Assembly (NCBI RefSeq): GCF_040448695.1
Contig: NZ_CP159307.1
Location: forward strand, 1,240,001-1,304,000
Reading direction: 5' to 3'
DNA: 64,000 nucleotides
Source: Dehalogenimonas sp. 4OHTPN
Lineage (GTDB): Bacteria > Chloroflexota > Dehalococcoidia > Dehalococcoidales > Dehalococcoidaceae
Shown: positions 1 to 64,000 of the stretch, in pieces
Layout of the letters: each line of letters begins with the position of its first letter
Numbering within the stretch: the stretch's first letter is position 1
Notes under the pieces: model-generated
The model's database searches: none
Told to the model about the DNA's origin: nothing
What the model saw: only the letters and a program-made list of their open reading frames with translations
Program-made: the position numbers and the translations under genes

Positions 1-363
1 GCCAGGGATGCGTACGGCGACACTTTCTCGCCCGCCCGTGACGATGCCAGGTACAAGCGGTTTTTTCGGCAGGATAAGGGTCAGGCCGCCGGGCATAAAA
101 CGACGGGTCAGCAGTTCCGCCAGAGGGTTCATCTCCGCCACCTGCCGCATCTGAATTGAATCAGCCACCAGCACCGGCAGTGCCTTGGTCGTCGCCCGGC
201 CTTTAATATCAAAGATGCGTCCTATGGCGTCAACGTGCTCGAGACTGGCAGCCAGGCAATAAACGGTATCGGTAGGCAAGGCGGCAACGCCGCCATTTCT
301 GATCACATCTATGGCTTTGTTAAGGTCGCGGGAAAATGGCTTCGTGGGGTCGGCGGAAGTCAA
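1..363 (-). CDS. tsaC: Threonylcarbamoyl-AMP synthase (TsaC/Sua5/YrdC), partial
   Basis: The product makes L-threonylcarbamoyl-AMP from threonine, bicarbonate and ATP for the t6A37 modification of ANN-decoding tRNAs. Only about the first 121 residues are present; the C-terminus lies beyond the left edge. Translated by eye on the minus strand, it shows the YrdC pattern PTDTVYCLAAS, then KGRATTKALPVLV, then PGGLTLILPKK. The family more often has YGLAAN in the first motif. The frame upstream of position 363 stays open but has no ATG, so a TTG at 363 is the likely start, without a clear Shine-Dalgarno (SD) sequence. It is divergent from guaA. The family is fairly certain, the start is not. Confidence 0.85.
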   Translation of the reverse strand, partial: MTSADPTKPFSRDLNKAIDVIRNGGVAALPTDTVYCLAASLEHVDAIGRIFDIKGRATTKALPVLVADSIQMRQVAEMNPLAELLTRRFMPGGLTLILPKKPLVPGIVTGGRESVAVRIPG

Positions 364-391
364 ATTGTTATGTCTACTTAATCGAAAATTC

Positions 392-420
392 TTGACGCTA
401 GTATAGCAGAATGATAATCT
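392..420 (+). promoter_or_regulatory. Putative guaA promoter
   Basis: TTGACG (392-397), a 17-bp spacer and TAATCT (415-420) form a sigma-70-type promoter. Transcription would begin near 427-428, so the ATG at 411 would lie outside the mRNA and the ATG at 435 becomes the start, with a leader of only about 7 nt. The -10 box is a weak match. Confidence 0.5.
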
Positions 421-434
421 GTAACACTACCGCA

Positions 435-2114
435 ATGACCGAATCAAAAGAAAGCCCCATTTTATCCGAAACCCACCGCGTCGCAACTTCCGGTGACATC
501 GAGGTTGCCACTTATCTGGAAATCGCCAAGCAGGCTCTTGAAAAACCTTCGGCAGGAGAAGCGGTGTCAGGCGCTTCCCGCGAATCAATAGTCATTTTCG
601 ACTTTGGATCTCAGTACAGTTTGCTCATCGCCCGGCGTATCCGTGAACTCCACGTTTATTGCGAACTGGTACCTCACGATACCCCATGGGATAAGATCGC
701 CCACTTGAACCCCAGAGGGTTTATCCTGTCAGGAGGTCCGGCCTCGGTCTACGCTTCCGGTGCGCCGATGGCGCCGGCCTACATCTATGAGTCCAAGCTG
801 CCCGTCCTGGGAATCTGCTACGGCATGCAGTTGATCACCCAGCAACTTGGCGGCACGGTCGCCCGGGGCCAGGCCAGGGAGTACGGTCATGCCATACTTC
901 ACCTTTCCGATTTGACTTCCCCGCTTTTCAAAGATATCCCTGAGTCTGCCGCCGCCTGGATGAGCCACGGCGATCGGGTGGAGCGCTTACCCGCCGGCTT
1001 CCACTCGCTGGCCTACACCGAGAATTCGCCGCTGGCGGTCATGGGCAACGACAAAAACATCTTCGGCTTGCAGTTCCACCCTGAGGTTGCCCACACCCCA
1101 TACGGAAGGACACTTCTCAAAAACTTCGTCCTCAGTATCTGCGGCTGCCAGGCCTCCTGGACGCCGGGGCACTTCATCACTGAGAGTATCGAGAGTATCA
1201 GCGCCCAGGTTGGCGACGGCAAGGTCATCGCCGCGCTGTCCGGCGGAGTCGATTCAGCAATCGTGGCTACTCTGATCCACCGGGCTGTCGGCGACCAGCT
1301 TACCTGCATCTTCGTCAACAACGGCTTGCTTCGCCGCGAAGAGGCCGAACGCACCCTAAAGGTTTTCAAACAGAACCTGGGAATGAATATCATCTACATC
1401 GAGGCCACCGACCGTTTTCTGGACCGCCTGGCCGGGGTCACCGACCCTGAGCAGAAACGGAAGGCTATCGGCGTGGAGTTCATCCGGGTTTTCGAGGAAG
1501 AAGCCCTTAAGCTGGGCAAAGTGGATTTCCTGGCCCAGGGCACTCTCTATCCCGATGTCATCGAAAGCATCTCGTCGGTTTCCTCGGCATCAGCCAAGAT
1601 TAAAAGCCATCATAACGTCGGCGGCCTGCCGGCTAACATGGCTCTTAAACTGCTGGAACCGGTGCGCTATCTCTTCAAGGACGAGGTCCGGCAGGTGGGC
1701 ATTGAACTTGGACTGCCCGAAGAGATGGTTTGGCGCCAGCCGTTCCCAGGCCCGGGACTGGCCATCCGCGTGATCGGCGAGGTGACCCGCGAGAAACTGG
1801 AGATGCTCAGAGCCTCCGACTGGATCGTAATGCACGAGATAAAAAAGGCGGGGCTGTACCGCCAATTATGGCAGAGTTTCGCCATCATCACCGACGTCCG
1901 AAGCGTCGGCGTCATGGGCGACTTCCGCACTTACGGCCACTTGGTGGCTATCCGGGCTGTTACTTCAGATGACGCTATGACCGCCGACTGGGCACGACTG
2001 CCGTACGACCTGCTCGCCCGCATCAGCAACCGCATCGTCAACGAGGTCTCCGGCGTTAACCGGGTGGTCTATGACATCACCTCCAAACCGCCCGGCACCA
2101 TCGAATGGGAATAA
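435..2114 (+). CDS. guaA: GMP synthase (glutamine-hydrolysing)
   Basis: GuaA converts XMP to GMP with ATP and glutamine-derived ammonia. The class I amidotransferase domain has [11 protein letters not shown] near residue 53, the nucleophile in GICYGMQ near 128, and the His/Glu pair in LQFHPEV near 215. The ATP-pyrophosphatase domain follows with its P-loop LSGGVDS near 269 and the C-terminal dimerisation region with [10 protein letters not shown] and [10 protein letters not shown]. The protein has 559 residues from the ATG at 435, longer than the usual 510-525, because about 50 unrecognised residues precede the amidotransferase domain. A further in-frame ATG at 411 is less likely because it overlaps the promoter. 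It leads the purine gene run. Confidence 0.96.
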
Positions 2115-2134
2115 AGCTCCGGGAGGAGATTGAA

Positions 2135-2695
2135 ATGGGATTTTTTAGCAAACGTAAGATTCAAGGCGACGAACTGCTGAACTACCTCGATTTTCTTGGA
2201 GAAGAATGGAAGTTCAGGGCTTTTCAAGAAAAGGAAGCCAGCGCATACACTGACGCTCTGACCCGGTTCGATCCCAAAGCCGCCGCTAAGAATGCCGATG
2301 CATATGCTGAGCTGGCGGGTGCTGCCAGCCGGCTGGCGCAGTCGGCGGCGGAGCTGGTTCGCCGTAAGGACGCCTTGAAGACTGTACCGGACAAGGCGAC
2401 TTCCTGTTATTTTGCTTGGCACGCCGCTTATACAGACTATCTGGCCTGGGCGCTTGCCCAAGCTGACACCATAGAAGACAAAATGGCCGGCAATCCCACC
2501 GACGCTGCCGCTTTAAAGGAACTCCAGCAGAAAAGTGAACAATCCCGCACGGAAGCCGAAACTGAGGAGCAAAAACTACTGAAACAGCTGGACCTTTCCC
2601 AGGCGGATATCGAACAACTTCATGACCGCGCCAGCCAGGCGGCAGCCCAAGACACTTGGCGGCCCCGCGTCATCACCCGCAAACCCAAGCGGTAA
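2135..2695 (+). CDS. Hypothetical helical protein
   Basis: This 186-residue protein has no recognised family. It begins MGFFSKRKIQG and is rich in Ala, Glu, Lys and Gln, with long stretches that look helical; residues about 120-165 could form a coiled coil. It ends in a basic tail (RPRVITRKPKR). No signal peptide, membrane segment or catalytic motif is visible, so a cytoplasmic structural or adaptor protein is possible but unproved. The ATG at 2135 is preferred over the in-frame ATG at 2105 because GGGAGGAG lies just upstream (2121-2128). It sits between guaA and purD, 20 nt after guaA, so it is probably co-transcribed. Confidence 0.75.
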   Translation: MGFFSKRKIQGDELLNYLDFLGEEWKFRAFQEKEASAYTDALTRFDPKAAAKNADAYAELAGAASRLAQSAAELVRRKDALKTVPDKATSCYFAWHAAYTDYLAWALAQADTIEDKMAGNPTDAAALKELQQKSEQSRTEAETEEQKLLKQLDLSQADIEQLHDRASQAAAQDTWRPRVITRKPKR

Positions 2696-2734
2696 TTTTT
2701 CACCCCACCTTCTTGAGATCTTAAGGAGACTGCG

Positions 2735-3994
2735 CTGAAAGCACTGGTCATCGGCAGCGGCGGGCGTGAGCACGCCATAATCTGGAAATTAAAGCAGAGC
2801 CCGAGAGTCGAAGCGGTTTTTGCCGCCCCCGGCAACGGCGGCACGGCGAATATCGCCAAGAACCTGGACATCAATCCTGCCGATGTCACTAGGCTGCTGG
2901 ATGCCGTACGCACCTTGGGCATTGACCTGGTTGTCATCGGTCCGGAGGGACCGTTGGCTGCCGGCCTAGCCGACGAATTCCAGTCCCGGCTGATTCCGGT
3001 CTTCGGGCCGTCGCGGGCGGCGGCGCAACTTGAATCGTCAAAAACCTTTGCCCGCAACCTGATGGAAAAATACGCCATCCCATGCGCCAGGGGCAAGTCC
3101 TTCACCAGCTTTCCAGAAGCCAAGGCTTATTTAAAAGACCAGTCTGCCCCGCTGGTGGTTAAGGCCGACGGTTTGGCCGCTGGTAAAGGCGTATCAGTTT
3201 GTGTGACGCTGGCCGAAGCCGAAACCGCCCTCCAGAAAATGATGGAGCAGAAGGTTTTCGGCGCTGCCGGAAACCGGGTGATCATCGAAGAATGTTTAAT
3301 CGGCCAAGAGATGAGTTACCTTGCCTTCACCGACGGCAAGACCGTCGTTCCCATGCCTCCGGCCTGCGACTACAAACGCGTTTACGAAGACAATGCCGGA
3401 CCCAACACCGGCGGCATGGGCGCCTACTCACCGCCGCCCTTCTTCGATAACAGGATGGGAGCCAGACTCGACGCCACAGTTATGCAGCCCATCGTCCGGG
3501 CGCTGGCCGAAGAGGGCATCCGCTACCGCGGCGTCATTTATGCCGGGCTGATGCTGACTGATGACGGGCCGAAGGTACTTGAATTCAACGCCCGGTTCGG
3601 CGACCCGGAGACCCAGGTAATTCTGCCGCAACTGAAGACCGACCTGGTGGACATTATGCTGGCGGTTATTGAGGATTCACTGGATAAAATCACTGTTGAA
3701 TGGGAAAAGAAATCCTGCGTCACGGTGGTAATAGCTTCCGGTGGCTACCCGGAAGAATATAAAAAAGGATTACCCATTTCAGGTCTGGATGCCATGGACG
3801 CCGAAGTAACGGTTTTTCATGCCGGAACACTGGCTGCCGACGAAAAAACGATCACCTCGGGCGGCCGTGTCCTTTCGGTAACCGCCTGCGGCGACGACTT
3901 CGTTCAAGCCCGGGACCTCGTCTATGATAATATTAGCCGCATATCGTTCGAAGGCGCCCACTTCAGGCGTGACATTGCCCTGTTCGGAGAATAG
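2735..3994 (+). CDS. purD: Phosphoribosylamine-glycine ligase, apparent CTG start
   Basis: PurD is the ATP-grasp enzyme that joins glycine to phosphoribosylamine in purine synthesis. The ATG-initiated frame begins only at 2915 and lacks the N-terminal domain, but the frame stays open upstream and encodes KALVIGSGGREHAI, the conserved PurD N-terminus. The only sensible initiator there is CTG at 2735, placed 6 nt after AAGGAG (2723-2728). From that codon the protein has 419 residues, the normal family length. The ATP-grasp domain shows KADGLAAGKGV, GPNTGGMGAYSPP and LEFNARFGDPETQ. CTG initiation is inferred from spacing and homology. A sequencing error at that codon is the alternative. Confidence 0.93.
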   Translation: MKALVIGSGGREHAIIWKLKQSPRVEAVFAAPGNGGTANIAKNLDINPADVTRLLDAVRTLGIDLVVIGPEGPLAAGLADEFQSRLIPVFGPSRAAAQLESSKTFARNLMEKYAIPCARGKSFTSFPEAKAYLKDQSAPLVVKADGLAAGKGVSVCVTLAEAETALQKMMEQKVFGAAGNRVIIEECLIGQEMSYLAFTDGKTVVPMPPACDYKRVYEDNAGPNTGGMGAYSPPPFFDNRMGARLDATVMQPIVRALAEEGIRYRGVIYAGLMLTDDGPKVLEFNARFGDPETQVILPQLKTDLVDIMLAVIEDSLDKITVEWEKKSCVTVVIASGGYPEEYKKGLPISGLDAMDAEVTVFHAGTLAADEKTITSGGRVLSVTACGDDFVQARDLVYDNISRISFEGAHFRRDIALFGE

Positions 3995-4059
3995 TGGTTT
4001 AAGTACAGGCAGTCAATAAAAATAGCTATTATTGAACCAAAACCAACAGGAGGCTTCGC

Positions 4060-4518
4060 ATGCCTAAAGCAGCCGTGATCATGGGATCTTCATCGGACAT
4101 GGAAATCATGAAAAGCGCCGCCGAGGTGCTTGGGAGCATGAGCATTGACCATAAAGTTTTTGTGATGTCGGCCCACCGCCAGCCGGAGAAGGTTCACGCG
4201 TTCTGCACCGCAGCCCGTGCAGAGGGCTACGAAGTCATCATCGCCGGCGCCGGCGCCGCCGCCCACCTGCCCGGCGTCATCGCTTCATGGACGACGCTGC
4301 CGGTCATCGGCGTGCCGATACCTTCGAGCGCTCTGAACGGCGTTGATTCGCTTTACGCGATCGTCCAGATGCCGGCCGGGGTGCCGGTGGCCACCATGGC
4401 TATCGGTTCGGCCGGGGCAAAGAATGCCGCGTACTTCGCCGCCCAGATGCTCGGCCTGAAATACCCGGAGATTGCCAGTGCCTACGAACACTTCCGCTCC
4501 GGATTAAAGAGCAGTTAA
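4060..4518 (+). CDS. purE: N5-carboxyaminoimidazole ribonucleotide mutase
   Basis: PurE interconverts N5-CAIR and CAIR in purine synthesis. The 152-residue protein is of normal class I length, with the nucleotide-binding loop MGSSSDMEIM, the catalytic SAHRQPEKV and the GAGAAAHLPGVIAS loop. An AGGAGG lies about 7 nt before the ATG. Class I enzymes usually work with PurK, which makes N5-CAIR; no purK is seen in this window, so it must lie elsewhere or the substrate is supplied differently. The gene lies 65 nt after purD, with a possible TATTAT -10 box in the gap, so it may also be transcribed separately. Confidence 0.95.
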   Translation: MPKAAVIMGSSSDMEIMKSAAEVLGSMSIDHKVFVMSAHRQPEKVHAFCTAARAEGYEVIIAGAGAAAHLPGVIASWTTLPVIGVPIPSSALNGVDSLYAIVQMPAGVPVATMAIGSAGAKNAAYFAAQMLGLKYPEIASAYEHFRSGLKSS

Positions 4519-4591
4519 CCAATTATTCTTCTCTCGGGCATGCGGTGAATCTGAAGGTTTATACTACTAATTCACAGGACAGGAAACAACC

Positions 4592-5944
4592 ATGATCGAA
4601 CGTTACAGCAGATCCCAGATGAAAAAGGTTTGGAACGACGAGAACAAGTTCGCCAAGTGGCTGGAGGTTGAGATCGCTGTTTGCGAAGCCTGGGTAAAAG
4701 AAGGCGTCGTCCCGCGGGAAGCACTGCCCAAGATCAAGATGGCCCGCCTCAACCTAAAGCGCATGGAAGCCCTGCTTAAGGAAACCCACCACGATATGAC
4801 CGCTTTCCTCGGCGCCGTGGCTGATAGCCTCGGCGAGGAGTCCCGCTTCATTCACCTAGGATTGACTTCGTCGGATGTGATGGACACGGCCACCAGCCTG
4901 CAACTGGTGGAAGCCTCGGCGATACTGGCTGATGATGTGAAAGACCTCATCGCCGCGCTGGGCAAGCGCGCGCTGGAGCATAAATACACCGTCATGGCCG
5001 GCCGCACCCACGGCGTCCACGCCGAGCCGATTACCTTCGGCCTTAAGCTGGCGCTTTGGATGGAAGAGATGCAGCGTAACCGCGCCCGGTTGGCCGAAGC
5101 GGCCAAGATCATCGCCGTAGGCAAGATGTCCGGCGCCGTCGGCACCTACGCCACCGTGCCACCGGAAGTCGAGGAATTCGCTTGCGAAAAGCTGGGCTTG
5201 ATGCCGGCACCGGTGAGTAACCAGGTCATTCAGCGCGACCGCCACGCCCAGTTCATGACCACACTGGCCATCATCGGCGGCTCACTCGAGAAATTCGCCA
5301 CCGAGATCCGCGCCCTGCAGAAGACCGAGGTGCGCGAGGCCGAGGAACCCTTCGGCGCCGGCCAGACCGGCTCCTCCGCCATGCCCCACAAGCGCAACCC
5401 GGAGTTGTGCGAGCGGGTCACCGGCATCGCCCGGCTGCTCCGGGGCTACGCCGTGACCTCATTGGAGAATATCGCCCTGTGGCACGAGCGGGACATCTCG
5501 CACTCGTCGACGGAGCGTGTCATCCTGCCCGACGCCTGCTTGGTACTCGATTATGCGCTCAGTATCTTCACTTCGGTCGTCAAGGGCATGACCGTCTTCC
5601 CCCAGCGTATGCGCCAGAATATGGACCTGACCCGCGGCCTGCTGTTCTCCCAGCGGGTGCTCCTGGCGCTCATCGACAAAGGCCTGTCGCGCCAGGCGGC
5701 CTACAAGCTGGTGCAAAGGAACGCTATGGCCACCTGGGGCGGCGACGGCAACTTCTTCGACCTGTTGAAGGCCGACGCCGAGGTCGCCGCCGTGCTACCG
5801 CCGGAGGAACTGGAGAAGGTCTTCGACTACAAGTTCTACACCCGCCATGTCGACGACATCTTCAAGAGGCTGGGCCTGACAGCCGCCCAGTGGAAGTCCC
5901 GCGCCGAGACCGGTCCGGAGAAACTCTCGCCGCAGTCACTGTAA
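4592..5944 (+). CDS. purB: Adenylosuccinate lyase
   Basis: PurB releases fumarate from SAICAR and from adenylosuccinate, so it acts twice in AMP synthesis. The 450-residue protein belongs to the fumarase/aspartase superfamily; the signature GSSAMPHKRNP is near residue 263, and TSSDVMDTA and GRTHGVHAEP mark the substrate and catalytic-base regions. The ATG is preceded by ACAGGAAACA. A TATACT box in the 73-nt purE-purB gap could provide an extra promoter. Length and motifs are typical, so the assignment is firm. It lies between purE and purC, completing part of the pathway; purF, purM, purN and purL are not in this window. Confidence 0.96.
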   Translation: MIERYSRSQMKKVWNDENKFAKWLEVEIAVCEAWVKEGVVPREALPKIKMARLNLKRMEALLKETHHDMTAFLGAVADSLGEESRFIHLGLTSSDVMDTATSLQLVEASAILADDVKDLIAALGKRALEHKYTVMAGRTHGVHAEPITFGLKLALWMEEMQRNRARLAEAAKIIAVGKMSGAVGTYATVPPEVEEFACEKLGLMPAPVSNQVIQRDRHAQFMTTLAIIGGSLEKFATEIRALQKTEVREAEEPFGAGQTGSSAMPHKRNPELCERVTGIARLLRGYAVTSLENIALWHERDISHSSTERVILPDACLVLDYALSIFTSVVKGMTVFPQRMRQNMDLTRGLLFSQRVLLALIDKGLSRQAAYKLVQRNAMATWGGDGNFFDLLKADAEVAAVLPPEELEKVFDYKFYTRHVDDIFKRLGLTAAQWKSRAETGPEKLSPQSL

Positions 5945-5972
5945 GGCACGATACATCGCGCCCGGAACCGTA

Positions 5973-6005
5973 GGGACATAGCGCGCTGTGTCCCATCGCT
6001 ATAAT
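5973..6005 (+). promoter_or_regulatory. Inverted repeat and -10 box upstream of purC
   Basis: GGGACA (5973-5978) and TGTCCC (5989-5994) are inverted arms around a GC-rich centre, directly followed by a perfect TATAAT (6000-6005) 18 nt before the purC ATG. No good -35 is seen. The inverted repeat could be an operator, a weak terminator for purB or an intergenic repeat; the sequence does not decide. Confidence 0.4.
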
Positions 6006-6023
6006 TGACATCGAGGTGTTTAC

Positions 6024-6938
6024 ATGACCGAAAAACAGGTTGTCCTGAAAACCGACCTGCCCCTAAAACGCTTCATCTCCGGTAAGGTCCGCGACACCTA
6101 TGACCTCGGCGAGTACCTGCTCATCGTCGTCAGCGACCGCATTTCGGCCTTCGACGTGGTGCTGCCGGCCGGCATCCCAGACAAGGGCCGCGTGCTGAAC
6201 CTCATCTCTGCCTTCTGGTTCGAGAAGACCAGAAACATCATCCCCAACCACGTCGTCGCTGTTATCGAGGACGTGAAGCAGCTAGATGCGTTCATCCCGG
6301 AGAAACAGCGCTTCGACTACCCGAAATACCTCGAAGGCCGGTCGATGGTGGTCAAAAAGGTCAAGCGGCTGCCGGTGGAGTGTGTCGTCCGCGGTTACCT
6401 GGCCGGTTCCGGCTGGGCCGAATACAAGAAGAAGCAGTCGGTCTGCGGTGTGCCGCTGCCCGCCGGCCTGCGCCAGAGCGAGATACTGGCGGAACCGGTG
6501 TTCACCCCGACCACCAAAGGCGACAACACCCACGATCTGCCGATGACCTATGAGGAAGTCGAAACAGCCATGGGCAAAGACCTGGCGTTGAAGCTGAAGA
6601 CGATGAGCATCGCCCTCTATGCCTACGCCCGCGACTTCGCCCGCCACCACGGCATCATCATCGCCGACACCAAGTTCGAGTTCGGCCTGGACGGCGATAA
6701 GCTGATACTGATCGACGAAGCGCTGACCCCGGACTCATCCCGCTTCTGGGATGAGAAGCTCTATAAGGTCGGCGAGCCGCAGGACTCCTACGATAAGCAG
6801 CCCCTGCGCGACTGGCTGGAGCAATCCGGCTGGAACAAGGAGCCTCCTGCCCCAGCGCTGCCGGTTGAGGTCATCGAATCCACGCGGCGGCGCTACGTTC
6901 ATGCATATGAAGTGTTGACAAGCAAGAAGCTGCCTTAA
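6024..6938 (+). CDS. purC: SAICAR synthetase
   Basis: PurC ligates aspartate to CAIR with ATP to form SAICAR. The 304-residue protein matches the longer form of the family, starting with the GKVRDTYDLG region (residues about 20-29) and continuing with VVSDRISAFDVVLP, ECVVRGYLAGSGW and FGLDGDKLILIDEALTPDSSRFW. The ATG at 6024 has GAGGTG upstream. The gene ends 2 nt before the stop of the convergent hisB, leaving no room for an intergenic terminator. It closes the plus-strand purine cluster. Confidence 0.96.
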   Translation: MTEKQVVLKTDLPLKRFISGKVRDTYDLGEYLLIVVSDRISAFDVVLPAGIPDKGRVLNLISAFWFEKTRNIIPNHVVAVIEDVKQLDAFIPEKQRFDYPKYLEGRSMVVKKVKRLPVECVVRGYLAGSGWAEYKKKQSVCGVPLPAGLRQSEILAEPVFTPTTKGDNTHDLPMTYEEVETAMGKDLALKLKTMSIALYAYARDFARHHGIIIADTKFEFGLDGDKLILIDEALTPDSSRFWDEKLYKVGEPQDSYDKQPLRDWLEQSGWNKEPPAPALPVEVIESTRRRYVHAYEVLTSKKLP

Positions 6939-6939
6939 A

Positions 6940-7527
6940 CTACTCCACCCACTCCTTGGTGCTCGGCACCCGGTCCGCAATCCGCGGGTCAATGCGGGTA
7001 GCCTTGTCCAGCGCCCGGCCCAGGGCTTTAAACACCGCCTCAACCTTGTGGTGATCGTTGGTTCCGTAAGCGATACCGGCGTGTAGATTCAACCGCCCCT
7101 CCGCGGCAAAGCTCTCCAGGAAGTGGCGAACCATGTCGGCCGGGAAGCCGGCCAGGTCGTTGTTCTCGAACTCCATATTCAGGACCGAATAGCCGCGTCC
7201 GCCCAGGTCAACAGCCACAGCGGCCAAGGTCTCATCCATAGGCACTGTGGCCTCAGCGATACGCACCAGTCCTTTTTTTTCTCCCAGCGCTTCATTGAAC
7301 GCCTTGCCCAGAGCAATGCCGACGTCCTCAACCAGGTGGTGCAAGTCATCGCCCGTGGCCGATACCTTTATGTCAAATACACCGTGGCGGGCGATCTGTG
7401 ACAGCATATGGTCGAACAGCCTCACCCCGGTGCGCATTTCATCTTTACCGTTGCCGTCAATATCGACGAAGACTGAAATGGTCGTCTCCTTGGTTTCCCG
7501 TTTGACCGTGGCTTTGCGTTCTGTCAT
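6940..7527 (-). CDS. hisB: Imidazoleglycerol-phosphate dehydratase
   Basis: HisB dehydrates imidazoleglycerol phosphate to imidazole-acetol phosphate. It is the stand-alone dehydratase (195 residues) without a histidinol phosphatase domain. The metal-binding histidine patterns are visible in [24 protein letters not shown] and [21 protein letters not shown]. The start at 7527 gives an ATGA overlap with the hisC stop, supporting translational coupling and excluding the longer open frame to 7605. It is the last gene of the histidine operon here. A histidinol phosphatase must be elsewhere, as none is seen. Confidence 0.96.
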
Positions 7528-8609
7528 GTTATCTCCCCAATTTTTCGGAGTTGGGCAATCAACCGATCGGTATCCCCAGGTCGGCCGATGGAAAAGCGAA
7601 GGCAATTTTCCATCTGCGGCGAGTTGAAGTAGCGTACCAGTATGCCACGCCGTTCCAGTACGCGCTGGATCTGAGCAGCGTCCTTATCTTTAATTTTACA
7701 CAGGATGAAGTTGGCCGCCGAAGGGTAAGGCTTGAGGTACTCTATCCCCCCTAACGCCTGGAACAACCGTTCCCGCTCCGAAACGATTAACCTCACATTG
7801 CCTATAAGGTAATCAATATCCTTGAGCGATTCCCTGGCGGCGACGACCGCCGCGGTATTTACGCAGTACGGGTCTTTGACGGCATCCAAACGCGTCGCTA
7901 CATCCTCGGGAAACAACCCGTAGCCGACGCGCAATCCGGCCAGCCCGGCCCATTTGCTGAAGGTCCGCAATACCATCAGGTTGGGGTATTTTCCGATTTC
8001 TGGTGCCATTGTCTGGCCGGTGAATTCGTAATAAGCCTCGTCGACGACCACCGGAAGACCGGTCTCCAGTATTTTCTCAATTGTCCTTTTGGAGACCTGG
8101 GTGCCGGTGGGGTTGTTGGGCATGGCGATAAAGATGAGTTTGGTCTTGTTCGAAACCGCACTTAACAGTTTTTCAGGGGTGAAGTTAAAGTCCCGGTCCC
8201 GGGGCACGCCAATGAATATACCGGCAGACAGTTCGGTGAAAAATTTATACATGGCAAAGGTTGGCGTGGCTGTCAGCACCTCGTCGCCGGGGCTGACAAA
8301 CAGCCGTATAAGTAGATCAATGAGCTGGTCGGAGCCCGATCCTGCGACGATTCTATCGGCAGGAACGCCAGTGTAACCGGCTAGCGCCTTCCGCAGCTCC
8401 GTCTGGCAGGAATCCGGATAAATATGGGCGTCATTGAAAGACGCAAAGGCAGCTCTCACCCGAGGCGACGGACCGTAAACGTTTTCATTGGCATCTAGCT
8501 TGCAGATGCCCAGCGCCCGTGTCATGTCGTCCAGCGCCTCCGGTGACTTGCAGGCGGCGTAGCCGGCAAACCTGTCCAGTTCCGGACGCATAAACTTTTT
8601 CAAATCCAT
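7524..8609 (-). CDS. hisC: Histidinol-phosphate aminotransferase
   Basis: HisC is a PLP enzyme that transaminates imidazole-acetol phosphate with glutamate. The 361-residue protein has [13 protein letters not shown] near the N-terminus, the VVDEAYYEF segment that contacts PLP, and the Schiff-base lysine in [16 protein letters not shown]. It lies 56 nt after hisD and overlaps hisB by 4 nt. Related aminotransferases (for aromatic acids) share the fold, but the position within the his operon supports HisC. Confidence 0.95.
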
Positions 8610-8665
8610 CTCTTTTGCAATTGCGAGTCCCCTAGGAAGGACGACGCCATCTCCCTTGATCGTTC

Positions 8666-9982
8666 TTAGGTTCGTTCCATCCGCAGCCTGAGGGCTCGTT
8701 CGTGGGCGGTCAGCCCCTCAGCCGCGGCAATTGTCGCCGCCTGAGGCCCGAGGCTCTTCACCATGTACTCATCCACCCGGACAACGTCGATTATCTTGAT
8801 GAAATCGAGCACGTTGAGTGGAGATGAGAATCGCGCCGTTCCCGAGGTCGGCAGCACGTGGCTCGGTCCGGCGATGTAGTCGCCGAAGGCCACCGTCGCC
8901 CGGGGCCCGGTAAAGACGCAGCCGGCATTTTCTATCTTGGATAATAAGGCTTCCGAGTCCACAGTCAGTAAAAGCAGGTGCTCCGGAGCATACATATTGG
9001 ACAATTCCACTGCTTCTTCCAGGCCGTCAACCACGGCGACGCAGGACATATTTGACAGGCTCTGGTGAATGACGAACTGGCGCGACATACTCTCGACGAC
9101 ACGATTCAGCTCGTCGGTTACGGCTTTAGCCACCCGCTCTGAGGTGGTCACCAGCACCGTCGTCGCCAAAGGGTCGTGCTCCGCCTGGGCCATCATGTCG
9201 GCGGCAATATACTCCGGATTGGCGGAATCGTCAGCGATGATAAGTACCTCGCTCGGCCCTTGCAGCCCGTCAATAGCAACCATGCCGTAAAGCAACCGCT
9301 TGGCTACGGTCACAAAAATGCTGCCCGGTCCGCAGATTTTATCGACTTTGGGTACCGTTTTGGTACCCACTGCCAGCGCGGCGACGGCTTGCGCTCCGCC
9401 GATGCGGAAGACGCGGTCCACACCAGCCAATTTAGCCGCAGCCAGCGTCGGCGCCGGCACTTTGCCGTCTTTGCCTGGCGGTGTTACCAGACAGACCTCA
9501 GCAACGCCAGCCACCCGCGCCGGTATGGCCGTCATCAGGACGCTCGAAGGATAGAAGGCGGTGCCGCCCGGAGCGTAGCAGCCGACGCGCTCCAGAGGAC
9601 GGTAGATCTGTTCCATGGACATCTGGTTGAAACCGGAAATTAGAGCCTCGCGCTGACGCTGGTGAAAATCCTTGACCCGGCCGGCGGCCAATTCCAGGGC
9701 ATTTAGAAGAGACTTGTCGACCGATGCAGCCGCAGCATTGATCTCTGCCAGGGGTACCTCGATATCATTAATCTCGGCTTTGTCATATTCTTTGGTGAGG
9801 CGCCTGAGGGCATCGTCGCCGTTCTCCCAGACATCAGTTATGATGGCCTGGATCATGCCCTCAAGGTCGTGTATCTGGTAGCGGAGCGACAGTGTACGAC
9901 GTGTCGCCTCGGAGACGAATCCTCCATGGACTCGGCGTCGTAAAATCTTGGCTGCAGCTCTGAATCCTCTTACCGTTTCCAC
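8666..9982 (-). CDS. hisD: Histidinol dehydrogenase
   Basis: HisD is the zinc enzyme that oxidises histidinol to histidine in two NAD-dependent steps. The 438-residue protein starts with a GTG (METVRGFRAA) preceded by CTGGAG. Family signatures are clear: CYAPGGTAFYPSSVLMTAIPA, GPGSIFVTVAKR, GPSEVLIIADDSANP, and NMYAPEHLLL with the catalytic Glu/His pair. It lies 106 nt after hisG; no promoter or hairpin stands out in that gap. The call is secure. Confidence 0.96.
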   Translation of the reverse strand: METVRGFRAAAKILRRRVHGGFVSEATRRTLSLRYQIHDLEGMIQAIITDVWENGDDALRRLTKEYDKAEINDIEVPLAEINAAAASVDKSLLNALELAAGRVKDFHQRQREALISGFNQMSMEQIYRPLERVGCYAPGGTAFYPSSVLMTAIPARVAGVAEVCLVTPPGKDGKVPAPTLAAAKLAGVDRVFRIGGAQAVAALAVGTKTVPKVDKICGPGSIFVTVAKRLLYGMVAIDGLQGPSEVLIIADDSANPEYIAADMMAQAEHDPLATTVLVTTSERVAKAVTDELNRVVESMSRQFVIHQSLSNMSCVAVVDGLEEAVELSNMYAPEHLLLLTVDSEALLSKIENAGCVFTGPRATVAFGDYIAGPSHVLPTSGTARFSSPLNVLDFIKIIDVVRVDEYMVKSLGPQAATIAAAEGLTAHERALRLRMERT

Positions 9983-10088
9983 GCGAAACTCCAGCCCCCC
10001 TGACTATCGACAGGATGGGAATTGAGGTCCACAGTGACGGGGCGGCAGTGGGATACTTGAATATCAAGATTGAAATTCGGCATTGGTG

Positions 10089-11492
10089 TTATTTGGCCTG
10101 GTCAAGCGCCTTTCCCAATCTTTCCACCAGAGCCTCCATTCTCTTCCGCTTCACCGGATTGTCCGCCGCCCGGGTATTGCCGATGACGCAAGCGGTGGAC
10201 TCGAACAGCGTGTCTATGATGCGCAGATTGTGCCGGGCAATGGTGCCGCCGGTCTCGGTATTTTCAATTAGAAGGTCAGCGTCCTCCGGCAAATAGGCCT
10301 CGGTCGAACCCCATGTAGGCGCGATGCGGTAGCGGCCGAAGTGGTTGTTGCGGGCGTACTCGTCAGCGATGTTGATATATTCTGAAGCGACCCGCAGATT
10401 GCGGTTCCGGAAATACTCCTTAAGCTCCACCGCATTAGTCACCGGCACCTCGTTAGCCACAACAGCGACAATGCGCACCCAACCATATTTCAGGTCAAGC
10501 AAGCGTTTGACTGGGGAGGCCGGGAACTGGTGCAAATGGTCGGTCAGCCAATCCCAGCCGGTGATGGCCAGGTCAAAGTTGCCGTTAGCCACTTGGATGG
10601 GCATATCCTGCGGCCGTATCGTTTTAATAGCAAAACCCTCCAGGTCGCTTTTAGGCCGCCGGAAGCCGCGGTCTGATGGATAGTCTTCGATGCCAATACC
10701 GGCGGCGTCGAGAATTTTCCTCACGTGCGGCTGTTGATGGCCATCGGGCAGTGCCAGCCGAACGACATCAGGGGCGTACTCGTGATAGGCCTCGAGAGCT
10801 GCCACCGTTTTCGGCGGCGCATCTTCGTTAAACTCTACTGCTGGCGGCAGGTTAGCCAGAATCGACGAGATAGCCGCCGAGAGGTCTTTGGAGGCCAGGC
10901 TTTCGCGGTTGGCTATTAGAACAGCCTTGAAGTCGAGAACTTTCGACAGAACTTTGAGACCTTTTAATACGAGTTCGCCCGCGCTCTTGCGCGGCAGGAT
11001 GACCACCTCGGCAGTCTCCGGCGGGTAAGCCTCGGCAGAGCCCCAGAGGGGGTACACGGCGTAATTTTTGAGGCGGAGCTGGATAGCCAGCTGCTCAGCC
11101 AGGTTAGGGTATTCCGAAGCCAGGCGTACCTTGTCGGCGCGCCTTGACAGGTCGGCCAGCGAGGTGACGCCGTCGCCCGCCGCTGAAGCCGCGTAGAGGG
11201 CGCCGTGGCCGTAGCCCAGCACTCTCACCTTCACCAGCGACGATAGGCGATAGCGGGAAACAAGTTCCTCCACCCAGTCAGCGCCGCAGATACCAAGATC
11301 GTAGTTGCCGATTGCCACCTGGATGGGGATGTCCTTTTCATGGAGCATTTTAGCCGACAGCTCCGGGAATTTGGCGCTGGTCAGCCGGTACAGCCGGGCT
11401 TTGGGCTGGTAGTCATTGAGCTGCCAGCCGGCACGGTCGAGGAGTGCCGCCGTATCCGAAAGCAGGCGGCCTTTGGGCAAGGCGACTCTCAT
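10089..11492 (-). CDS. hisG: Tandem-fused ATP phosphoribosyltransferase (HisG-HisG)
   Basis: HisG condenses ATP and PRPP in the first step of histidine synthesis. At 467 residues it is about twice the short HisG form and consists of two HisG-like copies in one frame. Copy 1 (about 1-215) starts MRVALPKGRLL, includes YDLGICGADWV and LASEYPNLAEQ, but its PRPP-loop position reads ILPRKSAGELVLKGL. Copy 2 (about 235-467) starts VRLALPDGHQQ, includes FDLAITGWDWL and VASEYINIADE, and keeps a normal PRPP loop, NTETGGTI. Thus copy 1 keeps the KGR motif and lost ETGxT, and copy 2 the reverse. Its ATG overlaps the hisZ stop by 4 nt. Function is probably retained through cooperation of the halves, but this is inference. 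Confidence 0.9.
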   Translation of the reverse strand: MRVALPKGRLLSDTAALLDRAGWQLNDYQPKARLYRLTSAKFPELSAKMLHEKDIPIQVAIGNYDLGICGADWVEELVSRYRLSSLVKVRVLGYGHGALYAASAAGDGVTSLADLSRRADKVRLASEYPNLAEQLAIQLRLKNYAVYPLWGSAEAYPPETAEVVILPRKSAGELVLKGLKVLSKVLDFKAVLIANRESLASKDLSAAISSILANLPPAVEFNEDAPPKTVAALEAYHEYAPDVVRLALPDGHQQPHVRKILDAAGIGIEDYPSDRGFRRPKSDLEGFAIKTIRPQDMPIQVANGNFDLAITGWDWLTDHLHQFPASPVKRLLDLKYGWVRIVAVVANEVPVTNAVELKEYFRNRNLRVASEYINIADEYARNNHFGRYRIAPTWGSTEAYLPEDADLLIENTETGGTIARHNLRIIDTLFESTACVIGNTRAADNPVKRKRMEALVERLGKALDQAK

Positions 11493-12727
11493 TCTTCAGA
11501 GGCCTCCCCGCCCAGCATCTCAACCAGTTCTTCGACTGTCTCGAACTCGAACTCCTCGTCTGTTTCAGTATCGGACAACACCAGCAAGCCGTCTTCTGTG
11601 ATGTTGAGAACCCAGTCATAGTCCATAACGTCTGGGTCGCCAAGTTTGATCTCGGCGGTGTAATCGGCGTCCCGAAGATCAGTGGCCACGGCGAAAGCAC
11701 GTGCCTCGTCGCCAGGCTGGAAGTTGACCAAAAAGCGGTCTGGTTCTTCCATCTCATACTCGGCCATATCAATGAACTTCATCAGCTCGTCCAGGTACAG
11801 GGCGAAGCCGGCCGCCGCCCTGGAAGGGCCGCCCATCAGGGCGATGAGGTTGTCATAGCGGCCGCCGCCGCCGACCGTAGCCCCATTAACCGAAAGGTGG
11901 AAGATAACGCCGGTGTAGTATTCAAAGCCGCGGCCGGAGGCCAGGTCGATCTCGTAGGGCACACCGACGTCGTCGAGTGTATCGAGTGTGGCGGCGAAGT
12001 CGCCTGCCGCTGCCTCCAACTCCACGGAGTAGCCGAAGAGGGACCTGAGATTGGAGAGGTAGTTGGATGAAGTCCCGGTTACACCAAGGAGAGTCTTAAG
12101 GCCGGCTAGAAGCTCCGGATTGGACTCGGCCAGCCGGCTCATCACCGACTCGTTGCCGTCGAGGATATCATCGAACAATTTGTGGCGAGCCTCCGGCGAC
12201 GGTTCGAGCTGGGCCAAGACCGCCTGGATGACCCCGGAATGGGAGATTTTTATACGGCCCTCAAGGCCGAGCAGTTCCAGAGTCTCAAGAGCCATGCGGG
12301 CGAGTTCGGCATCGGCCAGAGGGCCGCTGCCGCCGATCAGTTCCGCGCCGCACTGCCAGCGCTCTCGGCCGCTGCCCGGCTTCTCCTCAAAGAGGAAAGT
12401 GTTTACCACATAGAAGAGCCTGGCGACTTCGCGGTCGGTCAGGGAATCGGTGTACAGGCGGGCGATGGGGATAGTGCCGTCCGGCCGCATAACCACGCGC
12501 TCGCCGCTCCAGCCGTCCCAATCCAGGAAGGAGAACACCTGCCCCAGCATACCGGGGGTCAGCGTGCCGGTGGCGGTGAACAGGTGCAGGTACTCCAGGG
12601 TGGGAGTGCGCACCTCTTCGTAGCCCCATTTGAGCGCAGTATCAATAAAGACGGATTCCGCCAGGCGGAATTTCAGCATTTGTTCGGGGATCAGGTCGCG
12701 GCAGCCGCGACACCTCTCTTGAGTCAT
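11489..12727 (-). CDS. hisZ: ATP phosphoribosyltransferase regulatory subunit
   Basis: HisZ is a class II histidyl-tRNA synthetase paralogue that activates short HisG and mediates histidine feedback. The 412-residue protein begins MTQERCRGCRDLIPEQ, with VFSFLDWDGWSGERVVMRPDGTIPIAR as the motif 2-like region and RGFEYYTGVIFHL as the His A-like region, followed by GGRYDNLI. The start at 12727 is chosen because the open frame to 12865 runs through the promoter (12762-12790). The acidic C-terminus (ETDEEFEFETVEELVEML) replaces the anticodon domain expected in HisS. Position directly before hisG supports HisZ rather than HisS. Confidence 0.92.
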   Translation of the reverse strand: MTQERCRGCRDLIPEQMLKFRLAESVFIDTALKWGYEEVRTPTLEYLHLFTATGTLTPGMLGQVFSFLDWDGWSGERVVMRPDGTIPIARLYTDSLTDREVARLFYVVNTFLFEEKPGSGRERWQCGAELIGGSGPLADAELARMALETLELLGLEGRIKISHSGVIQAVLAQLEPSPEARHKLFDDILDGNESVMSRLAESNPELLAGLKTLLGVTGTSSNYLSNLRSLFGYSVELEAAAGDFAATLDTLDDVGVPYEIDLASGRGFEYYTGVIFHLSVNGATVGGGGRYDNLIALMGGPSRAAAGFALYLDELMKFIDMAEYEMEEPDRFLVNFQPGDEARAFAVATDLRDADYTAEIKLGDPDVMDYDWVLNITEDGLLVLSDTETDEEFEFETVEELVEMLGGEASEE

Positions 12728-12761
12728 GATTTCTCCTATACTGCTTTTGTTGGACACGGAG

Positions 12762-12790
12762 ATTGTACACCAGGGGCATATTACGTTCAA
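12762..12790 (-). promoter_or_regulatory. Histidine operon promoter
   Basis: On the minus strand TTGAAC (12790-12785), 17 bp, and TACAAT (12767-12762) form a good promoter. Transcription would start near 12755, giving a leader of about 28 nt before hisZ, too short for a classical attenuator. Confidence 0.7.
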
Positions 12791-12856
12791 ATCTGGCCGT
12801 CTGACGGGTTGGTTTTTGTTTGCCGGCGAAGTAAGCACTTTTTCCCGAAACGATGT

Positions 12857-13067
12857 AAAAATCACGCGATGGGCTGAACGTGTGAAACGATTGTCGTTTG
12901 GTTTGGGAACAAATGGGGTTTCACAGCGCCCGAGGCGTATTGACCAACCGTTTCAGAACCGACCTGGTTCATGACCGAAGCGAACAAAGCCGGGGGCAGC
13001 AGGGACGGATTAAGAAGCAAGACGGCCTCCGCATTCAGAGAGGACAAACGTACTCATTTGGTTCATG
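12857..13067 (-). ncRNA. Possible small RNA or leader upstream of the his promoter
   Basis: A strong promoter at 13074-13105 faces this 200-nt stretch, which has no good gene. On the minus strand GTGAAAC (12924-12918) pairs perfectly with GTTTCAC (12888-12882), flanked by GGGC/GCCC, and five T residues follow at 12861-12857. This looks like a structured transcript with a terminator-like end. It does not match the conserved cores of SRP RNA, tmRNA or RNase P that I know. An ATG at 13066, 7 nt after the -10 box, opens a reading frame of only 18 codons, with no His codons. A non-coding RNA, a tiny leaderless peptide or an upstream his leader are all possible. Confidence 0.35.
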
Positions 13068-13073
13068 CTGAGC

Positions 13074-13125
13074 ATTATAGCACACCCGTTCCCCATGGCT
13101 GTCAAGTGAATTTTGTCGTTTTTGG
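13074..13125 (-). promoter_or_regulatory. Strong promoter with A-rich upstream element
   Basis: On the minus strand an A-rich tract (13125-13111, CCAAAAACGACAAAA) precedes TTGACA (13105-13100), a 20-bp spacer, and an extended -10, TGCTATAAT (-10 at 13079-13074). The same arrangement, with identical tract and spacing, recurs at 25823-25874. Confidence 0.6.
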
Positions 13126-13326
13126 CGGGTCGGAAAAAATATATCGGTCGGCAGGATGATCAGCCGACGCTCAGGCGGCCGGCAGTTATCGTATCAGGTG
13201 GGAAAGTGGGGCTAATCCCACATGATGCTTTATCCCACCAGATGTTCAAGCAGAGGCATTATGTTCTGAAGATAGCCTGTTGCGCCCCGTGTTATAATCA
13301 AAAGGCACCTGTCAAGGAGGCTACCG

Positions 13327-13776
13327 ATGAATATCGCCGGCATCCTGCTGATCGCTCTGGCTATCGCCTTTTTTATCGTCGAATTCTTCACCTCCGGCTA
13401 CGCCCTGTTCGCCGCCGCGGGATTGCTCTCCCTGATCCTCGGCCTGGTGTTAATTTTTGATTTCGCTGTCCCGCCATGGGTTACCGTCACCCTGCTCATC
13501 CTGATACTGGGCCTGTCGGTGACCGCTGTCATCCTTATCTGGCGCCGGGTCGCTGAAGCCCAAAAACAGAAGGTTGCCACCGGGCATGAGGAACTGATAG
13601 GTCAAAAAGCCCGGGTTCATGCCGCCCTGCAACCAGCCGGTAAAGTCTTTATCCAGGGAGAAATCTGGTCGGCGGAACTGGCCTCAGGCCAGGCCGAGAT
13701 CGGTGAAGAGGTTACTGTCACTGGCGTAAAAGGCCTGAAATTGTTCGTAACGAAAAACGCGCGAGGAGAACAATAA
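13327..13776 (+). CDS. NfeD-like membrane protein
   Basis: This 149-residue protein has two or three hydrophobic segments in residues 1-75 (MNIAGILLIALAIAFFIVEF, then AAAGLLSLILGLVLIF, then VTLLILILGLSVTAVILIW) and a soluble C-terminal OB-fold-like domain (about 90-145, with GQKARVHAALQPAGKVFIQG and VTVTGVKGLKLFV), the NfeD pattern. NfeD proteins are partners of SPFH/stomatin proteins in membrane microdomains, and a slipin gene follows at once. The long NfeD form with a serine protease domain is not what this is. An AAGGAGG precedes the ATG, and an extended -10, TGTTATAAT, lies at 13290-13298. Confidence 0.88.
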   Translation: MNIAGILLIALAIAFFIVEFFTSGYALFAAAGLLSLILGLVLIFDFAVPPWVTVTLLILILGLSVTAVILIWRRVAEAQKQKVATGHEELIGQKARVHAALQPAGKVFIQGEIWSAELASGQAEIGEEVTVTGVKGLKLFVTKNARGEQ

Positions 13777-14550
13777 ATGGAAGCGGCTCTTGAAGCTCTG
13801 GTACCATGGCTCATTTTCCTGCTCTTCCTGGTGATTATCCTGGCCCTTTCAGTCAGGGTTGTCTCTGAATATGAACGGGGCGTCATCTTCCGGTTGGGCC
13901 GTCTGGTGGGCGCCAAAGGTCCGGGCATTTTTTTCCTAATCCCTTTCATTGACCGCATGGTCAAAATGGACCTGCGCGTCGTGACCATGGACGTGCCGGC
14001 TCAGGAGGTCATCACCCGGGATAACGTCACCGTCCGCGTCAACGCCGTCATCTACTTCCGCGTCGTCGATCCGCAGGCGGCGGTCGTCAAAGTCCTCGAT
14101 CACATCCGGGCGACGTCCCAGATTTCGCAAACCACGCTCAGGAATGTTCTGGGTCAATCGGAACTTGACGAACTCCTGGCCAACCGGGAGAAGCTGAACG
14201 ACGTCATCCAGGACATCATTGACAAGCAAACCGATCCCTGGGGCATCAAGGTTTCGACAGTCGAGATAAAAGAAGTGGAACTGCCTGAGACGATGCGCCG
14301 GTCGATGGCCGCCCAGGCCGAAGCCGAACGCGAGCGCCGGGCTAAAATCATCCATGCCCAGGGCGAGTTCGAAGCCTCAACCAAACTTGCTCAGGCGGCC
14401 GACATCATCGCCAAAGAACCGGTCACGCTTCAACTGCGGTATCTGCAGACGCTGACCGAGATCGCTTCCGAGCGCAATTCGACGGTGATCTTCCCCATCC
14501 CCATCGACCTCATCAGCATGTTCATGAAGGGATTTATCAAAGACAAGTAA
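13777..14550 (+). CDS. Slipin (SPFH/band 7, stomatin-like protein)
   Basis: The protein is probably a membrane-anchored scaffold of lipid microdomains. It has 257 residues: one N-terminal membrane segment (about 8-28), the band 7 start [23 protein letters not shown], and the stomatin region [18 protein letters not shown] through [17 protein letters not shown], followed by a helical oligomerisation region. A GAGGAG precedes the ATG, which begins right after the nfeD stop, so the two genes form an operon. The pairing NfeD-slipin is a well-known conserved association. The exact client process cannot be told from the sequence. Confidence 0.93.
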
Positions 14551-14596
14551 CGCATCGGAAAAGCCGGTCCCCGATGAATGGCCGGCCATTCCAGGC

Positions 14597-15361
14597 TTAA
14601 CTCAGCGTCACATCACCGGCGACGACGACATATTCGGCGCCGTCGTCTCCAAGGATGACCAAAGCGCCGTCGGCGGTCACTTCAGCGGCGACTCCCTCGA
14701 CGGCCGCTCCGGCGCCGCTGGCGGTCACCCGGCGCCCCAGGGTTATCAGGCGGGCGCGCCAGAGATTACGAAGGGCCGCCGGGTCGAAAGCGGTATAAAA
14801 AACGGCTATTTCATCGACAATCGCCCGCAGCAGCCGCGGCGTGTCGATTTTTCGGCCTGACTCCGCCGACATGCTGGTGGCGAGGCCGGCTATATCCGGC
14901 CAACCGGCCATATCCATGTTAACGTTCACGCCGATGCCGACGACCGCGTAGGTCTTGCCCCTGGCGGTTCCGCTCTCAACCAGTATCCCGGCGACTTTCC
15001 GGCCGTCAATGAGAATGTCATTGGGCCACTTTATATCGGCTTTCAACAGCGCGACCGCCTCTATGGCCTCGGCGGCCGCCAGTCCGGCCAGCATGGTGAG
15101 GTAGGGCAGCTTATCCGCTGACGGGTAGAGCAGCAGCGACACCGACAGCGAACCGGCCGGCGAAACCCAGGCGCGGGACAACCGGCCGCGGCCTTCAGTC
15201 TGTTCCGCAGCCACCACCAGGGTGCCTTCCGGCGCCCCTTTGTGCGCCAACTCTCTGGCCCGGTCCATGGTGGAGCCGATGCGTTCGTAGGTAAGTATGT
15301 GCTTGTCCCAGAGGCATCCGGAAAGGGCGTCTTCTACGCTGCGATAGTCGAGATTGTTCAT
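14597..15361 (-). CDS. birA: Biotin-[acetyl-CoA-carboxylase] ligase
   Basis: BirA activates biotin with ATP and attaches it to carboxylase carrier domains. The 254-residue protein shows STMDRARELAHKGAPEGTLV, the biotin/ATP-binding GRGRLSRAWVSP and KWPNDILIDGRKVAGIL, and a C-terminal SH3-like domain. There is no N-terminal winged-helix domain, so it is the non-regulatory, group I form. The ATG at 15361 (MNNLDYRSV) is chosen instead of 15385 because a promoter -10 box lies between them, 7 nt before 15361. The mRNA is therefore predicted to be leaderless. It is convergent with the slipin gene; a perfect palindrome at 14577-14590 lies between. Confidence 0.94.
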   Translation of the reverse strand: MNNLDYRSVEDALSGCLWDKHILTYERIGSTMDRARELAHKGAPEGTLVVAAEQTEGRGRLSRAWVSPAGSLSVSLLLYPSADKLPYLTMLAGLAAAEAIEAVALLKADIKWPNDILIDGRKVAGILVESGTARGKTYAVVGIGVNVNMDMAGWPDIAGLATSMSAESGRKIDTPRLLRAIVDEIAVFYTAFDPAALRNLWRARLITLGRRVTASGAGAAVEGVAAEVTADGALVILGDDGAEYVVVAGDVTLS

Positions 15362-15368
15362 GGTTGAA

Positions 15369-15399
15369 AGTATAGCATCGGCCATGTTCTCGCGGTCAA
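15369..15399 (-). promoter_or_regulatory. birA promoter, predicted leaderless start
   Basis: Minus strand TTGACC (15399-15394), 19-bp spacer, TATACT (15374-15369); the ATG at 15361 follows after exactly 7 nt. No SD is available for this start. Confidence 0.6.
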
Positions 15400-15418
15400 A
15401 GTCTAGAGTTAATTGTTC

Positions 15419-15955
15419 TTACAGTGAAGCAAGGTAACAAGCTAAAAAGGTAGCAAGAACAATCCCCGCCAAACACACAACATCGGTGAACAATAAATCA
15501 AAAACAGAACGAGCCTTAAATCCATCCCATTTGTGGATTCTATCGTCTACAAATTTAGGCCAAAACTTGATTGTTACAAATTGACGGCTATCAGCGTCAT
15601 TAAGGTTTAATTGCCCACTCTCAATTTCATTAACAAGTTCCATTAACGCGGCAATAGTTTTTGCGGAAACATGACGCGACCTAAATTGCATTGTCACAAA
15701 AACGGATGCAAGCAATAATGCAAGAATAAAACAACAGGGGTTTCTCAAGAAGCTTAAATTATGTTCACCAATATAATTTCCAGCAACGAGGATTGAAGGT
15801 ATGTATAACGCAGTCACCACCCAAGACATCGTTTCTTTGTGATTATGATAAGCTGTCTGGGATTCGATTTCGCTTTGAAACCACTGAATGTATCTATCAT
15901 TCAATACCTGATGTGGATTTTGTGGTGGGTTGATACTGATAGAAAACAAACTCAT
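15419..15955 (-). CDS. Hypothetical membrane protein in AT-rich patch
   Basis: This 178-residue protein matches no family I recognise. Hydrophobic segments lie near residues 44-62 (SWVVTALYIPSILVAG), 70-90 (CCFILALLLASVFVTMQF) and at the C-terminus (VVCLAGIVLATFLACYL), so it is probably an inner-membrane protein with three passes. The region between has a possible amphipathic helix (SAKTIAALMELVNEIESGQ). Codon usage is visibly more AT-rich than all neighbours, which suggests recent horizontal gain. No partner gene lies next to it. It could be a remnant or single-gene cargo of a lost element; no function is proposed. Confidence 0.7.
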   Translation of the reverse strand: MSLFSISINPPQNPHQVLNDRYIQWFQSEIESQTAYHNHKETMSWVVTALYIPSILVAGNYIGEHNLSFLRNPCCFILALLLASVFVTMQFRSRHVSAKTIAALMELVNEIESGQLNLNDADSRQFVTIKFWPKFVDDRIHKWDGFKARSVFDLLFTDVVCLAGIVLATFLACYLASL

Positions 15956-16502
15956 GTACGAATTATAACACAGCCAAAATTATTTCTTAACCTCCCCTAA
16001 TTAAGGTTTAAGTTAAAGTCGGATATCATATTGTCATGCAAACAGAGTTTTACGACCCCAAGGCCTAGAAGATTAACGACTTATACTTGTAAGCGTTGTG
16101 GGCATATTTGGGTTACCAGAGTTCCATACCCTCTCAGTTTGTCCGAATTGCCAAAGCCATTGCTTGAATAAGGCAAGAATACGATGTGATTTTAACTGAA
16201 AACGAATACCAATTTTGGACGAAATCCTCAATTAGCAGGGCAAGTCGAGACTAGTGATAATGGGCATGTCCAGAACTAAAAGCTCTAAATATCAGCCGAA
16301 TACAAACTTAACCGAGCGGTTCGATAGGTGACAAGGCAACAAACAAAATGGAGACCGCGCCCATGAACATTTTATTGGTTTGTCAGCGCCCTTGGGACAG
16401 TCCCTTTTATGGAGGCTTTTTGGTTGGCTTATAATGGTTTGTACACGCCTCAGCTTCTAAGTAATTTGCCGATTGGCTTATATTTAAGTCGGGAGGTCGG
16501 AG
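15956..16502 (+). other. AT-rich intergenic region, mostly degenerate
   Basis: About 550 bp without an intact gene. It contains a broken zinc-ribbon gene (16036-16185) and, near the right end, a TATAAT (16429-16434) that probably serves the gene at 16503. The rest shows no structure I can name. Composition matches the AT-rich gene at 15419-15955 rather than the flanks. Confidence 0.5.
16036..16185 (+). pseudogene. Frameshifted small zinc-ribbon gene
   Basis: In one frame 16082-16141 reads YTCKRCGHIWVTRVPYPLSL; one base out of that frame, starting about 16140, it continues CPNCQSHCLNKARI. Joined, these give the pattern C-x2-C-GH-x-W...P...CP-x-C typical of small zinc ribbons that assist other proteins. 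An ATG at 16036 opens a third frame (MQTEFYDPKA) that stops at once. At least two frame disruptions separate the parts, so the gene is broken or the reads contain errors. Confidence 0.45.
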
Positions 16503-17078
16503 ATGAAAAATCAGGACAAACTCAGTGAATACAAAGCCAAGCGGGACTTCCAGAAGACCGCCGAACCGCCGCCGGAAACCGCCGCGCCGTCTGAAAAGCC
16601 GGTATTCGTCGTTCAAAAGCATGCCGCTTCCCGCCTGCATTACGATCTGCGCCTGGAGATCGACGGCGTACTGAAGAGCTGGGCGGTGCCCAAGGGGCCG
16701 TCAATGGACCCGGAGGTCAAGCACCTGGCGGTGCCCACCGAGGATCATCCCATGGCCTATGGCGGTTTTGAAGGAACGATACCGCAGGGTGAATACGGCG
16801 CCGGTACGGTCATGGTCTGGGACACCGGCACCTACCGGAATATTAAAGCCGAGAAACCCAGGCCGGAGTCGATGGCGGAATCATTCGACGAGGGCAGAAT
16901 AGAAGTGTTTCTCGAGGGCAAAAAACTGGCGGGGCGTTTCGCGCTGATCAAGACCGCCCGCGGCTGGCTGTTTTTCAAAATGAAAGATGAATACGCCCGC
17001 GCCGGCGATATCACCGCCGAGGCGCCGGACTCGGCCATTTCCGGCCGAAATCTGGAACAAATCACCGCCGGCCGGTGA
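16503..17078 (+). CDS. Stand-alone DNA 3'-phosphoesterase domain (LigD PE-like)
   Basis: The PE domain of bacterial LigD trims 3'-phosphates and ribonucleotides from DNA ends during non-homologous end joining. This 191-residue protein is the PE domain alone: FVVQKHAASRLHYDLRLE (about 38-55) holds catalytic His/Asp residues, followed by LKSWAVPKGPSMDP, DHPMAYGGFEGTIPQGEYGAG, and a C-terminal GWLFFKMKDEYA. No Ku, ligase or polymerase gene lies beside it. GGGAGG lies upstream of the ATG, and a TATAAT at 16429-16434. Stand-alone PE proteins occur in other bacteria and archaea; the role here without a visible NHEJ partner is open. Confidence 0.9.
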   Translation: MKNQDKLSEYKAKRDFQKTAEPPPETAAPSEKPVFVVQKHAASRLHYDLRLEIDGVLKSWAVPKGPSMDPEVKHLAVPTEDHPMAYGGFEGTIPQGEYGAGTVMVWDTGTYRNIKAEKPRPESMAESFDEGRIEVFLEGKKLAGRFALIKTARGWLFFKMKDEYARAGDITAEAPDSAISGRNLEQITAGR

Positions 17079-17142
17079 ATCGTTTGCCCGTCTCCCCCGC
17101 GGATAGTAGAATAATGCCGGATACTGCTTCACGGAGGCGTTA

Positions 17143-18666
17143 TTGCCGAACCAGATTACGGACGACCTGGGAGCCCTGCTCGATATGCTGCCGCCGGAAA
17201 TCCGGCGGCCGCTTGGCCAGCAAACCGATTTAGCCCAACTGCTTGAAGTTGTCATGGATCTCGGACGGGTGCCTGAGGCACGGTTCCCCGGCCGGGAAAT
17301 CATCCTCCGGCCTGAAGAAATCTCCGAAGAGGACATCGATTACGTTACCGCCCGAGTCAGCGCCTTCGGCGGCGACAACCGCGCCGGCATCGAACGCACA
17401 TTACACCGCATCTCGGCCATCAGAAACCGAAAAGGCAAAATCATCGGTCTGACCTGCCGGGTCGGGCGGGCGGTGTTCGGGACGATTAAGATCATCGAGG
17501 ACCTGATTCAATCTGGCAGCAGCGTCCTGCTTCTGGGCAGGCCGGGCGTCGGCAAGACCACCATGCTGCGGGAGGTGGCCCGCGTCCTGGCCGATGACTT
17601 AAAAAAGCGCGTCGTTATCGTTGACACTTCCAACGAGATAGCCGGAGACGGCGATATCCCCCATCCGGCGATCGGCCGCGCCCGCCGCATGCAGGTGTCC
17701 GAACCCGACCGGCAGCACGCGGTGATGATCGAGGCGGTTGAAAACCACATGCCGGAAGTCATCGTGATAGACGAGATCGGCACCGAGCTTGAAGCTTTAG
17801 CCGCCCGGACTATCGCCGAGCGCGGCGTGCAGCTAGTAGGCACCGCCCACGGCAACACCCTGGAAAATCTGATGCAGAACCCGACGCTGGCGGATCTGAT
17901 CGGCGGCATCCAGGCGGTAACCCTGGGCGACGAGGAAGCCAGGCGACGCGGCACTCAAAAAACAGTCCTGGAGCGTAAGGCGCCGCCGACTTTTGATATC
18001 ATCGTCGAAATTCAGGAAAGAGACCGGGTGGCGGTTCACGGCAACACTTCAGAAGCGGTTGACGCTATACTGCGCGGTATCCCGGAAGCGACCGAGATCC
18101 GTTCCATCGATGACAACGGCCTGGTCACCACCACTTCAGCCCAGCCGGATACCGATCATCCCGAACGAGCCCACCGCCTGCCTTCGCCGGCGGCGGCGGA
18201 CACACCCAGGCTGTATCTTTTCGGGATCAATCGAAGCCGCCTGGAACAGGTCGCCGAAGAAATGCGGGTAAGTCTCAACATCACCGAGCGCCTGAGCGAT
18301 GCCGGGATGCTGGTCACCTCAAAGAATTATTTCCGCCGCCGGCCGCAGCGGATACGGGACGCCGAGGCGCACAACCTGCCGGTCTATGTCCTTAAGAGCC
18401 ATACCCCCGCCCAGTTCCGCCAGTTCCTCGGCATGCTGTCCCGCCGGGAGCCGGAGATAGCCCAGGAATCCGGCGCTTTGGATCAGGCGATAATGGAAGC
18501 TGAAGAAGCGGTACACCGGGTCAAAAGCGGCAACGACAAAGTTGAGTTATCCCCTCAGGGCGCCTACATCCGCCGGCTGCAGCACCTGGTTGCCGAACGC
18601 GCCAACCTGAAATCTGGCAGCGAGGGCCGCGAGCCCAACCGAAGGGTCAACATCTTCAAGGAGTGA
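17143..18666 (+). CDS. Ycf45/SpoIIIAA-like AAA ATPase
   Basis: The 507-residue protein has a central P-loop ATPase: Walker [20 protein letters not shown] (about 128-146), [18 protein letters not shown], Walker [11 protein letters not shown] (about 204-213), and [11 protein letters not shown]. This matches the SpoIIIAA/Ycf45 family, which is found in sporulating Firmicutes (as SpoIIIAA) and in cyanobacteria and plastids (Ycf45). The N-terminal part (1-110) and the C-terminal part (from about 350; [18 protein letters not shown], then a basic stretch) are typical of the Ycf45 type, which may bind nucleic acid. TTG start at 17143 with ACGGAGG upstream. Its stop touches the tmk SD. The cellular role is unknown, and this is not evidence for sporulation. 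Confidence 0.85.
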
Positions 18667-18668
18667 CG

Positions 18669-19295
18669 ATGCCCCTGTTTATTACCTTTGAAGGCGGCGA
18701 GGGCTCCGGCAAGAGCACTCAGGCCGGATTACTAGCCAAGCGCCTGGAAGCTCAAGGCGTCAGCGTATTATTGACCTGCGAGCCGGGCGGCACCGAGTTA
18801 GGCGACCGTATCTCAAATCTGCTCAAATGGGGCGACGGTATCTCCATCAGCCCGATTGCCGAGCTGATGTTATTCAATGCTTCCCGGGCTGAACTGGTGA
18901 GCCGGGTGATCAAACCAGCCCTGGATGCCGGTCAGGTGGTGGTCAGCGACAGGTTCGCCGACTCATCGCTGGTATATCAGGGCTACGGCCGGGGGCTGCC
19001 CCTTGCCTCTGTCAGAGCTGCATCATCGATCGCGGCTCAAGGATTAATACCGGACATCACCTTCTTGCTGGATGTCCCGACCGAACATGGTTTCGCCCGG
19101 AAAGGGTCGGCTAAAACTGATCGTATCGAACAAGAGCACGCCGATTTTCACCGCCGGGTTCGCGACGGCTACCTGGCAGCGGCGCGGGCTGAACCCGACC
19201 GCTGGGTCATCGTCAACGGAACGCTGCCTGAAGCAACCGTCACCGAGCATATTTGGCAGGCCGTCCAGGCAAGACTTTCACAACGAACTGGATAG
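18669..19295 (+). CDS. tmk: Thymidylate kinase
   Basis: Tmk phosphorylates dTMP to dTDP. The 208-residue protein has the P-loop FEGGEGSGKSTQAGLL, the DR(F/Y) motif in VVSDRFADSSLVYQG, and LDVPTEHGFARKG in the LID region. The ATG at 18669 is preferred over the in-frame GTG at 18663, which would overlap the preceding stop: AAGGAG (18658-18663) is placed 5 nt before 18669. It lies in a row with the Ycf45-like gene and mnmA (4 nt gap), so these are likely one transcript. Confidence 0.95.
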   Translation: MPLFITFEGGEGSGKSTQAGLLAKRLEAQGVSVLLTCEPGGTELGDRISNLLKWGDGISISPIAELMLFNASRAELVSRVIKPALDAGQVVVSDRFADSSLVYQGYGRGLPLASVRAASSIAAQGLIPDITFLLDVPTEHGFARKGSAKTDRIEQEHADFHRRVRDGYLAAARAEPDRWVIVNGTLPEATVTEHIWQAVQARLSQRTG

Positions 19296-19299
19296 TTGA

Positions 19300-20334
19300 G
19301 TGATCAAACCCCAGGCAATAACCGCGATGAGCGGCGGCGTGGACTCCTCCGTTAGCGCCATGCTCCTCAAACGAGCCGGTTTCTCCGTTCTCGGCCTGAC
19401 GATGCGCCTCCTTGGCCAAACACAGGAAAAAGCCGCCGAGCGCGCCGCCGCGGTGGCTGAATACCTCGGCATCGAACACCGGGTCATTGATTTCACCGAG
19501 AAATTCCAATCCAGCGTTATCGACTATTTCTGCGCCGAATACGCCGGCGGGCGCACCCCGAATCCCTGTGTCGTCTGTAACAGGCAAATCAAATTCGGCG
19601 CTTTGCTGGAGGCGGCTGATTCACTCGGCATCAGGTACCTGGCGACCGGGCATTATGCCCGTATCGAGCCGTCTGCTTCAGGGTATCGCCTGCTTGAGGC
19701 CGCCGACGGGGCCAAAGACCAGTCATATTTCCTGTACAGCCTGGACCAGCGGCAGCTCGGCCGGGCCCTTTTTCCACTCGGCTTTTTGTCAAAATCACAA
19801 GTCCGGGAGCTGGCAGAATCAGCCGGACTGCCTTCGTTCCCAAGCGAAAGCCAGGACATTTGCTTTCTGGGCGGTCAGGATTACGGCTCGTTTTTATTGA
19901 ACCGAGCCGATGCCGCGCCGGGTGAAATCATCGAACCGGGAGGCAAAGTGATCGGCAGGCACCGCGGGCTGGTTCATTATACCGTGGGCCAGCGCCACGG
20001 ACTCGGCATTTCTTCCCCCGTGCCGAAATTCGTCCTCGGGGTTGAGCCAGCGACCAACCGGTTAATCATAGGTGAGGAAAAAGATCTTTATAGGCACAGC
20101 GCCAGGATTCAGGATGTCTCCTGGATCAGCGGATACCCCCCGTCGGACGCCTCCGGCTTATCCGCCAGGATCCGCTACCGGATGCGGAAAGTACCGCTGC
20201 GGTCTATTGAGGTGTTCCCCGACCGGACGGCGGCGCTCGGCTTTTCTGAGCCGGTGCGCGGCGTAGCGCCGGGCCAGTCCGCGGTTATCTACCTGGGGTG
20301 TGAAGTTCTGGGCGGGGGAATTATCTGCGCATGA
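19300..20334 (+). CDS. mnmA: tRNA-specific 2-thiouridylase
   Basis: MnmA makes s2U34 in Lys, Glu and Gln tRNAs using ATP and a persulfide relay. The 344-residue protein has the PP-loop AMSGGVDSSVSAML at residues 9-22, the catalytic cysteine in TPNPCVVCNRQIKF, and the second cysteine in SQDICFLGG. KDQSYFLYSL is the conserved central motif. GTG start at 19300, 4 nt after tmk; the final ATGA overlaps the rnhB start. It is a little shorter than many homologues (350-370) but all domains are present. Confidence 0.95.
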   Translation: MIKPQAITAMSGGVDSSVSAMLLKRAGFSVLGLTMRLLGQTQEKAAERAAAVAEYLGIEHRVIDFTEKFQSSVIDYFCAEYAGGRTPNPCVVCNRQIKFGALLEAADSLGIRYLATGHYARIEPSASGYRLLEAADGAKDQSYFLYSLDQRQLGRALFPLGFLSKSQVRELAESAGLPSFPSESQDICFLGGQDYGSFLLNRADAAPGEIIEPGGKVIGRHRGLVHYTVGQRHGLGISSPVPKFVLGVEPATNRLIIGEEKDLYRHSARIQDVSWISGYPPSDASGLSARIRYRMRKVPLRSIEVFPDRTAALGFSEPVRGVAPGQSAVIYLGCEVLGGGIICA

Positions 20335-20972
20335 AGACCGGCATTGACAGATACCCGGAGTTCAGGGAGGAGAACCTGCTCCGCGCCCAGGGAATCAGCC
20401 TCATCGCGGGCGTGGATGAAGCCGGCCGCGGCTGCCTGGCGGGCCCGGTGGTCGCCGGCGCGGTCATCCTGACCAAGCGGCGCCGTTGCGGGTGGCTGAA
20501 GGATGTCAGAGACAGCAAACTGCTGCCGCCGGAAGCGAGGGAGGAACTGTTCAAGGCAATTGTCACCGATTCTTTGAGCTTTGGCGCCGGCATCGTCTCC
20601 CATTGCTATATAGATGCCTGGGGTATCGTCTCAGCCACCCGGTTGGCGATGAGGCTGGCGATTGAAAGCCTGTCGGTGCCGCCGCAGGCGCTGCTGATTG
20701 ATTATCTCACCCTGCCGGAAATAGCCTGTCCCCAAAAAGGGATCGTTGACGGCGACGCGAAGTGCGTTTCAATCGCCTGCGCCTCGATTGTGGCCAAAGT
20801 GACCAGGGACAGACTGATGGCGCGCCTGGACCGCCGGTTCAGCGCCTACGGTTTCTTAAGGCACAAGGGCTACGGCACGGCCGACCATTTCGAAAGATTG
20901 GATGCCCTCGGGCCTTCTTCAATCCACCGGCGGAGTTTCGCGCCGGTGTCGGACCTGCGAAGGTTATTGTGA
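20331..20972 (+). CDS. rnhB: Ribonuclease HII
   Basis: RNase HII nicks RNA in RNA-DNA hybrids and starts removal of single misincorporated ribonucleotides. The 213-residue protein has GVDEAGRGCLAGPVVAGAVI near residue 25 with the catalytic Asp-Glu pair, the DSKLLPPE motif, and VDGDAKCVSIACASIVAKVTR with the third acidic residue. Start overlaps mnmA by 4 nt and the end overlaps the yraN-like gene by 4 nt, so translation is likely coupled. Confidence 0.95.
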   Translation: MKTGIDRYPEFREENLLRAQGISLIAGVDEAGRGCLAGPVVAGAVILTKRRRCGWLKDVRDSKLLPPEAREELFKAIVTDSLSFGAGIVSHCYIDAWGIVSATRLAMRLAIESLSVPPQALLIDYLTLPEIACPQKGIVDGDAKCVSIACASIVAKVTRDRLMARLDRRFSAYGFLRHKGYGTADHFERLDALGPSSIHRRSFAPVSDLRRLL

Positions 20973-21328
20973 AACGGCAGCAAACCGGCCGGCTGGCGGA
21001 GTCACTTGCCCGGGGTTTCCTGGAACAGGCTGGATACCACATAATCGATTCCAACTGGCGCTGCGCTGAAGGCGAAATCGATATCGTTTGCCGTGACGGC
21101 GATCAGACGGTCTTTGTAGAGGTCCGGGCAAAATCATCCGCTGAATTCGGCACCCCGGCCGAATCTATAGGCCACCGTAAACAGGCAAGGCTGATCGCGG
21201 CGGCTGAGAATTATTGTACGGAGCATGCGTTATCCGAAAACTGGCGGATTGACTTTATCGGCATCGAGTTCCGGTACGGCGGGCACCAGACCGAGCATAT
21301 CAAATACGCCGTTTCCGGCCGAGAATGA
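20969..21328 (+). CDS. UPF0102 (YraN) family endonuclease-like protein
   Basis: A GTG at 20969 overlapping the rnhB stop (GTGA) gives a 119-residue protein, the normal UPF0102 length. The long frame that starts at 20762 is only an upstream extension inside rnhB. Family motifs: AESLARGFLEQAGYHIIDSNWRC, then GEIDIVCRDG and VFVEVRAKSS, which form the restriction-endonuclease-like core E...D...ExK. The gene next to rnhB is the usual position for this family. A role in DNA repair or recombination is suspected from the fold but not established. Confidence 0.9.
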   Translation: MKRQQTGRLAESLARGFLEQAGYHIIDSNWRCAEGEIDIVCRDGDQTVFVEVRAKSSAEFGTPAESIGHRKQARLIAAAENYCTEHALSENWRIDFIGIEFRYGGHQTEHIKYAVSGRE

Positions 21329-21408
21329 TGTGTTTTTGCCCGGAATTTGACGTCTGTGTTAGAATCATACGTTCAAATCCGCGCCAAACCAAATAATCCG
21401 GAGATATT

Positions 21409-22257
21409 TTGGCCACTTTTCCCCAGAAGACGCTCAGGATAATCGACGCCAACCTGGACCGCGCGACTGAGGGTCTGCGGGTGCTTGAAGACATCGCCCG
21501 GTTTGCTCTTGATTCCGAACCGATCTCACAGGAGCTGAAGGCACTGCGGCATTCACTCCATCAGGCGTTTGATGAAGTAAAATTTGAACTGATCTCCTCC
21601 CGCGACTCCCCCGGCGATGTCGGACGCGGCAGCGCATTCCCGAAAGAACCCGCCGAAAGCCTGGTTGAGACTGTTGTGGCCAACAGCCGGCGGGTGGCAC
21701 AGTCCATGAGGACGATCGAGGAAATTTTGCGTTCAACGGATACGAAAACCTGCGCAGTGGACGCCGAGGGAGTGCGGTTCCGCGTGTATGCATTGGAAAA
21801 GGAACTGGTTTCGGAATTAAGCCGTAAACTGAACCGGGCGCTGGTCGGCAGGCTGTATGTCAGCGCGGACAGCCAAGAAACTTTTTATAAAGCGTTAGAC
21901 ATGGAGCCTTCAGCGATCCAGCTTAATCCCTCCGGCCAATCACGAACAGACTTTTGGGAACTGGCGGTTGAGTGCCGCGATATCTGCGCCGAGAAGAAAA
22001 TCCTGTTCTTAATCGGGGAACGGATCGACGTCGCGGCGGCGGTCAAAGCCGACGGGGTTGTCATCGGGCGGGACTCTCTGCCGGTGAAGGTGATCCGGGA
22101 ACTGCTGGGCCTAAAAAGCCTCATAGGTTTTGTTGCGCGTGATGCCTCCGAGGCGACGACTGCTCAAGACGCCGGCGTAGACTTCTTAATCGATGCCGGC
22201 GTAAACGGCATATCCGAATGGGAGACTCCTGAACTTCCGGTCATCAAGACTTGTTGA
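21409..22257 (+). CDS. ThiD2-ThiE fusion with degenerate ThiE domain
   Basis: The N-terminal half (about 1-130; RIIDANLDRATEGLRVLEDI, then LVETVVANSRRVAQSMRTIEE) matches the ThiD2 domain, an HMP-phosphate kinase found fused to ThiE in several phyla. The C-terminal half (from 145) resembles the thiamine-phosphate synthase barrel: KADGVVIGRDSLPVKVIREL aligns with the conserved ADGVHLGQxDLP motif. However, the usual NDR is GER, the HLGQ histidine is missing, and the protein ends before the C-terminal phosphate-binding part. So ThiE activity is doubtful. TTG start at 21409. The frame is intact over 282 codons, so it is not an obvious pseudogene. Confidence 0.8.
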   Translation: MATFPQKTLRIIDANLDRATEGLRVLEDIARFALDSEPISQELKALRHSLHQAFDEVKFELISSRDSPGDVGRGSAFPKEPAESLVETVVANSRRVAQSMRTIEEILRSTDTKTCAVDAEGVRFRVYALEKELVSELSRKLNRALVGRLYVSADSQETFYKALDMEPSAIQLNPSGQSRTDFWELAVECRDICAEKKILFLIGERIDVAAAVKADGVVIGRDSLPVKVIRELLGLKSLIGFVARDASEATTAQDAGVDFLIDAGVNGISEWETPELPVIKTC

Positions 22258-22269
22258 AAGGGTATCGAG

Positions 22270-22929
22270 GTGGAGAATTTAGCACAGAGACTGGATGACA
22301 TAGCCGAATCCATCAGAGCTTCTTTTAAGGAAAAGGATGCCGCCCGTGAAAAGGCGCTGCCCGGCTGCCGTGAAGCTATCCGTCATTGCTCGGAGTCCAT
22401 TCGGGCGATCCACCGTCAAGAGTTCGACAACGCTCATGATTCGCTGAAAAAAGCCAAACTGCTCATCGATGAAGCGGAAATCACCATCGATGCCTGCGAA
22501 GAACTTTCCAATACCGCCTTCTTCCGGGATGCCCAGAAAGAATACGCCGAGGGCTGCATCACCCTGGCGATCATCACCGGTACCGAAATACCAACCCCCG
22601 AAGAACTGAAGATCGATTCCGCTGCCTATTTAAACGGCATGGGCGAGGTTACGGGCGAACTCAGGCGGTACCTGCTGGACGGACTGCGCCGCGGCGATAT
22701 GTCAAGAGCGGAAGGCATATTATCGGTTATGGACGCCATTTATGAAGTTCTGGTAACGATAGATTTTCCGGATGCCATCACCGGCAACCTGCGGCGGACC
22801 ACCGACATGGTCCGGGGCATTCTGGAAAAAACCCGATCCGACCTCACTCTGTCCCTGCAGCAGAAACGCCTGGAAAATAAGCTGAGCGCTTTCCAGGATT
22901 CCATCGGAAAAAATAACACGGGGGGATAA
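22270..22929 (+). CDS. Translin-family protein
   Basis: The 219-residue, all-helical protein resembles the translin family, best known as RNA/ssDNA-binding octamers in eukaryotes (C3PO) with scattered prokaryotic members. Visible features: CREAIRHCSESIRAIHRQEFDNA, LKKAKLLIDEAE, DAQKEYAEGCITLAIITGTEIPTPEEL, then LSVMDAIYEVLVTIDFPDAITGNLRR. The acidic residues in EYAEG could correspond to the catalytic acids of TRAX, but this needs alignment. GTG start at 22270. The spacing of 7 nt to hppA suggests co-transcription. Biological role is unknown. Confidence 0.82.
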   Translation: MENLAQRLDDIAESIRASFKEKDAAREKALPGCREAIRHCSESIRAIHRQEFDNAHDSLKKAKLLIDEAEITIDACEELSNTAFFRDAQKEYAEGCITLAIITGTEIPTPEELKIDSAAYLNGMGEVTGELRRYLLDGLRRGDMSRAEGILSVMDAIYEVLVTIDFPDAITGNLRRTTDMVRGILEKTRSDLTLSLQQKRLENKLSAFQDSIGKNNTGG

Positions 22930-22936
22930 AGCACTT

Positions 22937-24978
<2,042 letters not shown>

Positions 24979-24982
<4 letters not shown>

Positions 24983-25623
24983 GATGAACATTCCCTCTGA
25001 GGAGGGTTGACCAGGAAAGGGTTGCCCCGGCGTTCGGCTCCGATAGTGGTATCGGGGCCGTGGCCGGGGTAAACTTTTATACAGTCATCGAGGGCCAGCA
25101 AGCGGCAATTCAGGCTGTCAATCAGAGTGCCGTAGTAGCCGCCGGGCAGGTCGGTGCGGCCGATGCCCATCTCGAACAGGGAATCGCCGGTGAAAACGAC
25201 ATCCTGGCCGTAGAGGGCGATACCGCCGGGGGTATGACCCGGCACGTGCAGCACGGTGAAACGGAGGCTGCCGACGGCGATGTCTTCCCAGCCCTTGAGC
25301 AGCACGTCCGGCGGCGGCACCTTCTGATGCGCCAGTCCGGCCATGCGGGCTAAAAAGCCGTCGTTGAGGCTGGCGGCGTCAGCCTGGTGGACCAGGAGTT
25401 TGGCGCCGGTGGCGGTCTTGACCGGGCCCGCCGCCGAGACGTGATCGAAATGGCCGTGGGTCAGGACGATGTAGCTTATCTTCAATCCCCGATCGGTGAT
25501 GCGTTTTAGAATCTTGCCGGCGTCGGCGCCGGGGTCAATGACTATGCCCTCTTTAGTCTCTTCATCGGCGACGATGTAGCAGTTAGATTCTATAGGACCG
25601 ACTACCAGGCGCTCGATGATCAT
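24979..25623 (-). CDS. Metallo-beta-lactamase fold hydrolase (glyoxalase II-like)
   Basis: The 214-residue protein has the metal motif THGHFDHVSAAG (about 61-72), later HVPGHTPGGIALYG, FTGDSLFEMGIGRTDLPGG and VYPGHGPDTTIG, which supply the remaining zinc ligands. It resembles the short glyoxalase II-like hydrolases, but the C-terminal helical domain of true glyoxalase II is missing, so the substrate is uncertain. Start at 25623 (MIIERLVVG) is preferred over 25644 because GGAAGGGAA lies 6-8 nt upstream. A possible distant promoter lies at 25823-25874, leaving about 190 nt of leader. Confidence 0.9.
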
Positions 25624-25822
25624 TATATTCCCTTCCCGCGGCATTTAATTGTTTTTGTTTTTCTGTTCAACATCATATTTTGGGGGAAACGAAACCGAAG
25701 CTTCACGTTGGAGGCAATCCCGGGGTTCGTTATTCGTCATTTTATCAAACAAAGCGGTCTTCCTGCTTGCGGGATATTCCGAGAGGCCGGCGTCTGCGGC
25801 GGCGGAGCGTATAATGGTACTC

Positions 25823-25874
25823 AGTATAGCACACGTGTTCTCTTTAACCGTCAAGCGAGTTTTGTCGTTTTTGG
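25823..25874 (-). promoter_or_regulatory. Second copy of A-rich, 20-bp-spacer promoter
   Basis: Minus strand: A-rich tract (25874-25860), TTGACG (25854-25849), 20-bp spacer, extended -10 TGCTATACT (-10 at 25828-25823). The tract and distances are the same as at 13074-13125. Downstream, 25624-25815 has no convincing gene and leads to the hydrolase at 25623. Confidence 0.55.
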
Positions 25875-25972
25875 TGGGATTTGGCGGAAATATTTTCGAC
25901 AGCCGTGATAACAACATGGTTTAAGTTCGAACGGTGGCGGTCTTACGGCTTGCGCGTTTTTTAAGGGGCATC

Positions 25973-26499
25973 GCGGGCGGGTCTGAGACCCGCCCCTACA
26001 ACGAACTGGAGATTGCCGCGTCGCTGCGCTCCTCGCAATGACAGGGTGTGAGGCTGGGGTTACAAACCGCTGGCGGGGCATTCTTCGAAGACCTCACCCT
26101 TCCCTCTCCCGCCAGGCGGCGGGAGAGGGAATAATCCAATAAGATTGCCGCGTCGCTGCGCTCCTCGCAATGACAGTGGAAGAGGCTGGGGTTCGCAAAT
26201 TCCTGGCGGGCGGGTCTGAGACCCGCCCCTACAACGAACCGGAGATTGCCGCGTCGCTGCGCTCCTCGCAATGACAGTGGGGAAGAGGCTGGGGTTTACA
26301 AACCGCTGGCAGGGCATTCTTCGAAGCCCTCACCTTACCCTCTCCCGCCAGGTGGCGAGAGAGGAGATATGCCAACAAGATTGCCGCGTCGCTGCGCTCC
26401 TCGCAATGACAGGGGAAGAGGCTGGGGTTTACAAACCGCTGGCAGGGCATTCTTCGAAGCCCTCACCCTACCCTCTCCCGCCAGGCGGCGGGAGAGGGG
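25973..26499. repeat. Composite array of palindromic intergenic repeats
   Basis: Three modules are interleaved. Module A, 34 nt beginning GATTGCCGCGTCGCTGCGCT, occurs at 26011-26044, 26143-26176, 26244-26277 and 26379-26412 and has ATTGC/GCAAT ends. Module B, a GGGCGGGTctgAGACCCGCCC hairpin, occurs at about 25973-26005 and 26206-26238. Module C, a CTCTCCCGCC/GGCGGGAGAG hairpin within a longer unit carrying CTGGCGGGGCATTCTTCGAAG-like sequence, occurs near 26077-26130, 26312-26362 and 26446-26499. Unit length from one A to the next is about 135 nt. It resembles BIME/REP-type extragenic palindromes. Open frames across it are repeat artefacts. Confidence 0.85.
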
Positions 26500-26507
26500 A
26501 TTCCTGC

Positions 26508-26536
26508 TTTCGCGCGCCGCCGGATTCAGGTAGAAT
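26508..26536 (+). promoter_or_regulatory. Possible promoter with leaderless start
   Basis: TAGAAT (26531-26536) ends 8 nt before the ATG at 26545. The -35 position (26508-26513, TTTCGC) is weak. Confidence 0.35.
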
Positions 26537-26544
26537 AACCGGCG

Positions 26545-27090
26545 ATGGGAAACGGCCAACAGAACGCGACCCCGGAACCGCTCAAGTTCCGCCTGAAATT
26601 CATCGGGCTGCCGCTGGCGGTATTACTGCTGACCGCGGCAGTCGCGGCGGTCTCCTACGGCGGGCTGCCGGAGGAGATCTTCTACCGCTTCGACACCGCC
26701 GGCGAACCATCCGGCGATGCCATCGCCAAGTCATCGCTGGTACTGCTGATGGTGGGTATACAGGCAGTCCTCGTCGCCGCCGCCTGGCTGGCGACCCGTT
26801 CGGTCGGCAACGTGCAGCTTTTCCGCGACAACGTGGGCAATTTCTGGTTCAGCCCGACGCGGCTGCTGACGCTGATGGGCAACATGCCGGCTATCATCCA
26901 GTTCATCATGACCTACGTGCTGGTGGACGCAGTCTACTACGCAAACAACACCTCCCACATAATGCCGCTGTGGCTGTTCGCGCTGATCGTCCTGGTTGCC
27001 GGCGGCGTGTTGATACTCATTTACGGGCTGCCGATCGTCATCCAGGCTTACAAGGGCTTTAGCCGGATCGAGGAGAAGAAGAAGGAGTAA
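26545..27090 (+). CDS. DUF1648-like membrane protein
   Basis: The 181-residue protein has four likely membrane segments (about 19-38, 70-90, 113-135, 145-168). The segment between the first two, [21 protein letters not shown], resembles the DUF1648 motif, in which a membrane helix is followed by an LP..I..HF...G.P pattern (SdpI-related proteins). A basic/acidic tail (RIEEKKKE) ends the protein. No enzymatic residues are visible. It is placed right after the repeat array and before glyS. SdpI relatives act in immunity or signalling, but the similarity here is too slight to assign that. Confidence 0.7.
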
Positions 27091-27117
27091 CATATTGCTC
27101 CGCAGGCCGCTCGGGAG

Positions 27118-27238
27118 GCATCGGGATTGCTTCGCCCCGCCTCGCCGATGGCTCGCAACGACGGATTTTGTTAGGTGTACTATTCATAGACGATTGCCAC
27201 GCGACTGCCATTCAAGGCAGTCGCTCGCAAAGACAGAT
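27118..27238. repeat. Degenerate copies of the intergenic repeat
   Basis: Two ATTGC...CTCGCAA-type units lie here; the second (about 27191-27238) has a GCGACTGCC/GGCAGTCGC hairpin. They resemble module A of the array at 25973-26499. Upstream open frame (from 27095) is explained by these repeats. Confidence 0.55.
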
Positions 27239-27253
27239 TTAAGGAGTATTTAC

Positions 27254-28579
27254 TTGGCAGACAACCAGACCAACCCCGTGGACATGGACAAGATCATCAA
27301 CTTAAGCCGGCGGCGCGGCTTTGTATTCCAATCGAGCGAGATATACGGGGCTCCCGGCGGGGCCTGGGACTACGGGCCGCTGGGCGTTCTCTTAAAGAAC
27401 AACGTCAAGCAGGCCTGGTGGCAGTCCATGGTCCAGGAGCGGGATGACGTGGTGGGCGTCGACGCCTCGATACTGATGAATCCAAGGGTCTGGGAAGCCT
27501 CCGGCCACGTCACGGGCTTTTCCGACCCGATGCAGGACTGCCTGGCCTGCAAGATGCGCTGGCGCCCCGGCGACTTCGAGGGCGCAGTGTGCCCGTCCTG
27601 CGGCGGCAAGCTGACCGAGCCGCGGCAGTTCAATTTGATGTTCAAGACCTTCATGGGGCCGGTGGAGGACTCCGCCGCCGTCACCTACCTGCGGCCGGAG
27701 ACGGCCCAGGGCATCTTCGTCAATTTCGAGAACGTGTTGAATACTACCCGCAAAAAGCTGCCCTTCGGCATCGCCCAGGTCGGCAAGAGCTTCCGAAACG
27801 AGATCACCACCGGCAACTTCATCTTCAGGAGCCGCGAGTTCGAGCAGATGGAGCTGGAGTACTTTGTGAAGCCCGGCACCGATGAGGAATGGCACGCGCA
27901 CTGGTTAAGAGCGCGGCTGGAGTGGTACACAAGCCTGGGTATGAAGAAGGAAAACCTGCAGCTGCGCGCCCACTGCAAAGACGAGCTGGCGCACTACGCC
28001 AAAGCATGCTCCGACATCCAGTATCTTTTCCCGATGGGCTGGAGCGAGCTTGAGGGCATAGCCAACCGGCAGGACTTCGACCTGAAGCAGCACTCCCAGT
28101 ATTCCGGCAAGAACCTCGAGTATTTCGACGAGGAGACCAAGGAACACTTCACGCCTTACGTCATCGAGCCGTCCGCCGGAGTCGACCGTTCGGTGCTGGC
28201 CTTCCTGCTGGACGCCTATACCGAGGAGCCGGACAAGGACGAGACGCGCACCGTGCTGAAGCTGCACCCGAGGCTGGCGCCCTACAAGGCGGCGGTGCTG
28301 CCGCTGTCCAAGAAGGAGCCGCTGGCCAACCTGTCAAAGGAGATTTACGCCTCCCTGCGCAAGGCCTGGATGGTGACCTACGACGAAGCCCAGAGCATTG
28401 GGCGGCGCTACCGGCGGCAGGACGAGATAGGCACGCCGTACTGCATCACCGTGGACTTCGACTCCCTGAACGACAAGATGGTCACGGTGCGCGAGCGCGA
28501 CTCGATGAAACAAGATAGGATTCCGATCGAGGAGATCAAGGCGTACCTGTTCCCAAGGCTGAAGGGGGAAGTAAAATAA
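27254..28579 (+). CDS. glyS: Glycyl-tRNA synthetase (homodimeric type)
   Basis: The enzyme charges tRNA-Gly with glycine. It is the alpha2, class II form: motif regions [18 protein letters not shown] at the N-terminus, [45 protein letters not shown] (motif 2), and [14 protein letters not shown] (motif 3). CxxC pairs ([15 protein letters not shown]) form the zinc-binding insert. The TTG at 27254, 7 nt after AAGGAG (27241-27246), is the start, giving 441 residues; the frame upstream to 27095 lies in repeats. A heterotetrameric glyQ/glyS system is therefore not needed. Confidence 0.95.
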
Positions 28580-28669
28580 CGGAAATCCGAAACACGAATG
28601 TCGAAATCCTAAGTAAGACCAAATATCTAATGCAAAATTCAAAATTGCAACTACCCCTCTCCTTCATAT

Positions 28670-28690
28670 CCTCTCCCGCAAGGGGAGAGG
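28670..28690. repeat. Palindromic hairpin, module C-like
   Basis: CCTCTCCC and GGGGAGAGG arms around GCAA form a strong hairpin like module C of the array at 25973-26499. It is followed by AAAATGGG, not a T-run, so a terminator function for glyS is uncertain. Confidence 0.55.
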
Positions 28691-28701
28691 AAAATGGGAT
28701 A

Positions 28702-28786
28702 TGGATCCTCCGCTTTCGCATAGGATTATAAAAGGATGAGAATCATCCATTTCATTACCAGCAGTCGAGATCGGCACACGACATAG
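28702..28786 (+). repeat. Left direct repeat: copy of the sbcD-like 5' end
   Basis: Positions 28702-28753 align with 29550-29600 with about 44 of 52 matching positions and one gap, including the identical stretch GATGAGAATCATCCATTTC. The ATG at 28736 opens MRIIHF, the start of the SbcD-like protein, then stops after 16 residues. Beyond 28753 weak similarity to the gene continues. This is a decayed copy of the promoter and start of that gene. Confidence 0.7.
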
Positions 28787-28816
28787 AAGAAACACTAATT
28801 CTTCCGGGAGTTTCAG

Positions 28817-29194
28817 TTGACAACTGCTTTACTTGTAGGGTTGGGCGGATTTATCGGTTCCGCGTCCCGGTACTTGATAAGCGGGGCGGTTCAGAAATAC
28901 GCTTCCAATAGCTGGTTCCCGTATGGGACTATGACGGTTAACATCCTGGGTTGCCTGATTATCGGCCTCCTGGCCGGGCTGGCTGAAAGCCGCGGCATTT
29001 TCACTTCGGAGTCAAGGGCGTTTGTATTCATCGGGGTGCTCGGCGGCTTTACCACATTTTCCAGCTTTACCTACGATACCACCTCTCTGATTCACAACGG
29101 GCAATACATCGGTGCTGCCGTAAACGTTTTAACCCAGGTAGTTATTGGATTAGCCGCGACTTTTATCGGATATTACGTAACGGCGCGATTGTAG
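28817..29194 (+). CDS. crcB: Fluoride export channel CrcB (Fluc)
   Basis: CrcB/Fluc forms a dual-topology dimeric fluoride channel in the inner membrane. The 125-residue protein has four membrane segments. Family signatures are GGFIGSASRYLIS (10-22), GTMTVNILGCLIIGLL (about 39-54) and GGFTTFSSFTYDT (about 75-87, with the fluoride-lining Phe and Ser/Thr residues). TTG start at 28817 with CCGGGAG upstream. The gene is followed 8 nt later by a DUF190 gene, a common partner. No fluoride riboswitch is seen upstream. Direct repeats flank the pair, so it may be an acquired cassette. Confidence 0.94.
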   Translation: MTTALLVGLGGFIGSASRYLISGAVQKYASNSWFPYGTMTVNILGCLIIGLLAGLAESRGIFTSESRAFVFIGVLGGFTTFSSFTYDTTSLIHNGQYIGAAVNVLTQVVIGLAATFIGYYVTARL

Positions 29195-29202
29195 GAGCAT
29201 CA

Positions 29203-29547
29203 ATGAATTTACCGAACGAGGGACAACTGCTTCGCATCTTTATCGGCGAAACCGACAAACACGATGGGATGCCTTTATATGAATGGATAGTGCGGGAGGC
29301 GCGGAAGGCCGGGATTGCCGGGGCGACGGTTTTTCGGGGAATTGCGGGCTTCGGGGCCGGGTCAAGGATCCACACCACTAACATCCTTAGACTTTCACTC
29401 GACCTGCCAATTGTGGTCGAAATTGTGGATACGCCTGAAAAAATTGAGTCATTCATCGGTTTTCTCGATCCGGTTGTCACCGAAGGCCTGATGACGGTGG
29501 AAAAAGCCAGCGTCAAATTTTACCGCGCCGGAAACAAGAAAAGGTAA
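29203..29547 (+). CDS. DUF190 domain protein
   Basis: The 114-residue soluble protein belongs to the DUF190 family, small PII-like proteins: QLLRIFIGETDKHDGMPLYEWIVREARKAG at the N-terminus, GATVFRGIAGFGAGSRIHTTNIL in the middle and PIVVEIVDTPEKIESF near the end. DUF190 genes commonly sit beside crcB and are thought to act as regulatory or sensing partners, but the ligand is not established here. Start ATG with GTAGGAG upstream, 8 nt after crcB. Confidence 0.9.
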   Translation: MNLPNEGQLLRIFIGETDKHDGMPLYEWIVREARKAGIAGATVFRGIAGFGAGSRIHTTNILRLSLDLPIVVEIVDTPEKIESFIGFLDPVVTEGLMTVEKASVKFYRAGNKKR

Positions 29548-29549
29548 TT

Positions 29550-29600
29550 TGGATCCTTACTTTCGTATAAGATGACAAAACGATGAGAATCATCCATTTC
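29550..29600 (+). repeat. Right direct repeat at sbcD-like start
   Basis: This copy (partner at 28702-28753) contains the putative TATAAG -10 box (29566-29571) and the true ATG (29583) of the SbcD-like gene. The crcB-DUF190 pair lies between the two copies. Confidence 0.7.
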
Positions 29601-30818
29601 GCTGACCTGCACCTGGGGGTCGAGGTCTACGGCAGGCCCGACGCAGCGACGGGGCTTGATACCCGCCTGCTGGACTTCCTGGCGGCGTTTGACAAGCTGA
29701 CGGACTACGCCGTTGCCGAGAAAGTGGACCTGGTGCTCTTCTGCGGCGACGCCTTCAAGAGCCGCGACCCGTCACAGACCCAGCAGCGGGAGTTTGCCCG
29801 CCGCATCAGAAGGCTTGCGGACGCCGGAATCCCGGTCTTCCTGCTCACCGGCAACCACGACCTGCCGGCCACCTCAGGACGCGCCACCTCAACAGAGATC
29901 TACGACACGCTGCGCATACCCAACGTCACCGTGGCGGCGCAGGCAAAGGTATACAAAATCGAGACGGCCTCCGGGTCGCTGCAGGTGGCGGCGCTGCCGT
30001 GGCCGCGCAAGGGTTCAGTCGAAAGCAAGGCGCAGGCCGAGGGCCAGAGCCTGTCACCTGATGAGTTGAAGGCCAAGATCGAGGCCGGTTTGACGGCTAA
30101 GATACGGCAGATGGCGGATAGCCTCGATCCGATTGTTCCCTCGATACTGGCTGCCCACATCTGGGTTGACGGCGCGGCGACGGCGTCGGAGCGGAAGTAT
30201 ATCCTCGGCACAGAGCCTACCGTTATGTTAAGCAATATCGCTCTGCCCACCTTCGATTACGTGGCTTTGGGACACCTGCACAAGCGCCAGGAGCTTGCCC
30301 GGAACCCGCCGGTGATTTACAGCGGCAGCCTGGAGCGGCTGGATTTCGGCGAAGAGAGGGACGACAAGGGGTTCTACGTCATCGAGTTTACAAAGGACAG
30401 CGGGCGTAAGCACACCGACTACCATTTCCACAAACTCAACGGGCGGCGGTTCCTGACGCTGGAAAAGACCCTCTACGAGGGAGAACTTGATCCGACTTCA
30501 TCGGTCTTGAAAATGTTAACCGACCGCAGCGACGATATTGCCGGGGCTGTTGTACAATTGAAGTTGAAGATGCCGGAGCCGGTCGCTCCCCTGCTGAGGG
30601 AGGCCGAGATCAAGAACGCTCTCAAGGACGCGTATTACTTCGCCATAGCCCGCGAGGTTGAGCGGCAGGCGCGCAACCGGCTGAGGGCGGAGCATGATGA
30701 ATCCTTGACGCCGTTGCAGGCGCTGGATAGGTACCTGGCGATGAAAGGCGTATCTGAGGCGAGAAAGAAGGAATTGATGAGTAAAGCGGCGGAGTTGATG
30801 GCGGAGGTAGAGTTATAA
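29583..30818 (+). CDS. SbcD/Mre11-like DNA nuclease
   Basis: Metallophosphoesterase nuclease of the SbcD/Mre11 type, which with SbcC processes DNA ends and hairpins. The 411-residue protein has the phosphoesterase motifs IIHFADLHLGV (3-13), LFCGDAFKSRDPS, FLLTGNHDLPAT (about 84-95), LAAHIWVDGA and VALGHLHKRQE. The C-terminal cap region (from 280) is typical. An sbcC-like ATPase normally follows but here a pseudouridine synthase follows, so the partner must be elsewhere or is not used. ATG lacks a strong SD; a TATAAG box lies only 11 nt upstream. Confidence 0.88.
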   Translation: MRIIHFADLHLGVEVYGRPDAATGLDTRLLDFLAAFDKLTDYAVAEKVDLVLFCGDAFKSRDPSQTQQREFARRIRRLADAGIPVFLLTGNHDLPATSGRATSTEIYDTLRIPNVTVAAQAKVYKIETASGSLQVAALPWPRKGSVESKAQAEGQSLSPDELKAKIEAGLTAKIRQMADSLDPIVPSILAAHIWVDGAATASERKYILGTEPTVMLSNIALPTFDYVALGHLHKRQELARNPPVIYSGSLERLDFGEERDDKGFYVIEFTKDSGRKHTDYHFHKLNGRRFLTLEKTLYEGELDPTSSVLKMLTDRSDDIAGAVVQLKLKMPEPVAPLLREAEIKNALKDAYYFAIAREVERQARNRLRAEHDESLTPLQALDRYLAMKGVSEARKKELMSKAAELMAEVEL

Positions 30819-31102
30819 AGCGCGAATCAGCCTCCAAAAGGCATATCGGGTTCCCCGCCGGCGCGGGGAGCGCAAAGAATAGTCAACCCCGGGGGCGGCA
30901 GCAGGCCGGCCTGGTGCCGGCGCGGGCCGATTTAAGACCTGGCGCAGCAGACCCTGGGCAAGATATCTCTCCTCTGCGGCGGGCTTCTCAAAGCAAGGGG
31001 GAGGTTCCCTTCCCGCAGCGGCGGGCGGGCGGGCGTTCATCCGGGCCGCGGCTGAAGCGGCCGGCGGGTAAAATCCCAGGATCTACTTCAGGACCGCCTA
31101 CC

Positions 31103-31795
31103 TTGCTCAAGACGCTGCGGGACGCGGGGCTGGGATCCCGGCGGGACCTGGCTGAGGCGATCAAAGCCGGGCGGGTCAAGGTTAATGATACAGTCGCCGA
31201 GAGCTACAGCCTGCCGCTCAAGGACAGCGACAGAATAGTCTTCGACGGCCGGGAAGTCCCCATTGCCAGACTGCATAAGATCTACCTGGCGCTCAATAAG
31301 CCCGCCGGCGTCATCACCACCACCGATGACGAGCAAGGCCGGCAGACGGTGCTCGATTTATTGCCTGAAGAGTATAAAAAATACCAGTTGTTTCCCGTCG
31401 GGCGGCTGGACGAAGATACCACCGGGCTGGTGCTTTTGACCAACGACGGCGCGCTGGCCTACCGGCTGACCCACCCGCGTTTTGAGGTGGAAAAGGAATA
31501 CCTGGTGGCTATCGACAAAGCGCTTTCCGCCGACCAAATCGAGCAGATCGAAGCCGGCATCGAACTCGATGACGGCCTGAGCGCGCCGGCCAGGGTCAAG
31601 CCGGTCATCCACCCGCCCTACAACTACCGCATCATCATCCGCGAAGGCAAGAAGCGCATCGTGCGGCGGCTGTTCGCCGCGGTAGGGCAGCAGGTCAGGG
31701 AACTGAAGCGCATCCGCATCGGGCGGCTGAAGCTGGATAATCTGAAAGAGGGTTCGGTCAAGCGGCTGACGGGCGCGGTCGCCCACAAAATTTAG
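31103..31795 (+). CDS. rRNA pseudouridine synthase (RluB/RsuA family)
   Basis: Isomerises uridine to pseudouridine in rRNA. The 230-residue product starts with an S4 domain (LKTLRDAGLGSRRDLAEAIKAGRVKVN), then the catalytic region LNKPAGVITTTDD and FPVGRLDEDTTGLVLLTNDG, with the catalytic Asp in GRLDEDTTGL. The C-terminal REGKKRIVRRLFAAVG is typical of RluB. TTG at 31103 is chosen: the S4 domain starts there, AGGA lies about 10 nt upstream and a TAAAAT box is at 31069-31074. The frame is open upstream to 30914 (GTG) with low-complexity basic sequence, so an extended form cannot be excluded. Confidence 0.9.
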   Translation: MLKTLRDAGLGSRRDLAEAIKAGRVKVNDTVAESYSLPLKDSDRIVFDGREVPIARLHKIYLALNKPAGVITTTDDEQGRQTVLDLLPEEYKKYQLFPVGRLDEDTTGLVLLTNDGALAYRLTHPRFEVEKEYLVAIDKALSADQIEQIEAGIELDDGLSAPARVKPVIHPPYNYRIIIREGKKRIVRRLFAAVGQQVRELKRIRIGRLKLDNLKEGSVKRLTGAVAHKI

Positions 31796-31803
31796 GAAAA
31801 CTG

Positions 31804-32490
31804 CTACCCCTTGTTCTTGAACCGCCTCATTTCCCATTCCTTGAGGCACTTCAGGCCTTCGTCGTCGGAGACGGTGTTCCAGTAGCGGTAGTAGTAGGAA
31901 ACATAGAACTTGGGCGCCAGCGCCGTTTCCACCGTCACAATCCGGTCAGCCACTTTCTCAACTTTGCGCACCGCCATTTCCGATGCCACCGGTACGGCGA
32001 CGATAATCCGCGCCGGGCGGCGGCGGCGGACGGACTCCACCGCGGCCATCATGGTGTAGCCGGAAGCCAGGCCGTCATCAACGATGATGACCGTCTTGCC
32101 GGTGACGACCGACAGGGGCCGAGTTCCCCGGTAGAAGATGCTGCGCTTCTGAATTTCATTGCGGACGCCGGCCACCTGGTAATTGATTTGCGACGGGGTC
32201 AATTTCAGGTCACGGACCAGATCATGGTTCAAAATAGTCGTCCCGTCATCAGCCACGGCGCCGAAGCCGCCTTCCGGCCGCAGCGGGATGGGAATTTTCC
32301 GGGAGATAACGACGTCCAGCTCAGCGCCCAGGGCAAGGGCTACCTGCAGGCCTATCGGCAGGCCGCCGTTGGGAATAGCCAAAACGATCGTCGCTTCGTT
32401 TTTATAGGCAGAGAGCTTTTCGGCCAGCTGTTTGCCGGCGTCGAAGCGGTTTTCGAAGATTGGGTCGCGATTGGCTTGTCTGTAGACCAT
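31804..32490 (-). CDS. Phosphoribosyltransferase family protein
   Basis: The 228-residue protein has the type I PRPP-binding motif TVIIVDDGLASGYTMMAA (about 131-148) and the N-terminal AIPNGGLPIGLQVA loop with ALGAELDVVISRKIPIP. The family also contains enzymes fused to hydrolases and is often annotated as predicted phosphoribosyltransferase; the exact base is unknown. It follows ade and hpt on the same strand with a 70-nt gap, so a role in purine salvage is plausible. ATG start with AAGGG upstream. Convergent with the pseudouridine synthase gene, only 8 nt apart. Confidence 0.85.
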   Translation of the reverse strand: MVYRQANRDPIFENRFDAGKQLAEKLSAYKNEATIVLAIPNGGLPIGLQVALALGAELDVVISRKIPIPLRPEGGFGAVADDGTTILNHDLVRDLKLTPSQINYQVAGVRNEIQKRSIFYRGTRPLSVVTGKTVIIVDDGLASGYTMMAAVESVRRRRPARIIVAVPVASEMAVRKVEKVADRIVTVETALAPKFYVSYYYRYWNTVSDDEGLKCLKEWEMRRFKNKG

Positions 32491-32560
32491 GAGCGGAACC
32501 CTTCTTGAATACTAATTAAGACATCCGAGCTTTTTTCGCCATGCTCCGGTTGGCATTGGA

Positions 32561-34249
32561 TCAAATCAGCTTGAAGGCAGCGACGTCTACCATGCCTTTA
32601 TCGGTGATCTTGAGTTCCGGGATGACCGGCAATGCTAAGAAAGACAGTGCGGCAAAGGGGGCGGTCAGCCTGGCGCCGATGTCCCTGGCGGCGGCCTCCA
32701 CCGCTTCGAAGCCTTGGATGACTTTATCCAAAGGTTCCGAGGACATCAGACCGGCAAAGGGCAGCGGCAAGGACTCGAACACTCTGCCTCCTTCGGCCAC
32801 GGCCAGCCCGCCGCCCATAGTAACGACCGCCTGGACGGCGGCGCAGATATCATCGTCGGTGGTGCCGACGCAGACGATGTTGTGGGAGTCATGGGCCACC
32901 GAAGATGCCAGCGCGCCCCGCGACAGGCCGAAACCGCTGACCAAACCTTTGCCGATATTGCCAGTGGCGTGATGCCGCTCGACGACGACGAGTTTGAGGA
33001 TGTCCCGCTCGAAGTCCGGCACCGATTTAACCGTTTCCCGAAGGTAGCGGGTGACAATCTGGCCCGGTATGACCCCGACAACCGGCACCGTCTCCGGCGA
33101 CAGGTCCATGGCGAGGCCGGCCGCCGCGAAAGGGGCGACGTTCATGCTCCGGCGCAGGCGCGACGGGGCGCGGACACGAGGCTTAAACAAAGCTTCGCCG
33201 TTACGGGCAATCAGCTTGCCGCGGAAAAATACTTGCTTTATGTTAAATGATTTCAGGTTATCGACGACAAGAAGATTGGCGGCGTAGCCGGGAGCAATGG
33301 CGCCGGCCTGCCGCAGGCCGAAATACTCCGCCGGGTTGATCGTCGCCAGTTGAACGGCCCGCACTGGGTCCAGTCCCAGGGCGATGGCTTTGCGGACGAC
33401 GGCATCCAGATCACCGTCCCGGCGCAGATCCGAACAACTCCGGTCGTCAACTACGAACATGCAGCGCTTGTAAGTCTTGTCAGTCACCAGCGGCAGCAGC
33501 TCGGCCAGGTTTTTCTCCGTCGAGCCCTCGCGGATCATGATGTGCAGACCGCGGGCTAGTTTCTCACGGGCTTCCGCCAAACGCGTGGATTCGTGGTCCG
33601 AGCCGATGCCCGCCGAGATGTAAGCGTTCAGGTCACGGCCGGAAAGCCCCGGGGCATGACCGTCGATGATCTTACCTTCCGATGCTTTGAGCTTATCAAG
33701 TACTAACGCGTCGGCGAAGATAACGCCGGGGAAGTTCATCATCTCGCCCAGTCCGATAACACCGCCCTGCTTGAGCAGACGGACGATCTCCCTGGCGTCA
33801 ACGGCTGAGCCCGACGTCTCCAGGTGGGTGGCTGGGACGCAGGACGGCGCCATAACGTACATATCCAGCGGCAGCTTTTTGGCGGCCTTGAGGATGTATT
33901 TGATGCCGTCCAGGCCGACAACATTAGTCAGTTCATGCAGGTCGGTAACGACGCCGGTGGTGCCGCGGGCTGCAACGGCCCGGGCGTACTGGCCGATATC
34001 GAGCATCGAGGACTCAATGTGAGTGTGGCCGTCGATGAGGCCGGGCAGCAGGTATTTGCCGCCGAGGTCGATGACCTCTTTTGCCTCGGAATAATCGCCC
34101 ACTCCGGCAACGACCCCATCGCAAACGGCGACGGCGGTTTTCTCTATCTCACCATCGAAAACGTTGACCACTCTGGCGTTTATGAACAGGAGGTCCGCTG
34201 GCTCCAGGCCGCGGGCAACGTTAATCGTCCGATGCAAGCTGTCTTTCAA
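32561..34249 (-). CDS. ade: Adenine deaminase
   Basis: Ade deaminates adenine to hypoxanthine. The 562-residue protein belongs to the amidohydrolase superfamily: YLLPGLIDGHTHIESSML (metal-binding HxH), ATHLETSGSA, IDGHAPGLSG, and DDDICAAVQAVVTMGGG in the C-terminal region. TTG at 34249 with GGAGGCG upstream is taken as the start, overlapping the end of hpt by 29 nt; the open frame reaching 34366 is inside hpt. Deamination of adenine followed by Hpt-mediated salvage of hypoxanthine makes this a coherent pair. Confidence 0.93.
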   Translation of the reverse strand: MKDSLHRTINVARGLEPADLLFINARVVNVFDGEIEKTAVAVCDGVVAGVGDYSEAKEVIDLGGKYLLPGLIDGHTHIESSMLDIGQYARAVAARGTTGVVTDLHELTNVVGLDGIKYILKAAKKLPLDMYVMAPSCVPATHLETSGSAVDAREIVRLLKQGGVIGLGEMMNFPGVIFADALVLDKLKASEGKIIDGHAPGLSGRDLNAYISAGIGSDHESTRLAEAREKLARGLHIMIREGSTEKNLAELLPLVTDKTYKRCMFVVDDRSCSDLRRDGDLDAVVRKAIALGLDPVRAVQLATINPAEYFGLRQAGAIAPGYAANLLVVDNLKSFNIKQVFFRGKLIARNGEALFKPRVRAPSRLRRSMNVAPFAAAGLAMDLSPETVPVVGVIPGQIVTRYLRETVKSVPDFERDILKLVVVERHHATGNIGKGLVSGFGLSRGALASSVAHDSHNIVCVGTTDDDICAAVQAVVTMGGGLAVAEGGRVFESLPLPFAGLMSSEPLDKVIQGFEAVEAAARDIGARLTAPFAALSFLALPVIPELKITDKGMVDVAAFKLI

Positions 34250-34781
34250 CGGGCGCCTCCTCCAAAGTGTAGATCTGCGGCAGTTGGCGGTAGCGCTGGG
34301 CGAAGTCAAGTCCGTAGCCCACCACGAATTTGTCTGGAAGAGTGAATCCTGAGTAGGCGACTTCAACTTTGACCTGGCGTCGGGCAGGCTTATCCATCAG
34401 GGCGCATACCCTGACCGAAGCCGGGCGGCGGGCGGCGAGGAACTTCAACAGGGCATCAAGACACAGGCCGGTATCGATTATATCTTCAACGACCAGGATG
34501 TGGCGGCTCTCTATAGACGCTGCCGGAAAAGCTGTCACCTCGACTTCGCCGCAGGTGGTTACCCCATCTCCGTAGGACGACAGGCCGATGAAGTCAACCT
34601 CCGCCGGAATGGTCAATTCCCTGATAAGATCGGCAAGGAAAACGACCGCGCCTTTGAGCACGCCGATGACCAGCAGCTCTTTTCCGGCGTAATCAGCGGA
34701 AATGCGCGCCGCCAGCGCGCGTACCATGGCGGCGATATCTTCACGGGAATACAAAAGCCTGAGGTCAAAGCTGCCGGTCAC
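34221..34781 (-). CDS. hpt: Hypoxanthine phosphoribosyltransferase
   Basis: Hpt salvages hypoxanthine (and usually guanine) to IMP/GMP with PRPP. The 186-residue protein has LLVIGVLKGAVVFLADLIR, FIGLSSYGDGVT and the PRPP motif ILVVEDIIDTGLCLDALL, and VGYGLDFAQRYRQLP near the end. The GTG at 34781 lies 8 nt after a TATAAT box, with no SD, so a leaderless mRNA is predicted. It is first in the salvage operon hpt-ade-phosphoribosyltransferase. Confidence 0.95.
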   Translation of the reverse strand: MTGSFDLRLLYSREDIAAMVRALAARISADYAGKELLVIGVLKGAVVFLADLIRELTIPAEVDFIGLSSYGDGVTTCGEVEVTAFPAASIESRHILVVEDIIDTGLCLDALLKFLAARRPASVRVCALMDKPARRQVKVEVAYSGFTLPDKFVVGYGLDFAQRYRQLPQIYTLEEAPVERQLASDD

Positions 34782-34789
34782 GGCTCCAA

Positions 34790-34818
34790 ATTATAGACAT
34801 CAGACCAGTATATGTCTA
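34790..34818 (-). promoter_or_regulatory. hpt promoter, predicted leaderless start
   Basis: Minus strand TAGACA (34818-34813), 17 bp, TATAAT (34795-34790); the GTG start follows after 8 nt. Confidence 0.7.
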
Positions 34819-34914
34819 CCCAAAAGGCTATGTTCCTCGATTTAAACCGCGTGTTATAATAACCACGGTTTTATTAATCTTTTTCAGAATCAGATAACCT
34901 GCAAAGGAGTCAGT

Positions 34915-35832
34915 GTGGTTATCAAAGTTGAAAACCTAGTCAAGGTTTACGGTCCGATTCGGGCCGTTGACGGCATCAGTTTCGAGGTCCAGCGCGGTGA
35001 AGTTTTCGGCATGCTCGGCCCGAACGGCGCCGGCAAGACAACCACCGTGGAAATTATCGAAGGTCTTCGTAAGGCTGATTCCGGCACGGTGACCGTACTG
35101 GGCATGGACTCGGAGCACGCTTCGATGGCTATCAAACAGAGAATAGGGGCGCAGCTTCAAACGCCGTCACTGATGCCTTCACTCACAGTTGAGGAACTGC
35201 TCGATGTCTTTGCCGGGTTCTACGACCGTTCGCTGCCGATAGATGAGCTACTGGGGATGCTGTCATTGACAGAGAGTCGGAAAGTGGTGGTCAAAAACCT
35301 TTCCGGCGGCCAACTGCAGCGCCTTTCGGTGGCGATGGCGCTGGTCAACGATCCGGAGATTGCCTTTCTAGATGAACCGACAACGGGCCTCGACCCGCAG
35401 GTGAGGCGCGGCATGTGGCAGGTTATCGAAGACATGAGAGCCAAGGGCAAAACGATCTTTTTAACGACCCATTACATGGAAGAGGCGGAGAGACTGTGCG
35501 ACCGCATCGCCATCATAGATCATGGCAAAATCATCGCCCTGGATACGCCGCGAGGTTTAATCAATGCCAACTTCCACGATAAAGCGGTTCAATTTGAACT
35601 CGACCCCAGACCCGAGACGGAAGAATTGCTGGCTTTCCCGGGAGCCACCAGCGTGGCTTCAGACCTGAATGAAATCGTCATTTATTCCGACGATATCCCG
35701 GCCACCATGTCCGCGACCCTCAAGTACGCCGAAGGCCGGGGCATCACCTCTTCACTCAAAGACCTACGTGTGCGAGAGGCTTCCCTGGAGGACGTATTCC
35801 TGAAACTCACCGGGAGGAAAATCAGAGAATGA
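34915..35832 (+). CDS. ABC-2 type exporter ATP-binding protein
   Basis: ATPase of an ABC exporter. The 305-residue protein has Walker A MLGPNGAGKTTTVEI (about 37-51), signature KNLSGGQLQRLSVA (near 125), Walker B IAFLDEPTTGLDPQ, and the H-loop LTTHYMEE. The C-terminal 80 residues are the extension usual for DrrA/CcmA-like ATPases. GTG at 34915 is 6 nt after AAGGAG (34903-34908); an extended -10, TGTTATAAT, lies at 34852-34860. It overlaps its permease by 4 nt. Substrate is unknown: antibiotic/lipid export or sodium export relatives look alike. Confidence 0.92.
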   Translation: MVIKVENLVKVYGPIRAVDGISFEVQRGEVFGMLGPNGAGKTTTVEIIEGLRKADSGTVTVLGMDSEHASMAIKQRIGAQLQTPSLMPSLTVEELLDVFAGFYDRSLPIDELLGMLSLTESRKVVVKNLSGGQLQRLSVAMALVNDPEIAFLDEPTTGLDPQVRRGMWQVIEDMRAKGKTIFLTTHYMEEAERLCDRIAIIDHGKIIALDTPRGLINANFHDKAVQFELDPRPETEELLAFPGATSVASDLNEIVIYSDDIPATMSATLKYAEGRGITSSLKDLRVREASLEDVFLKLTGRKIRE

Positions 35833-36911
35833 CCGCTTTCAACAAACTCCTGGTAGCCAACTTCAAACAATTCATGCGGGATAAAACCGCGGTCTTCTTC
35901 ACCTTCGCTTTCCCGCTGATTTTCATCTTCCTTTTCGGTATGGTTTTCGGCGGCGATAACATGGTCAACTACAACATCGGGGTGGTGCGGCAAGATGACT
36001 CGACCACCGCCGTTCACATCAGCGAAGCCTTGCACAACGTGCCTATTTTCACCATCACTGAAGGCGATTTGGACACAACTCTGGATTCTTTGAAGAGCGG
36101 CGACCTGGCCGCGGTGGTGGTCATTCCAGCCGGTCTGGATGACGCCATCGGTTCCGGTACCGCCGCGGCGGTCACTCTTTATCACGACCCGTCCCAGACA
36201 ACGACCAGTCAAGTCATCATTCCTGTGCTGCGGCAGTTGGTAGACGAATTCAACCGCCAGATCACCCAGGCGCCGGTGGTATTAACCCTGGCTGAAGAGT
36301 CCATCCTGGCTGCCAACCTCAGTTTCATAGATTTCTTCGTCCCGGGCATCTTGGCGCTGTCCATCATGCAGAGCGGCTTGTTCGGCGTGCTGCCTCTGGT
36401 CGAATGGCGCGAAAAGAAGGTGCTGAAACGCCTCGGCGTGACGCCCCTGACCCGCGGCGTCGTCGTTGCCAGCCAGCTCATCTTCCGCCTGGGGATTGCC
36501 GTCATCCAGGCGGCGATAATCATCGGCGTTGCCTATGCTGTCTTCGGCGTGCCGGTCCTGGGCAACTGGTTTTTACTCGTCGGGCTGGTCATGCTTGGAA
36601 CTTTGCTGTTCATCGCTCTGGGTTACGTAGTCGGAGCCAGAGTCAAAACCGTCGAAGGCGCCACGCCTATCGTCAACCTGATTTCATTTCCTATGATGTT
36701 CCTGTCCGGCATCTTCTGGCCGGTGGAAATGATGCCTGATTTTATCCGGCCGGTAATCACTGCCATGCCGCTGACTTACCTCGGCGACGCTTTCAGGCAG
36801 GTGATGGTAAATTCGCCGCCGCTGTATTCCATGGGCATAGACATCGCCGTCATGGTCGCCTGGCTGGCAGCATGCATGTTCCTGACGGTCCGCTTCTTCA
36901 AATGGGAATAG
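35829..36911 (+). CDS. ABC-2 type exporter permease
   Basis: Permease partner of the preceding ATPase. The 360-residue protein has one N-terminal membrane helix (about 20-38, FFTFAFPLIFIFLFGMVFGG), a large extracytoplasmic domain (about 45-165), and five more helices in the C-terminal half (IDFFVPGILALSIMQSG onward), the ABC2_membrane_3 arrangement. ATGA overlap with the ATPase gene supports translational coupling. A strong terminator follows 11 nt after the stop. Substrate cannot be told. Confidence 0.9.
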   Translation: MTAFNKLLVANFKQFMRDKTAVFFTFAFPLIFIFLFGMVFGGDNMVNYNIGVVRQDDSTTAVHISEALHNVPIFTITEGDLDTTLDSLKSGDLAAVVVIPAGLDDAIGSGTAAAVTLYHDPSQTTTSQVIIPVLRQLVDEFNRQITQAPVVLTLAEESILAANLSFIDFFVPGILALSIMQSGLFGVLPLVEWREKKVLKRLGVTPLTRGVVVASQLIFRLGIAVIQAAIIIGVAYAVFGVPVLGNWFLLVGLVMLGTLLFIALGYVVGARVKTVEGATPIVNLISFPMMFLSGIFWPVEMMPDFIRPVITAMPLTYLGDAFRQVMVNSPPLYSMGIDIAVMVAWLAACMFLTVRFFKWE

Positions 36912-36922
36912 ACCTCCAGTAT

Positions 36923-36955
36923 AAAAAGGCCGACCTAAAAGGTCGGCCTTTTTTG
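36923..36955. terminator. Bidirectional intrinsic terminator
   Basis: AAAAAGGCCGACC and GGTCGGCCTTTTTT arms around TAAAA form a perfect stem with a T-run on either strand. It ends both the ABC exporter operon (+) and queA (-). Confidence 0.92.
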
Positions 36956-36967
36956 TTCCCGCCGGAT

Positions 36968-38005
36968 CTAAACAATCAGCATGCCGTCGCCGAAGCTGTA
37001 AAACCGGTACTTCCGGGCGACAGCGGTGTCGTAGGCTGCTCTCAACCTGTCCCAACCGGTGAATGCCGCGGCCAGCATTAGCGGTGTGCCTCGGGGCAGG
37101 TGGAAATTGGTCACCAGACAGTCGATAACCCGGAACTCGAAACCGGGCAGGATGAAAAGTTCCACCCAACCCGCGAAAGGTTTCAGCGGCAACCCATTTT
37201 GTCCGGCCGCCCACTCCAAAGTCCGCACCGCAGAGGTGCCGACACCGAAAATCCGCCCGCCTGAAGCTTTCACCTCGTTAATGGCAGCGGCCGTTTCCAA
37301 CGGCAATACGGCGTACTCCCGATGGATGGGGTGCTTCGACGGGTCTTCTTCCTTGACAGGACGGAAAGTATCCAAACCGATGTGCAGGGTCACGAAAAGA
37401 AGCTTCACTCCTTTGGCCTCGATAGCCGCCAGAAGTGACGGCGTGAAATGCAGCCCGGCTGTCGGCGCGGCGACTGAACCGGCGACCCTGGAATAGACCG
37501 TTTGGTAACGCTCCACTTCGGTTTCGGTGAGCTGGTGGTGAATGTAGGGCGGCAGCGCCAGGATGCCGAGTTCGTCCAGGCGGGCTTCATCGGAAATCCG
37601 GAGGGTCGCGGTGCCGTCAGCGTCTTTATGCAGCAGTTCCAGGGTGACTCCAGCGGCAGTACCCGATTTATCGTAAAGCTCCACCACGCTACCGATACCG
37701 AGGCGTCTGGCCGGTTTGATGAGCGCCTGCCACTCTCCGGGGGCGCGGCGCAGGAGGAGCAGCGCCTCGACGCGGGCGCCGGTATCCTTTTTACAGCCGA
37801 ACAGTCGGGCGGGGATCACCCGGGAATCGTTGAAAACCATGGCGTCGCCCGGCCGCAGGTAATCGAGGATGTCGGAGAAGCGGCGGTGCTCGATAGCCCG
37901 GGAAAGGCGGTCGAGGACCAGCAGCCGTGAACTGTCCCGGGGCTCAGCCGGGGTCTGGGCGATATATTCAAGCGGCAGATGATAATTGAAATCAGAGGTT
38001 CTCAA
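36968..38005 (-). CDS. queA: S-adenosylmethionine:tRNA ribosyltransferase-isomerase
   Basis: QueA transfers the ribosyl moiety of SAM to preQ1 in tRNA to form epoxyqueuosine. The 345-residue protein starts MRTSDFNYHLPLEYIAQ, the standard QueA N-terminus, and has RDSSRLLVLDR, FNDSRVIPARLFG, and LHIGLDTFRPV and SAVRTLEWAA. The TTG at 38005 is preferred over the TTG at 38014, because the latter is inside a TATAAT box (38019-38014) and 38005 follows that box after 8 nt. This predicts a leaderless mRNA. It is divergent from surE. Confidence 0.94.
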   Translation of the reverse strand: MRTSDFNYHLPLEYIAQTPAEPRDSSRLLVLDRLSRAIEHRRFSDILDYLRPGDAMVFNDSRVIPARLFGCKKDTGARVEALLLLRRAPGEWQALIKPARRLGIGSVVELYDKSGTAAGVTLELLHKDADGTATLRISDEARLDELGILALPPYIHHQLTETEVERYQTVYSRVAGSVAAPTAGLHFTPSLLAAIEAKGVKLLFVTLHIGLDTFRPVKEEDPSKHPIHREYAVLPLETAAAINEVKASGGRIFGVGTSAVRTLEWAAGQNGLPLKPFAGWVELFILPGFEFRVIDCLVTNFHLPRGTPLMLAAAFTGWDRLRAAYDTAVARKYRFYSFGDGMLIV

Positions 38006-38013
38006 AGCGGTCA

Positions 38014-38019
38014 ATTATA
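38014..38019 (-). promoter_or_regulatory. queA -10 box
   Basis: Perfect TATAAT (minus strand) 8 nt before the TTG start at 38005. No convincing -35 at the usual distance. Confidence 0.5.
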
Positions 38020-38051
38020 GCGGTTCGGCGGCTTCCACCGCCACGGGCCGG

Positions 38052-38080
38052 TTTACCCTTTGGTGCCGATGTGTTATCCT
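38052..38080 (+). promoter_or_regulatory. surE promoter, predicted leaderless start
   Basis: TTTACC (38052-38057), 17 bp, extended -10 TGTTATCCT (-10 at 38075-38080); the GTG at 38089 follows after 8 nt. Confidence 0.6.
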
Positions 38081-38088
38081 AACCTCCC

Positions 38089-38880
38089 GTGAAAATACTC
38101 ATCTCTAATGACGACGGCATCCATTCCGCCGGACTGTGGACCCTGGCCAGCCATCTCAACACCATAGGCCGGGTTACCATTGTCGCGCCGGACCGGGAGC
38201 AGAGCGCCACCGGCACCTCTCTGACCCTGCGCCACCCGCTGCGCGTCGGCAAAGTGACCTCGCATGTCGGCGGCATCGAGTGCTGGGCCACCGAGGGACT
38301 CCCCGGCGACGCGGTGATCCTGGGACTGGAACGGGTAATGGAGAAGCCCGTCGGTCTGGTGGTTTCCGGCATCAATAACGGCCCAAATGTCGGCGATGAC
38401 GTCCTGATATCAGGCACTGTCGGCGCGGCGCTGCAGGCGTATCTGAGAAACATCCCTGCCGTCGCCGTGTCCACCTTCAACATCGAGTCGAACAACCATG
38501 AAACCCCGGCCCGTCTGGCGGCCATCATCGCCGCCGACATCGCTTCCGGCCGCCTTTCCGGCGATATCTTCCTGAACGTCAATGCACCAGACATACCGCT
38601 TGACCGGATCAAAGGCGTCAGGCTCTGTCACCTGGCCCACAAGACCCACATCGACACCGTCAAGGAAGGTCACGACGGCCGCCGCGAGTTCTACTGGCTG
38701 GTGCGCCGCAAACTGGATTCCGAAGCCGCCGCCGGCACCGATATCAAAGCTATCGAAGAAGACTGCGTCTCAGTCACCGAACTCCACGCCGACCTGTTCA
38801 GGAAACCGCCGATTCCCGGCCTAGAAGTTCTTTGTGACGAATGGTTCGGCAGGCTTACCAGCAGCTCCATTTCCAGATAG
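38089..38880 (+). CDS. surE: 5'/3'-nucleotidase SurE
   Basis: SurE is a metal-dependent nucleotidase/exopolyphosphatase linked to stationary survival. The 263-residue protein has KILISNDDGIHSAGL at the N-terminus (metal-binding Asp-Asp), VVAPDREQSATGTSLTL, SGINNGPNVGDDVLISGTVGAA, and INVN-like FLNVNAPDIP. GTG at 38089 has no SD but is 8 nt from a -10 box, so a leaderless mRNA is predicted. It is divergent from queA. Confidence 0.94.
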   Translation: MKILISNDDGIHSAGLWTLASHLNTIGRVTIVAPDREQSATGTSLTLRHPLRVGKVTSHVGGIECWATEGLPGDAVILGLERVMEKPVGLVVSGINNGPNVGDDVLISGTVGAALQAYLRNIPAVAVSTFNIESNNHETPARLAAIIAADIASGRLSGDIFLNVNAPDIPLDRIKGVRLCHLAHKTHIDTVKEGHDGRREFYWLVRRKLDSEAAAGTDIKAIEEDCVSVTELHADLFRKPPIPGLEVLCDEWFGRLTSSSISR

Positions 38881-38987
38881 CAGCTGGTATATCCTTCCTC
38901 ACATTCATCTTTGCAGAAATGATCAGGGGCTGACCGCCCAATCATGGTTCAACGAGCCACCACGAACGGTCTTTTCTGCTCTCAGGT

Positions 38988-39017
38988 TTTACCTCGCAGG
39001 GACTCTTGGGATATAAT
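38988..39017 (+). promoter_or_regulatory. Promoter for DUF2520-pan genes
   Basis: TTTACC (38988-38993), 18 bp, TATAAT (39012-39017). It would give a leader of about 97 nt before the ATG at 39122, carrying an AAGGAATGCCTT-type inverted repeat. It is suited to drive the genes through panC. Confidence 0.55.
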
Positions 39018-39121
39018 GACGTTATAAACAGTCCGCTTGTATCCTTCTTTTGAAGGAACGAGACGGCAATAGCCCGGAAGGAATGCCTTCCCTGCTTTTG
39101 CCGGGGAGGCATCAGCGTTTT

Positions 39122-39991
39122 ATGACGGGCGGCGATTTAAAGATCGGCATCATCGGCGCCGGAAAGGCGGGCACCGCCCTGGCCATGGGCCTGTCGCGGG
39201 CCGGCTACACTGTGGCCGCCGTCGCCAGCCGCAGCCCGGCTTCAGCCTACAAACTGGCTGACCGACTGCCTTCAGCCATCGCCTTCGACAAGCCGCAAGG
39301 CATCTGCGAGGCGGCCGATGTGGTGTTCATCGCCGTTCCCGACGCCGCCATTGGCGGGACAGCCGCGGCGCTTACGGCCCGGCCCGGGGTGATGGCCTGC
39401 CACGTCTCCGCGGCGACGCCTCTCGATGTCCTCGAGCCGCTAAGAGTGCAGGGAGCGATCACCGGCGTATTTCATCCGCTGCAGGCTATCGGCTCCCGCG
39501 CCGAGGCGGAAATTCTGCCCGGCATCACCTTCGCCATCGAAGCCGAGGAGCCATTGAAGGCGCTGCTCCAGCAGATGGCTTCGCGGTTGGGCGGCCGCAG
39601 CGTGGAGCTTTCCGGCGCCGACCGGGTTTTGTACCATGTGTCGGCGGTCATGGCTTCCAACTACCTGGTGACTCTCGTCGCCCTGGCCGCCGGGCTGTGG
39701 CAGGGCTTCGCCAACCGGGAACAGGCCGCCAGGGCCCTGGTACCCCTCATCCGCGGCACACTGGACTACATCGAGAATATCGGCATACCGGAATGCCTCA
39801 CCGGGCCGATCGCCCGCGGCGACACGGCCACCATTAAGCGGCACCTCGAGGCGCTCGTCGAAAATGCCCCGCAGACGTTGGATATTTACCGAAAACTCGG
39901 ACTGGAAACCATACCCGTCGCCGCCGCCAAAGGCGGCATTGATGAGGGAAAAGCCGCCGAACTCAGAGCATTACTGGAGAAGAGACTATGA
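39122..39991 (+). CDS. Rossmann-fold DUF2520 oxidoreductase-like protein
   Basis: The 289-residue protein has an N-terminal NAD(P)-binding site [21 protein letters not shown] (about 7-27), [15 protein letters not shown], and a C-terminal helical domain of the DUF2520 type ([23 protein letters not shown], then a helical bundle). The fold resembles pyrroline-5-carboxylate reductase and ketopantoate reductase-like proteins. Its location directly before panD-panB-panC raises the possibility that it supplies the missing ketopantoate reductase (PanE) step. That is an inference only. The ATG at 39122 is preferred over an extended frame from 39050. ATGA overlap with panD. Confidence 0.88.
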
Positions 39992-40365
39992 GAACGATGC
40001 TTAAGAGCAAGCTGCACCGGGCGCGGGTCACCCGCTGCGACCTGGAATACGAGGGCAGCATCACCATTGACCGCGACCTCTTGAAAGCCGCCGATATCCT
40101 GCCGTTCGAGCAGGTGCAGGTGCTCAATTTGAACAACAGCGCCCGATTCGCCACCTATGCTATCGAAGGCGAGGCGGGCTCTGGCGAGATAGGCCTCAAC
40201 GGCGCCGCCGCCCGCTGCGCCTGTAAAGGTGACCTGGTCATCATACTAACTTATGACCAGGTGGCTGAGGATCAGCTTTCCAGCCATATGCCTACACTGG
40301 TTTACGTAGACGAAAATAACCGCATTACCTCGGTGAAGCAGGCTATCGGCGCGATTTCTTTCTAA
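39988..40365 (+). CDS. panD: Aspartate 1-decarboxylase
   Basis: PanD makes beta-alanine for pantothenate. It is the pyruvoyl type: the proenzyme cleaves between Gly and Ser in [10 protein letters not shown] (near residues 20-29). [12 protein letters not shown] at the N-terminus, [20 protein letters not shown] and [16 protein letters not shown] are the family motifs. The 125 residues are normal length. It overlaps the preceding gene by 4 nt and is followed by panB, panC. Confidence 0.95.
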
Positions 40366-40375
40366 TAACTCTTAT

Positions 40376-40400
40376 GGATTCCCGCCTTCGCGGGAATGAC
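40376..40400. repeat. Short palindromic intergenic repeat
   Basis: GGATTCCCGCCTTCGCGGGAATGAC includes the inverted arms ATTCCCGC and GCGGGAAT (40378-40397). This type of repeat is widespread in bacterial intergenic DNA. It provides the ATG at 40396 that could mislead start prediction of panB. Confidence 0.6.
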
Positions 40401-40413
40401 AAAGGAGCCTCAG

Positions 40414-41259
40414 ATGAGAACCACCGTCCAGCAGGTCAAGGACTACAAAGCCAGGGGCGAGAGGTTCGCCATGCTTACCGCCTACGACTATTCGACGGCG
40501 AAAATCATCGACGCCGCCGGAATCCCGATCATACTGGTCGGGGACTCCCTGGGCACAGTAGTCCTCGGATATGAATCGACCATACCGGTGACCATGGACG
40601 ATATGATCCACCACACCAAAGCCGTCGTCCGGGGCTCTAGTAAAGCCATGGTAGTGGGCGACATGCCGTTCATGACCTATCACATCACCATCGAGGAGAC
40701 AATGCGGAACGCCGCCCGCTTCATCCAGGAGGCCGGCGCCCAGGCGGTCAAACTCGAAGGCGGCATCACCATAGCCGACAAGGTAAAAAAACTGGTCGAC
40801 TGCGGCATACCTGTGATGGGCCATATCGGCCTCACCCCGCAGTCGGTCAACCAACTATCCGGCTATAGGGTGCAGGGCCGGACGCCGGAGGCGGCCAGGA
40901 GACTGCTGGCCGACGCCCGGGCTCTGGAAGCCGCCGGAGCCTTCGCCATCGTCTTGGAGACGATGCCGTCCGAGCTCTCGGCCTATATCACCTCAAGAAT
41001 CAATATACCTACCATCGGAATCGGCGCCGGGCCCGGCTGCGACGGCCAGGTGCAGGTCATCTCCGACCTGCTGGGCCTGTTCACCGACTTCGTGCCTAAA
41101 CACGCCGGCCGCTACGATAAGCTGGCCGACGAGATCGCCGAAGCGGTGACAACCTACGCCAGCGACGTGAAGAGCGGGGTGTTCCCAGCCGCCGAACACG
41201 GTTTCGACATGAATGAGGCGGTCATCGAAGACCTGCGGCGGGAAGATGAAAGTACTTAG
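40414..41259 (+). CDS. panB: 3-methyl-2-oxobutanoate hydroxymethyltransferase
   Basis: PanB transfers a hydroxymethyl group from methylene-tetrahydrofolate to ketoisovalerate, giving ketopantoate. The 281-residue protein has FAMLTAYDYSTAKIID, ILVGDSLGTVVLGYESTIPV (metal-binding Asp), VVGDMPFMTYH, AVKLEGG and MGHIGLTPQSVNQLSGY. The ATG at 40414 with AAGGAG (40402-40407) 6 nt upstream is preferred over the ATG at 40396 within a repeat. panC begins inside its end. Confidence 0.95.
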   Translation: MRTTVQQVKDYKARGERFAMLTAYDYSTAKIIDAAGIPIILVGDSLGTVVLGYESTIPVTMDDMIHHTKAVVRGSSKAMVVGDMPFMTYHITIEETMRNAARFIQEAGAQAVKLEGGITIADKVKKLVDCGIPVMGHIGLTPQSVNQLSGYRVQGRTPEAARRLLADARALEAAGAFAIVLETMPSELSAYITSRINIPTIGIGAGPGCDGQVQVISDLLGLFTDFVPKHAGRYDKLADEIAEAVTTYASDVKSGVFPAAEHGFDMNEAVIEDLRREDEST

Positions 41260-42079
41260 GTCGATCAGCGCGTTACGCGATTACCGGAAACAATTGGCGG
41301 GGAGCGTCGGGCTGGTGCTGACTATGGGTTTCCTTCATGAGGGACACCTGTCCCTGGTACGCAGGTCGAAGGCCGAGTGCGAGTATACTTTTGTCAGCAT
41401 CTTCGTCAATCCCACCCAGTTTGGACCGGACGAGGATTTCGGCGCTTATCCCCGGGACACTAACCGGGATCTAAAGCTGCTTGAAAACACCGGCGCCGAC
41501 GCCGTGTTTTTACCCGGCGCCGGGGAAATGTATCCCCCCGGCGCCGATACTGTCGTCGTGCCCGGAAAAACCGCCCATAGGCTGGAGGGCGCCGCTCGGC
41601 CCGGCCACTTCCGCGGAGTAGCCACCGTCGTCCTCAAGCTGTTCAACTTGATCCAGCCGCAGCGAGCCTACTTCGGCCAGAAGGACGCCCAGCAGGCGGC
41701 GGTCATCAGGAAGATGGTCGCCGACCTCGACGTGCCGGTCGAAATCGCCGTCATGCCCACGGTGAGGGAAGGCGACGGCCTGGCCATGAGCAGCCGCAAT
41801 ACCTATCTGAATCCGGCCGAACGTGAAGCCGCCACGGTGCTCTACCGGTCATTGAAGCTGGCTGAGGAACTGATCAACGGCGGAGAGAGGGACGCCGAAA
41901 TCGTCCGGCAGCGGATGACAGAACTGATCTCAGCTGAACCGCTTGCCCACATCGATTATGTTTCGGTGGCCGACGCCGGCAGCCTTGATGAGCTGGCTTT
42001 CGTTATCAGGCCGGCCTTGGTATCTCTTGCTGTCCGTATCGGGCGGACGCGGTTAATCGACAACGTCACACTGACTTAG
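41246..42079 (+). CDS. panC: Pantoate-beta-alanine ligase
   Basis: PanC condenses pantoate with beta-alanine using ATP. The 277-residue protein has the class I synthetase-like motif LTMGFLHEGHLSLVRRSK, FVNPTQFGPDEDF, FRGVATVVLKLFNLIQP, FGQKDAQQA and AMSSRNTYL. Start at 41246 (MKVLRSISAL), overlapping panB by 14 nt; the ATG-like frame to 41213 is inside panB. Its end overlaps the convergent MFS gene by 14 nt. With panD and panB it makes a pantothenate operon lacking only panE. Confidence 0.95.
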   Translation: MKVLRSISALRDYRKQLAGSVGLVLTMGFLHEGHLSLVRRSKAECEYTFVSIFVNPTQFGPDEDFGAYPRDTNRDLKLLENTGADAVFLPGAGEMYPPGADTVVVPGKTAHRLEGAARPGHFRGVATVVLKLFNLIQPQRAYFGQKDAQQAAVIRKMVADLDVPVEIAVMPTVREGDGLAMSSRNTYLNPAEREAATVLYRSLKLAEELINGGERDAEIVRQRMTELISAEPLAHIDYVSVADAGSLDELAFVIRPALVSLAVRIGRTRLIDNVTLT

Positions 42080-43310
42080 CCGGCTTGACCAGCACCATCA
42101 ATCCGAGCATCGCCAGGAACGCCATTGCCGCGCCGAAGAAGAACGGGCTGGCGGGTGACACCTCCTGCCACAGGAACCCGGCAATAAGGCTGGCCGGTAG
42201 CAGCAGCAGTCCCAGCACGCCGTGGTACATGCCGAAGGCGGTACCCCGCTTCTCCGGCGGTACCAGGTCGGCGACGAAAGCCTTAGCCACCCCCTCCACG
42301 ATGCCGTAATAGACGCCAAAGACGGCGAACAGCAGCCAGATATGCCAGCTGGCGCCGGCGGCGGCGAATCCCAGATACGCGGCGGCGTAGATGCCCCAGC
42401 CGATCATCATCAGGGTTCTGCGGCCAAGCCGGTCTGACAGGACGCCGGCCGGCGTCGCCGCCAGCATATAGGTGATGTTGAAGACAACCAGCATCAGGGT
42501 GACATCGAGGACGGAATTGCCCAGATTTTGCGCCCGGAGGATGGCGAAGAAGCTCGACGAATTGCCCAGGGTGAAGATGCCGAGCACCAGCAGGAACAGC
42601 TTGAATTCCCGGCTCATGCCATTGACCGTATCGCGAAAGCCGGTCTTTTCGACCTCAACCCACGCCGCCCGGCGGGGATCCTTGACCATAGTGGCCAAAA
42701 TGACGACCGAGATGACGGCCGGGATGACGCCGATGACGACCAGTAGTCGGAAAGTGTCCTGGGTCAGATCGACACTGCCGCGCTGGGTCAGGTAGATAAC
42801 CGTCGCGGCGATGAACAGGCCGAGGAAAGCCCCCGCCGAGTCCATGGCTTTGTGCAGGCCGAAACTGCGCCCGCGTTCTTTTGGTTCGATCGAGGCGGCG
42901 ATGAGGGCGTCCCGCGGCGAGGTGCGCAGCCCCTTGCCCAGCCGGTCGGCGAAACGGATGCCCAGCACGGCGGTCCAGTGCCCGGCCAGGTACATGAACG
43001 GCTTAGCCAGCGTCGACAGCCCGTAGCCGGCTATCGACAGTGCCTTGTAGCGGCGCAGCCTGTCGGCCAGCCGGCCGGAGTAAATCTTGACCAGGGCCTC
43101 GGTAGAATCCGACACGCCGCCGACCAGGCCGATTACGGAGGGGGCTACGCCGAGGACGTTGGCCAGGAACAGCGGCACCAGGGTAAATATCATCTCCGAC
43201 GAGATGTCAGTGAAAAAACTGGTCAGGCCAAGATAGAAGACGTTGGGGCGCACGCCGAGGATCTTTTTCGAGTCAGAGGCAGGTGGCACGGTGGCATCGA
43301 GATTCGGCAT
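42066..43310 (-). CDS. Major facilitator superfamily transporter
   Basis: A 12-helix MFS transporter of about 414 residues. The family motif between helices 2 and 3, DSTEALVKIYSGRLADRLRRYK, and the corresponding GVLSDRLGRRTLMMIGW in the second half are clear; ATSPRDALIA-like RTSPRDALIAASI sits between helices 4 and 5. Substrate is unknown. The second in-frame ATG (43310) is favoured over 43316 since a TAAGAT -10 (43322-43317) with TTTACC (43344-43339) lies directly upstream, leaving about 6 nt. It is convergent with panC, with a 14-nt overlap. Confidence 0.88.
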   Translation of the reverse strand: MPNLDATVPPASDSKKILGVRPNVFYLGLTSFFTDISSEMIFTLVPLFLANVLGVAPSVIGLVGGVSDSTEALVKIYSGRLADRLRRYKALSIAGYGLSTLAKPFMYLAGHWTAVLGIRFADRLGKGLRTSPRDALIAASIEPKERGRSFGLHKAMDSAGAFLGLFIAATVIYLTQRGSVDLTQDTFRLLVVIGVIPAVISVVILATMVKDPRRAAWVEVEKTGFRDTVNGMSREFKLFLLVLGIFTLGNSSSFFAILRAQNLGNSVLDVTLMLVVFNITYMLAATPAGVLSDRLGRRTLMMIGWGIYAAAYLGFAAAGASWHIWLLFAVFGVYYGIVEGVAKAFVADLVPPEKRGTAFGMYHGVLGLLLLPASLIAGFLWQEVSPASPFFFGAAMAFLAMLGLMVLVKPAKSV

Positions 43311-43316
43311 AGCCAT

Positions 43317-43344
43317 ATCTTAACAGAGCCGAACCTGAGGTAAA
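43317..43344 (-). promoter_or_regulatory. Putative MFS gene promoter
   Basis: Minus strand TTTACC (43344-43339), 16-bp spacer, TAAGAT (43322-43317). Close to the start codon, so the transcript could be nearly leaderless. Confidence 0.4.
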
Positions 43345-43359
43345 ATGGCTAAAAAAAAT

Positions 43360-43434
43360 TGGCTCCCGAGGAAGGATTCGAACCTTCGGCCAATCGGTTA
43401 ACAGCCGACCGCTCTACCACTGAGCTACTCGGGA
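43360..43434 (-). tRNA. tRNA-Asn(GTT)
   Basis: The minus-strand sequence folds with acceptor TCCCGAG/CTCGGGA, D-arm GCTCAGTGGTAGAGC, anticodon loop CTGTTAA (GTT) and T-loop GTTCGAATC. CCA is encoded at 43362-43360. Last of four tRNAs in a row. Confidence 0.95.
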
Positions 43435-43443
43435 GTGTGGGTC

Positions 43444-43517
43444 TGGCTGCCGAGCCAGGATTCGAACCTGGGCAAAAGGATCCAAAGTCCTCTGTGCTAC
43501 CACTACACAACTCGGCA
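43444..43517 (-). tRNA. tRNA-Gln(TTG)
   Basis: Acceptor TGCCGAG/CTCGGCA, anticodon stem AGGA/TCCT with loop CTTTGGA (TTG) and T-loop GTTCGAATC. CCA is encoded at 43446-43444. Confidence 0.93.
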
Positions 43518-43539
43518 AGGCTTTTCATCAGCTCAAAGC

Positions 43540-43627
43540 TGGTGCCGAAGGTCGGACTCGAACCGACACAGGAGTTGCCCCCTAGCAGTTTTTGAGACTG
43601 CCGCGTCTACCATTCCGCCACTCCGGC
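43540..43627 (-). tRNA. tRNA-Leu(CAA)
   Basis: A class II tRNA with a long variable arm. Acceptor GCCGGAG pairs with CTTCGGC (one G-T pair), the anticodon loop is CTCAAAA (CAA), and the T-loop is GTTCGAGTC. CCA is encoded at 43542-43540. Confidence 0.94.
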
Positions 43628-43658
43628 AAAAAGCCGAATGTTGTTAAAGATCAGGGGG

Positions 43659-43734
<76 letters not shown>

Positions 43735-43750
43735 GCGAACAACGCTTGTT

Positions 43751-43779
43751 ATTGTATCGGTTTGGAATTGCCCGGTCAA
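43751..43779 (-). promoter_or_regulatory. tRNA cluster promoter
   Basis: Minus strand TTGACC (43779-43774), 17 bp, TACAAT (43756-43751), with the tRNA-Phe 5' end 17 nt downstream. All four tRNAs follow in the same direction. Confidence 0.8.
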
Positions 43780-43795
43780 GCGTTGGCGCCTTAGG

Positions 43796-44380
43796 TTAAA
43801 TACCGCCGTACCGGGTAAAAATGATGAGAACGATTAAAGAAGAAAGGGCGGAACCGATTGCCACCTGGGCGGCAGTATGCTGCCCGAGATGCACCCGGGC
43901 CCAACCCATCAAAGGGATGAGCGACAAAGAAGGAACCGCCCAAGCGCCATAGAGGAGATGCAACACCGTCACCAGTGCCGCAACCGTTGACGCATGAACT
44001 GAAATTTTCCACCAAAGATTGATGAAAGCGAAACTGACTATGGAAGCCAGACCGGCGATCAGGGCGGCAGTTAAGAGCTGCGGGGCATTCAACCATGTCA
44101 GGATGAAGATCCCCAGGACGTTGAAGAAAAGCCCGACGACATAGATCCGGTGGCGCTGGTGCCGCCGGTTTGAGAAAAGGGCATCCATGCGTCCCGTTCT
44201 GACCAGATAAACGGCGATGAGTAGCGGCGGCACGAAGCACAGACCGGTCACCGCAATAAACCATTTCAGTGCTTCAACCGCCGAACCGGCAGCCTCCGAT
44301 GCTACTAAACCCAGGATGATCAATCCCGCTGCCAGGGGATTGAGCCCGTCGGAAATCAAATTGGCGATTCTTGTTTTGGT
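43796..44380 (-). CDS. PAP2-like integral membrane protein
   Basis: This protein of about 194 residues has five to six membrane helices. The C-terminal part has ISVHASTVAALVTVLHLLYGA and LMGWARVHLGQHTAAQVAIGS, which recall the PAP2 phosphatase motifs SxxH and R-x5-H; the expected Asp after the last His is not seen, so catalysis is uncertain. The TTG at 44380 (MTKTRIANL) with AGGGG upstream is favoured over the ATG at 44410, because a TATAAT box at 44414-44409 overlaps that ATG. It is divergent from sufC and upstream of the tRNA promoter. Confidence 0.75.
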   Translation of the reverse strand, partial: TKTRIANLISDGLNPLAAGLIILGLVASEAAGSAVEALKWFIAVTGLCFVPPLLIAVYLVRTGRMDALFSNRRHQRHRIYVVGLFFNVLGIFILTWLNAPQLLTAALIAGLASIVSFAFINLWWKISVHASTVAALVTVLHLLYGAWAVPSLSLIPLMGWARVHLGQHTAAQVAIGSALSSLIVLIIFTRYGGI

Positions 44381-44446
44381 CAATTCTGCCCCTGATCTGA
44401 AACGCGCCATTATAGCATACCAGCCAGCCAGCGGCGGTTCTCTTAT

Positions 44447-44475
44447 TTGACCCCCGCAGAATGGTAACCGATAAT
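44447..44475 (+). promoter_or_regulatory. sufCB promoter
   Basis: TTGACC (44447-44452), 17 bp, GATAAT (44470-44475). It leaves a leader of about 20 nt with CGGGAGG before the sufC ATG (44501). Confidence 0.6.
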
Positions 44476-44500
44476 AGATATATCATCCGGGAGGTAGTCA

Positions 44501-45259
44501 ATGGACAGCGATAAATTATTGGAAATTAAGAACCTCAAGGTAGCCGTCGAGGGCAAAGAAATCCTCCATGGCATCAGCTTGTCAATCAAAGCCGGCGAGA
44601 CTCATGTTATCTACGGTCCCAACGGCAGCGGCAAGACTACCCTGCTCATGACCATTATGGGCTTCCCGAAATACAAAATTACCGGCGGCCAGATCATCTT
44701 CGAGGGACAGGACGTTACCGATGCTACCCTGGACGAGCGGGCGCGCGTCGGCATAGGTCTTTCCTTCCAGCGTCCCCCGATTGTCCGCGGCGTTAAGACC
44801 CGGGATATGGTTACCGCCTGCTTCCGAGGCCGCGAGGACGGCGACACGCTGTCGCGCCTGGCGGAAAGAGCCAACATGACCGATTTCCTGGACCGGGACA
44901 TCAACTACGGCTTTTCCGGCGGCGAGACCAAGCGTTCCGAACTGCTGCAGCTCCTGGCCCAAAGCCCCGATCTGGTACTCCTGGACGAACCGGAATCCGG
45001 TGTTGACCTGGAAAACATCGCTCTCATCGGCGACCTGATCAACGACCTGCTGGAAAAAACCCATCCGATGCGCAACCGCACCCGCAGCGGACTGATCATC
45101 TCCCATACCGGCCATATTCTTGAATATGTCAATGCCCGCACGGGATATGTTATGTTTGAAGGCCGCATCATCTGCGAGGGCGACCCCCATGAAATCCTGG
45201 AAACCATCAAAATCAAAGGTTATGGAGAGTGCGCCTCATGTCAGATCTGCAAAAGGTAA
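44501..45259 (+). CDS. sufC: Fe-S cluster assembly ATPase SufC
   Basis: SufC is the ABC-type ATPase that powers Fe-S cluster building on SufB. The 252-residue protein has Walker A YGPNGSGKTTLLM (about 38-50), signature NYGFSGGETKRSELLQLL, Walker B LVLLDEPESGVDLEN and the switch histidine in LIISHTGHILEY. The C-terminus ends GECASCQICKR, a C-x2-C-x2-C tail that SufC of the larger SufBCD systems does not usually have. It overlaps sufB by 22 nt. No SufD, SufS, SufU or IscU lies nearby. Confidence 0.95.
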   Translation: MDSDKLLEIKNLKVAVEGKEILHGISLSIKAGETHVIYGPNGSGKTTLLMTIMGFPKYKITGGQIIFEGQDVTDATLDERARVGIGLSFQRPPIVRGVKTRDMVTACFRGREDGDTLSRLAERANMTDFLDRDINYGFSGGETKRSELLQLLAQSPDLVLLDEPESGVDLENIALIGDLINDLLEKTHPMRNRTRSGLIISHTGHILEYVNARTGYVMFEGRIICEGDPHEILETIKIKGYGECASCQICKR

Positions 45260-46482
45260 AGGCTCCTGATTTCTCCGAACGCGCCCGGGCCGCCGCGGCT
45301 AAAAAAGCCGCCGCCGGGCCGGATATCGACCTCGACGGGTTCAAGGTGCCGGTCAGGGGCGAAAAAGGTTACCTGGACAGCCCGGAGACCATTTCCGAAA
45401 AAGATAAAAGCCGCATGCTGGAGTCCGGAATCATGCTGGACGACCGGACCGGCCGTTCCGGCACCTTCGTCCAGATGGACAACACCCCGGTGCACTTCCA
45501 CGCCGCCCAGCAAGGCATCGAGGTCATGAGCATCTCCGCCGCCTGGGAGAAGTACGACTGGCTCAAGGACTACTGGTGGAAGGCGGTGGCCGTAGACGCC
45601 GACAAGTATACCGCCCATGTTGAGCTCCACGGTGCCGACGGCTATTTCATCCGCGCCCTCCCGGGAGTCAAGACCGATTACCCCGTCCAGGCCTGCCTCT
45701 ACCTGGAGGCCGGCAAAGCGGTCCAGGATGTTCACAACATTATCATCGCCGAGGAAGGCTCGGAGCTGCATATCATCACCGGCTGCGCCGTTGCCCACCG
45801 CCAGGAGATGGGCCTGCATCTGGGCGTCTCCGAGTTCTACATCAAAAAGGGCGCCAAGATAACATTTTCCATGATTCACACCTGGTCGCCGGAGACCGAG
45901 GTACGGCCGCGTACCGGAGCGATCATCGAAGAGGACGGATTGTTCCTATCCAACTACGTTATCATGAAACCGGTGCACTCCATCCAGGCATCGCCGATCG
46001 CCCGATGCGTCGGAAAGAACGCCACGGTGCGCTTCAACTCGATCATGGTGGCCACTCCCGGCTCCCATATGGATCTGGGTTCCCGCGCCTTTCTCAACGC
46101 TCCGGGTGCCCGCACCGAGATGATCGCCCGGGCAATCACCGCCGGCGGCGAGATCGTTTCGCGCGGCTACATGGAGGGCAACGCGCCCGACATCAAGGGG
46201 CATCTGGAATGCCGCGGCCTGATTCTTAAAGATAACGGCTCCATCCACGCCATCCCGGAACTAAAAGCTACGGTTCCCAACGTCGACCTGTCCCATGAGG
46301 CGGCGGTGGGTAAGATTGCCGAAGACGAAGTGGAATACCTGATGGCCCGGGGTTTAACCCGTGACGAAGCCACCGCAGCTATCATTCGCGGTTTCTTGAA
46401 AGTGGATATCGAGGGTCTGCCGCCGATGCTTAACGCCGAACTGCGCAAAGCGGTGGAAGCCTCGGAAAAAGAAGCTTTATAA
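45238..46482 (+). CDS. sufB: Fe-S cluster scaffold SufB-like protein
   Basis: The 414-residue protein is of the SufB/SufD family beta-helix type; it carries NTPVHFHAAQQGIEVMSI, LEAGKAVQDVHNIIIAEEGSELHIITGC, HLGVSEFYIKKGAKITFSMIHTW, GSRAFLNAPGARTEMIARAIT and the C-terminal SHEAAVGKIAEDEVEYLMARGL motif. ATG at 45238 has GGAG about 10 nt upstream. With only sufC next to it, this matches the two-gene minimal SUF-like arrangement known from archaea and anaerobic bacteria. A terminator follows after 4 nt. Confidence 0.93.
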   Translation: MSDLQKVKAPDFSERARAAAAKKAAAGPDIDLDGFKVPVRGEKGYLDSPETISEKDKSRMLESGIMLDDRTGRSGTFVQMDNTPVHFHAAQQGIEVMSISAAWEKYDWLKDYWWKAVAVDADKYTAHVELHGADGYFIRALPGVKTDYPVQACLYLEAGKAVQDVHNIIIAEEGSELHIITGCAVAHRQEMGLHLGVSEFYIKKGAKITFSMIHTWSPETEVRPRTGAIIEEDGLFLSNYVIMKPVHSIQASPIARCVGKNATVRFNSIMVATPGSHMDLGSRAFLNAPGARTEMIARAITAGGEIVSRGYMEGNAPDIKGHLECRGLILKDNGSIHAIPELKATVPNVDLSHEAAVGKIAEDEVEYLMARGLTRDEATAAIIRGFLKVDIEGLPPMLNAELRKAVEASEKEAL

Positions 46483-46486
46483 ATGC

Positions 46487-46517
46487 AAAAAGCCTTCGAG
46501 TTTCTCTAAGGCTTTTT
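46487..46517. terminator. Bidirectional intrinsic terminator
   Basis: AAAAAGCCTT and AAGGCTTTTT arms around a short loop, with T-runs on both strands. It lies between sufB (+) and the zinc-ribbon genes (-). Confidence 0.88.
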
Positions 46518-46536
46518 CCGCGGCATCATAACCGGT

Positions 46537-46725
46537 TTATCCCCGCTCAAAAGGCCAGTGAGGATGCTGCTTGTGCTTATCACCGCCGGTGATGAAGGTT
46601 GCGGGTTTGCGGGTTACCTCGGTTGAGGCGCATTTCGGGCAGGCGACGGGACTGGAATCCGAAAACTTCCTGAGCATCTCGAACTTGTTTTTACATTTCT
46701 GGCAAATATAGTCGTAAAGCGGCAC
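46537..46725 (-). CDS. FmdB-family zinc ribbon protein, copy 3
   Basis: This 62-residue protein has the FmdB pattern MPLYDYICQKCKNKFE with CxxC, then SSPVACPKCAST with a second CxxC, forming one zinc ribbon. The tail is His-rich (GGDKHKQHPHWP). GTG start at 46725 with AGGAGG 5 nt upstream. It is the last of three consecutive genes of the same family. FmdB-type proteins are named after a regulator of formamidase, but most have no assigned function; small zinc ribbons may bind nucleic acid or act as protein adaptors. Confidence 0.85.
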   Translation of the reverse strand: MPLYDYICQKCKNKFEMLRKFSDSSPVACPKCASTEVTRKPATFITGGDKHKQHPHWPFERG

Positions 46726-46780
46726 TGGAACCTCCTGAAAGAGGATTTATAAGGCAGCAGAGCCTGGTGGCCTGGTGCTG

Positions 46781-46960
46781 CTAGGATAACTCCCAGGGCA
46801 TCTTGCGCGGCGCCTTCCCCGTGGTGACGAAGGTGGAAGCCTTCTTTTTGATTTCGGTATCGCCGCAGTTGGGGCAGGTCACAGGTGACGTGTCAGTGAC
46901 CTTACGAAGGAGTTCAAACTTCTTTTTGCATTTTTCGCAGCGGTATTCGTATAGCGGCAT
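46781..46960 (-). CDS. FmdB-family zinc ribbon protein, copy 2 (59 residues)
   Basis: Read directly from the minus strand: ATG at 46960, stop at 46781. The product begins MPLYEYRCEKCKKKFELL and has TSPVTCPNCGDTE, giving CxxC...CxxC as in its neighbours, and ends GKAPRKMPWELS. At 59 codons it falls under usual length cut-offs and could be missed. GGGA precedes the ATG. It lies between two similar genes, so a tandem duplication is the simplest origin. Confidence 0.85.
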   Translation of the reverse strand: MPLYEYRCEKCKKKFELLRKVTDTSPVTCPNCGDTEIKKKASTFVTTGKAPRKMPWELS

Positions 46961-47068
46961 TCGAGTCCCTTTTTTCCGCGTATTTTAACAAACCAGACCC
47001 GGACAGACAATTCTGTCCGGGCGAAGTTTTTCAATTTTTCGGATCCGAACCGGATCCGGGAGCTACCC

Positions 47069-47275
47069 TCAAGATGAAACCCTTGGCGACGGCCCGCAGC
47101 CGGCGCCGCCGTAACTACCCGCGCCGCCCCCGATGCCGCAACTGAAATTTGATATCTTACGTTCAACTTCATAGGAGCCGCATTTTGGGCAGGTCACCGC
47201 CGCCGTATCGGACAGGCGGCGGAGCAACTCAAATCTCTTGGCGCAAGACTTGCATGAATACTCGTAAATAGGCAT
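47069..47275 (-). CDS. FmdB-family zinc ribbon protein, copy 1
   Basis: The 68-residue protein has MPIYEYSCKSCAKRFELLRR and TAAVTCPKCGSYE, the two CxxC knuckles, then a Gly-rich tail with two further cysteines (SCGIGGGAGSYGGAGCGPSP). This Gly/Cys tail is a recurrent form of the FmdB family. ATG start with AGGAG. First of three genes reading leftward towards the sufB terminator. Confidence 0.85.
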   Translation of the reverse strand: MPIYEYSCKSCAKRFELLRRLSDTAAVTCPKCGSYEVERKISNFSCGIGGGAGSYGGAGCGPSPRVSS

Positions 47276-47372
47276 CGTTCACTCCTGCACTGGATATTGT
47301 ATTATACTACATGATGTACAGAATCAATGAAGTGATATTGGTCACATACAATCCGACTGCGAAGTTTGAGGG

Positions 47373-47975
47373 ATGCCGAATTATTTTAAAGCTTTAGGTG
47401 TGTCCGATGCCGACCTGGCTGTCGCCCGCGGTCTGGCGGCAGGGCACTTCAGCGGTCAATTTGGGGAAAAATACAAAAAGTATGTTGCCCGGGTCGGCGC
47501 GGCGCTGCTCGAAATTTACCCGCCGGCTCACAAGCTGCCGCCTGAAGAAATTATCGACCTGATCAGCATTATCGACATCATCGGGCCCGATTCCAGAGGC
47601 CTGATGAAGCGGCTCAAGGAGTCGTGCACCGGCTGCGGCTGGTGTTGTTCCCAGACCAAGCGGATCGTCGTTGACGAGGAAGATACCCTGCGCATCAGCC
47701 GTAAACTGAAGCAAAGGCGCGAAGACCTGTTCATATTCGACGGCAAAGAATGGTTGATAAAGAAAGCGCACCCGTGCGGCTGGTGGAACCCCAAAAACGG
47801 CCGCTGCCTGATTTACGCCGACCGCCCCCATACCTGCCGCGTCTGGCCGCTTGGCGTGACTGAAGCCGGTCATAAAACCATCCAGCCGATGGAGCACTGC
47901 AATTACGCGGTGATGGTGACGGTCAACAAAGTAATTTGGACCCTGGAGAACGCCGCCAAGCAAAGCGGCGAATGA
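47373..47975 (+). CDS. YkgJ-family cysteine cluster protein
   Basis: The 200-residue protein contains the YkgJ-type cysteine cluster: SCTGCGWCCSQTKRI (about 86-100), HPCGWWNPKNGRCLIYADRP and TCRVWPLG, with a last Cys in MEHCNYAV. Such clusters probably bind zinc or Fe-S. The N-terminal 80 residues look helical and are specific to this subgroup. Function is unknown. Its stop overlaps the start of the following radical SAM gene (ATGA), a hint of functional association. Confidence 0.85.
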   Translation: MPNYFKALGVSDADLAVARGLAAGHFSGQFGEKYKKYVARVGAALLEIYPPAHKLPPEEIIDLISIIDIIGPDSRGLMKRLKESCTGCGWCCSQTKRIVVDEEDTLRISRKLKQRREDLFIFDGKEWLIKKAHPCGWWNPKNGRCLIYADRPHTCRVWPLGVTEAGHKTIQPMEHCNYAVMVTVNKVIWTLENAAKQSGE

Positions 47976-49777
47976 AACTCGGGGCTCTAATGTTTCTACC
48001 TACCACTAAAGCAGAACTTAACGCCATTGGCTGGAACCAACTCGACGTTGTCCTGGTCACCGGCGATTCATATATCGACAGCCCTTTCATCGGTGCCGCC
48101 GTCATCGGCAAGATGCTTGCGCGGGCCGGGTACCGCGTCGGCATCATCGCCCAGCCAGACATTCATTCGGCGGCGGACATCACCCGCCTGGGTGAGCCGA
48201 GGCTTTTCTGGGGCATCACCGGCGGCTGCATCGACAGCATGATCGCCAACTACACCTCGCTCAAGAAGAAACGGAGAAGCGACGACTACACCCCCGGCGG
48301 CCGGAACACCCGCCGCCCCGACCGTGCCGCCATTGTTTATACCAACCTCATCCGGCAGCATTTCAAGAACACCGCCCCGATAGTTATCGGGGGGTTGGAA
48401 GCCTCGCTGCGGCGGGTGGCTCATTACGACTACTGGGACGACCGGGTCCGCGGCTCGATCCTCTTCGACGCCAAGGCGGATTACCTGATCTACGGCATGG
48501 CTGAAAAAGCGGCGGCCGAACTGGCCGGAACCCTCAATCAAGGCGGCGATGTACAGCAAATCCGCGGCCTGTGCTATATCGCCGGCGAGGCCGAAATGGC
48601 AGCGGTGCGGAAGAACTACATTGAACTGCCGCCGCTGGATGCCGTCGAGAAGGACAAAGAAGCCTTCATCCACATGTTCCACGCCTTCTACCAAAACAAC
48701 GACCCTATCACTGCTCAAGGGCTGTACCAGAAACATGGCAACCGCTACCTGGTGCAGAACCCGCCGCAGCCCTTGATGAGCCAATTAGAACTCGACGGCG
48801 TCTTCAGCCTGGGTTTCGAACGTGCCCAGCACCCCTATTACGAAAACCTGGGTAAAGTGAAAGCCCTGGAAACGATCAAGTTCTCGATATTATCCCACCG
48901 CGGGTGCTACGGCGAGTGCAACTTCTGCGCCATCGCCGTCCATGAAGGCCGCACCGTCCAGTGGCGGAGCGAACAATCGATCCTTGCTGAAGCGCGGGAA
49001 CTGACCAAGTACCCGGACTTCACCGGCTACATCCGCGATGTCGGCGGGCCGACGGCCAACATGTACGGCTTTGAGTGCGGCCATAAACTGGAACGCGGCC
49101 CCTGCTCCAACAAGCGCTGCCTCTACCCGGATGTCTGTCCGACGCTCAACGTCGACCACACGAAGCAGGTTTCGCTGCTTAAAAAGATGCGCAAGATTGA
49201 AGGCATCAAGAAGGTCTTCGTCGCTTCCGGCGTCCGCCCGGACCTGGTGCTGGCCGATAGGCAGCACGGCGAACCGTACCTGAAAGAAGTCGTCGGCCAT
49301 CATGTCTCCGGCCAGATGAAAGTGGCCCCGGAGCACTCTGAAGAAAGCGTGTTACGGTTCATGGGCAAGCCGTCCGCCGCTTCCACGCTCAAGTTCAAGG
49401 CAATGTTCGACCGGCTGTCCAAAGCGGCGGGCAAGGAGCAGTTCCTGACCTATTACCTAATTGCCGCCCATCCCGGCTGCACCGTCGCGGACATGCGTAA
49501 CCTGAAAGCCTTTGCCGCCAAAAACCTCAAGATGAACCCGGAGCAGGTCCAGGTCTTCCTGCCCGCCCCTTCGACGTATTCAAGCCTGATGTATTACACC
49601 GGCATGAACCCCTTTACTGGCAAACCGATATTCGTTGAAAAAGAACCGCGGCTGAAAAACTTCCAGAAGGACATCATCACCGAGCCCACGGATGAAAAAC
49701 GCATAGCCACCCGCCGCGGCTTGGGCTATAATCAGTCTCATGAGAAACGACCTCGCCTCCCTCAAGCAAAGCGCTAA
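47972..49777 (+). CDS. YgiQ-family radical SAM protein
   Basis: The 601-residue protein is the YgiQ type of radical SAM protein (UPF0313). N-terminal FLPTTKAELNAIGWNQLDVVLVTGDSYIDSP is characteristic, and the radical SAM site is SHRGCYGECNFCAIAVHEGR (C-x3-C-x2-C, near residue 311), followed by a C-terminal part with CGHKLERGPCSNKRCLYPDVCP. Start at 47972 (MKLGALMF) gives an ATGA overlap with the YkgJ-like gene; the ATG at 47936 is inside that gene. Reaction is not established for the family. Confidence 0.92.
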   Translation: MKLGALMFLPTTKAELNAIGWNQLDVVLVTGDSYIDSPFIGAAVIGKMLARAGYRVGIIAQPDIHSAADITRLGEPRLFWGITGGCIDSMIANYTSLKKKRRSDDYTPGGRNTRRPDRAAIVYTNLIRQHFKNTAPIVIGGLEASLRRVAHYDYWDDRVRGSILFDAKADYLIYGMAEKAAAELAGTLNQGGDVQQIRGLCYIAGEAEMAAVRKNYIELPPLDAVEKDKEAFIHMFHAFYQNNDPITAQGLYQKHGNRYLVQNPPQPLMSQLELDGVFSLGFERAQHPYYENLGKVKALETIKFSILSHRGCYGECNFCAIAVHEGRTVQWRSEQSILAEARELTKYPDFTGYIRDVGGPTANMYGFECGHKLERGPCSNKRCLYPDVCPTLNVDHTKQVSLLKKMRKIEGIKKVFVASGVRPDLVLADRQHGEPYLKEVVGHHVSGQMKVAPEHSEESVLRFMGKPSAASTLKFKAMFDRLSKAAGKEQFLTYYLIAAHPGCTVADMRNLKAFAAKNLKMNPEQVQVFLPAPSTYSSLMYYTGMNPFTGKPIFVEKEPRLKNFQKDIITEPTDEKRIATRRGLGYNQSHEKRPRLPQAKR

Positions 49778-50921
49778 AGAATCCGTCGCCTCCCAATCCG
49801 CCGCCCTCCGCAAGATAGCCCTGGACATTCACGATAATCCTGAGTTGGGCTTCAAGGAGAAGCAGGCCGCGGGCTGGCTCACCGCCCACCTCAAGCAAAA
49901 CGGGTTTGCCGTCGAGATGGGCATCGCCGATCTGCCGACAGCCTGGAAGGCCACCTACGGCTCCGGCAAACCTGTTATCGCCTTCGTCGGTGAATACGAC
50001 GCCCTGCCGGAGGTCGGTCACGCCTGCGGTCATAACCTCATCGCCACGGCGAGCGTCGGCGCCGCCGTAGCCGCCAAAACCCTCGCCGACAAGTTCGGCG
50101 GCACCGTGGTCATGATCGGCACCCCGGCCGAGGAGCTTTACGGCGGCAAGATTCCCATGGTCAAGAAGGGCATTTTCAACGGCCTGGACGCCGCCATGCT
50201 GGTGCACCCCGGCTCGGACTCGACGGCAATAACACGAGCACTAGCAGTGGTGACACTTTATATCGAGTATTTCGGGCGAGAAGCCCACGCCGCCGCCCAC
50301 CCGGAGCAAGGTATTAACGCCCTGGATGCCATGATCATCGGTTATAACGGAGTGACGGCTTTACGGCAGCATATCGAGCCCTCCGCCCGCCTCCATGGGA
50401 TTATCACTGATGGCGGCAAGGCAGCCAACGTGGTGCCGGGGCACGCCGCTGGCACCTTCCTGGTGCGCGCCATGACCATGAAGTACCTCGAGGAATTAAA
50501 GGAAAGGGTGTTAAACTGCTTCCGCGCCGGGGCGCTGGCGACCGGCGCCGAGCTTTCCTACCACTGGGACGAGCACGCCTACGAACCGCTGCTGCCAAAT
50601 TTCACCCTGGCGGGGCTGTTCGCCGAGAATATCAGAAGCCTCGGCCGCGACATTGAACTCGACGACTGCTCCCACGCCTTCGGCTCCACCGATATGGGCA
50701 ACGTTTCCTGCGTCGCGCCGTCGCTCCATGGCTTCTTGGCCATCGCCCCCAAGGGCGTCTCTGGCCACACCAAAGAGTTCGCCGCCTACGCCGCTTCAGA
50801 GGAAGGCATCAAGGGCATGCTGGACGCCGCGGCCGGCATCGCTATGACCGCCGCCGACCTCTTCTCCAACCCGGAGACGCTGGTCAAGGTCAGGTCCGAG
50901 TTTGAGAAGGCCCTCAAATAA
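49740..50921 (+). CDS. M20 family amidohydrolase/peptidase
   Basis: The 393-residue metallo-amidohydrolase resembles AbgB/AbgA (p-aminobenzoyl-glutamate hydrolase) and related M20D enzymes. Features: IALDIHDNPELGFKEKQAAG near residue 25, VGEYDALPEVGHACGHNL (metal-binding), GTPAEELYGGK with the catalytic Glu, and FGREAHAAAHPEQGINALDA in the dimerisation domain. It overlaps the end of the YgiQ gene by 38 nt. Candidate substrates are N-acyl or p-aminobenzoyl amino acids; the sequence cannot decide. Confidence 0.9.
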   Translation: MRNDLASLKQSAKESVASQSAALRKIALDIHDNPELGFKEKQAAGWLTAHLKQNGFAVEMGIADLPTAWKATYGSGKPVIAFVGEYDALPEVGHACGHNLIATASVGAAVAAKTLADKFGGTVVMIGTPAEELYGGKIPMVKKGIFNGLDAAMLVHPGSDSTAITRALAVVTLYIEYFGREAHAAAHPEQGINALDAMIIGYNGVTALRQHIEPSARLHGIITDGGKAANVVPGHAAGTFLVRAMTMKYLEELKERVLNCFRAGALATGAELSYHWDEHAYEPLLPNFTLAGLFAENIRSLGRDIELDDCSHAFGSTDMGNVSCVAPSLHGFLAIAPKGVSGHTKEFAAYAASEEGIKGMLDAAAGIAMTAADLFSNPETLVKVRSEFEKALK

Positions 50922-50944
50922 ATAATAGATCATATATAAATTAC

Positions 50945-51742
50945 ATGGGTGTCTATCTGGGACTCGATGCCGGCTCCATCTCCACCAAAGCCGCCGTCCT
51001 TTCGCCTGATGGTAAATTCTTCGCTTCGGCGTACAAACCCACGGCCGGCGACCCGCTGGCGGCTTCCGAACTGGTCCTCGCCGAGGTGAAATCAAAGATC
51101 GAGGGTGAGATTTTCGGTCTGGCCGTCACCGGCAGTGCCCGCGAGTTGGTCGGTCAAATGCTGGACGCGACCATCATCAAGAACGAAATCACCTGCCAGG
51201 CGCTGGCCGCCGCCCACCTGGTGCCGGACGCCCGTACCGTCATCGAAATCGGCGGCCAGGACTCCAAGTTCATCGTCTTGAAAGATGGATTGGTGCAGGA
51301 CTTCGCCATGAACACCGTCTGCGCCGCGGGCACCGGCAGCTTTTTGGAACACCAGGCGCGGCGGTTGGGGCTGTCCATTGAAGAATTCGCCGCCAAAGCG
51401 CTGGAAAGCACGTCGCCGATCAAGGTTGCCGGCCGCTGCACCGTCTTCGCCGAGTCCGACCTGATTCACGCGCAGCAGACCGGAGCGTCGGTCTCCGATA
51501 TCATCTACGGGCTATGCCTGGCCCTGGCACGAAATTTCCTGGCCGATGCCGGCCGCAACCGGAATATCGAACCGCCTGTCATTTTTCAGGGGGGAGTGGC
51601 CAAGAACGCCGGCATGGTACGGGCTTTTCGTGAACGGCTGGGCTGTAAGATGGTCGTGCCGGGGATGCCGGAGATATCCGGCGCGTTGGGGGCTGCCTTG
51701 CTCTTAAAGCGGCAGTTGGAGCATAATATGAACCGGTCTTGA
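50945..51742 (+). CDS. 2-hydroxyacyl-CoA dehydratase activator-like ATPase
   Basis: The 265-residue protein is of the BadF/HgdC type: an ASKHA-fold, [4Fe-4S] homodimeric ATPase that injects electrons into a partner dehydratase or reductase. It has LGLDAGSISTKAAV (phosphate loop), EIGGQDSKFIVL, the two cluster cysteines in MNTVCAAGTGSF and VAGRCTVFAESD, and IFQGGVAKNAGMV. The partner enzyme is not in the window; the neighbours are an M20 hydrolase and plsX. It could serve a dehydratase, a benzoyl-CoA-reductase-like protein, or a corrinoid-linked system elsewhere. Confidence 0.9.
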   Translation: MGVYLGLDAGSISTKAAVLSPDGKFFASAYKPTAGDPLAASELVLAEVKSKIEGEIFGLAVTGSARELVGQMLDATIIKNEITCQALAAAHLVPDARTVIEIGGQDSKFIVLKDGLVQDFAMNTVCAAGTGSFLEHQARRLGLSIEEFAAKALESTSPIKVAGRCTVFAESDLIHAQQTGASVSDIIYGLCLALARNFLADAGRNRNIEPPVIFQGGVAKNAGMVRAFRERLGCKMVVPGMPEISGALGAALLLKRQLEHNMNRS

Positions 51743-51787
51743 ACAAGGCCGGCGACTCCACGAGTGTTGACAAGGGAAGGGAAGTGT

Positions 51788-52813
51788 ATGCGGATAGCTG
51801 TAGATGCCTCCGGTGGTGATTTTGCCCCGTACGAAATAGTCAAAGGTGTCATCAAGGCTGCCCAGGAACTTAAAGATAAGGGTATCGAGATTATTCTGGT
51901 CGGCAAGCGCCCGGTATTGCATGTCCAGGCCGGGAGGCACCTCAAGAAGCTGAATATTTCCATCGCGCATGCTCCACAGACTATCGAGTTCAACGAGCAT
52001 CCGGTTGAAGCCTTGAGGAACAAGCCCAAATCTTCCATCGCGGTGGGTACCATGATGGTTAAAGAGGGAAAGGCTGACGCTTTTGTCTCGGCCGGTTCCA
52101 CCGGCGCGATGTTATGTGCCGCCTACTTGCTGCTCGGTAAAATCGAGGGTATCGAACGGCCCGCCCTAGCCAGCATCATCAAATTGGTACCCCACGCCCC
52201 CGCGTTGCTGCTGGACGCCGGAGCCAACTCGGACTGCCGCCCACAGCATCTTGTAGAATTTGCCCGGCTGGGTAATATCTATGCCAAAAACGTCATCGGC
52301 ATCGAAACCCCGCGCATTGCCCTGATGAGCGTCGGAGAGGAAGAAACCAAAGGCAACAAACTGGTCATCGAGACCCATCAGCTGCTGAAAACGACCCCAG
52401 GATTAAAATTCATCGGCAACGTAGAAGGTCACGACCTGGTACGCCACCGGGCCGACGTCATCGTTACCGACGGCTTTACCGGCAACGTCCTGATCAAAGC
52501 CTTCGAAGGTCTGGGCGATTCCATCATCAAGATACGCCAGGTCAGCCAGGCGGTAAACTCGGCTTCTCACCTTCGCGGCAGAGCTCTGCTGGCTGATGTC
52601 GGCATCGGCCATATGGTCAAAGGCATGGACTTCCGTGAGGTCGGCGGCGCCTGCCTGCTCGGAGTCAAAGGAACAATTATCGTTTCCCACGGCCGTTCAC
52701 GGGCTAAGGCAATCAAGAACGCCATCCTGATGGCCAAAAGGACGGTGGAACAGCGTATACCCCAGCTTATCGCCGAGGAGGTCAAGGATAATGTCAGCGC
52801 CGTCACGGTATGA
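51788..52813 (+). CDS. plsX: Phosphate acyltransferase PlsX
   Basis: PlsX converts acyl-ACP to acyl-phosphate for phosphatidic acid synthesis. The 341-residue protein has [64 protein letters not shown] and [21 protein letters not shown] at 51788 with GGGAAGGGA upstream is preferred over 51764. It overlaps trxB by 23 nt. In many bacteria plsX lies next to rpmF and fab genes; here neither is adjacent. Confidence 0.94.
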
Positions 52814-53726
52814 CGTCATTATTATCGGCGGCGGACCGGCCGGGCTTTCAGCCGGTCTCTACACCGCCAGGGCCAAACTCAAGACACTGATCATTGAGGG
52901 TTCGGCCATAGGCGGGCGCATGGCGGAAGCTTGGGAGATTGAAAACTATCCCGGCTTCACCGAGGCTGTCCACGGATACGATCTGGGCCAGAAAATGTAC
53001 GAGCAGGCCACCAGATTCGGCGCCGAGCACGCTCAAACCAGCGTTACTGGCATACGGGTTGACGGCAGAGAAAAGATCGTCACCACACCCATCGGGGATT
53101 ATGCCGCCCCGGCCGTCATCATCGCCGGCGGTTCCGAGCGAAGAAAGCTGGGCGTCCCGGGGGAAACCGAGTTAACCGGCAGGGGTGTTTCCTTTTGCGC
53201 AACCTGCGATGGGCCGTTCTTCCGCGAGAAAGTAGTGGCGGTGGTCGGCGGCGGCAACGCCGCTCTGAATGAGGCGACCCATATATCCCATTTTGCCTCA
53301 AAGGTTTACGTCATTCACCGGCGGGACTCCATGCGAGCCACCAAGGTGCTTCAGGAAAAAGCCTTCTCCGATCCTAAAATCGAGTTTATCTGGAACACCG
53401 AAGTTACAGCCATCGAAGGGAAGGATTCGGTTGAACGGCTCAAACTGAAAAACGTCCAGACCGGGGCTGAATCAGCTCTGCCCGCCCAAGGCGTGTTCAT
53501 CGCCGTCGGCCTGATTCCCAACACGGGTTACCTTCAGAACATCATCAGCATCGACCAGTACGGCGCCGTGATCACCAACGATAAAATGGAGACCAACGTC
53601 CCCGGGATTTATGCCGCCGGCGACGTCAGAGCTAACTCCGTCCGCCAGGTGGTCACCGCAGCCGGCGACGGAGCGACGGCTGCCCTCTACGCCCAGAAAT
53701 TTATTTCTGAAAGCGCTAAACCCTGA
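52791..53726 (+). CDS. trxB: Thioredoxin reductase
   Basis: FAD/NADPH enzyme that reduces thioredoxin. The 311-residue protein has the FAD site [18 protein letters not shown] (11-28), the redox pair CATC in [12 protein letters not shown] (near residue 141), the NADPH site [16 protein letters not shown], and [23 protein letters not shown] near the C-terminus. Start codon overlaps plsX; AAGGATA lies just before. Length is normal. Confidence 0.94.
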
Positions 53727-53753
53727 AATAGAAACTCAACCGGAAGGATATCG

Positions 53754-54206
53754 ATGAGAGTAGTTCTCCTTAAAGACGTGCCGAATATCGGGAAAACCGG
53801 CCAGATTAAAGATGTGCCGGACGGCTATGCCCGAAACTACCTGTTGAAAACCGGGTTGGCTGCTGCCGCCACCCACGAAGCCAGATCTTCGACTCAAGCC
53901 AAACTGGATGCTGAGCAGAAGAAACAGGCCAGGATTGAAGCCGAGCTCGCCGCCGCCGCTAAACTGCTTGACGGCCTGCAGGTGGTCGTAGTCGGAAAAA
54001 CGGGAGCCGGGGACAGGCTCTACGGATCGGTCACCTCGGCGGATATCGCCACAGCGGTACAACGGGCGGCCGGATATGAACTTGACAAGCGTAAGATTGA
54101 ATTGGCTGAGCCCATCCGCTCCCTGGGCGACTATATGGTGACTGTGAAACTTACCGGGGCGCTGACCCCGGTGCTCAAAGTTAAAGTTGTTCCGCAGGGG
54201 AGTTAG
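53754..54206 (+). CDS. rplI: Ribosomal protein L9
   Basis: L9 binds 23S rRNA with its N-terminal domain. The 150-residue protein begins [20 protein letters not shown] and has the signature [14 protein letters not shown] (about 24-37), then a long connecting helix and the C-terminal domain with [18 protein letters not shown] lies before the ATG. dnaB follows after 5 nt, the usual order in many bacteria. Confidence 0.96.
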
Positions 54207-54211
54207 CGCCC

Positions 54212-55573
54212 TTGGTTGAATCACGGTTGCCGCCTCACGACCTGGCCGCTGAAGAAGCCGTTAACGGTTCGCTTCTGATTGACGGGAAAGTCATTTATGA
54301 GCTCGCCGCTTTTCTCCGGCCGGCGGATTTTTATAGCGAAACGGGACGCTGCGTTTATGAAGCCGCCCTGGAGCTGTACCACCGCGGCGAAGCGATTGAT
54401 CAAATCACCGTTGCCCGCGAACTGGACCACCAACGCAATCTGGAGAAGGTCGGCGGGGCGGCCTACCTGGCGCACCTGCTCACCACGGTACCCACATCGC
54501 TGGATGCGGAACACTACGGCCGCATCATCTATAACCTGTCTGTATCGCGCCTGCTGATCAGCGCCGGCATCAAGATCACCGAATTGGGTTACTCCGCCGA
54601 CCCCAGCCCGGGCGCGGTGATCTCAAAGGCTGAGACCCTGCTTTACAATTTGCGCAGCGAACGCGCTTCTGTCGATTTCATTCACATTAAGAGTATCCTG
54701 GACCGCTACCTGGAACCGCCTCAAACGGCGCAGCACCTTGAGAGCGTACCGACGGGCTTTTATGGCCTGAATGACTACATCGGCGGCTTGAAGCGTGGCG
54801 ATCTGGTTATTGTCGCCGGACGCCCGAGCATGGGTAAGACTTCACTGGGCTTGAATATCGCCCGCAACGCCGCGGTCGACCACCACGCTTGTGTCGCAGT
54901 CTTCTCTCTGGAGATGTCTTCCGATTCGTTGGTACAGAGGCTGCTGTCCAGTGAAGCCGGGATCAATGTCAGGCACTTTACCCCGGGATTGTCCTCTCCC
55001 GATGATGAAAACCGGATCATGCACGCCATCGGGATTCTATCCGAGGCGCCTATCTACATCGATGACTCGCCTCAATTGCGGATCGCTGACCTGCGCTCCA
55101 AAGCCCGGCGCCTGCATTTTGAATACGGCATCGACCTGATAATCGTTGATTATCTCCAATTGCTGCAGGGAGACACAGGCAGCGGCAAGGGTGACAACCG
55201 GGTTCAGGAGATCAGTTATATTTCCCGCGCCTTAAAGGGAATCGCCCGGGAACTCAACGTGCCGGTGGTTGCGCTTTCCCAACTGTCACGGGCTGTCGAA
55301 TGGCGGTCGTCACACGAACCAAAGCTCTCAGACTTGCGTGAAAGCGGCTCAATTGAACAGGACGCCGATATCGTGATATTCATTTATCGCGAGGAGGTCT
55401 ATTTCAAAGAGGAAGAGTGGGCCGCTACCTATCCCGACAAAGAATATCCACGGGAGATCGCCGACATTATCATCGCCAAACACCGCAACGGTCCCACCGG
55501 TACGATAAAAGTGCGTTTCCGGCACGCGCTAACCAAATTCGAAAATCTGCAGTCCATCGCTGAGATTGCCTGA
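54212..55573 (+). CDS. dnaB: Replicative DNA helicase DnaB
   Basis: Hexameric 5'-3' fork helicase. The 453-residue protein has the N-terminal primase-binding domain (PPHDLAAEEAVNGSLLIDG...) and the RecA-like motor: Walker A VAGRPSMGKTSLGLNIA (about 203-219), VFSLEMSSDSLVQRLL, Walker B IDLIIVDYLQLLQG, and LSQLSRAVEWR with DLRESGSIEQDADIV. TTG start at 54212. No intein is present. The next genes encode DnaD-like and DnaC-like proteins, so the helicase and its likely loaders are encoded together. Confidence 0.96.
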   Translation: MVESRLPPHDLAAEEAVNGSLLIDGKVIYELAAFLRPADFYSETGRCVYEAALELYHRGEAIDQITVARELDHQRNLEKVGGAAYLAHLLTTVPTSLDAEHYGRIIYNLSVSRLLISAGIKITELGYSADPSPGAVISKAETLLYNLRSERASVDFIHIKSILDRYLEPPQTAQHLESVPTGFYGLNDYIGGLKRGDLVIVAGRPSMGKTSLGLNIARNAAVDHHACVAVFSLEMSSDSLVQRLLSSEAGINVRHFTPGLSSPDDENRIMHAIGILSEAPIYIDDSPQLRIADLRSKARRLHFEYGIDLIIVDYLQLLQGDTGSGKGDNRVQEISYISRALKGIARELNVPVVALSQLSRAVEWRSSHEPKLSDLRESGSIEQDADIVIFIYREEVYFKEEEWAATYPDKEYPREIADIIIAKHRNGPTGTIKVRFRHALTKFENLQSIAEIA

Positions 55574-55604
55574 ACCTGGTATCAAGCGACCTGTAAACAT
55601 CAAA

Positions 55605-56291
55605 ATGAAAACTTTCGACGGCTTCCCCGATAAATTCGAATTCACCGCCGTGCCGAAACCCTTTCTGGCACAAGCGCTGCCGCTTATCGGCAGCCTTGAG
55701 GAACTCAAAGCCTCCCTCCTGTTCTTCAGAGTGCTTTATCAAAAAAAGGGCTTCCCGCCGTATGTCACCGCGGCCGAGATCGCTGATCTGAACTCCGGGT
55801 TGGATGAAACCGCCGCGGAACAGGCTTTGAGCGAGGCGGCGGCCAGAGGTACCACCATCAAGCTGGCGGTGGTCGAAAAGGGAAAACCGGTAGCCCTGTA
55901 TTTTTTGAATGACGGGCGGAACCGCGAAGCTGTCCAGGAGATTATTGCAGGCAGGATTAAACTCGGGAGCATCGCGCCAAACGAACCTGTCAAGTTTGTG
56001 CCATCACCCGAACTGCCGGATATCTTCAGCTTGTATGAACAAAATATCGGCCTTCTAACACCCATCATTGCCGAAGAACTCAAGGAAGCGCTGAAACTCT
56101 ACCCTGAATGCTGGGTGAAAGACGCAGTCAAAGAGGCCGCCAGTCTTAACAAGCGCAATTGGCGATATATCAGCAAAATTCTGGAAAACTGGGCCACAGG
56201 CGGCAGGAACGATGGAACATATTTCGGAAATCCTCAAAAAGACCCTGACAAATACACCAAAGGCAAATACGGGAAATTTGTCCGGCGCTGA
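55605..56291 (+). CDS. DnaD-domain primosome protein
   Basis: The C-terminal part has the DnaD/DnaB2 domain pattern: FSLYEQNIGLLTPIIAEEL, then YPECWVKDAVKEAASLNKRNW and RYISKILENWATGG. In Firmicutes such proteins act in primosome assembly with the DnaC-type loader. The N-terminal half (MKTFDGFPDKFEFTAVPKPF) is winged-helix-like. ATG at 55605 is taken as start (228 residues); TTG at 55566, inside dnaB's end, is an alternative that adds 13 residues. Neither has a good SD. It overlaps the DnaC-like gene by 80 nt. Confidence 0.85.
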   Translation: MKTFDGFPDKFEFTAVPKPFLAQALPLIGSLEELKASLLFFRVLYQKKGFPPYVTAAEIADLNSGLDETAAEQALSEAAARGTTIKLAVVEKGKPVALYFLNDGRNREAVQEIIAGRIKLGSIAPNEPVKFVPSPELPDIFSLYEQNIGLLTPIIAEELKEALKLYPECWVKDAVKEAASLNKRNWRYISKILENWATGGRNDGTYFGNPQKDPDKYTKGKYGKFVRR

Positions 56292-57612
56292 TTCCCACCC
56301 CGGTGAAACGCTCAGCGATTGCCCGGGGTGCCGCGGCGCGCGCTTCGTATACGCCCGGAACGCGGATGGCAAACCGGATTATTCCCGCACCGTACCCTGC
56401 CGGTGCGTTGACTCCGCTGCCGACGCTGAGAAAGTCAGGCGGCTGGCTGAGTATTCCCGCCTTGGAACCCTGCGGTCACTGACTTTCGATAATCTGCTGC
56501 CGGAAGGCCGGCACGGTTCAACGCAAAACCGCGCCGGGTTCAAGTCGGCTTACCACGCGGCGCTGACGTTTGCTGAAGCTCCTGTCGGATTTCTGGTCCT
56601 GACCGGGCTATCCGGCGCCGGCAAGACCCATCTGGCGGCGGCGATCACCAACCGCCGTATCGATGCCGGTCACGCCGTACTCTACCGCTCGGCGCCCGAT
56701 CTGCTGGACGACCTTAAGGCCGGCTTTGCCTCGAACGCCGATAATCCCTTTCCCGACACTTTTGAAATGATGAAAAATATACCCCTCCTGGTGATTGACG
56801 ATCTGGGGGTCCAGTCCGACACCGCCTGGGCGCGAGAGAAACTGGACCAACTGATCACCTACCGTTTCAACCATGAACTGCCGACGGTCATCGCGACGGC
56901 ACTGCCCATGGAGAGTCTGGACGACCGGCTGAGGAACCGTTTGTCGGATCCGCGCCTGGCTAAAGTGTTGAACCTGGCGACCAGCGGCGCTGACATGGAT
57001 TGGCCTCCGGGGCTGGATTTACAGCGTACGATGAACTTTCTGTCTTTCGATCGGGACCGCCTTAATCTACCTCCCGAAGACAGGGATAACCTTGCCCGCG
57101 CCTACCAGGTAGCCCATGATTTCGCCCGGGCGCCGGAAGGCTGGCTCATTCTCCAGGGCGTCACCGGCTGCGGAAAGACCCACCTGGCATCGGCAATCGT
57201 GAACTTCAGGTACCAGGGAGGGCAAGCCGCTCTCTTTGTCGTCGTACCGGAATTCCTTGACCATTTACGGTCGGCTTTCAGTCCCGACGCTAAAGTTTCT
57301 TACGATGAGCTCTTTGACAGAGTCAAGACAACGCCCTTCCTGGTGCTTGATGACTTCGGCGAACAGGCTACTACGCCATGGGCCCAGGAAAAGCTTTATC
57401 AGGTGATTTCCTACCGTTACAATGCACGGCTGCCCACCGTGGTGACGACCCGGGCGTCTCTCGACGAGATCGAACCGGCCATTTCTTCACGCTTTATCGA
57501 CCACCAGTTCAGCATGGTCTTTAACATCACCGCGCCGGATTACCGCGGCGACGCTTCCCACGCCAAGGCAAGAAGACCGGCGCCACGGGCATCCCGCCAA
57601 TTTAAGAAGTAA
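56212..57612 (+). CDS. Tandem DnaC/IstB-like AAA ATPase (double helicase-loader fold)
   Basis: Helicase loaders such as DnaC/DnaI carry one AAA domain; this 466-residue protein has two. An N-terminal zinc-ribbon-like CPGCRGARF...PCRC (about 37-66) is followed by domain 1 (about 105-270) with Walker A LTGLSGAGKTHLAAA and Walker B LLVIDDLG, and domain 2 (about 285-440) with LQGVTGCGKTHLASA and LVLDDFG. The halves share APxG(F/W)L(V/I)L...GKTHLA, EKL and YR(F/Y)N...LPTV, so they arose by duplication. Both nucleotide sites look intact. The gene start lies inside the DnaD-like gene. Confidence 0.9.
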   Translation: MEHISEILKKTLTNTPKANTGNLSGADSHPGETLSDCPGCRGARFVYARNADGKPDYSRTVPCRCVDSAADAEKVRRLAEYSRLGTLRSLTFDNLLPEGRHGSTQNRAGFKSAYHAALTFAEAPVGFLVLTGLSGAGKTHLAAAITNRRIDAGHAVLYRSAPDLLDDLKAGFASNADNPFPDTFEMMKNIPLLVIDDLGVQSDTAWAREKLDQLITYRFNHELPTVIATALPMESLDDRLRNRLSDPRLAKVLNLATSGADMDWPPGLDLQRTMNFLSFDRDRLNLPPEDRDNLARAYQVAHDFARAPEGWLILQGVTGCGKTHLASAIVNFRYQGGQAALFVVVPEFLDHLRSAFSPDAKVSYDELFDRVKTTPFLVLDDFGEQATTPWAQEKLYQVISYRYNARLPTVVTTRASLDEIEPAISSRFIDHQFSMVFNITAPDYRGDASHAKARRPAPRASRQFKK

Positions 57613-57720
57613 GGCTCAGGCGGTAAACAGGGTTTACGGGGGTAAATTGCCCTCCGCCGGGAAACTTGCGCCGTCCGCCTTTTATCTCTAAAATGGCACC
57701 ACTAGGGAGATACGGCTGAA

Positions 57721-58233
57721 ATGCTCAATCACCCGGTGCTGGTGCTGAACCAGAATTACGAGCCCATCCACGTCTGCCAGGTTAGGCGCGCTATCCTCTT
57801 ATGCTATCAGGGCAAAGCGGAAATGCTGGAAGACGGCTTAGGTCTGCTCCACACCGTCCGACTCTCCATTCCCATGCCTTCGGTCATCCGGCTGCAGCAT
57901 CACGTGAGGCGTCCGCGCCCCCGGCACAAACTCACGCGGTGGGAAATTTTCCACCGCGATGATTTTTCCTGCCAGTACTGCGGTAAAAAAGCCCAGCCTC
58001 TCACCATCGACCACGTAGTCCCCCGTTTCCAGGGCGGGCGCCACTCGTGGGAAAATTTGGTGGCCGCCTGCGTGCCTTGCAACCGCCACAAAGCTGGACG
58101 AACCCCGGAGCAGGCGAACATGAAACTGCTTAAAAAACCCAGTATGCCGGAAGGCAGGCCGCTGGTCGTCGTCTCACACCGATACCAGGAGCGGATGCAC
58201 ATCTGGCAGAAGTATCTGCCAGATAAGGTCTGA
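57721..58233 (+). CDS. HNH endonuclease family protein
   Basis: The 170-residue protein has N-terminal LNHPVLVLNQNYEPIHVCQVRRAI, typical of a common HNH subfamily, and the HNH site RDDFSCQYCGKKAQPLTIDHVVPRFQGGRHSWENLVAACVPCNRHKAG, with two CxxC pairs and the HxxP/N motif. Substrate is unknown; many members of this subgroup are chromosomal and unlinked to restriction systems. A TAAAAT box lies at about 57690 in the 108-nt gap, so it may be transcribed on its own. Confidence 0.9.
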   Translation: MLNHPVLVLNQNYEPIHVCQVRRAILLCYQGKAEMLEDGLGLLHTVRLSIPMPSVIRLQHHVRRPRPRHKLTRWEIFHRDDFSCQYCGKKAQPLTIDHVVPRFQGGRHSWENLVAACVPCNRHKAGRTPEQANMKLLKKPSMPEGRPLVVVSHRYQERMHIWQKYLPDKV

Positions 58234-58245
58234 AGTTATTTAAAG

Positions 58246-58267
58246 AAGGACGCCGCGGCGTCCTTCA
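58246..58267. terminator. Perfect palindrome, likely ricT terminator
   Basis: GAAGGACGCCG/CGGCGTCCTTC is a perfect 22-nt palindrome. On the minus strand it follows the ricT stop by 4 nt and is followed by TTTAAATAA; on the plus strand no T-run follows HNH. So it best suits termination of the minus-strand genes. Confidence 0.6.
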
Positions 58268-58271
58268 CCGA

Positions 58272-59117
58272 CTATCTGCGCCTTTTCCTCCGCCTTCGAT
58301 GGGCCAGGCCGCCCGCTTCAGCCTTTATTCCATCGGCCGGTGATTGGTCATCAGCTTCGGTGATGGGAGCCACTGAAATCCTATCTGCCGGTTCCGGAGA
58401 AACAGGCCTGATAGATTGAAGCGCGGGTTCAACCGCTGCCGCGGCAGCGCAACAACGGGCGCGCTCTTCGTTTAATTCCTTATAGACTTCATATTCATGA
58501 CCCAGGCAGCAGAGCAGCCGGCCGCAGACGCCGGAGATCTTGACCGGATTCAGCGGGAGGTTCTGTTCTTTGGCCATTTTAATTGATACCGGGGCAAAAT
58601 CAGTCAGGAAACTGGCGCAGCACAACTCCCGGCCGCAACGGCCGTAACCGCCGAGCAGCTTTGTTTCGTCCCGCGGACCTACCTGGCGCAATTCGACTCG
58701 AACGTGGAGTTTTCGGCCGAGTTCGCGGACCAATTCTCTAAAATCAACACGGCCTTCAGAGCTGAAGAATACTGTCAGGTGACTTTCATCGAGATTGTAT
58801 TCCGCCGCCAGGCATTTCATCGGTAATCCGAGCTTCGCTACCAACTCCTCGCAATCAGCAAGCGTCTGAGACTCGGCGAAACACGTCTTATGACGGCGTT
58901 CAATATCTTCGGCAGTAGCTAACCTTATCACAGGCTTTAACGGCGACTCGAGCTGTTCGTCGGCCATTTCCCGGACCGGATTAATCACCCGTCCGATTTC
59001 CGGACCGTGGGCGGTTTCCACAACCACATCAACCCCTGTTTGAAGGTCAAAATCCGCCGGGTCGAATTGATACAGCTTACCGGCCCGTTTCAAACGAATA
59101 TCGACGACATTAGCCAA
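58272..59117 (-). CDS. ricT: PSP1-domain protein RicT (YaaT)
   Basis: RicT-type proteins have a PSP1 domain and can carry Fe-S clusters; in Bacillus subtilis RicT works with RicA and RicF on RNA processing. The 281-residue protein has VVDIRLKRAGKLYQFDPADF and the conserved cysteine region GRCGRELCCASF and SGVCGRLLCCLGHEYEVYKEL. A basic tail (HRRRKRRR) ends the protein. The start overlaps holB by 8 nt. Which process it serves here is open; ricA and ricF are not seen in the window. Confidence 0.9.
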   Translation of the reverse strand: MANVVDIRLKRAGKLYQFDPADFDLQTGVDVVVETAHGPEIGRVINPVREMADEQLESPLKPVIRLATAEDIERRHKTCFAESQTLADCEELVAKLGLPMKCLAAEYNLDESHLTVFFSSEGRVDFRELVRELGRKLHVRVELRQVGPRDETKLLGGYGRCGRELCCASFLTDFAPVSIKMAKEQNLPLNPVKISGVCGRLLCCLGHEYEVYKELNEERARCCAAAAAVEPALQSIRPVSPEPADRISVAPITEADDQSPADGIKAEAGGLAHRRRRKRRR

Positions 59118-60144
59118 TTCTTTTGGTACTCCCTTTTATCACCGGCAAGTTCAGCATCAACACTTCAAGGGCAAGGCGGGGTGAGGCGTTTTGTTCCAGA
59201 TGGCGCCGCGTGACATTCAAAGACCCGATGAGACGCTGCGCCTCCGCGGCAGTGATCCGGCTTGCCAGTTCCGCAGTAATTATCTCATAATCAGTATTAA
59301 TAACTTCTTCTTTTATGTCAAGTTTTACCAGCAGGATATCCCGACAGAAGCTGAGCCATTGATCCAGGAGACGATATATTTCGGTACGAGTTTTACCGAA
59401 ACGCTGGGACAGTTTATCTGCCAGTTCGAACCTGAAGTCGAATCCCGAGCCGAGAGCATCGGCAAGCTTAAGCAGATTGTCGCGCCTTTCCAACTGCAGT
59501 CCTTCGTCGCGGGCGGCGGCAATGGCCCAGCCTGCCCTGCCCTGGCTGAGGCGCGCCAGTAAATCGGCGCGTTCCGCCGGGAACCCCAAGCCCTGCTCAA
59601 GAAACCGGGCTATTTCGAGGCGCGGCGCCACCGCCAGCCTCAGCTTCATACAACGTGACCGAATCGTCTCGGGCAGTTGGTTCTCTCTGACGGTCGTCAG
59701 AACGAAAACCACACCGGGCGGCGGTTCTTCCAGCGTTTTTAACAACGCGTTTGCAGCCCCGTTGGACAAACGTTCGGCTTCATCGATAATAATCACCCGA
59801 TATTTGCCTTCAAAAGGCGGCAGTGAAACGGCATGATTTATTTCTCGAACCTGTTCAATGGATAATTCTACCCTGCTTTTACCATCATCGTCTGCGGCTT
59901 GAACACTGATCAACCGGACATCGGCGTGAATACCGGCGGTTATGCGGCGGCATTGTTCGCAACCGCCGCACGGGGGGTTGTCGCCGGTACAGTTGAGGGC
60001 TTGAGCCAATTTCAAAGCCAGCGCAGTCTTGCCGGAATGCTCGGGAGCCGCAAGCAGATAAGCGTGGCACAATTCCCCTTTTTCGAGGCTTTTCGCCAAG
60101 AAGGCGGCCACATTTTTTTGCCCGATGATCTGCCAATCAGCCAT
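59110..60144 (-). CDS. holB: DNA polymerase III delta' subunit
   Basis: HolB is part of the clamp loader. The 344-residue protein has GQKNVAAFLAKSLEKGELCHAYLL, the Walker A position APEHSGKTALALKLA, zinc knuckle CTGDNPPCGGCEQCRR, VIIIDEAERLSNGAANALLKTLEEPP and VFVLTTVRENQLPETIRSRC. Start taken as ATG 60144 (MADWQIIG), next to the lysA stop; a TTG at 60153 is an alternative. ricT follows, a common gene pair. Confidence 0.93.
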   Translation of the reverse strand: MADWQIIGQKNVAAFLAKSLEKGELCHAYLLAAPEHSGKTALALKLAQALNCTGDNPPCGGCEQCRRITAGIHADVRLISVQAADDDGKSRVELSIEQVREINHAVSLPPFEGKYRVIIIDEAERLSNGAANALLKTLEEPPPGVVFVLTTVRENQLPETIRSRCMKLRLAVAPRLEIARFLEQGLGFPAERADLLARLSQGRAGWAIAAARDEGLQLERRDNLLKLADALGSGFDFRFELADKLSQRFGKTRTEIYRLLDQWLSFCRDILLVKLDIKEEVINTDYEIITAELASRITAAEAQRLIGSLNVTRRHLEQNASPRLALEVLMLNLPVIKGSTKRIG

Positions 60145-60145
60145 T

Positions 60146-61453
60146 TCAGCCAAGATCGGTCCGCAGCAGGTCTTCGATTGACTCGCGCCGCCGGATTAAC
60201 CGGTGTTGCCCTTCCTTAACCATGACCGCCGCCGGACGAAAAAAGGCGTTATAATTCGATGCCATGGGGATACAATATGCCCCGCAGACCGGCATGACCA
60301 GGGTATCTCCAGGATCTGCTTCCGGCAGCTTTACGTTAGCGGCCAGGAGATCGCCGGATTCGCAGAACCGACCGGCTACAGTATAAAGCCCGTTCGCTCT
60401 TTCCGTCATGCGGTTGGCGAGGTACGGTTCGTAACAGGCGCCGTAAAGCGCCGGCCTGATATTGTCAGCCATGCCGCCATCAACGCATAAATAGCGCCGG
60501 ATGCCAGGGATATCCTTGATGACGCCCACCGAATAAAGCGCCACCGCGGCTCGGGCAACGGTCGCCCGCCCCGGTTCCACCGTCAGCGACAGTGATTTTA
60601 AATCCAAGCGGCGGCATTCCTCTTTGAAAAAGGATACGATAGCTTCCGCGTATTCACCCACTGAAGGGGGCGCTTGACCGGAAAGATACTGGACGGCAAA
60701 ACCGCCGCCAGCATCCAGCTCATCAATAATGAGACCCCACCGCTCCCTGACCCCGGCGATGAATCCGAGGGCGGTATTCATAGCGTCGAGGAAGGGTTGG
60801 ATTTCAAATATCTGCGAACCGATATGATAATGAAAACCTACCAACTTCAAGGAGGTAGAGCTCAAAATCCGCCCGACAGCCGACTCGGCGTCTTCCAGCC
60901 CGAAACCGAATTTGGAGTCAATGTTACCGGTGGTGATTTTGGCATGGGTGTGCGGATCAATGCCCGGCTTGATACGCAACATGACATCAGCCCGGCAGCC
61001 GCGGGCGCCGGCAAAGGCATCCAAACGTGCCAGCTCCCAGGCGTTATCAATGACGATACGCCCAACCCCGGCTGCCAGGGCAAGTTCAAGTTCGGTATCG
61101 GACTTATTATTTCCGTGGAAATAGATGTTTTTCATCGGGAAGCCGGCTGATCGGGCAATCTCTAATTCGCCGCCGGAAACAACATCAAGCCCTAGGCCTT
61201 CCTCGGTGATAATTTTAGCTACCGCCCGGTTAAGACAGGCTTTGCCGGCATAAACGATTCGAGAAGAAGATAACCGCCCTCCGAATTCCCGCTTAAACTC
61301 ACGCGCGCGGGCCCTGATGTCCTCTTCGGCGAAGACGTAGAGAGGCGTACCGTATTTTTCAACCAAGTCGATGGAGTCGCAGCCGCCGATCACCAGATGC
61401 CCGTAATCGTTGATTGCCGAACCCAAAGGAAAAAATGGGGGTGTTTCTTTCAT
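60146..61453 (-). CDS. lysA: Diaminopimelate decarboxylase
   Basis: LysA decarboxylates meso-diaminopimelate to lysine with PLP. The 435-residue protein shows the PLP lysine in VYAGKACLNRAVAK, HYHIGSQIFEI, ELDAGGGFAV, EPGRATVARAAVAL, and the catalytic Cys in GRFCESGDLLA, plus GAYCIPMASNYN. Start at 61453 (MKETPPFFPLG) is chosen as a -10 box TATTAT overlaps the ATG at 61462 and leaves 7 nt to 61453; the frame to 61663 is an extension through the promoter. The mRNA is predicted leaderless. Confidence 0.94.
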   Translation of the reverse strand: MKETPPFFPLGSAINDYGHLVIGGCDSIDLVEKYGTPLYVFAEEDIRARAREFKREFGGRLSSSRIVYAGKACLNRAVAKIITEEGLGLDVVSGGELEIARSAGFPMKNIYFHGNNKSDTELELALAAGVGRIVIDNAWELARLDAFAGARGCRADVMLRIKPGIDPHTHAKITTGNIDSKFGFGLEDAESAVGRILSSTSLKLVGFHYHIGSQIFEIQPFLDAMNTALGFIAGVRERWGLIIDELDAGGGFAVQYLSGQAPPSVGEYAEAIVSFFKEECRRLDLKSLSLTVEPGRATVARAAVALYSVGVIKDIPGIRRYLCVDGGMADNIRPALYGACYEPYLANRMTERANGLYTVAGRFCESGDLLAANVKLPEADPGDTLVMPVCGAYCIPMASNYNAFFRPAAVMVKEGQHRLIRRRESIEDLLRTDLG

Positions 61454-61460
61454 AGCGCCC

Positions 61461-61489
61461 ATAATATCAATCCAGCGTTCCGGGGTCAA
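61461..61489 (-). promoter_or_regulatory. lysA promoter, predicted leaderless start
   Basis: Minus strand TTGACC (61489-61484), 17 bp, TATTAT (61466-61461), then 7 nt to the ATG at 61453. Fits the sigma-70 consensus well. Confidence 0.7.
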
Positions 61490-61520
61490 AGAGAAGGAAA
61501 AATCAAAACAAAAGACAGCC

Positions 61521-61549
61521 GTGACGTCGGAGTCTTGCTCTGGTACAAT
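61521..61549 (+). promoter_or_regulatory. ppa promoter
   Basis: GTGACG (61521-61526), 17 bp, TACAAT (61544-61549). A leader of about 20 nt with GAGGAG precedes the ATG at 61575. It is divergent from lysA. Confidence 0.6.
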
Positions 61550-61574
61550 GCGGGAAGATTGTTGAGGAGAAAGA

Positions 61575-62198
61575 ATGTCATTTAACGAACCGTCGGATCG
61601 GAATGCCAACGAAATCCGCATCTTCACCGGCTGCAACGAAGAGGAAACATGCCCGAAAGCCAAGCGGGAACGTCAGCAAGAGCTTGAAGAGATGATTCTG
61701 ACCATACTTATCGAAATTCCCAAGGGAAGCCGCAACAAATACGAGTACGACAAAGAGCGCAAGATTATCAAGTTTGACCGCATGCTGTTTTCCGCGGTGC
61801 ATTATCCGTCGGACTACGGCTTCATCATCGATACCCTGGCTGAAGATACCGATCCGCTGGATGCTCTGGTGCTGGTATCCGAACCAACCTTTCCCGGCTG
61901 CTTAATTGAAGCCAAACCGGTGGGTTTGTTTCGCATGCGGGACGAAAAAGGACCCGACGAGAAAATCCTGTGCGTCCCCATGGGCGATCCCCACTGGAAC
62001 TTCATCCAGGAACTTTCAGACGTCCCGCCTCACCTGTTGAAGGAAATCGAGCACTTTTTCATCATCTACAAGGAACTGGAAAAAAAGAAGACCGGCGTCG
62101 AGGGCTGGGAAGACAGGGAATCAGCCATCAAGGCGGTTCACGCCTCGCGCAAGCGCTACCAGGACAACCTGAAACAACTTGGCGCCAGCCGGATTTAG
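61575..62198 (+). CDS. ppa: Inorganic pyrophosphatase, family I
   Basis: Soluble pyrophosphatase that pulls biosynthetic reactions forward. The 207-residue protein has IEIPKGSRNKYEYDKE (about 47-62), VHYPSDYGFI, and the signature DTDPLDALVLV with metal-binding Asp residues; later CVPMGDPHW and HFFIIYKELEKK. It begins with about 35 extra residues (MSFNEPSDRNANEIRIF...) compared with the usual 165-180. The membrane-bound HppA at 22937 makes this organism rich in PPi hydrolases. Confidence 0.94.
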   Translation: MSFNEPSDRNANEIRIFTGCNEEETCPKAKRERQQELEEMILTILIEIPKGSRNKYEYDKERKIIKFDRMLFSAVHYPSDYGFIIDTLAEDTDPLDALVLVSEPTFPGCLIEAKPVGLFRMRDEKGPDEKILCVPMGDPHWNFIQELSDVPPHLLKEIEHFFIIYKELEKKKTGVEGWEDRESAIKAVHASRKRYQDNLKQLGASRI

Positions 62199-62782
62199 CG
62201 CTCGAAGGGGCCGATTAACTCCGCGTATCGCTGCGCGAGCGCTGCTGCCGCTGCTTCAATCTCTTTCTCTGAACCAGCCCAATCAAGCCGCAGCATCCGG
62301 TTGGACGGCACCCTGAGTTCCTTCAGGTGAGCGGCCACGGATTCGGAAGGAAAGGTGACTATCTCGAACATTTTGAGCGCGTGCTCCGCCGACCATTTAA
62401 CCATGCCGCGACTGGCTTCAATCAGGACATCCGGGCCGGGCACGGTCAACACCATGCGCTTGAAACGTAAAAATCTGCGGTATACCGCAGCCAGGATTCC
62501 GAACCCCGTTAGATAATGAGCGTGAATGATATCCGATTTTATGGGATATATTATCGGTACGGCAGCAATAAAAGCCAGATATACCCACGGATAGCGGGTG
62601 GTTAGTGGCAACCGGTGAGTGATAATCTTTAAGCCGCTGTTTATCAGACGGTCTGACCCTGTCCTTCGGTACACCAGATGAACATTCCAGCCGAGATCGG
62701 CCAGCCGCTCGAGGAGTTTCAAGTCCAGCGCTGAGGGATGATCAATCAGGTGAATTACCGTTCGATCGGCCGTCGTTTTCAA
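62195..62782 (-). CDS. Short glycosyltransferase-4-like protein
   Basis: The 195-residue protein has the N-terminal GT4-type fold: VIHLIDHPSALDLKLLERLADLGWNVHLV, then PIKSDIIHAHYLTGFGILAA and MVLTVPGPDVLI. The C-terminal nucleotide-sugar-binding domain (with the usual E-x7-E) is largely absent; after a short SAEHALKMFEIVTFPSESV segment it ends in helical AAAAALAQRYAEL. It is either a truncated GT or a stand-alone acceptor-domain protein. TTG at 62782 (or 62785) lies 5-8 nt from a TATATT box with no SD, so the message is likely leaderless. It overlaps ppa by 4 nt. Confidence 0.7.
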   Translation of the reverse strand: MKTTADRTVIHLIDHPSALDLKLLERLADLGWNVHLVYRRTGSDRLINSGLKIITHRLPLTTRYPWVYLAFIAAVPIIYPIKSDIIHAHYLTGFGILAAVYRRFLRFKRMVLTVPGPDVLIEASRGMVKWSAEHALKMFEIVTFPSESVAAHLKELRVPSNRMLRLDWAGSEKEIEAAAAALAQRYAELIGPFER

Positions 62783-62790
62783 CAAGAGTC

Positions 62791-62819
62791 AATATAACCG
62801 AAATTTCTCCCCGCGTAAA
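62791..62819 (-). promoter_or_regulatory. Glycosyltransferase gene promoter
   Basis: Minus strand TTTACG (62819-62814), 17 bp, TATATT (62796-62791), then 8 nt to TTG 62782. Confidence 0.55.
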
Positions 62820-62827
62820 CTTGGCCG

Positions 62828-62856
62828 TTGACACTCAAAATCGCCGGCCTTAGAAT
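62828..62856 (+). promoter_or_regulatory. GlmU-like gene promoter
   Basis: TTGACA (62828-62833), 17 bp, TAGAAT (62851-62856), then 7 nt to the ATG at 62864. It is back to back with the minus-strand promoter at 62791-62819, 8 bp apart. Confidence 0.7.
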
Positions 62857-62863
62857 GCCGATG

Positions 62864-64000
62864 ATGAGTATGACCCCTGCCGTTGTGATTATGGCCGCCG
62901 GTGAAGGAGCCAGAATGCGCCCGCTTACCGGGACGCGCCCCAAGGTGATGCTACCAGTGGCTGGAAAGCCGATCCTGGAACATTTGCTTACCGAATGTGC
63001 GGCCGCTGGCGCCGGCGATTTCGTCCTGGTTGTCGGTTATCACGATGAAGTGGTAAGAAACTATTTTACCGATGGCAGCAAGTGGGGAGTCCGTATCAGA
63101 TATGTCACCCAGCGGCAGCCGGCCGGCACCGCTGACGCCTTGCGCCAGTCAAGTCATTTTCTGGGCGCCGCCTTTGTTTTACTGAACGGCGATATCATGC
63201 TGAAATCAATCGATATTGTCCCGCTGATTGAAGCGGAAACCAACCTGCTTTCTATCGTTGAACTTCCAAATGTCGAAGGCAAGGGAGTGATGGAGACTCG
63301 GGGCGGGCAAGTCGTCCGGCTGTACGAGAAATGTACCCGCCCGCCAACCCGACTGGCTAACGCCGGGGCATATCATTTTACGGGGGATATCCTGAAGTTC
63401 GTACAGCAGACTCCGAGATCGCCACGAGGCGAGCATGAAATAACAGATACGGTTCAGGCGCTCATCGACGCCGGAATTCCAGTCGGTTACCGGTCGGTCA
63501 GCACCTGGTCAGAACTAAGTTACCCGTGGGATTTGTTCCAAGCTAACGAATCGGCGCTGGCGAATTGCCCGCCGTCAGTCGAAGGCATGATTGAGCCTGG
63601 CGCCACCATTACCGGCTCTGTCGCCGTCGGCCATGGAAGCCTGATCAAAGCCGGGTCTTACATCACAGGGCCGGTGAAAATAGGCAGGAATTGCGTTATT
63701 GGGCCAAACTGCCATATCCGCCCGGCAACGGATATCGGAGATGAATGTCACATCGGCGCCGGGGTAGAAATCAAGAATTCGATCATCATGACAGGCACCA
63801 GGATTCCTCACCTCTCTTATGTGGGCGACAGCATAATCGGGCAAAATTGCAACCTGGGAGCAGGGACTCAAATAGCCAACCTGCGGCTGGATAAAAAAGC
63901 GATCGCGGTAAACGGAATCAACACCGGCCGGCAAAAACTGGGCGGTATCTTCGGAGACGGCGTCGTCACCGGTATCAATGCCTCGATCAATCCCGGGACA
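62864..64000 (+). CDS. GlmU-like bifunctional nucleotidyltransferase/acetyltransferase, partial
   Basis: Read from the plus strand; the frame stays open to the window end (379 codons). It has the nucleotidyltransferase start AVVIMAAGEGARMRPLTGTRPK, MLPVAGKPILEHLL, and LLNGDIMLKS, followed from about residue 240 by left-handed beta-helix repeats (SVAVGHGSLIKAGSYITGPV, KIGRNCVIGPNCHIRP). This is the arrangement of archaeal-type UDP-GlcNAc pyrophosphorylase/acetyltransferase and other sugar-phosphate nucleotidyltransferases. Three ATGs compete: 62855, 62864 and 62870. The one at 62864 follows the -10 box by 7 nt. C-terminus lies beyond the window. Confidence 0.88.
   Translation, partial: MSMTPAVVIMAAGEGARMRPLTGTRPKVMLPVAGKPILEHLLTECAAAGAGDFVLVVGYHDEVVRNYFTDGSKWGVRIRYVTQRQPAGTADALRQSSHFLGAAFVLLNGDIMLKSIDIVPLIEAETNLLSIVELPNVEGKGVMETRGGQVVRLYEKCTRPPTRLANAGAYHFTGDILKFVQQTPRSPRGEHEITDTVQALIDAGIPVGYRSVSTWSELSYPWDLFQANESALANCPPSVEGMIEPGATITGSVAVGHGSLIKAGSYITGPVKIGRNCVIGPNCHIRPATDIGDECHIGAGVEIKNSIIMTGTRIPHLSYVGDSIIGQNCNLGAGTQIANLRLDKKAIAVNGINTGRQKLGGIFGDGVVTGINASINPGT

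Follow-up and report, generated by a model that had tools for sequence, protein, structure and literature searches.

The hisG gene of Dehalogenimonas sp. 4OHTPN lies on the minus strand at positions 10089–11492 of the window, the 64,000-nucleotide stretch of DNA that was analysed here. It encodes 467 amino acids in a single frame with no internal stop codons, and the product contains two HisG units. PF01634 is matched twice, in half A with 89 bits and in half B with 114 bits, both above the curated cut-off, giving a total of 198 bits against a cut-off of 25.5. TIGR00070 (NCBIfam) is also matched in two stretches, with 245 bits against a cut-off of 75.75. An earlier, sequence-only reading had described two HisG-like copies in one frame, which these matches confirm, and had correctly quoted ALPKGRL and ILPRKSAGELVL from the first copy and ALPDGHQQ and NTETGGTI from the second. 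Half A comprises residues 1–222 (10827–11492, minus strand) and half B residues 242–467 (10092–10769, minus strand), and they are joined by a variable linker (residues 223–241; 10770–10826, minus strand).

Directly upstream, on the same strand and overlapping the hisG start by 4 bases, hisZ (11489–12727) encodes a regulatory subunit of 412 amino acids, as the sequence-only reading had also noted. This HisZ matches its family and has the histidine-pocket motifs FEYYTG and GGGRYD, yet it falls below the curated cut-off of every HisZ/HisS model, which indicates a divergent group of HisZ. Same-strand frames downstream of the fused hisG read as what we take, from their sequences, to be HisD, HisC, and HisB. 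Genes of the hisA/hisF type and a hisI-type gene are located elsewhere in the genome, a complete single contig of 1.75 Mb (99% complete). The only HisG matches in this genome are the two units of the fused chain, and a profile search across it for a second, normal HisG found none. If histidine is made, the fused chain must therefore supply the first step.

The fusion is widespread in Dehalococcoidia. Of the 101 genomes of the order, 92 have a HisG match, in most cases a single frame of 460–500 amino acids, with closed genomes among them; the other matches are for the most part fragments cut off by contig ends, and in two genomes the sole HisG is an ordinary short one. In a sample of the class, 356 of 393 genomes matched HisG. 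By a manual tally of the match list, about 240 of these have strong matches, as the fusion or its contig fragments, about 112 have weak matches covering one half (ordinary HisG), and three are ambiguous, so that the question of whether other Dehalococcoidia share the fusion is answered by some 240 of the 356 genomes. The phylum sample of 301 genomes takes in about 260 Chloroflexota from outside the class, and none of the matches listed for these spans both halves. A species-wide contig scan gave 333 confirmed loci, and the 80 of these that were listed all belong to Dehalococcoidia or to MAGs with looser or doubtful titles (Chloroflexi, or Deltaproteobacteria in two cases). Plasmids carry ordinary HisG alone. 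Two genomes (loci L114 and L119; genomes G344 and G212) have a separate ordinary HisG elsewhere (open frames of 310 and 361 amino acids) in addition to the fused one.

A frame error or assembly artefact joining two genes, which had been raised as a possible source of the long frame, is rejected because well over 100 genomes, closed ones included, carry the fusion without interruption. Both halves are under purifying selection, with dN/dS of about 0.05 for half A and 0.01–0.03 for half B; since each half also forms its own supported clade, chance is excluded. The reading of the gene as an annotation or assembly artefact, or as a decaying duplicate, has nothing but general possibility on its side. 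With intact frames in so many genomes, selection acting on both halves, and no other HisG in this genome, that reading is already refuted and retains next to no probability.

To compare the active-site residues of the two halves, we used one alignment of the halves of 106 fused chains with 56 ordinary HisG sequences and Psychrobacter arcticus HisGS, and a second alignment of 152 distinct fused chains. Numbering of the P. arcticus enzyme follows PDB 5m8h_E, in which R32 is the Arg of SKGR and R56-K57 are the RK of SRKL. Among the columns conserved in the 56 ordinary sequences, R56 and the Tyr at position 58 are kept by half A and not by half B, whereas D176, T178, G181, T183, and other loop residues are kept by half B and not by half A. 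The PRPP loop of half B (ENTETGGTI, residues 410–418; 10239–10265, minus strand) is intact: E/D410, T414, G415, and T/S417, equivalent to D176, T180, G181, and T183, are present in 152 of 152 chains, and the motif is absent in half A. The remnant in half A (LPRKSAGELV, residues 166–175; 10968–10997, minus strand) has lost the motif, so the two halves do not both keep full active sites. Across the A halves of the 152 chains this region is variable, and no new conserved ligand motif stands in its place. Invariant residues of half A include D54, Y64, E76, and E127.

The equivalent of Arg56 in half A is R33 (11394–11396, minus strand). This position is Arg or Lys in 141 of 152 A halves (R in 137, K in 4), as against 2 of 152 B halves, in which the interface Arg is lost and the present chain has G276 (10665–10667, minus strand). 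Position 58 is Tyr in half A versus Arg in half B. The whole complementary pattern, comprising the Arg56 position and the PRPP loop, is found in 137 of the 152 chains. All 11 chains without R/K33 retain R36, and seven of the 11 have a common G-F-Y-R arm, with Gly at the interface Arg and an Arg three residues on. The loci with this arm are from Dehalococcoidales (L173, L185, L193, L201, L211, L218, and L219). In three Dehalococcoides-like genomes, half A has K33 and C36.

The KGR motif behaves differently in the two halves. ALPKGRL of half A (residues 4–10; 11463–11483, minus strand) contains the equivalent of P. arcticus R32, which varies over the class (R in 98, D in 30, and K in 6 of 152 chains). 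In ALPDGHQQ of half B (residues 247–254; 10731–10754, minus strand), D250-G251-H252 replaces K-G-R, with D in 151, G in 152, and H in 152 of the 152 chains. Because it is invariant in half B, PDGH is, judged by this conservation, a new motif and not a decayed KGR. The KGR of half A was rejected as the complementary element on account of the R/D variation of its Arg.

In P. arcticus HisG, Arg56 extends over the dimer interface to the PRPP pyrophosphate bound by the partner subunit; the R56A variant is 42-fold slower and R32A 25-fold slower, HisZ compensates for these losses, and Lys in place of Arg56 costs about 24-fold (PMC9734150). Arg73 likewise acts in trans, on the γ-phosphate of ATP (PMC10998830). 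The two sites of a HisG homodimer flank the crevice that separates its head-to-tail subunits (PMC10795190). The best reading of our alignments is that the complementary pair consists of the interface-crossing Arg56 equivalent in half A and the PRPP loop in half B, and R33 is most likely what half A contributes. The sequence-only reading had proposed complementary losses that leave one composite site in the chain. The losses are real, and their complementary and ancient character is supported, but KGRL in half A, set against its replacement in half B, is not supported as the complementary pair.

If the arm of half A lay on the PRPP loop of half B, the two elements would be expected to covary. 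When the 152 chains (effective number 124) were put through mean-field direct-coupling analysis, the pair formed by Y35 of half A (11388–11390, minus strand) and T417 of half B came third overall and first among the A–B pairs. Its score is 1.53, where all pairs together have a standard deviation of 0.18; for this method the set of sequences is small, and shared ancestry inflates the couplings. Residues 35 and 417 are Tyr/Thr in 137 chains, Leu/Ser in 14, and Met/Ser in one, without exception. Their normalised mutual information is 0.93, compared with 0.65 for the runner-up, among 37,989 A–B pairs. On a tree from which these columns were excluded, the two positions change five times and always jointly, twice on well-supported branches; two supported independent pairs are too few for a p value below 0.05 in a tree-based co-change test. 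The covariation is not seen at the equivalent positions of ordinary HisG and is thus a feature of the fused family. These statistics support a contact between halves A and B, within one chain or between two, and point to a composite site between them.

Structure prediction is consistent with two HisG folds. The AF2 model of the fused chain has a mean pLDDT of 88.8 and a pTM of 0.75, with values below 50 at linker residues 224–235, and half A alone gives a pLDDT of 89.2 and a pTM of 0.87. Compared with HisG structures, half A reaches Z scores of 19–23.5 and half B 19–24 (maximum 24.0), versus 11–12 for binding proteins of the same general fold. The halves of the model probably pack in a defined way, because an unknown relative placement of two domains should give a pTM clearly below 0.75.

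In phylogenetic trees, the A halves (support 100/100) and the B halves (100/99) each form a clade, apart from a third group of ordinary HisG (97/92), and the same deep split appears in the subtrees of both halves. A single duplication and fusion, predating the radiation of the fused lineages, would be the simplest account of these trees. Two MAGs of other families (G140 and G155) encode the halves as separate, overlapping genes directly after hisZ. One pair (L284, 1495–2836) consists of A at 1495–2166 and B at 2156–2836, with hardly any linker; in the other (L288, 1348–2969), A runs to 2193 and B starts from 2193. A frame error is an improbable cause of the separation in these MAGs. In the trees the pairs fall either within the fused lineages or close to their base, so they may be later splits or relics. 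In two genomes of the Dehalococcoidales (L095, 2530–3861; L096, 669–2152), the fused gene has been lost; their HisG is of the ordinary short kind, groups with P. arcticus HisGS, and lies beside its own divergent HisZ. HisG and HisZ seem to have been replaced together.

hisZ is a constant companion of the fusion. Of the distinct fused loci for which 400 or more bases of preceding sequence are available, all 153 have a hisZ ahead of hisG in the same orientation, at a median spacing of about zero, and FEYYTG and GGGRYD are nearly invariant in 167 HisZ sequences. The most divergent fused HisG (loci L120 and L121; f40, g131) adjoin a HisZ that is matched in two short stretches and is probably strongly altered. 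With two HisG units per chain and a linked HisZ, the assembly would have to differ from the ordinary four-plus-four octamer, in agreement with the suggestion of the sequence-only reading that the octamer may be reorganised.

Taken as a whole, the fused HisG is probably the ATP phosphoribosyltransferase (ATPPRT) of these bacteria, working as a pseudo-heterodimer that has one composite active site per chain and is regulated by HisZ. A short HisG would have been duplicated anciently, and the copies fused and then specialised, so that the folded chain would reproduce a HisG dimer within itself. As the loop is intact in half B and Arg56 is kept in half A, half B would carry the sole PRPP/ATP pocket, and half A, having lost its own pocket, would serve as the partner subunit, laying an arm (R33-Y35 with R36) over the PRPP loop of half B and stabilising the leaving pyrophosphate. 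There would then be one composite site per fused chain versus two per ordinary HisG dimer. As in other enzymes of the short form, HisZ would bind and activate the catalytic chain and pass on inhibition by histidine, and the likeliest arrangement is two fused chains per HisZ tetramer. The two-gene A/B pairs after hisZ are as expected for a natural heterodimer of this kind.

Some observations fit the composite site poorly. The equivalent of Arg73, which also acts in trans (PMC10998830), is invariant in half B (R293; 10614–10616, minus strand) and mostly His or Gln in half A, opposite to the simple expectation, which calls for caution. Against the composite site also stand the 11 of 152 chains without R/K33 and the Dehalococcoides-like K33, a change that is costly in P. 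arcticus. The small number of well-supported Y35/T417 co-changes and the lack of this covariation in ordinary HisG count against it as well. As regards Arg73, either R293 of half B has another role and half A uses K/R53, a conserved basic residue two positions beyond the Arg73 equivalent, or half B pairs with the half B of a second chain. In the latter case, a B–B homodimer would be catalytically complete, with R278/R279 replacing Arg56, and half A would be a pseudo-subunit for structure or HisZ binding. The invariant R293 would suit such a homodimer, as would R279 (in 144 of 152 B halves) and R278 (in 134 of 152), which lie three and two residues beyond the lost Arg, near it like R36 in half A. 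We nevertheless consider it unlikely in view of the Y35–T417 covariation between the halves, of the strong selection that preserves the Arg56 and Tyr58 columns in a half A that lacks a pocket, and of the pTM of 0.75 reached by the fused model.

The sequence-only reading had alternatively suggested one catalytic and one regulatory half, and nothing that we found requires this. Half A could bind another ligand, such as a nucleotide, in its altered pocket and tune half B, with or without the trans Arg. AMP and ADP inhibit ordinary HisG, and the HisG fold of half A and many of its invariant residues have survived the loss of the PRPP loop. The variability of the lost loop, with no ligand motif replacing it, and the constant presence of HisZ, the usual regulator, make a regulatory half A quite improbable. 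A broader extension of the preferred composite-site reading, to which we give somewhat less than an even chance, is a class-wide asymmetric ATPPRT in which one composite site per fused pseudo-dimer is mounted on a symmetric HisZ tetramer, catalysis is retuned by Asp-Gly-His, and the second pocket is free for another role.

The fused enzyme resembles the short-form HisGS–HisZ systems, exemplified by P. arcticus, Acinetobacter baumannii, Thermotoga maritima, and Lactococcus lactis, in the HisG fold of both halves, the lack of a C-terminal regulatory domain, the adjacent hisZ, the histidine-pocket motifs of HisZ, and the probable active site across a HisG–HisG interface. It differs in its chain of 467 amino acids with two unequal units (about 200–230 amino acids and one unit in the short form), in its asymmetry, with a single active site predicted for each pair where the short form has two, in PDGH for KGR in the putative catalytic half, and in the predicted two chains per HisZ tetramer. 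With the long form (HisGL) of E. coli, M. tuberculosis, C. jejuni, and other Dehalococcoidia, it shares the catalytic core family and a chain of more than one domain. Its extra domain, however, is a second HisG core and not a histidine-binding regulatory domain: the chain ends after the second core, and none of the C-terminal regulatory-domain columns of long-form HisG were found in it. The fused HisG is accompanied by HisZ, whereas no hisZ was found in the flanks examined of the unfused long-form HisG loci of the class.

The two halves of hisA, and likewise of hisF, together build one barrel. The hisG fusion parallels their elongation (PMC7284861) as a histidine gene that underwent tandem duplication, divergence, and fusion, and it differs in joining whole dimer subunits. 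The elongation paper mentions hisG solely in operon order (PMC7284861), as do review articles on fusion and elongation among histidine genes. The sequence-only reading knew of no description of such a fusion, and our search of the open-access literature, which did not extend to subscription papers, likewise found no fused or tandem HisG.

Mammalian adenylyl cyclase C1–C2 is a pseudo-heterodimer with one active and one degenerate site. The fused HisG may be analogous to it, as a once-symmetric homodimer with two shared sites that has become a chain with one composite site; the fold and reaction are unrelated, so the analogy is one of working and not of membership. ATPPRT is a textbook allosteric enzyme in which activation is explained by one Arg crossing a symmetric dimer. 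In the fused HisG, evolution appears to have split the donor and acceptor roles between the halves of one chain, so that the interface residues, each active site, and the symmetry of HisZ can be tested one by one. Much of this class of environmentally important bacteria, organohalide respirers included, would then carry out the committed step of the histidine pathway with a layout that is annotated simply as HisG. One variant of it (L094, genome G067) is a fused HisG of 578 amino acids, in which about 90 residues are added between the two halves and half B contains a short repeated insert.
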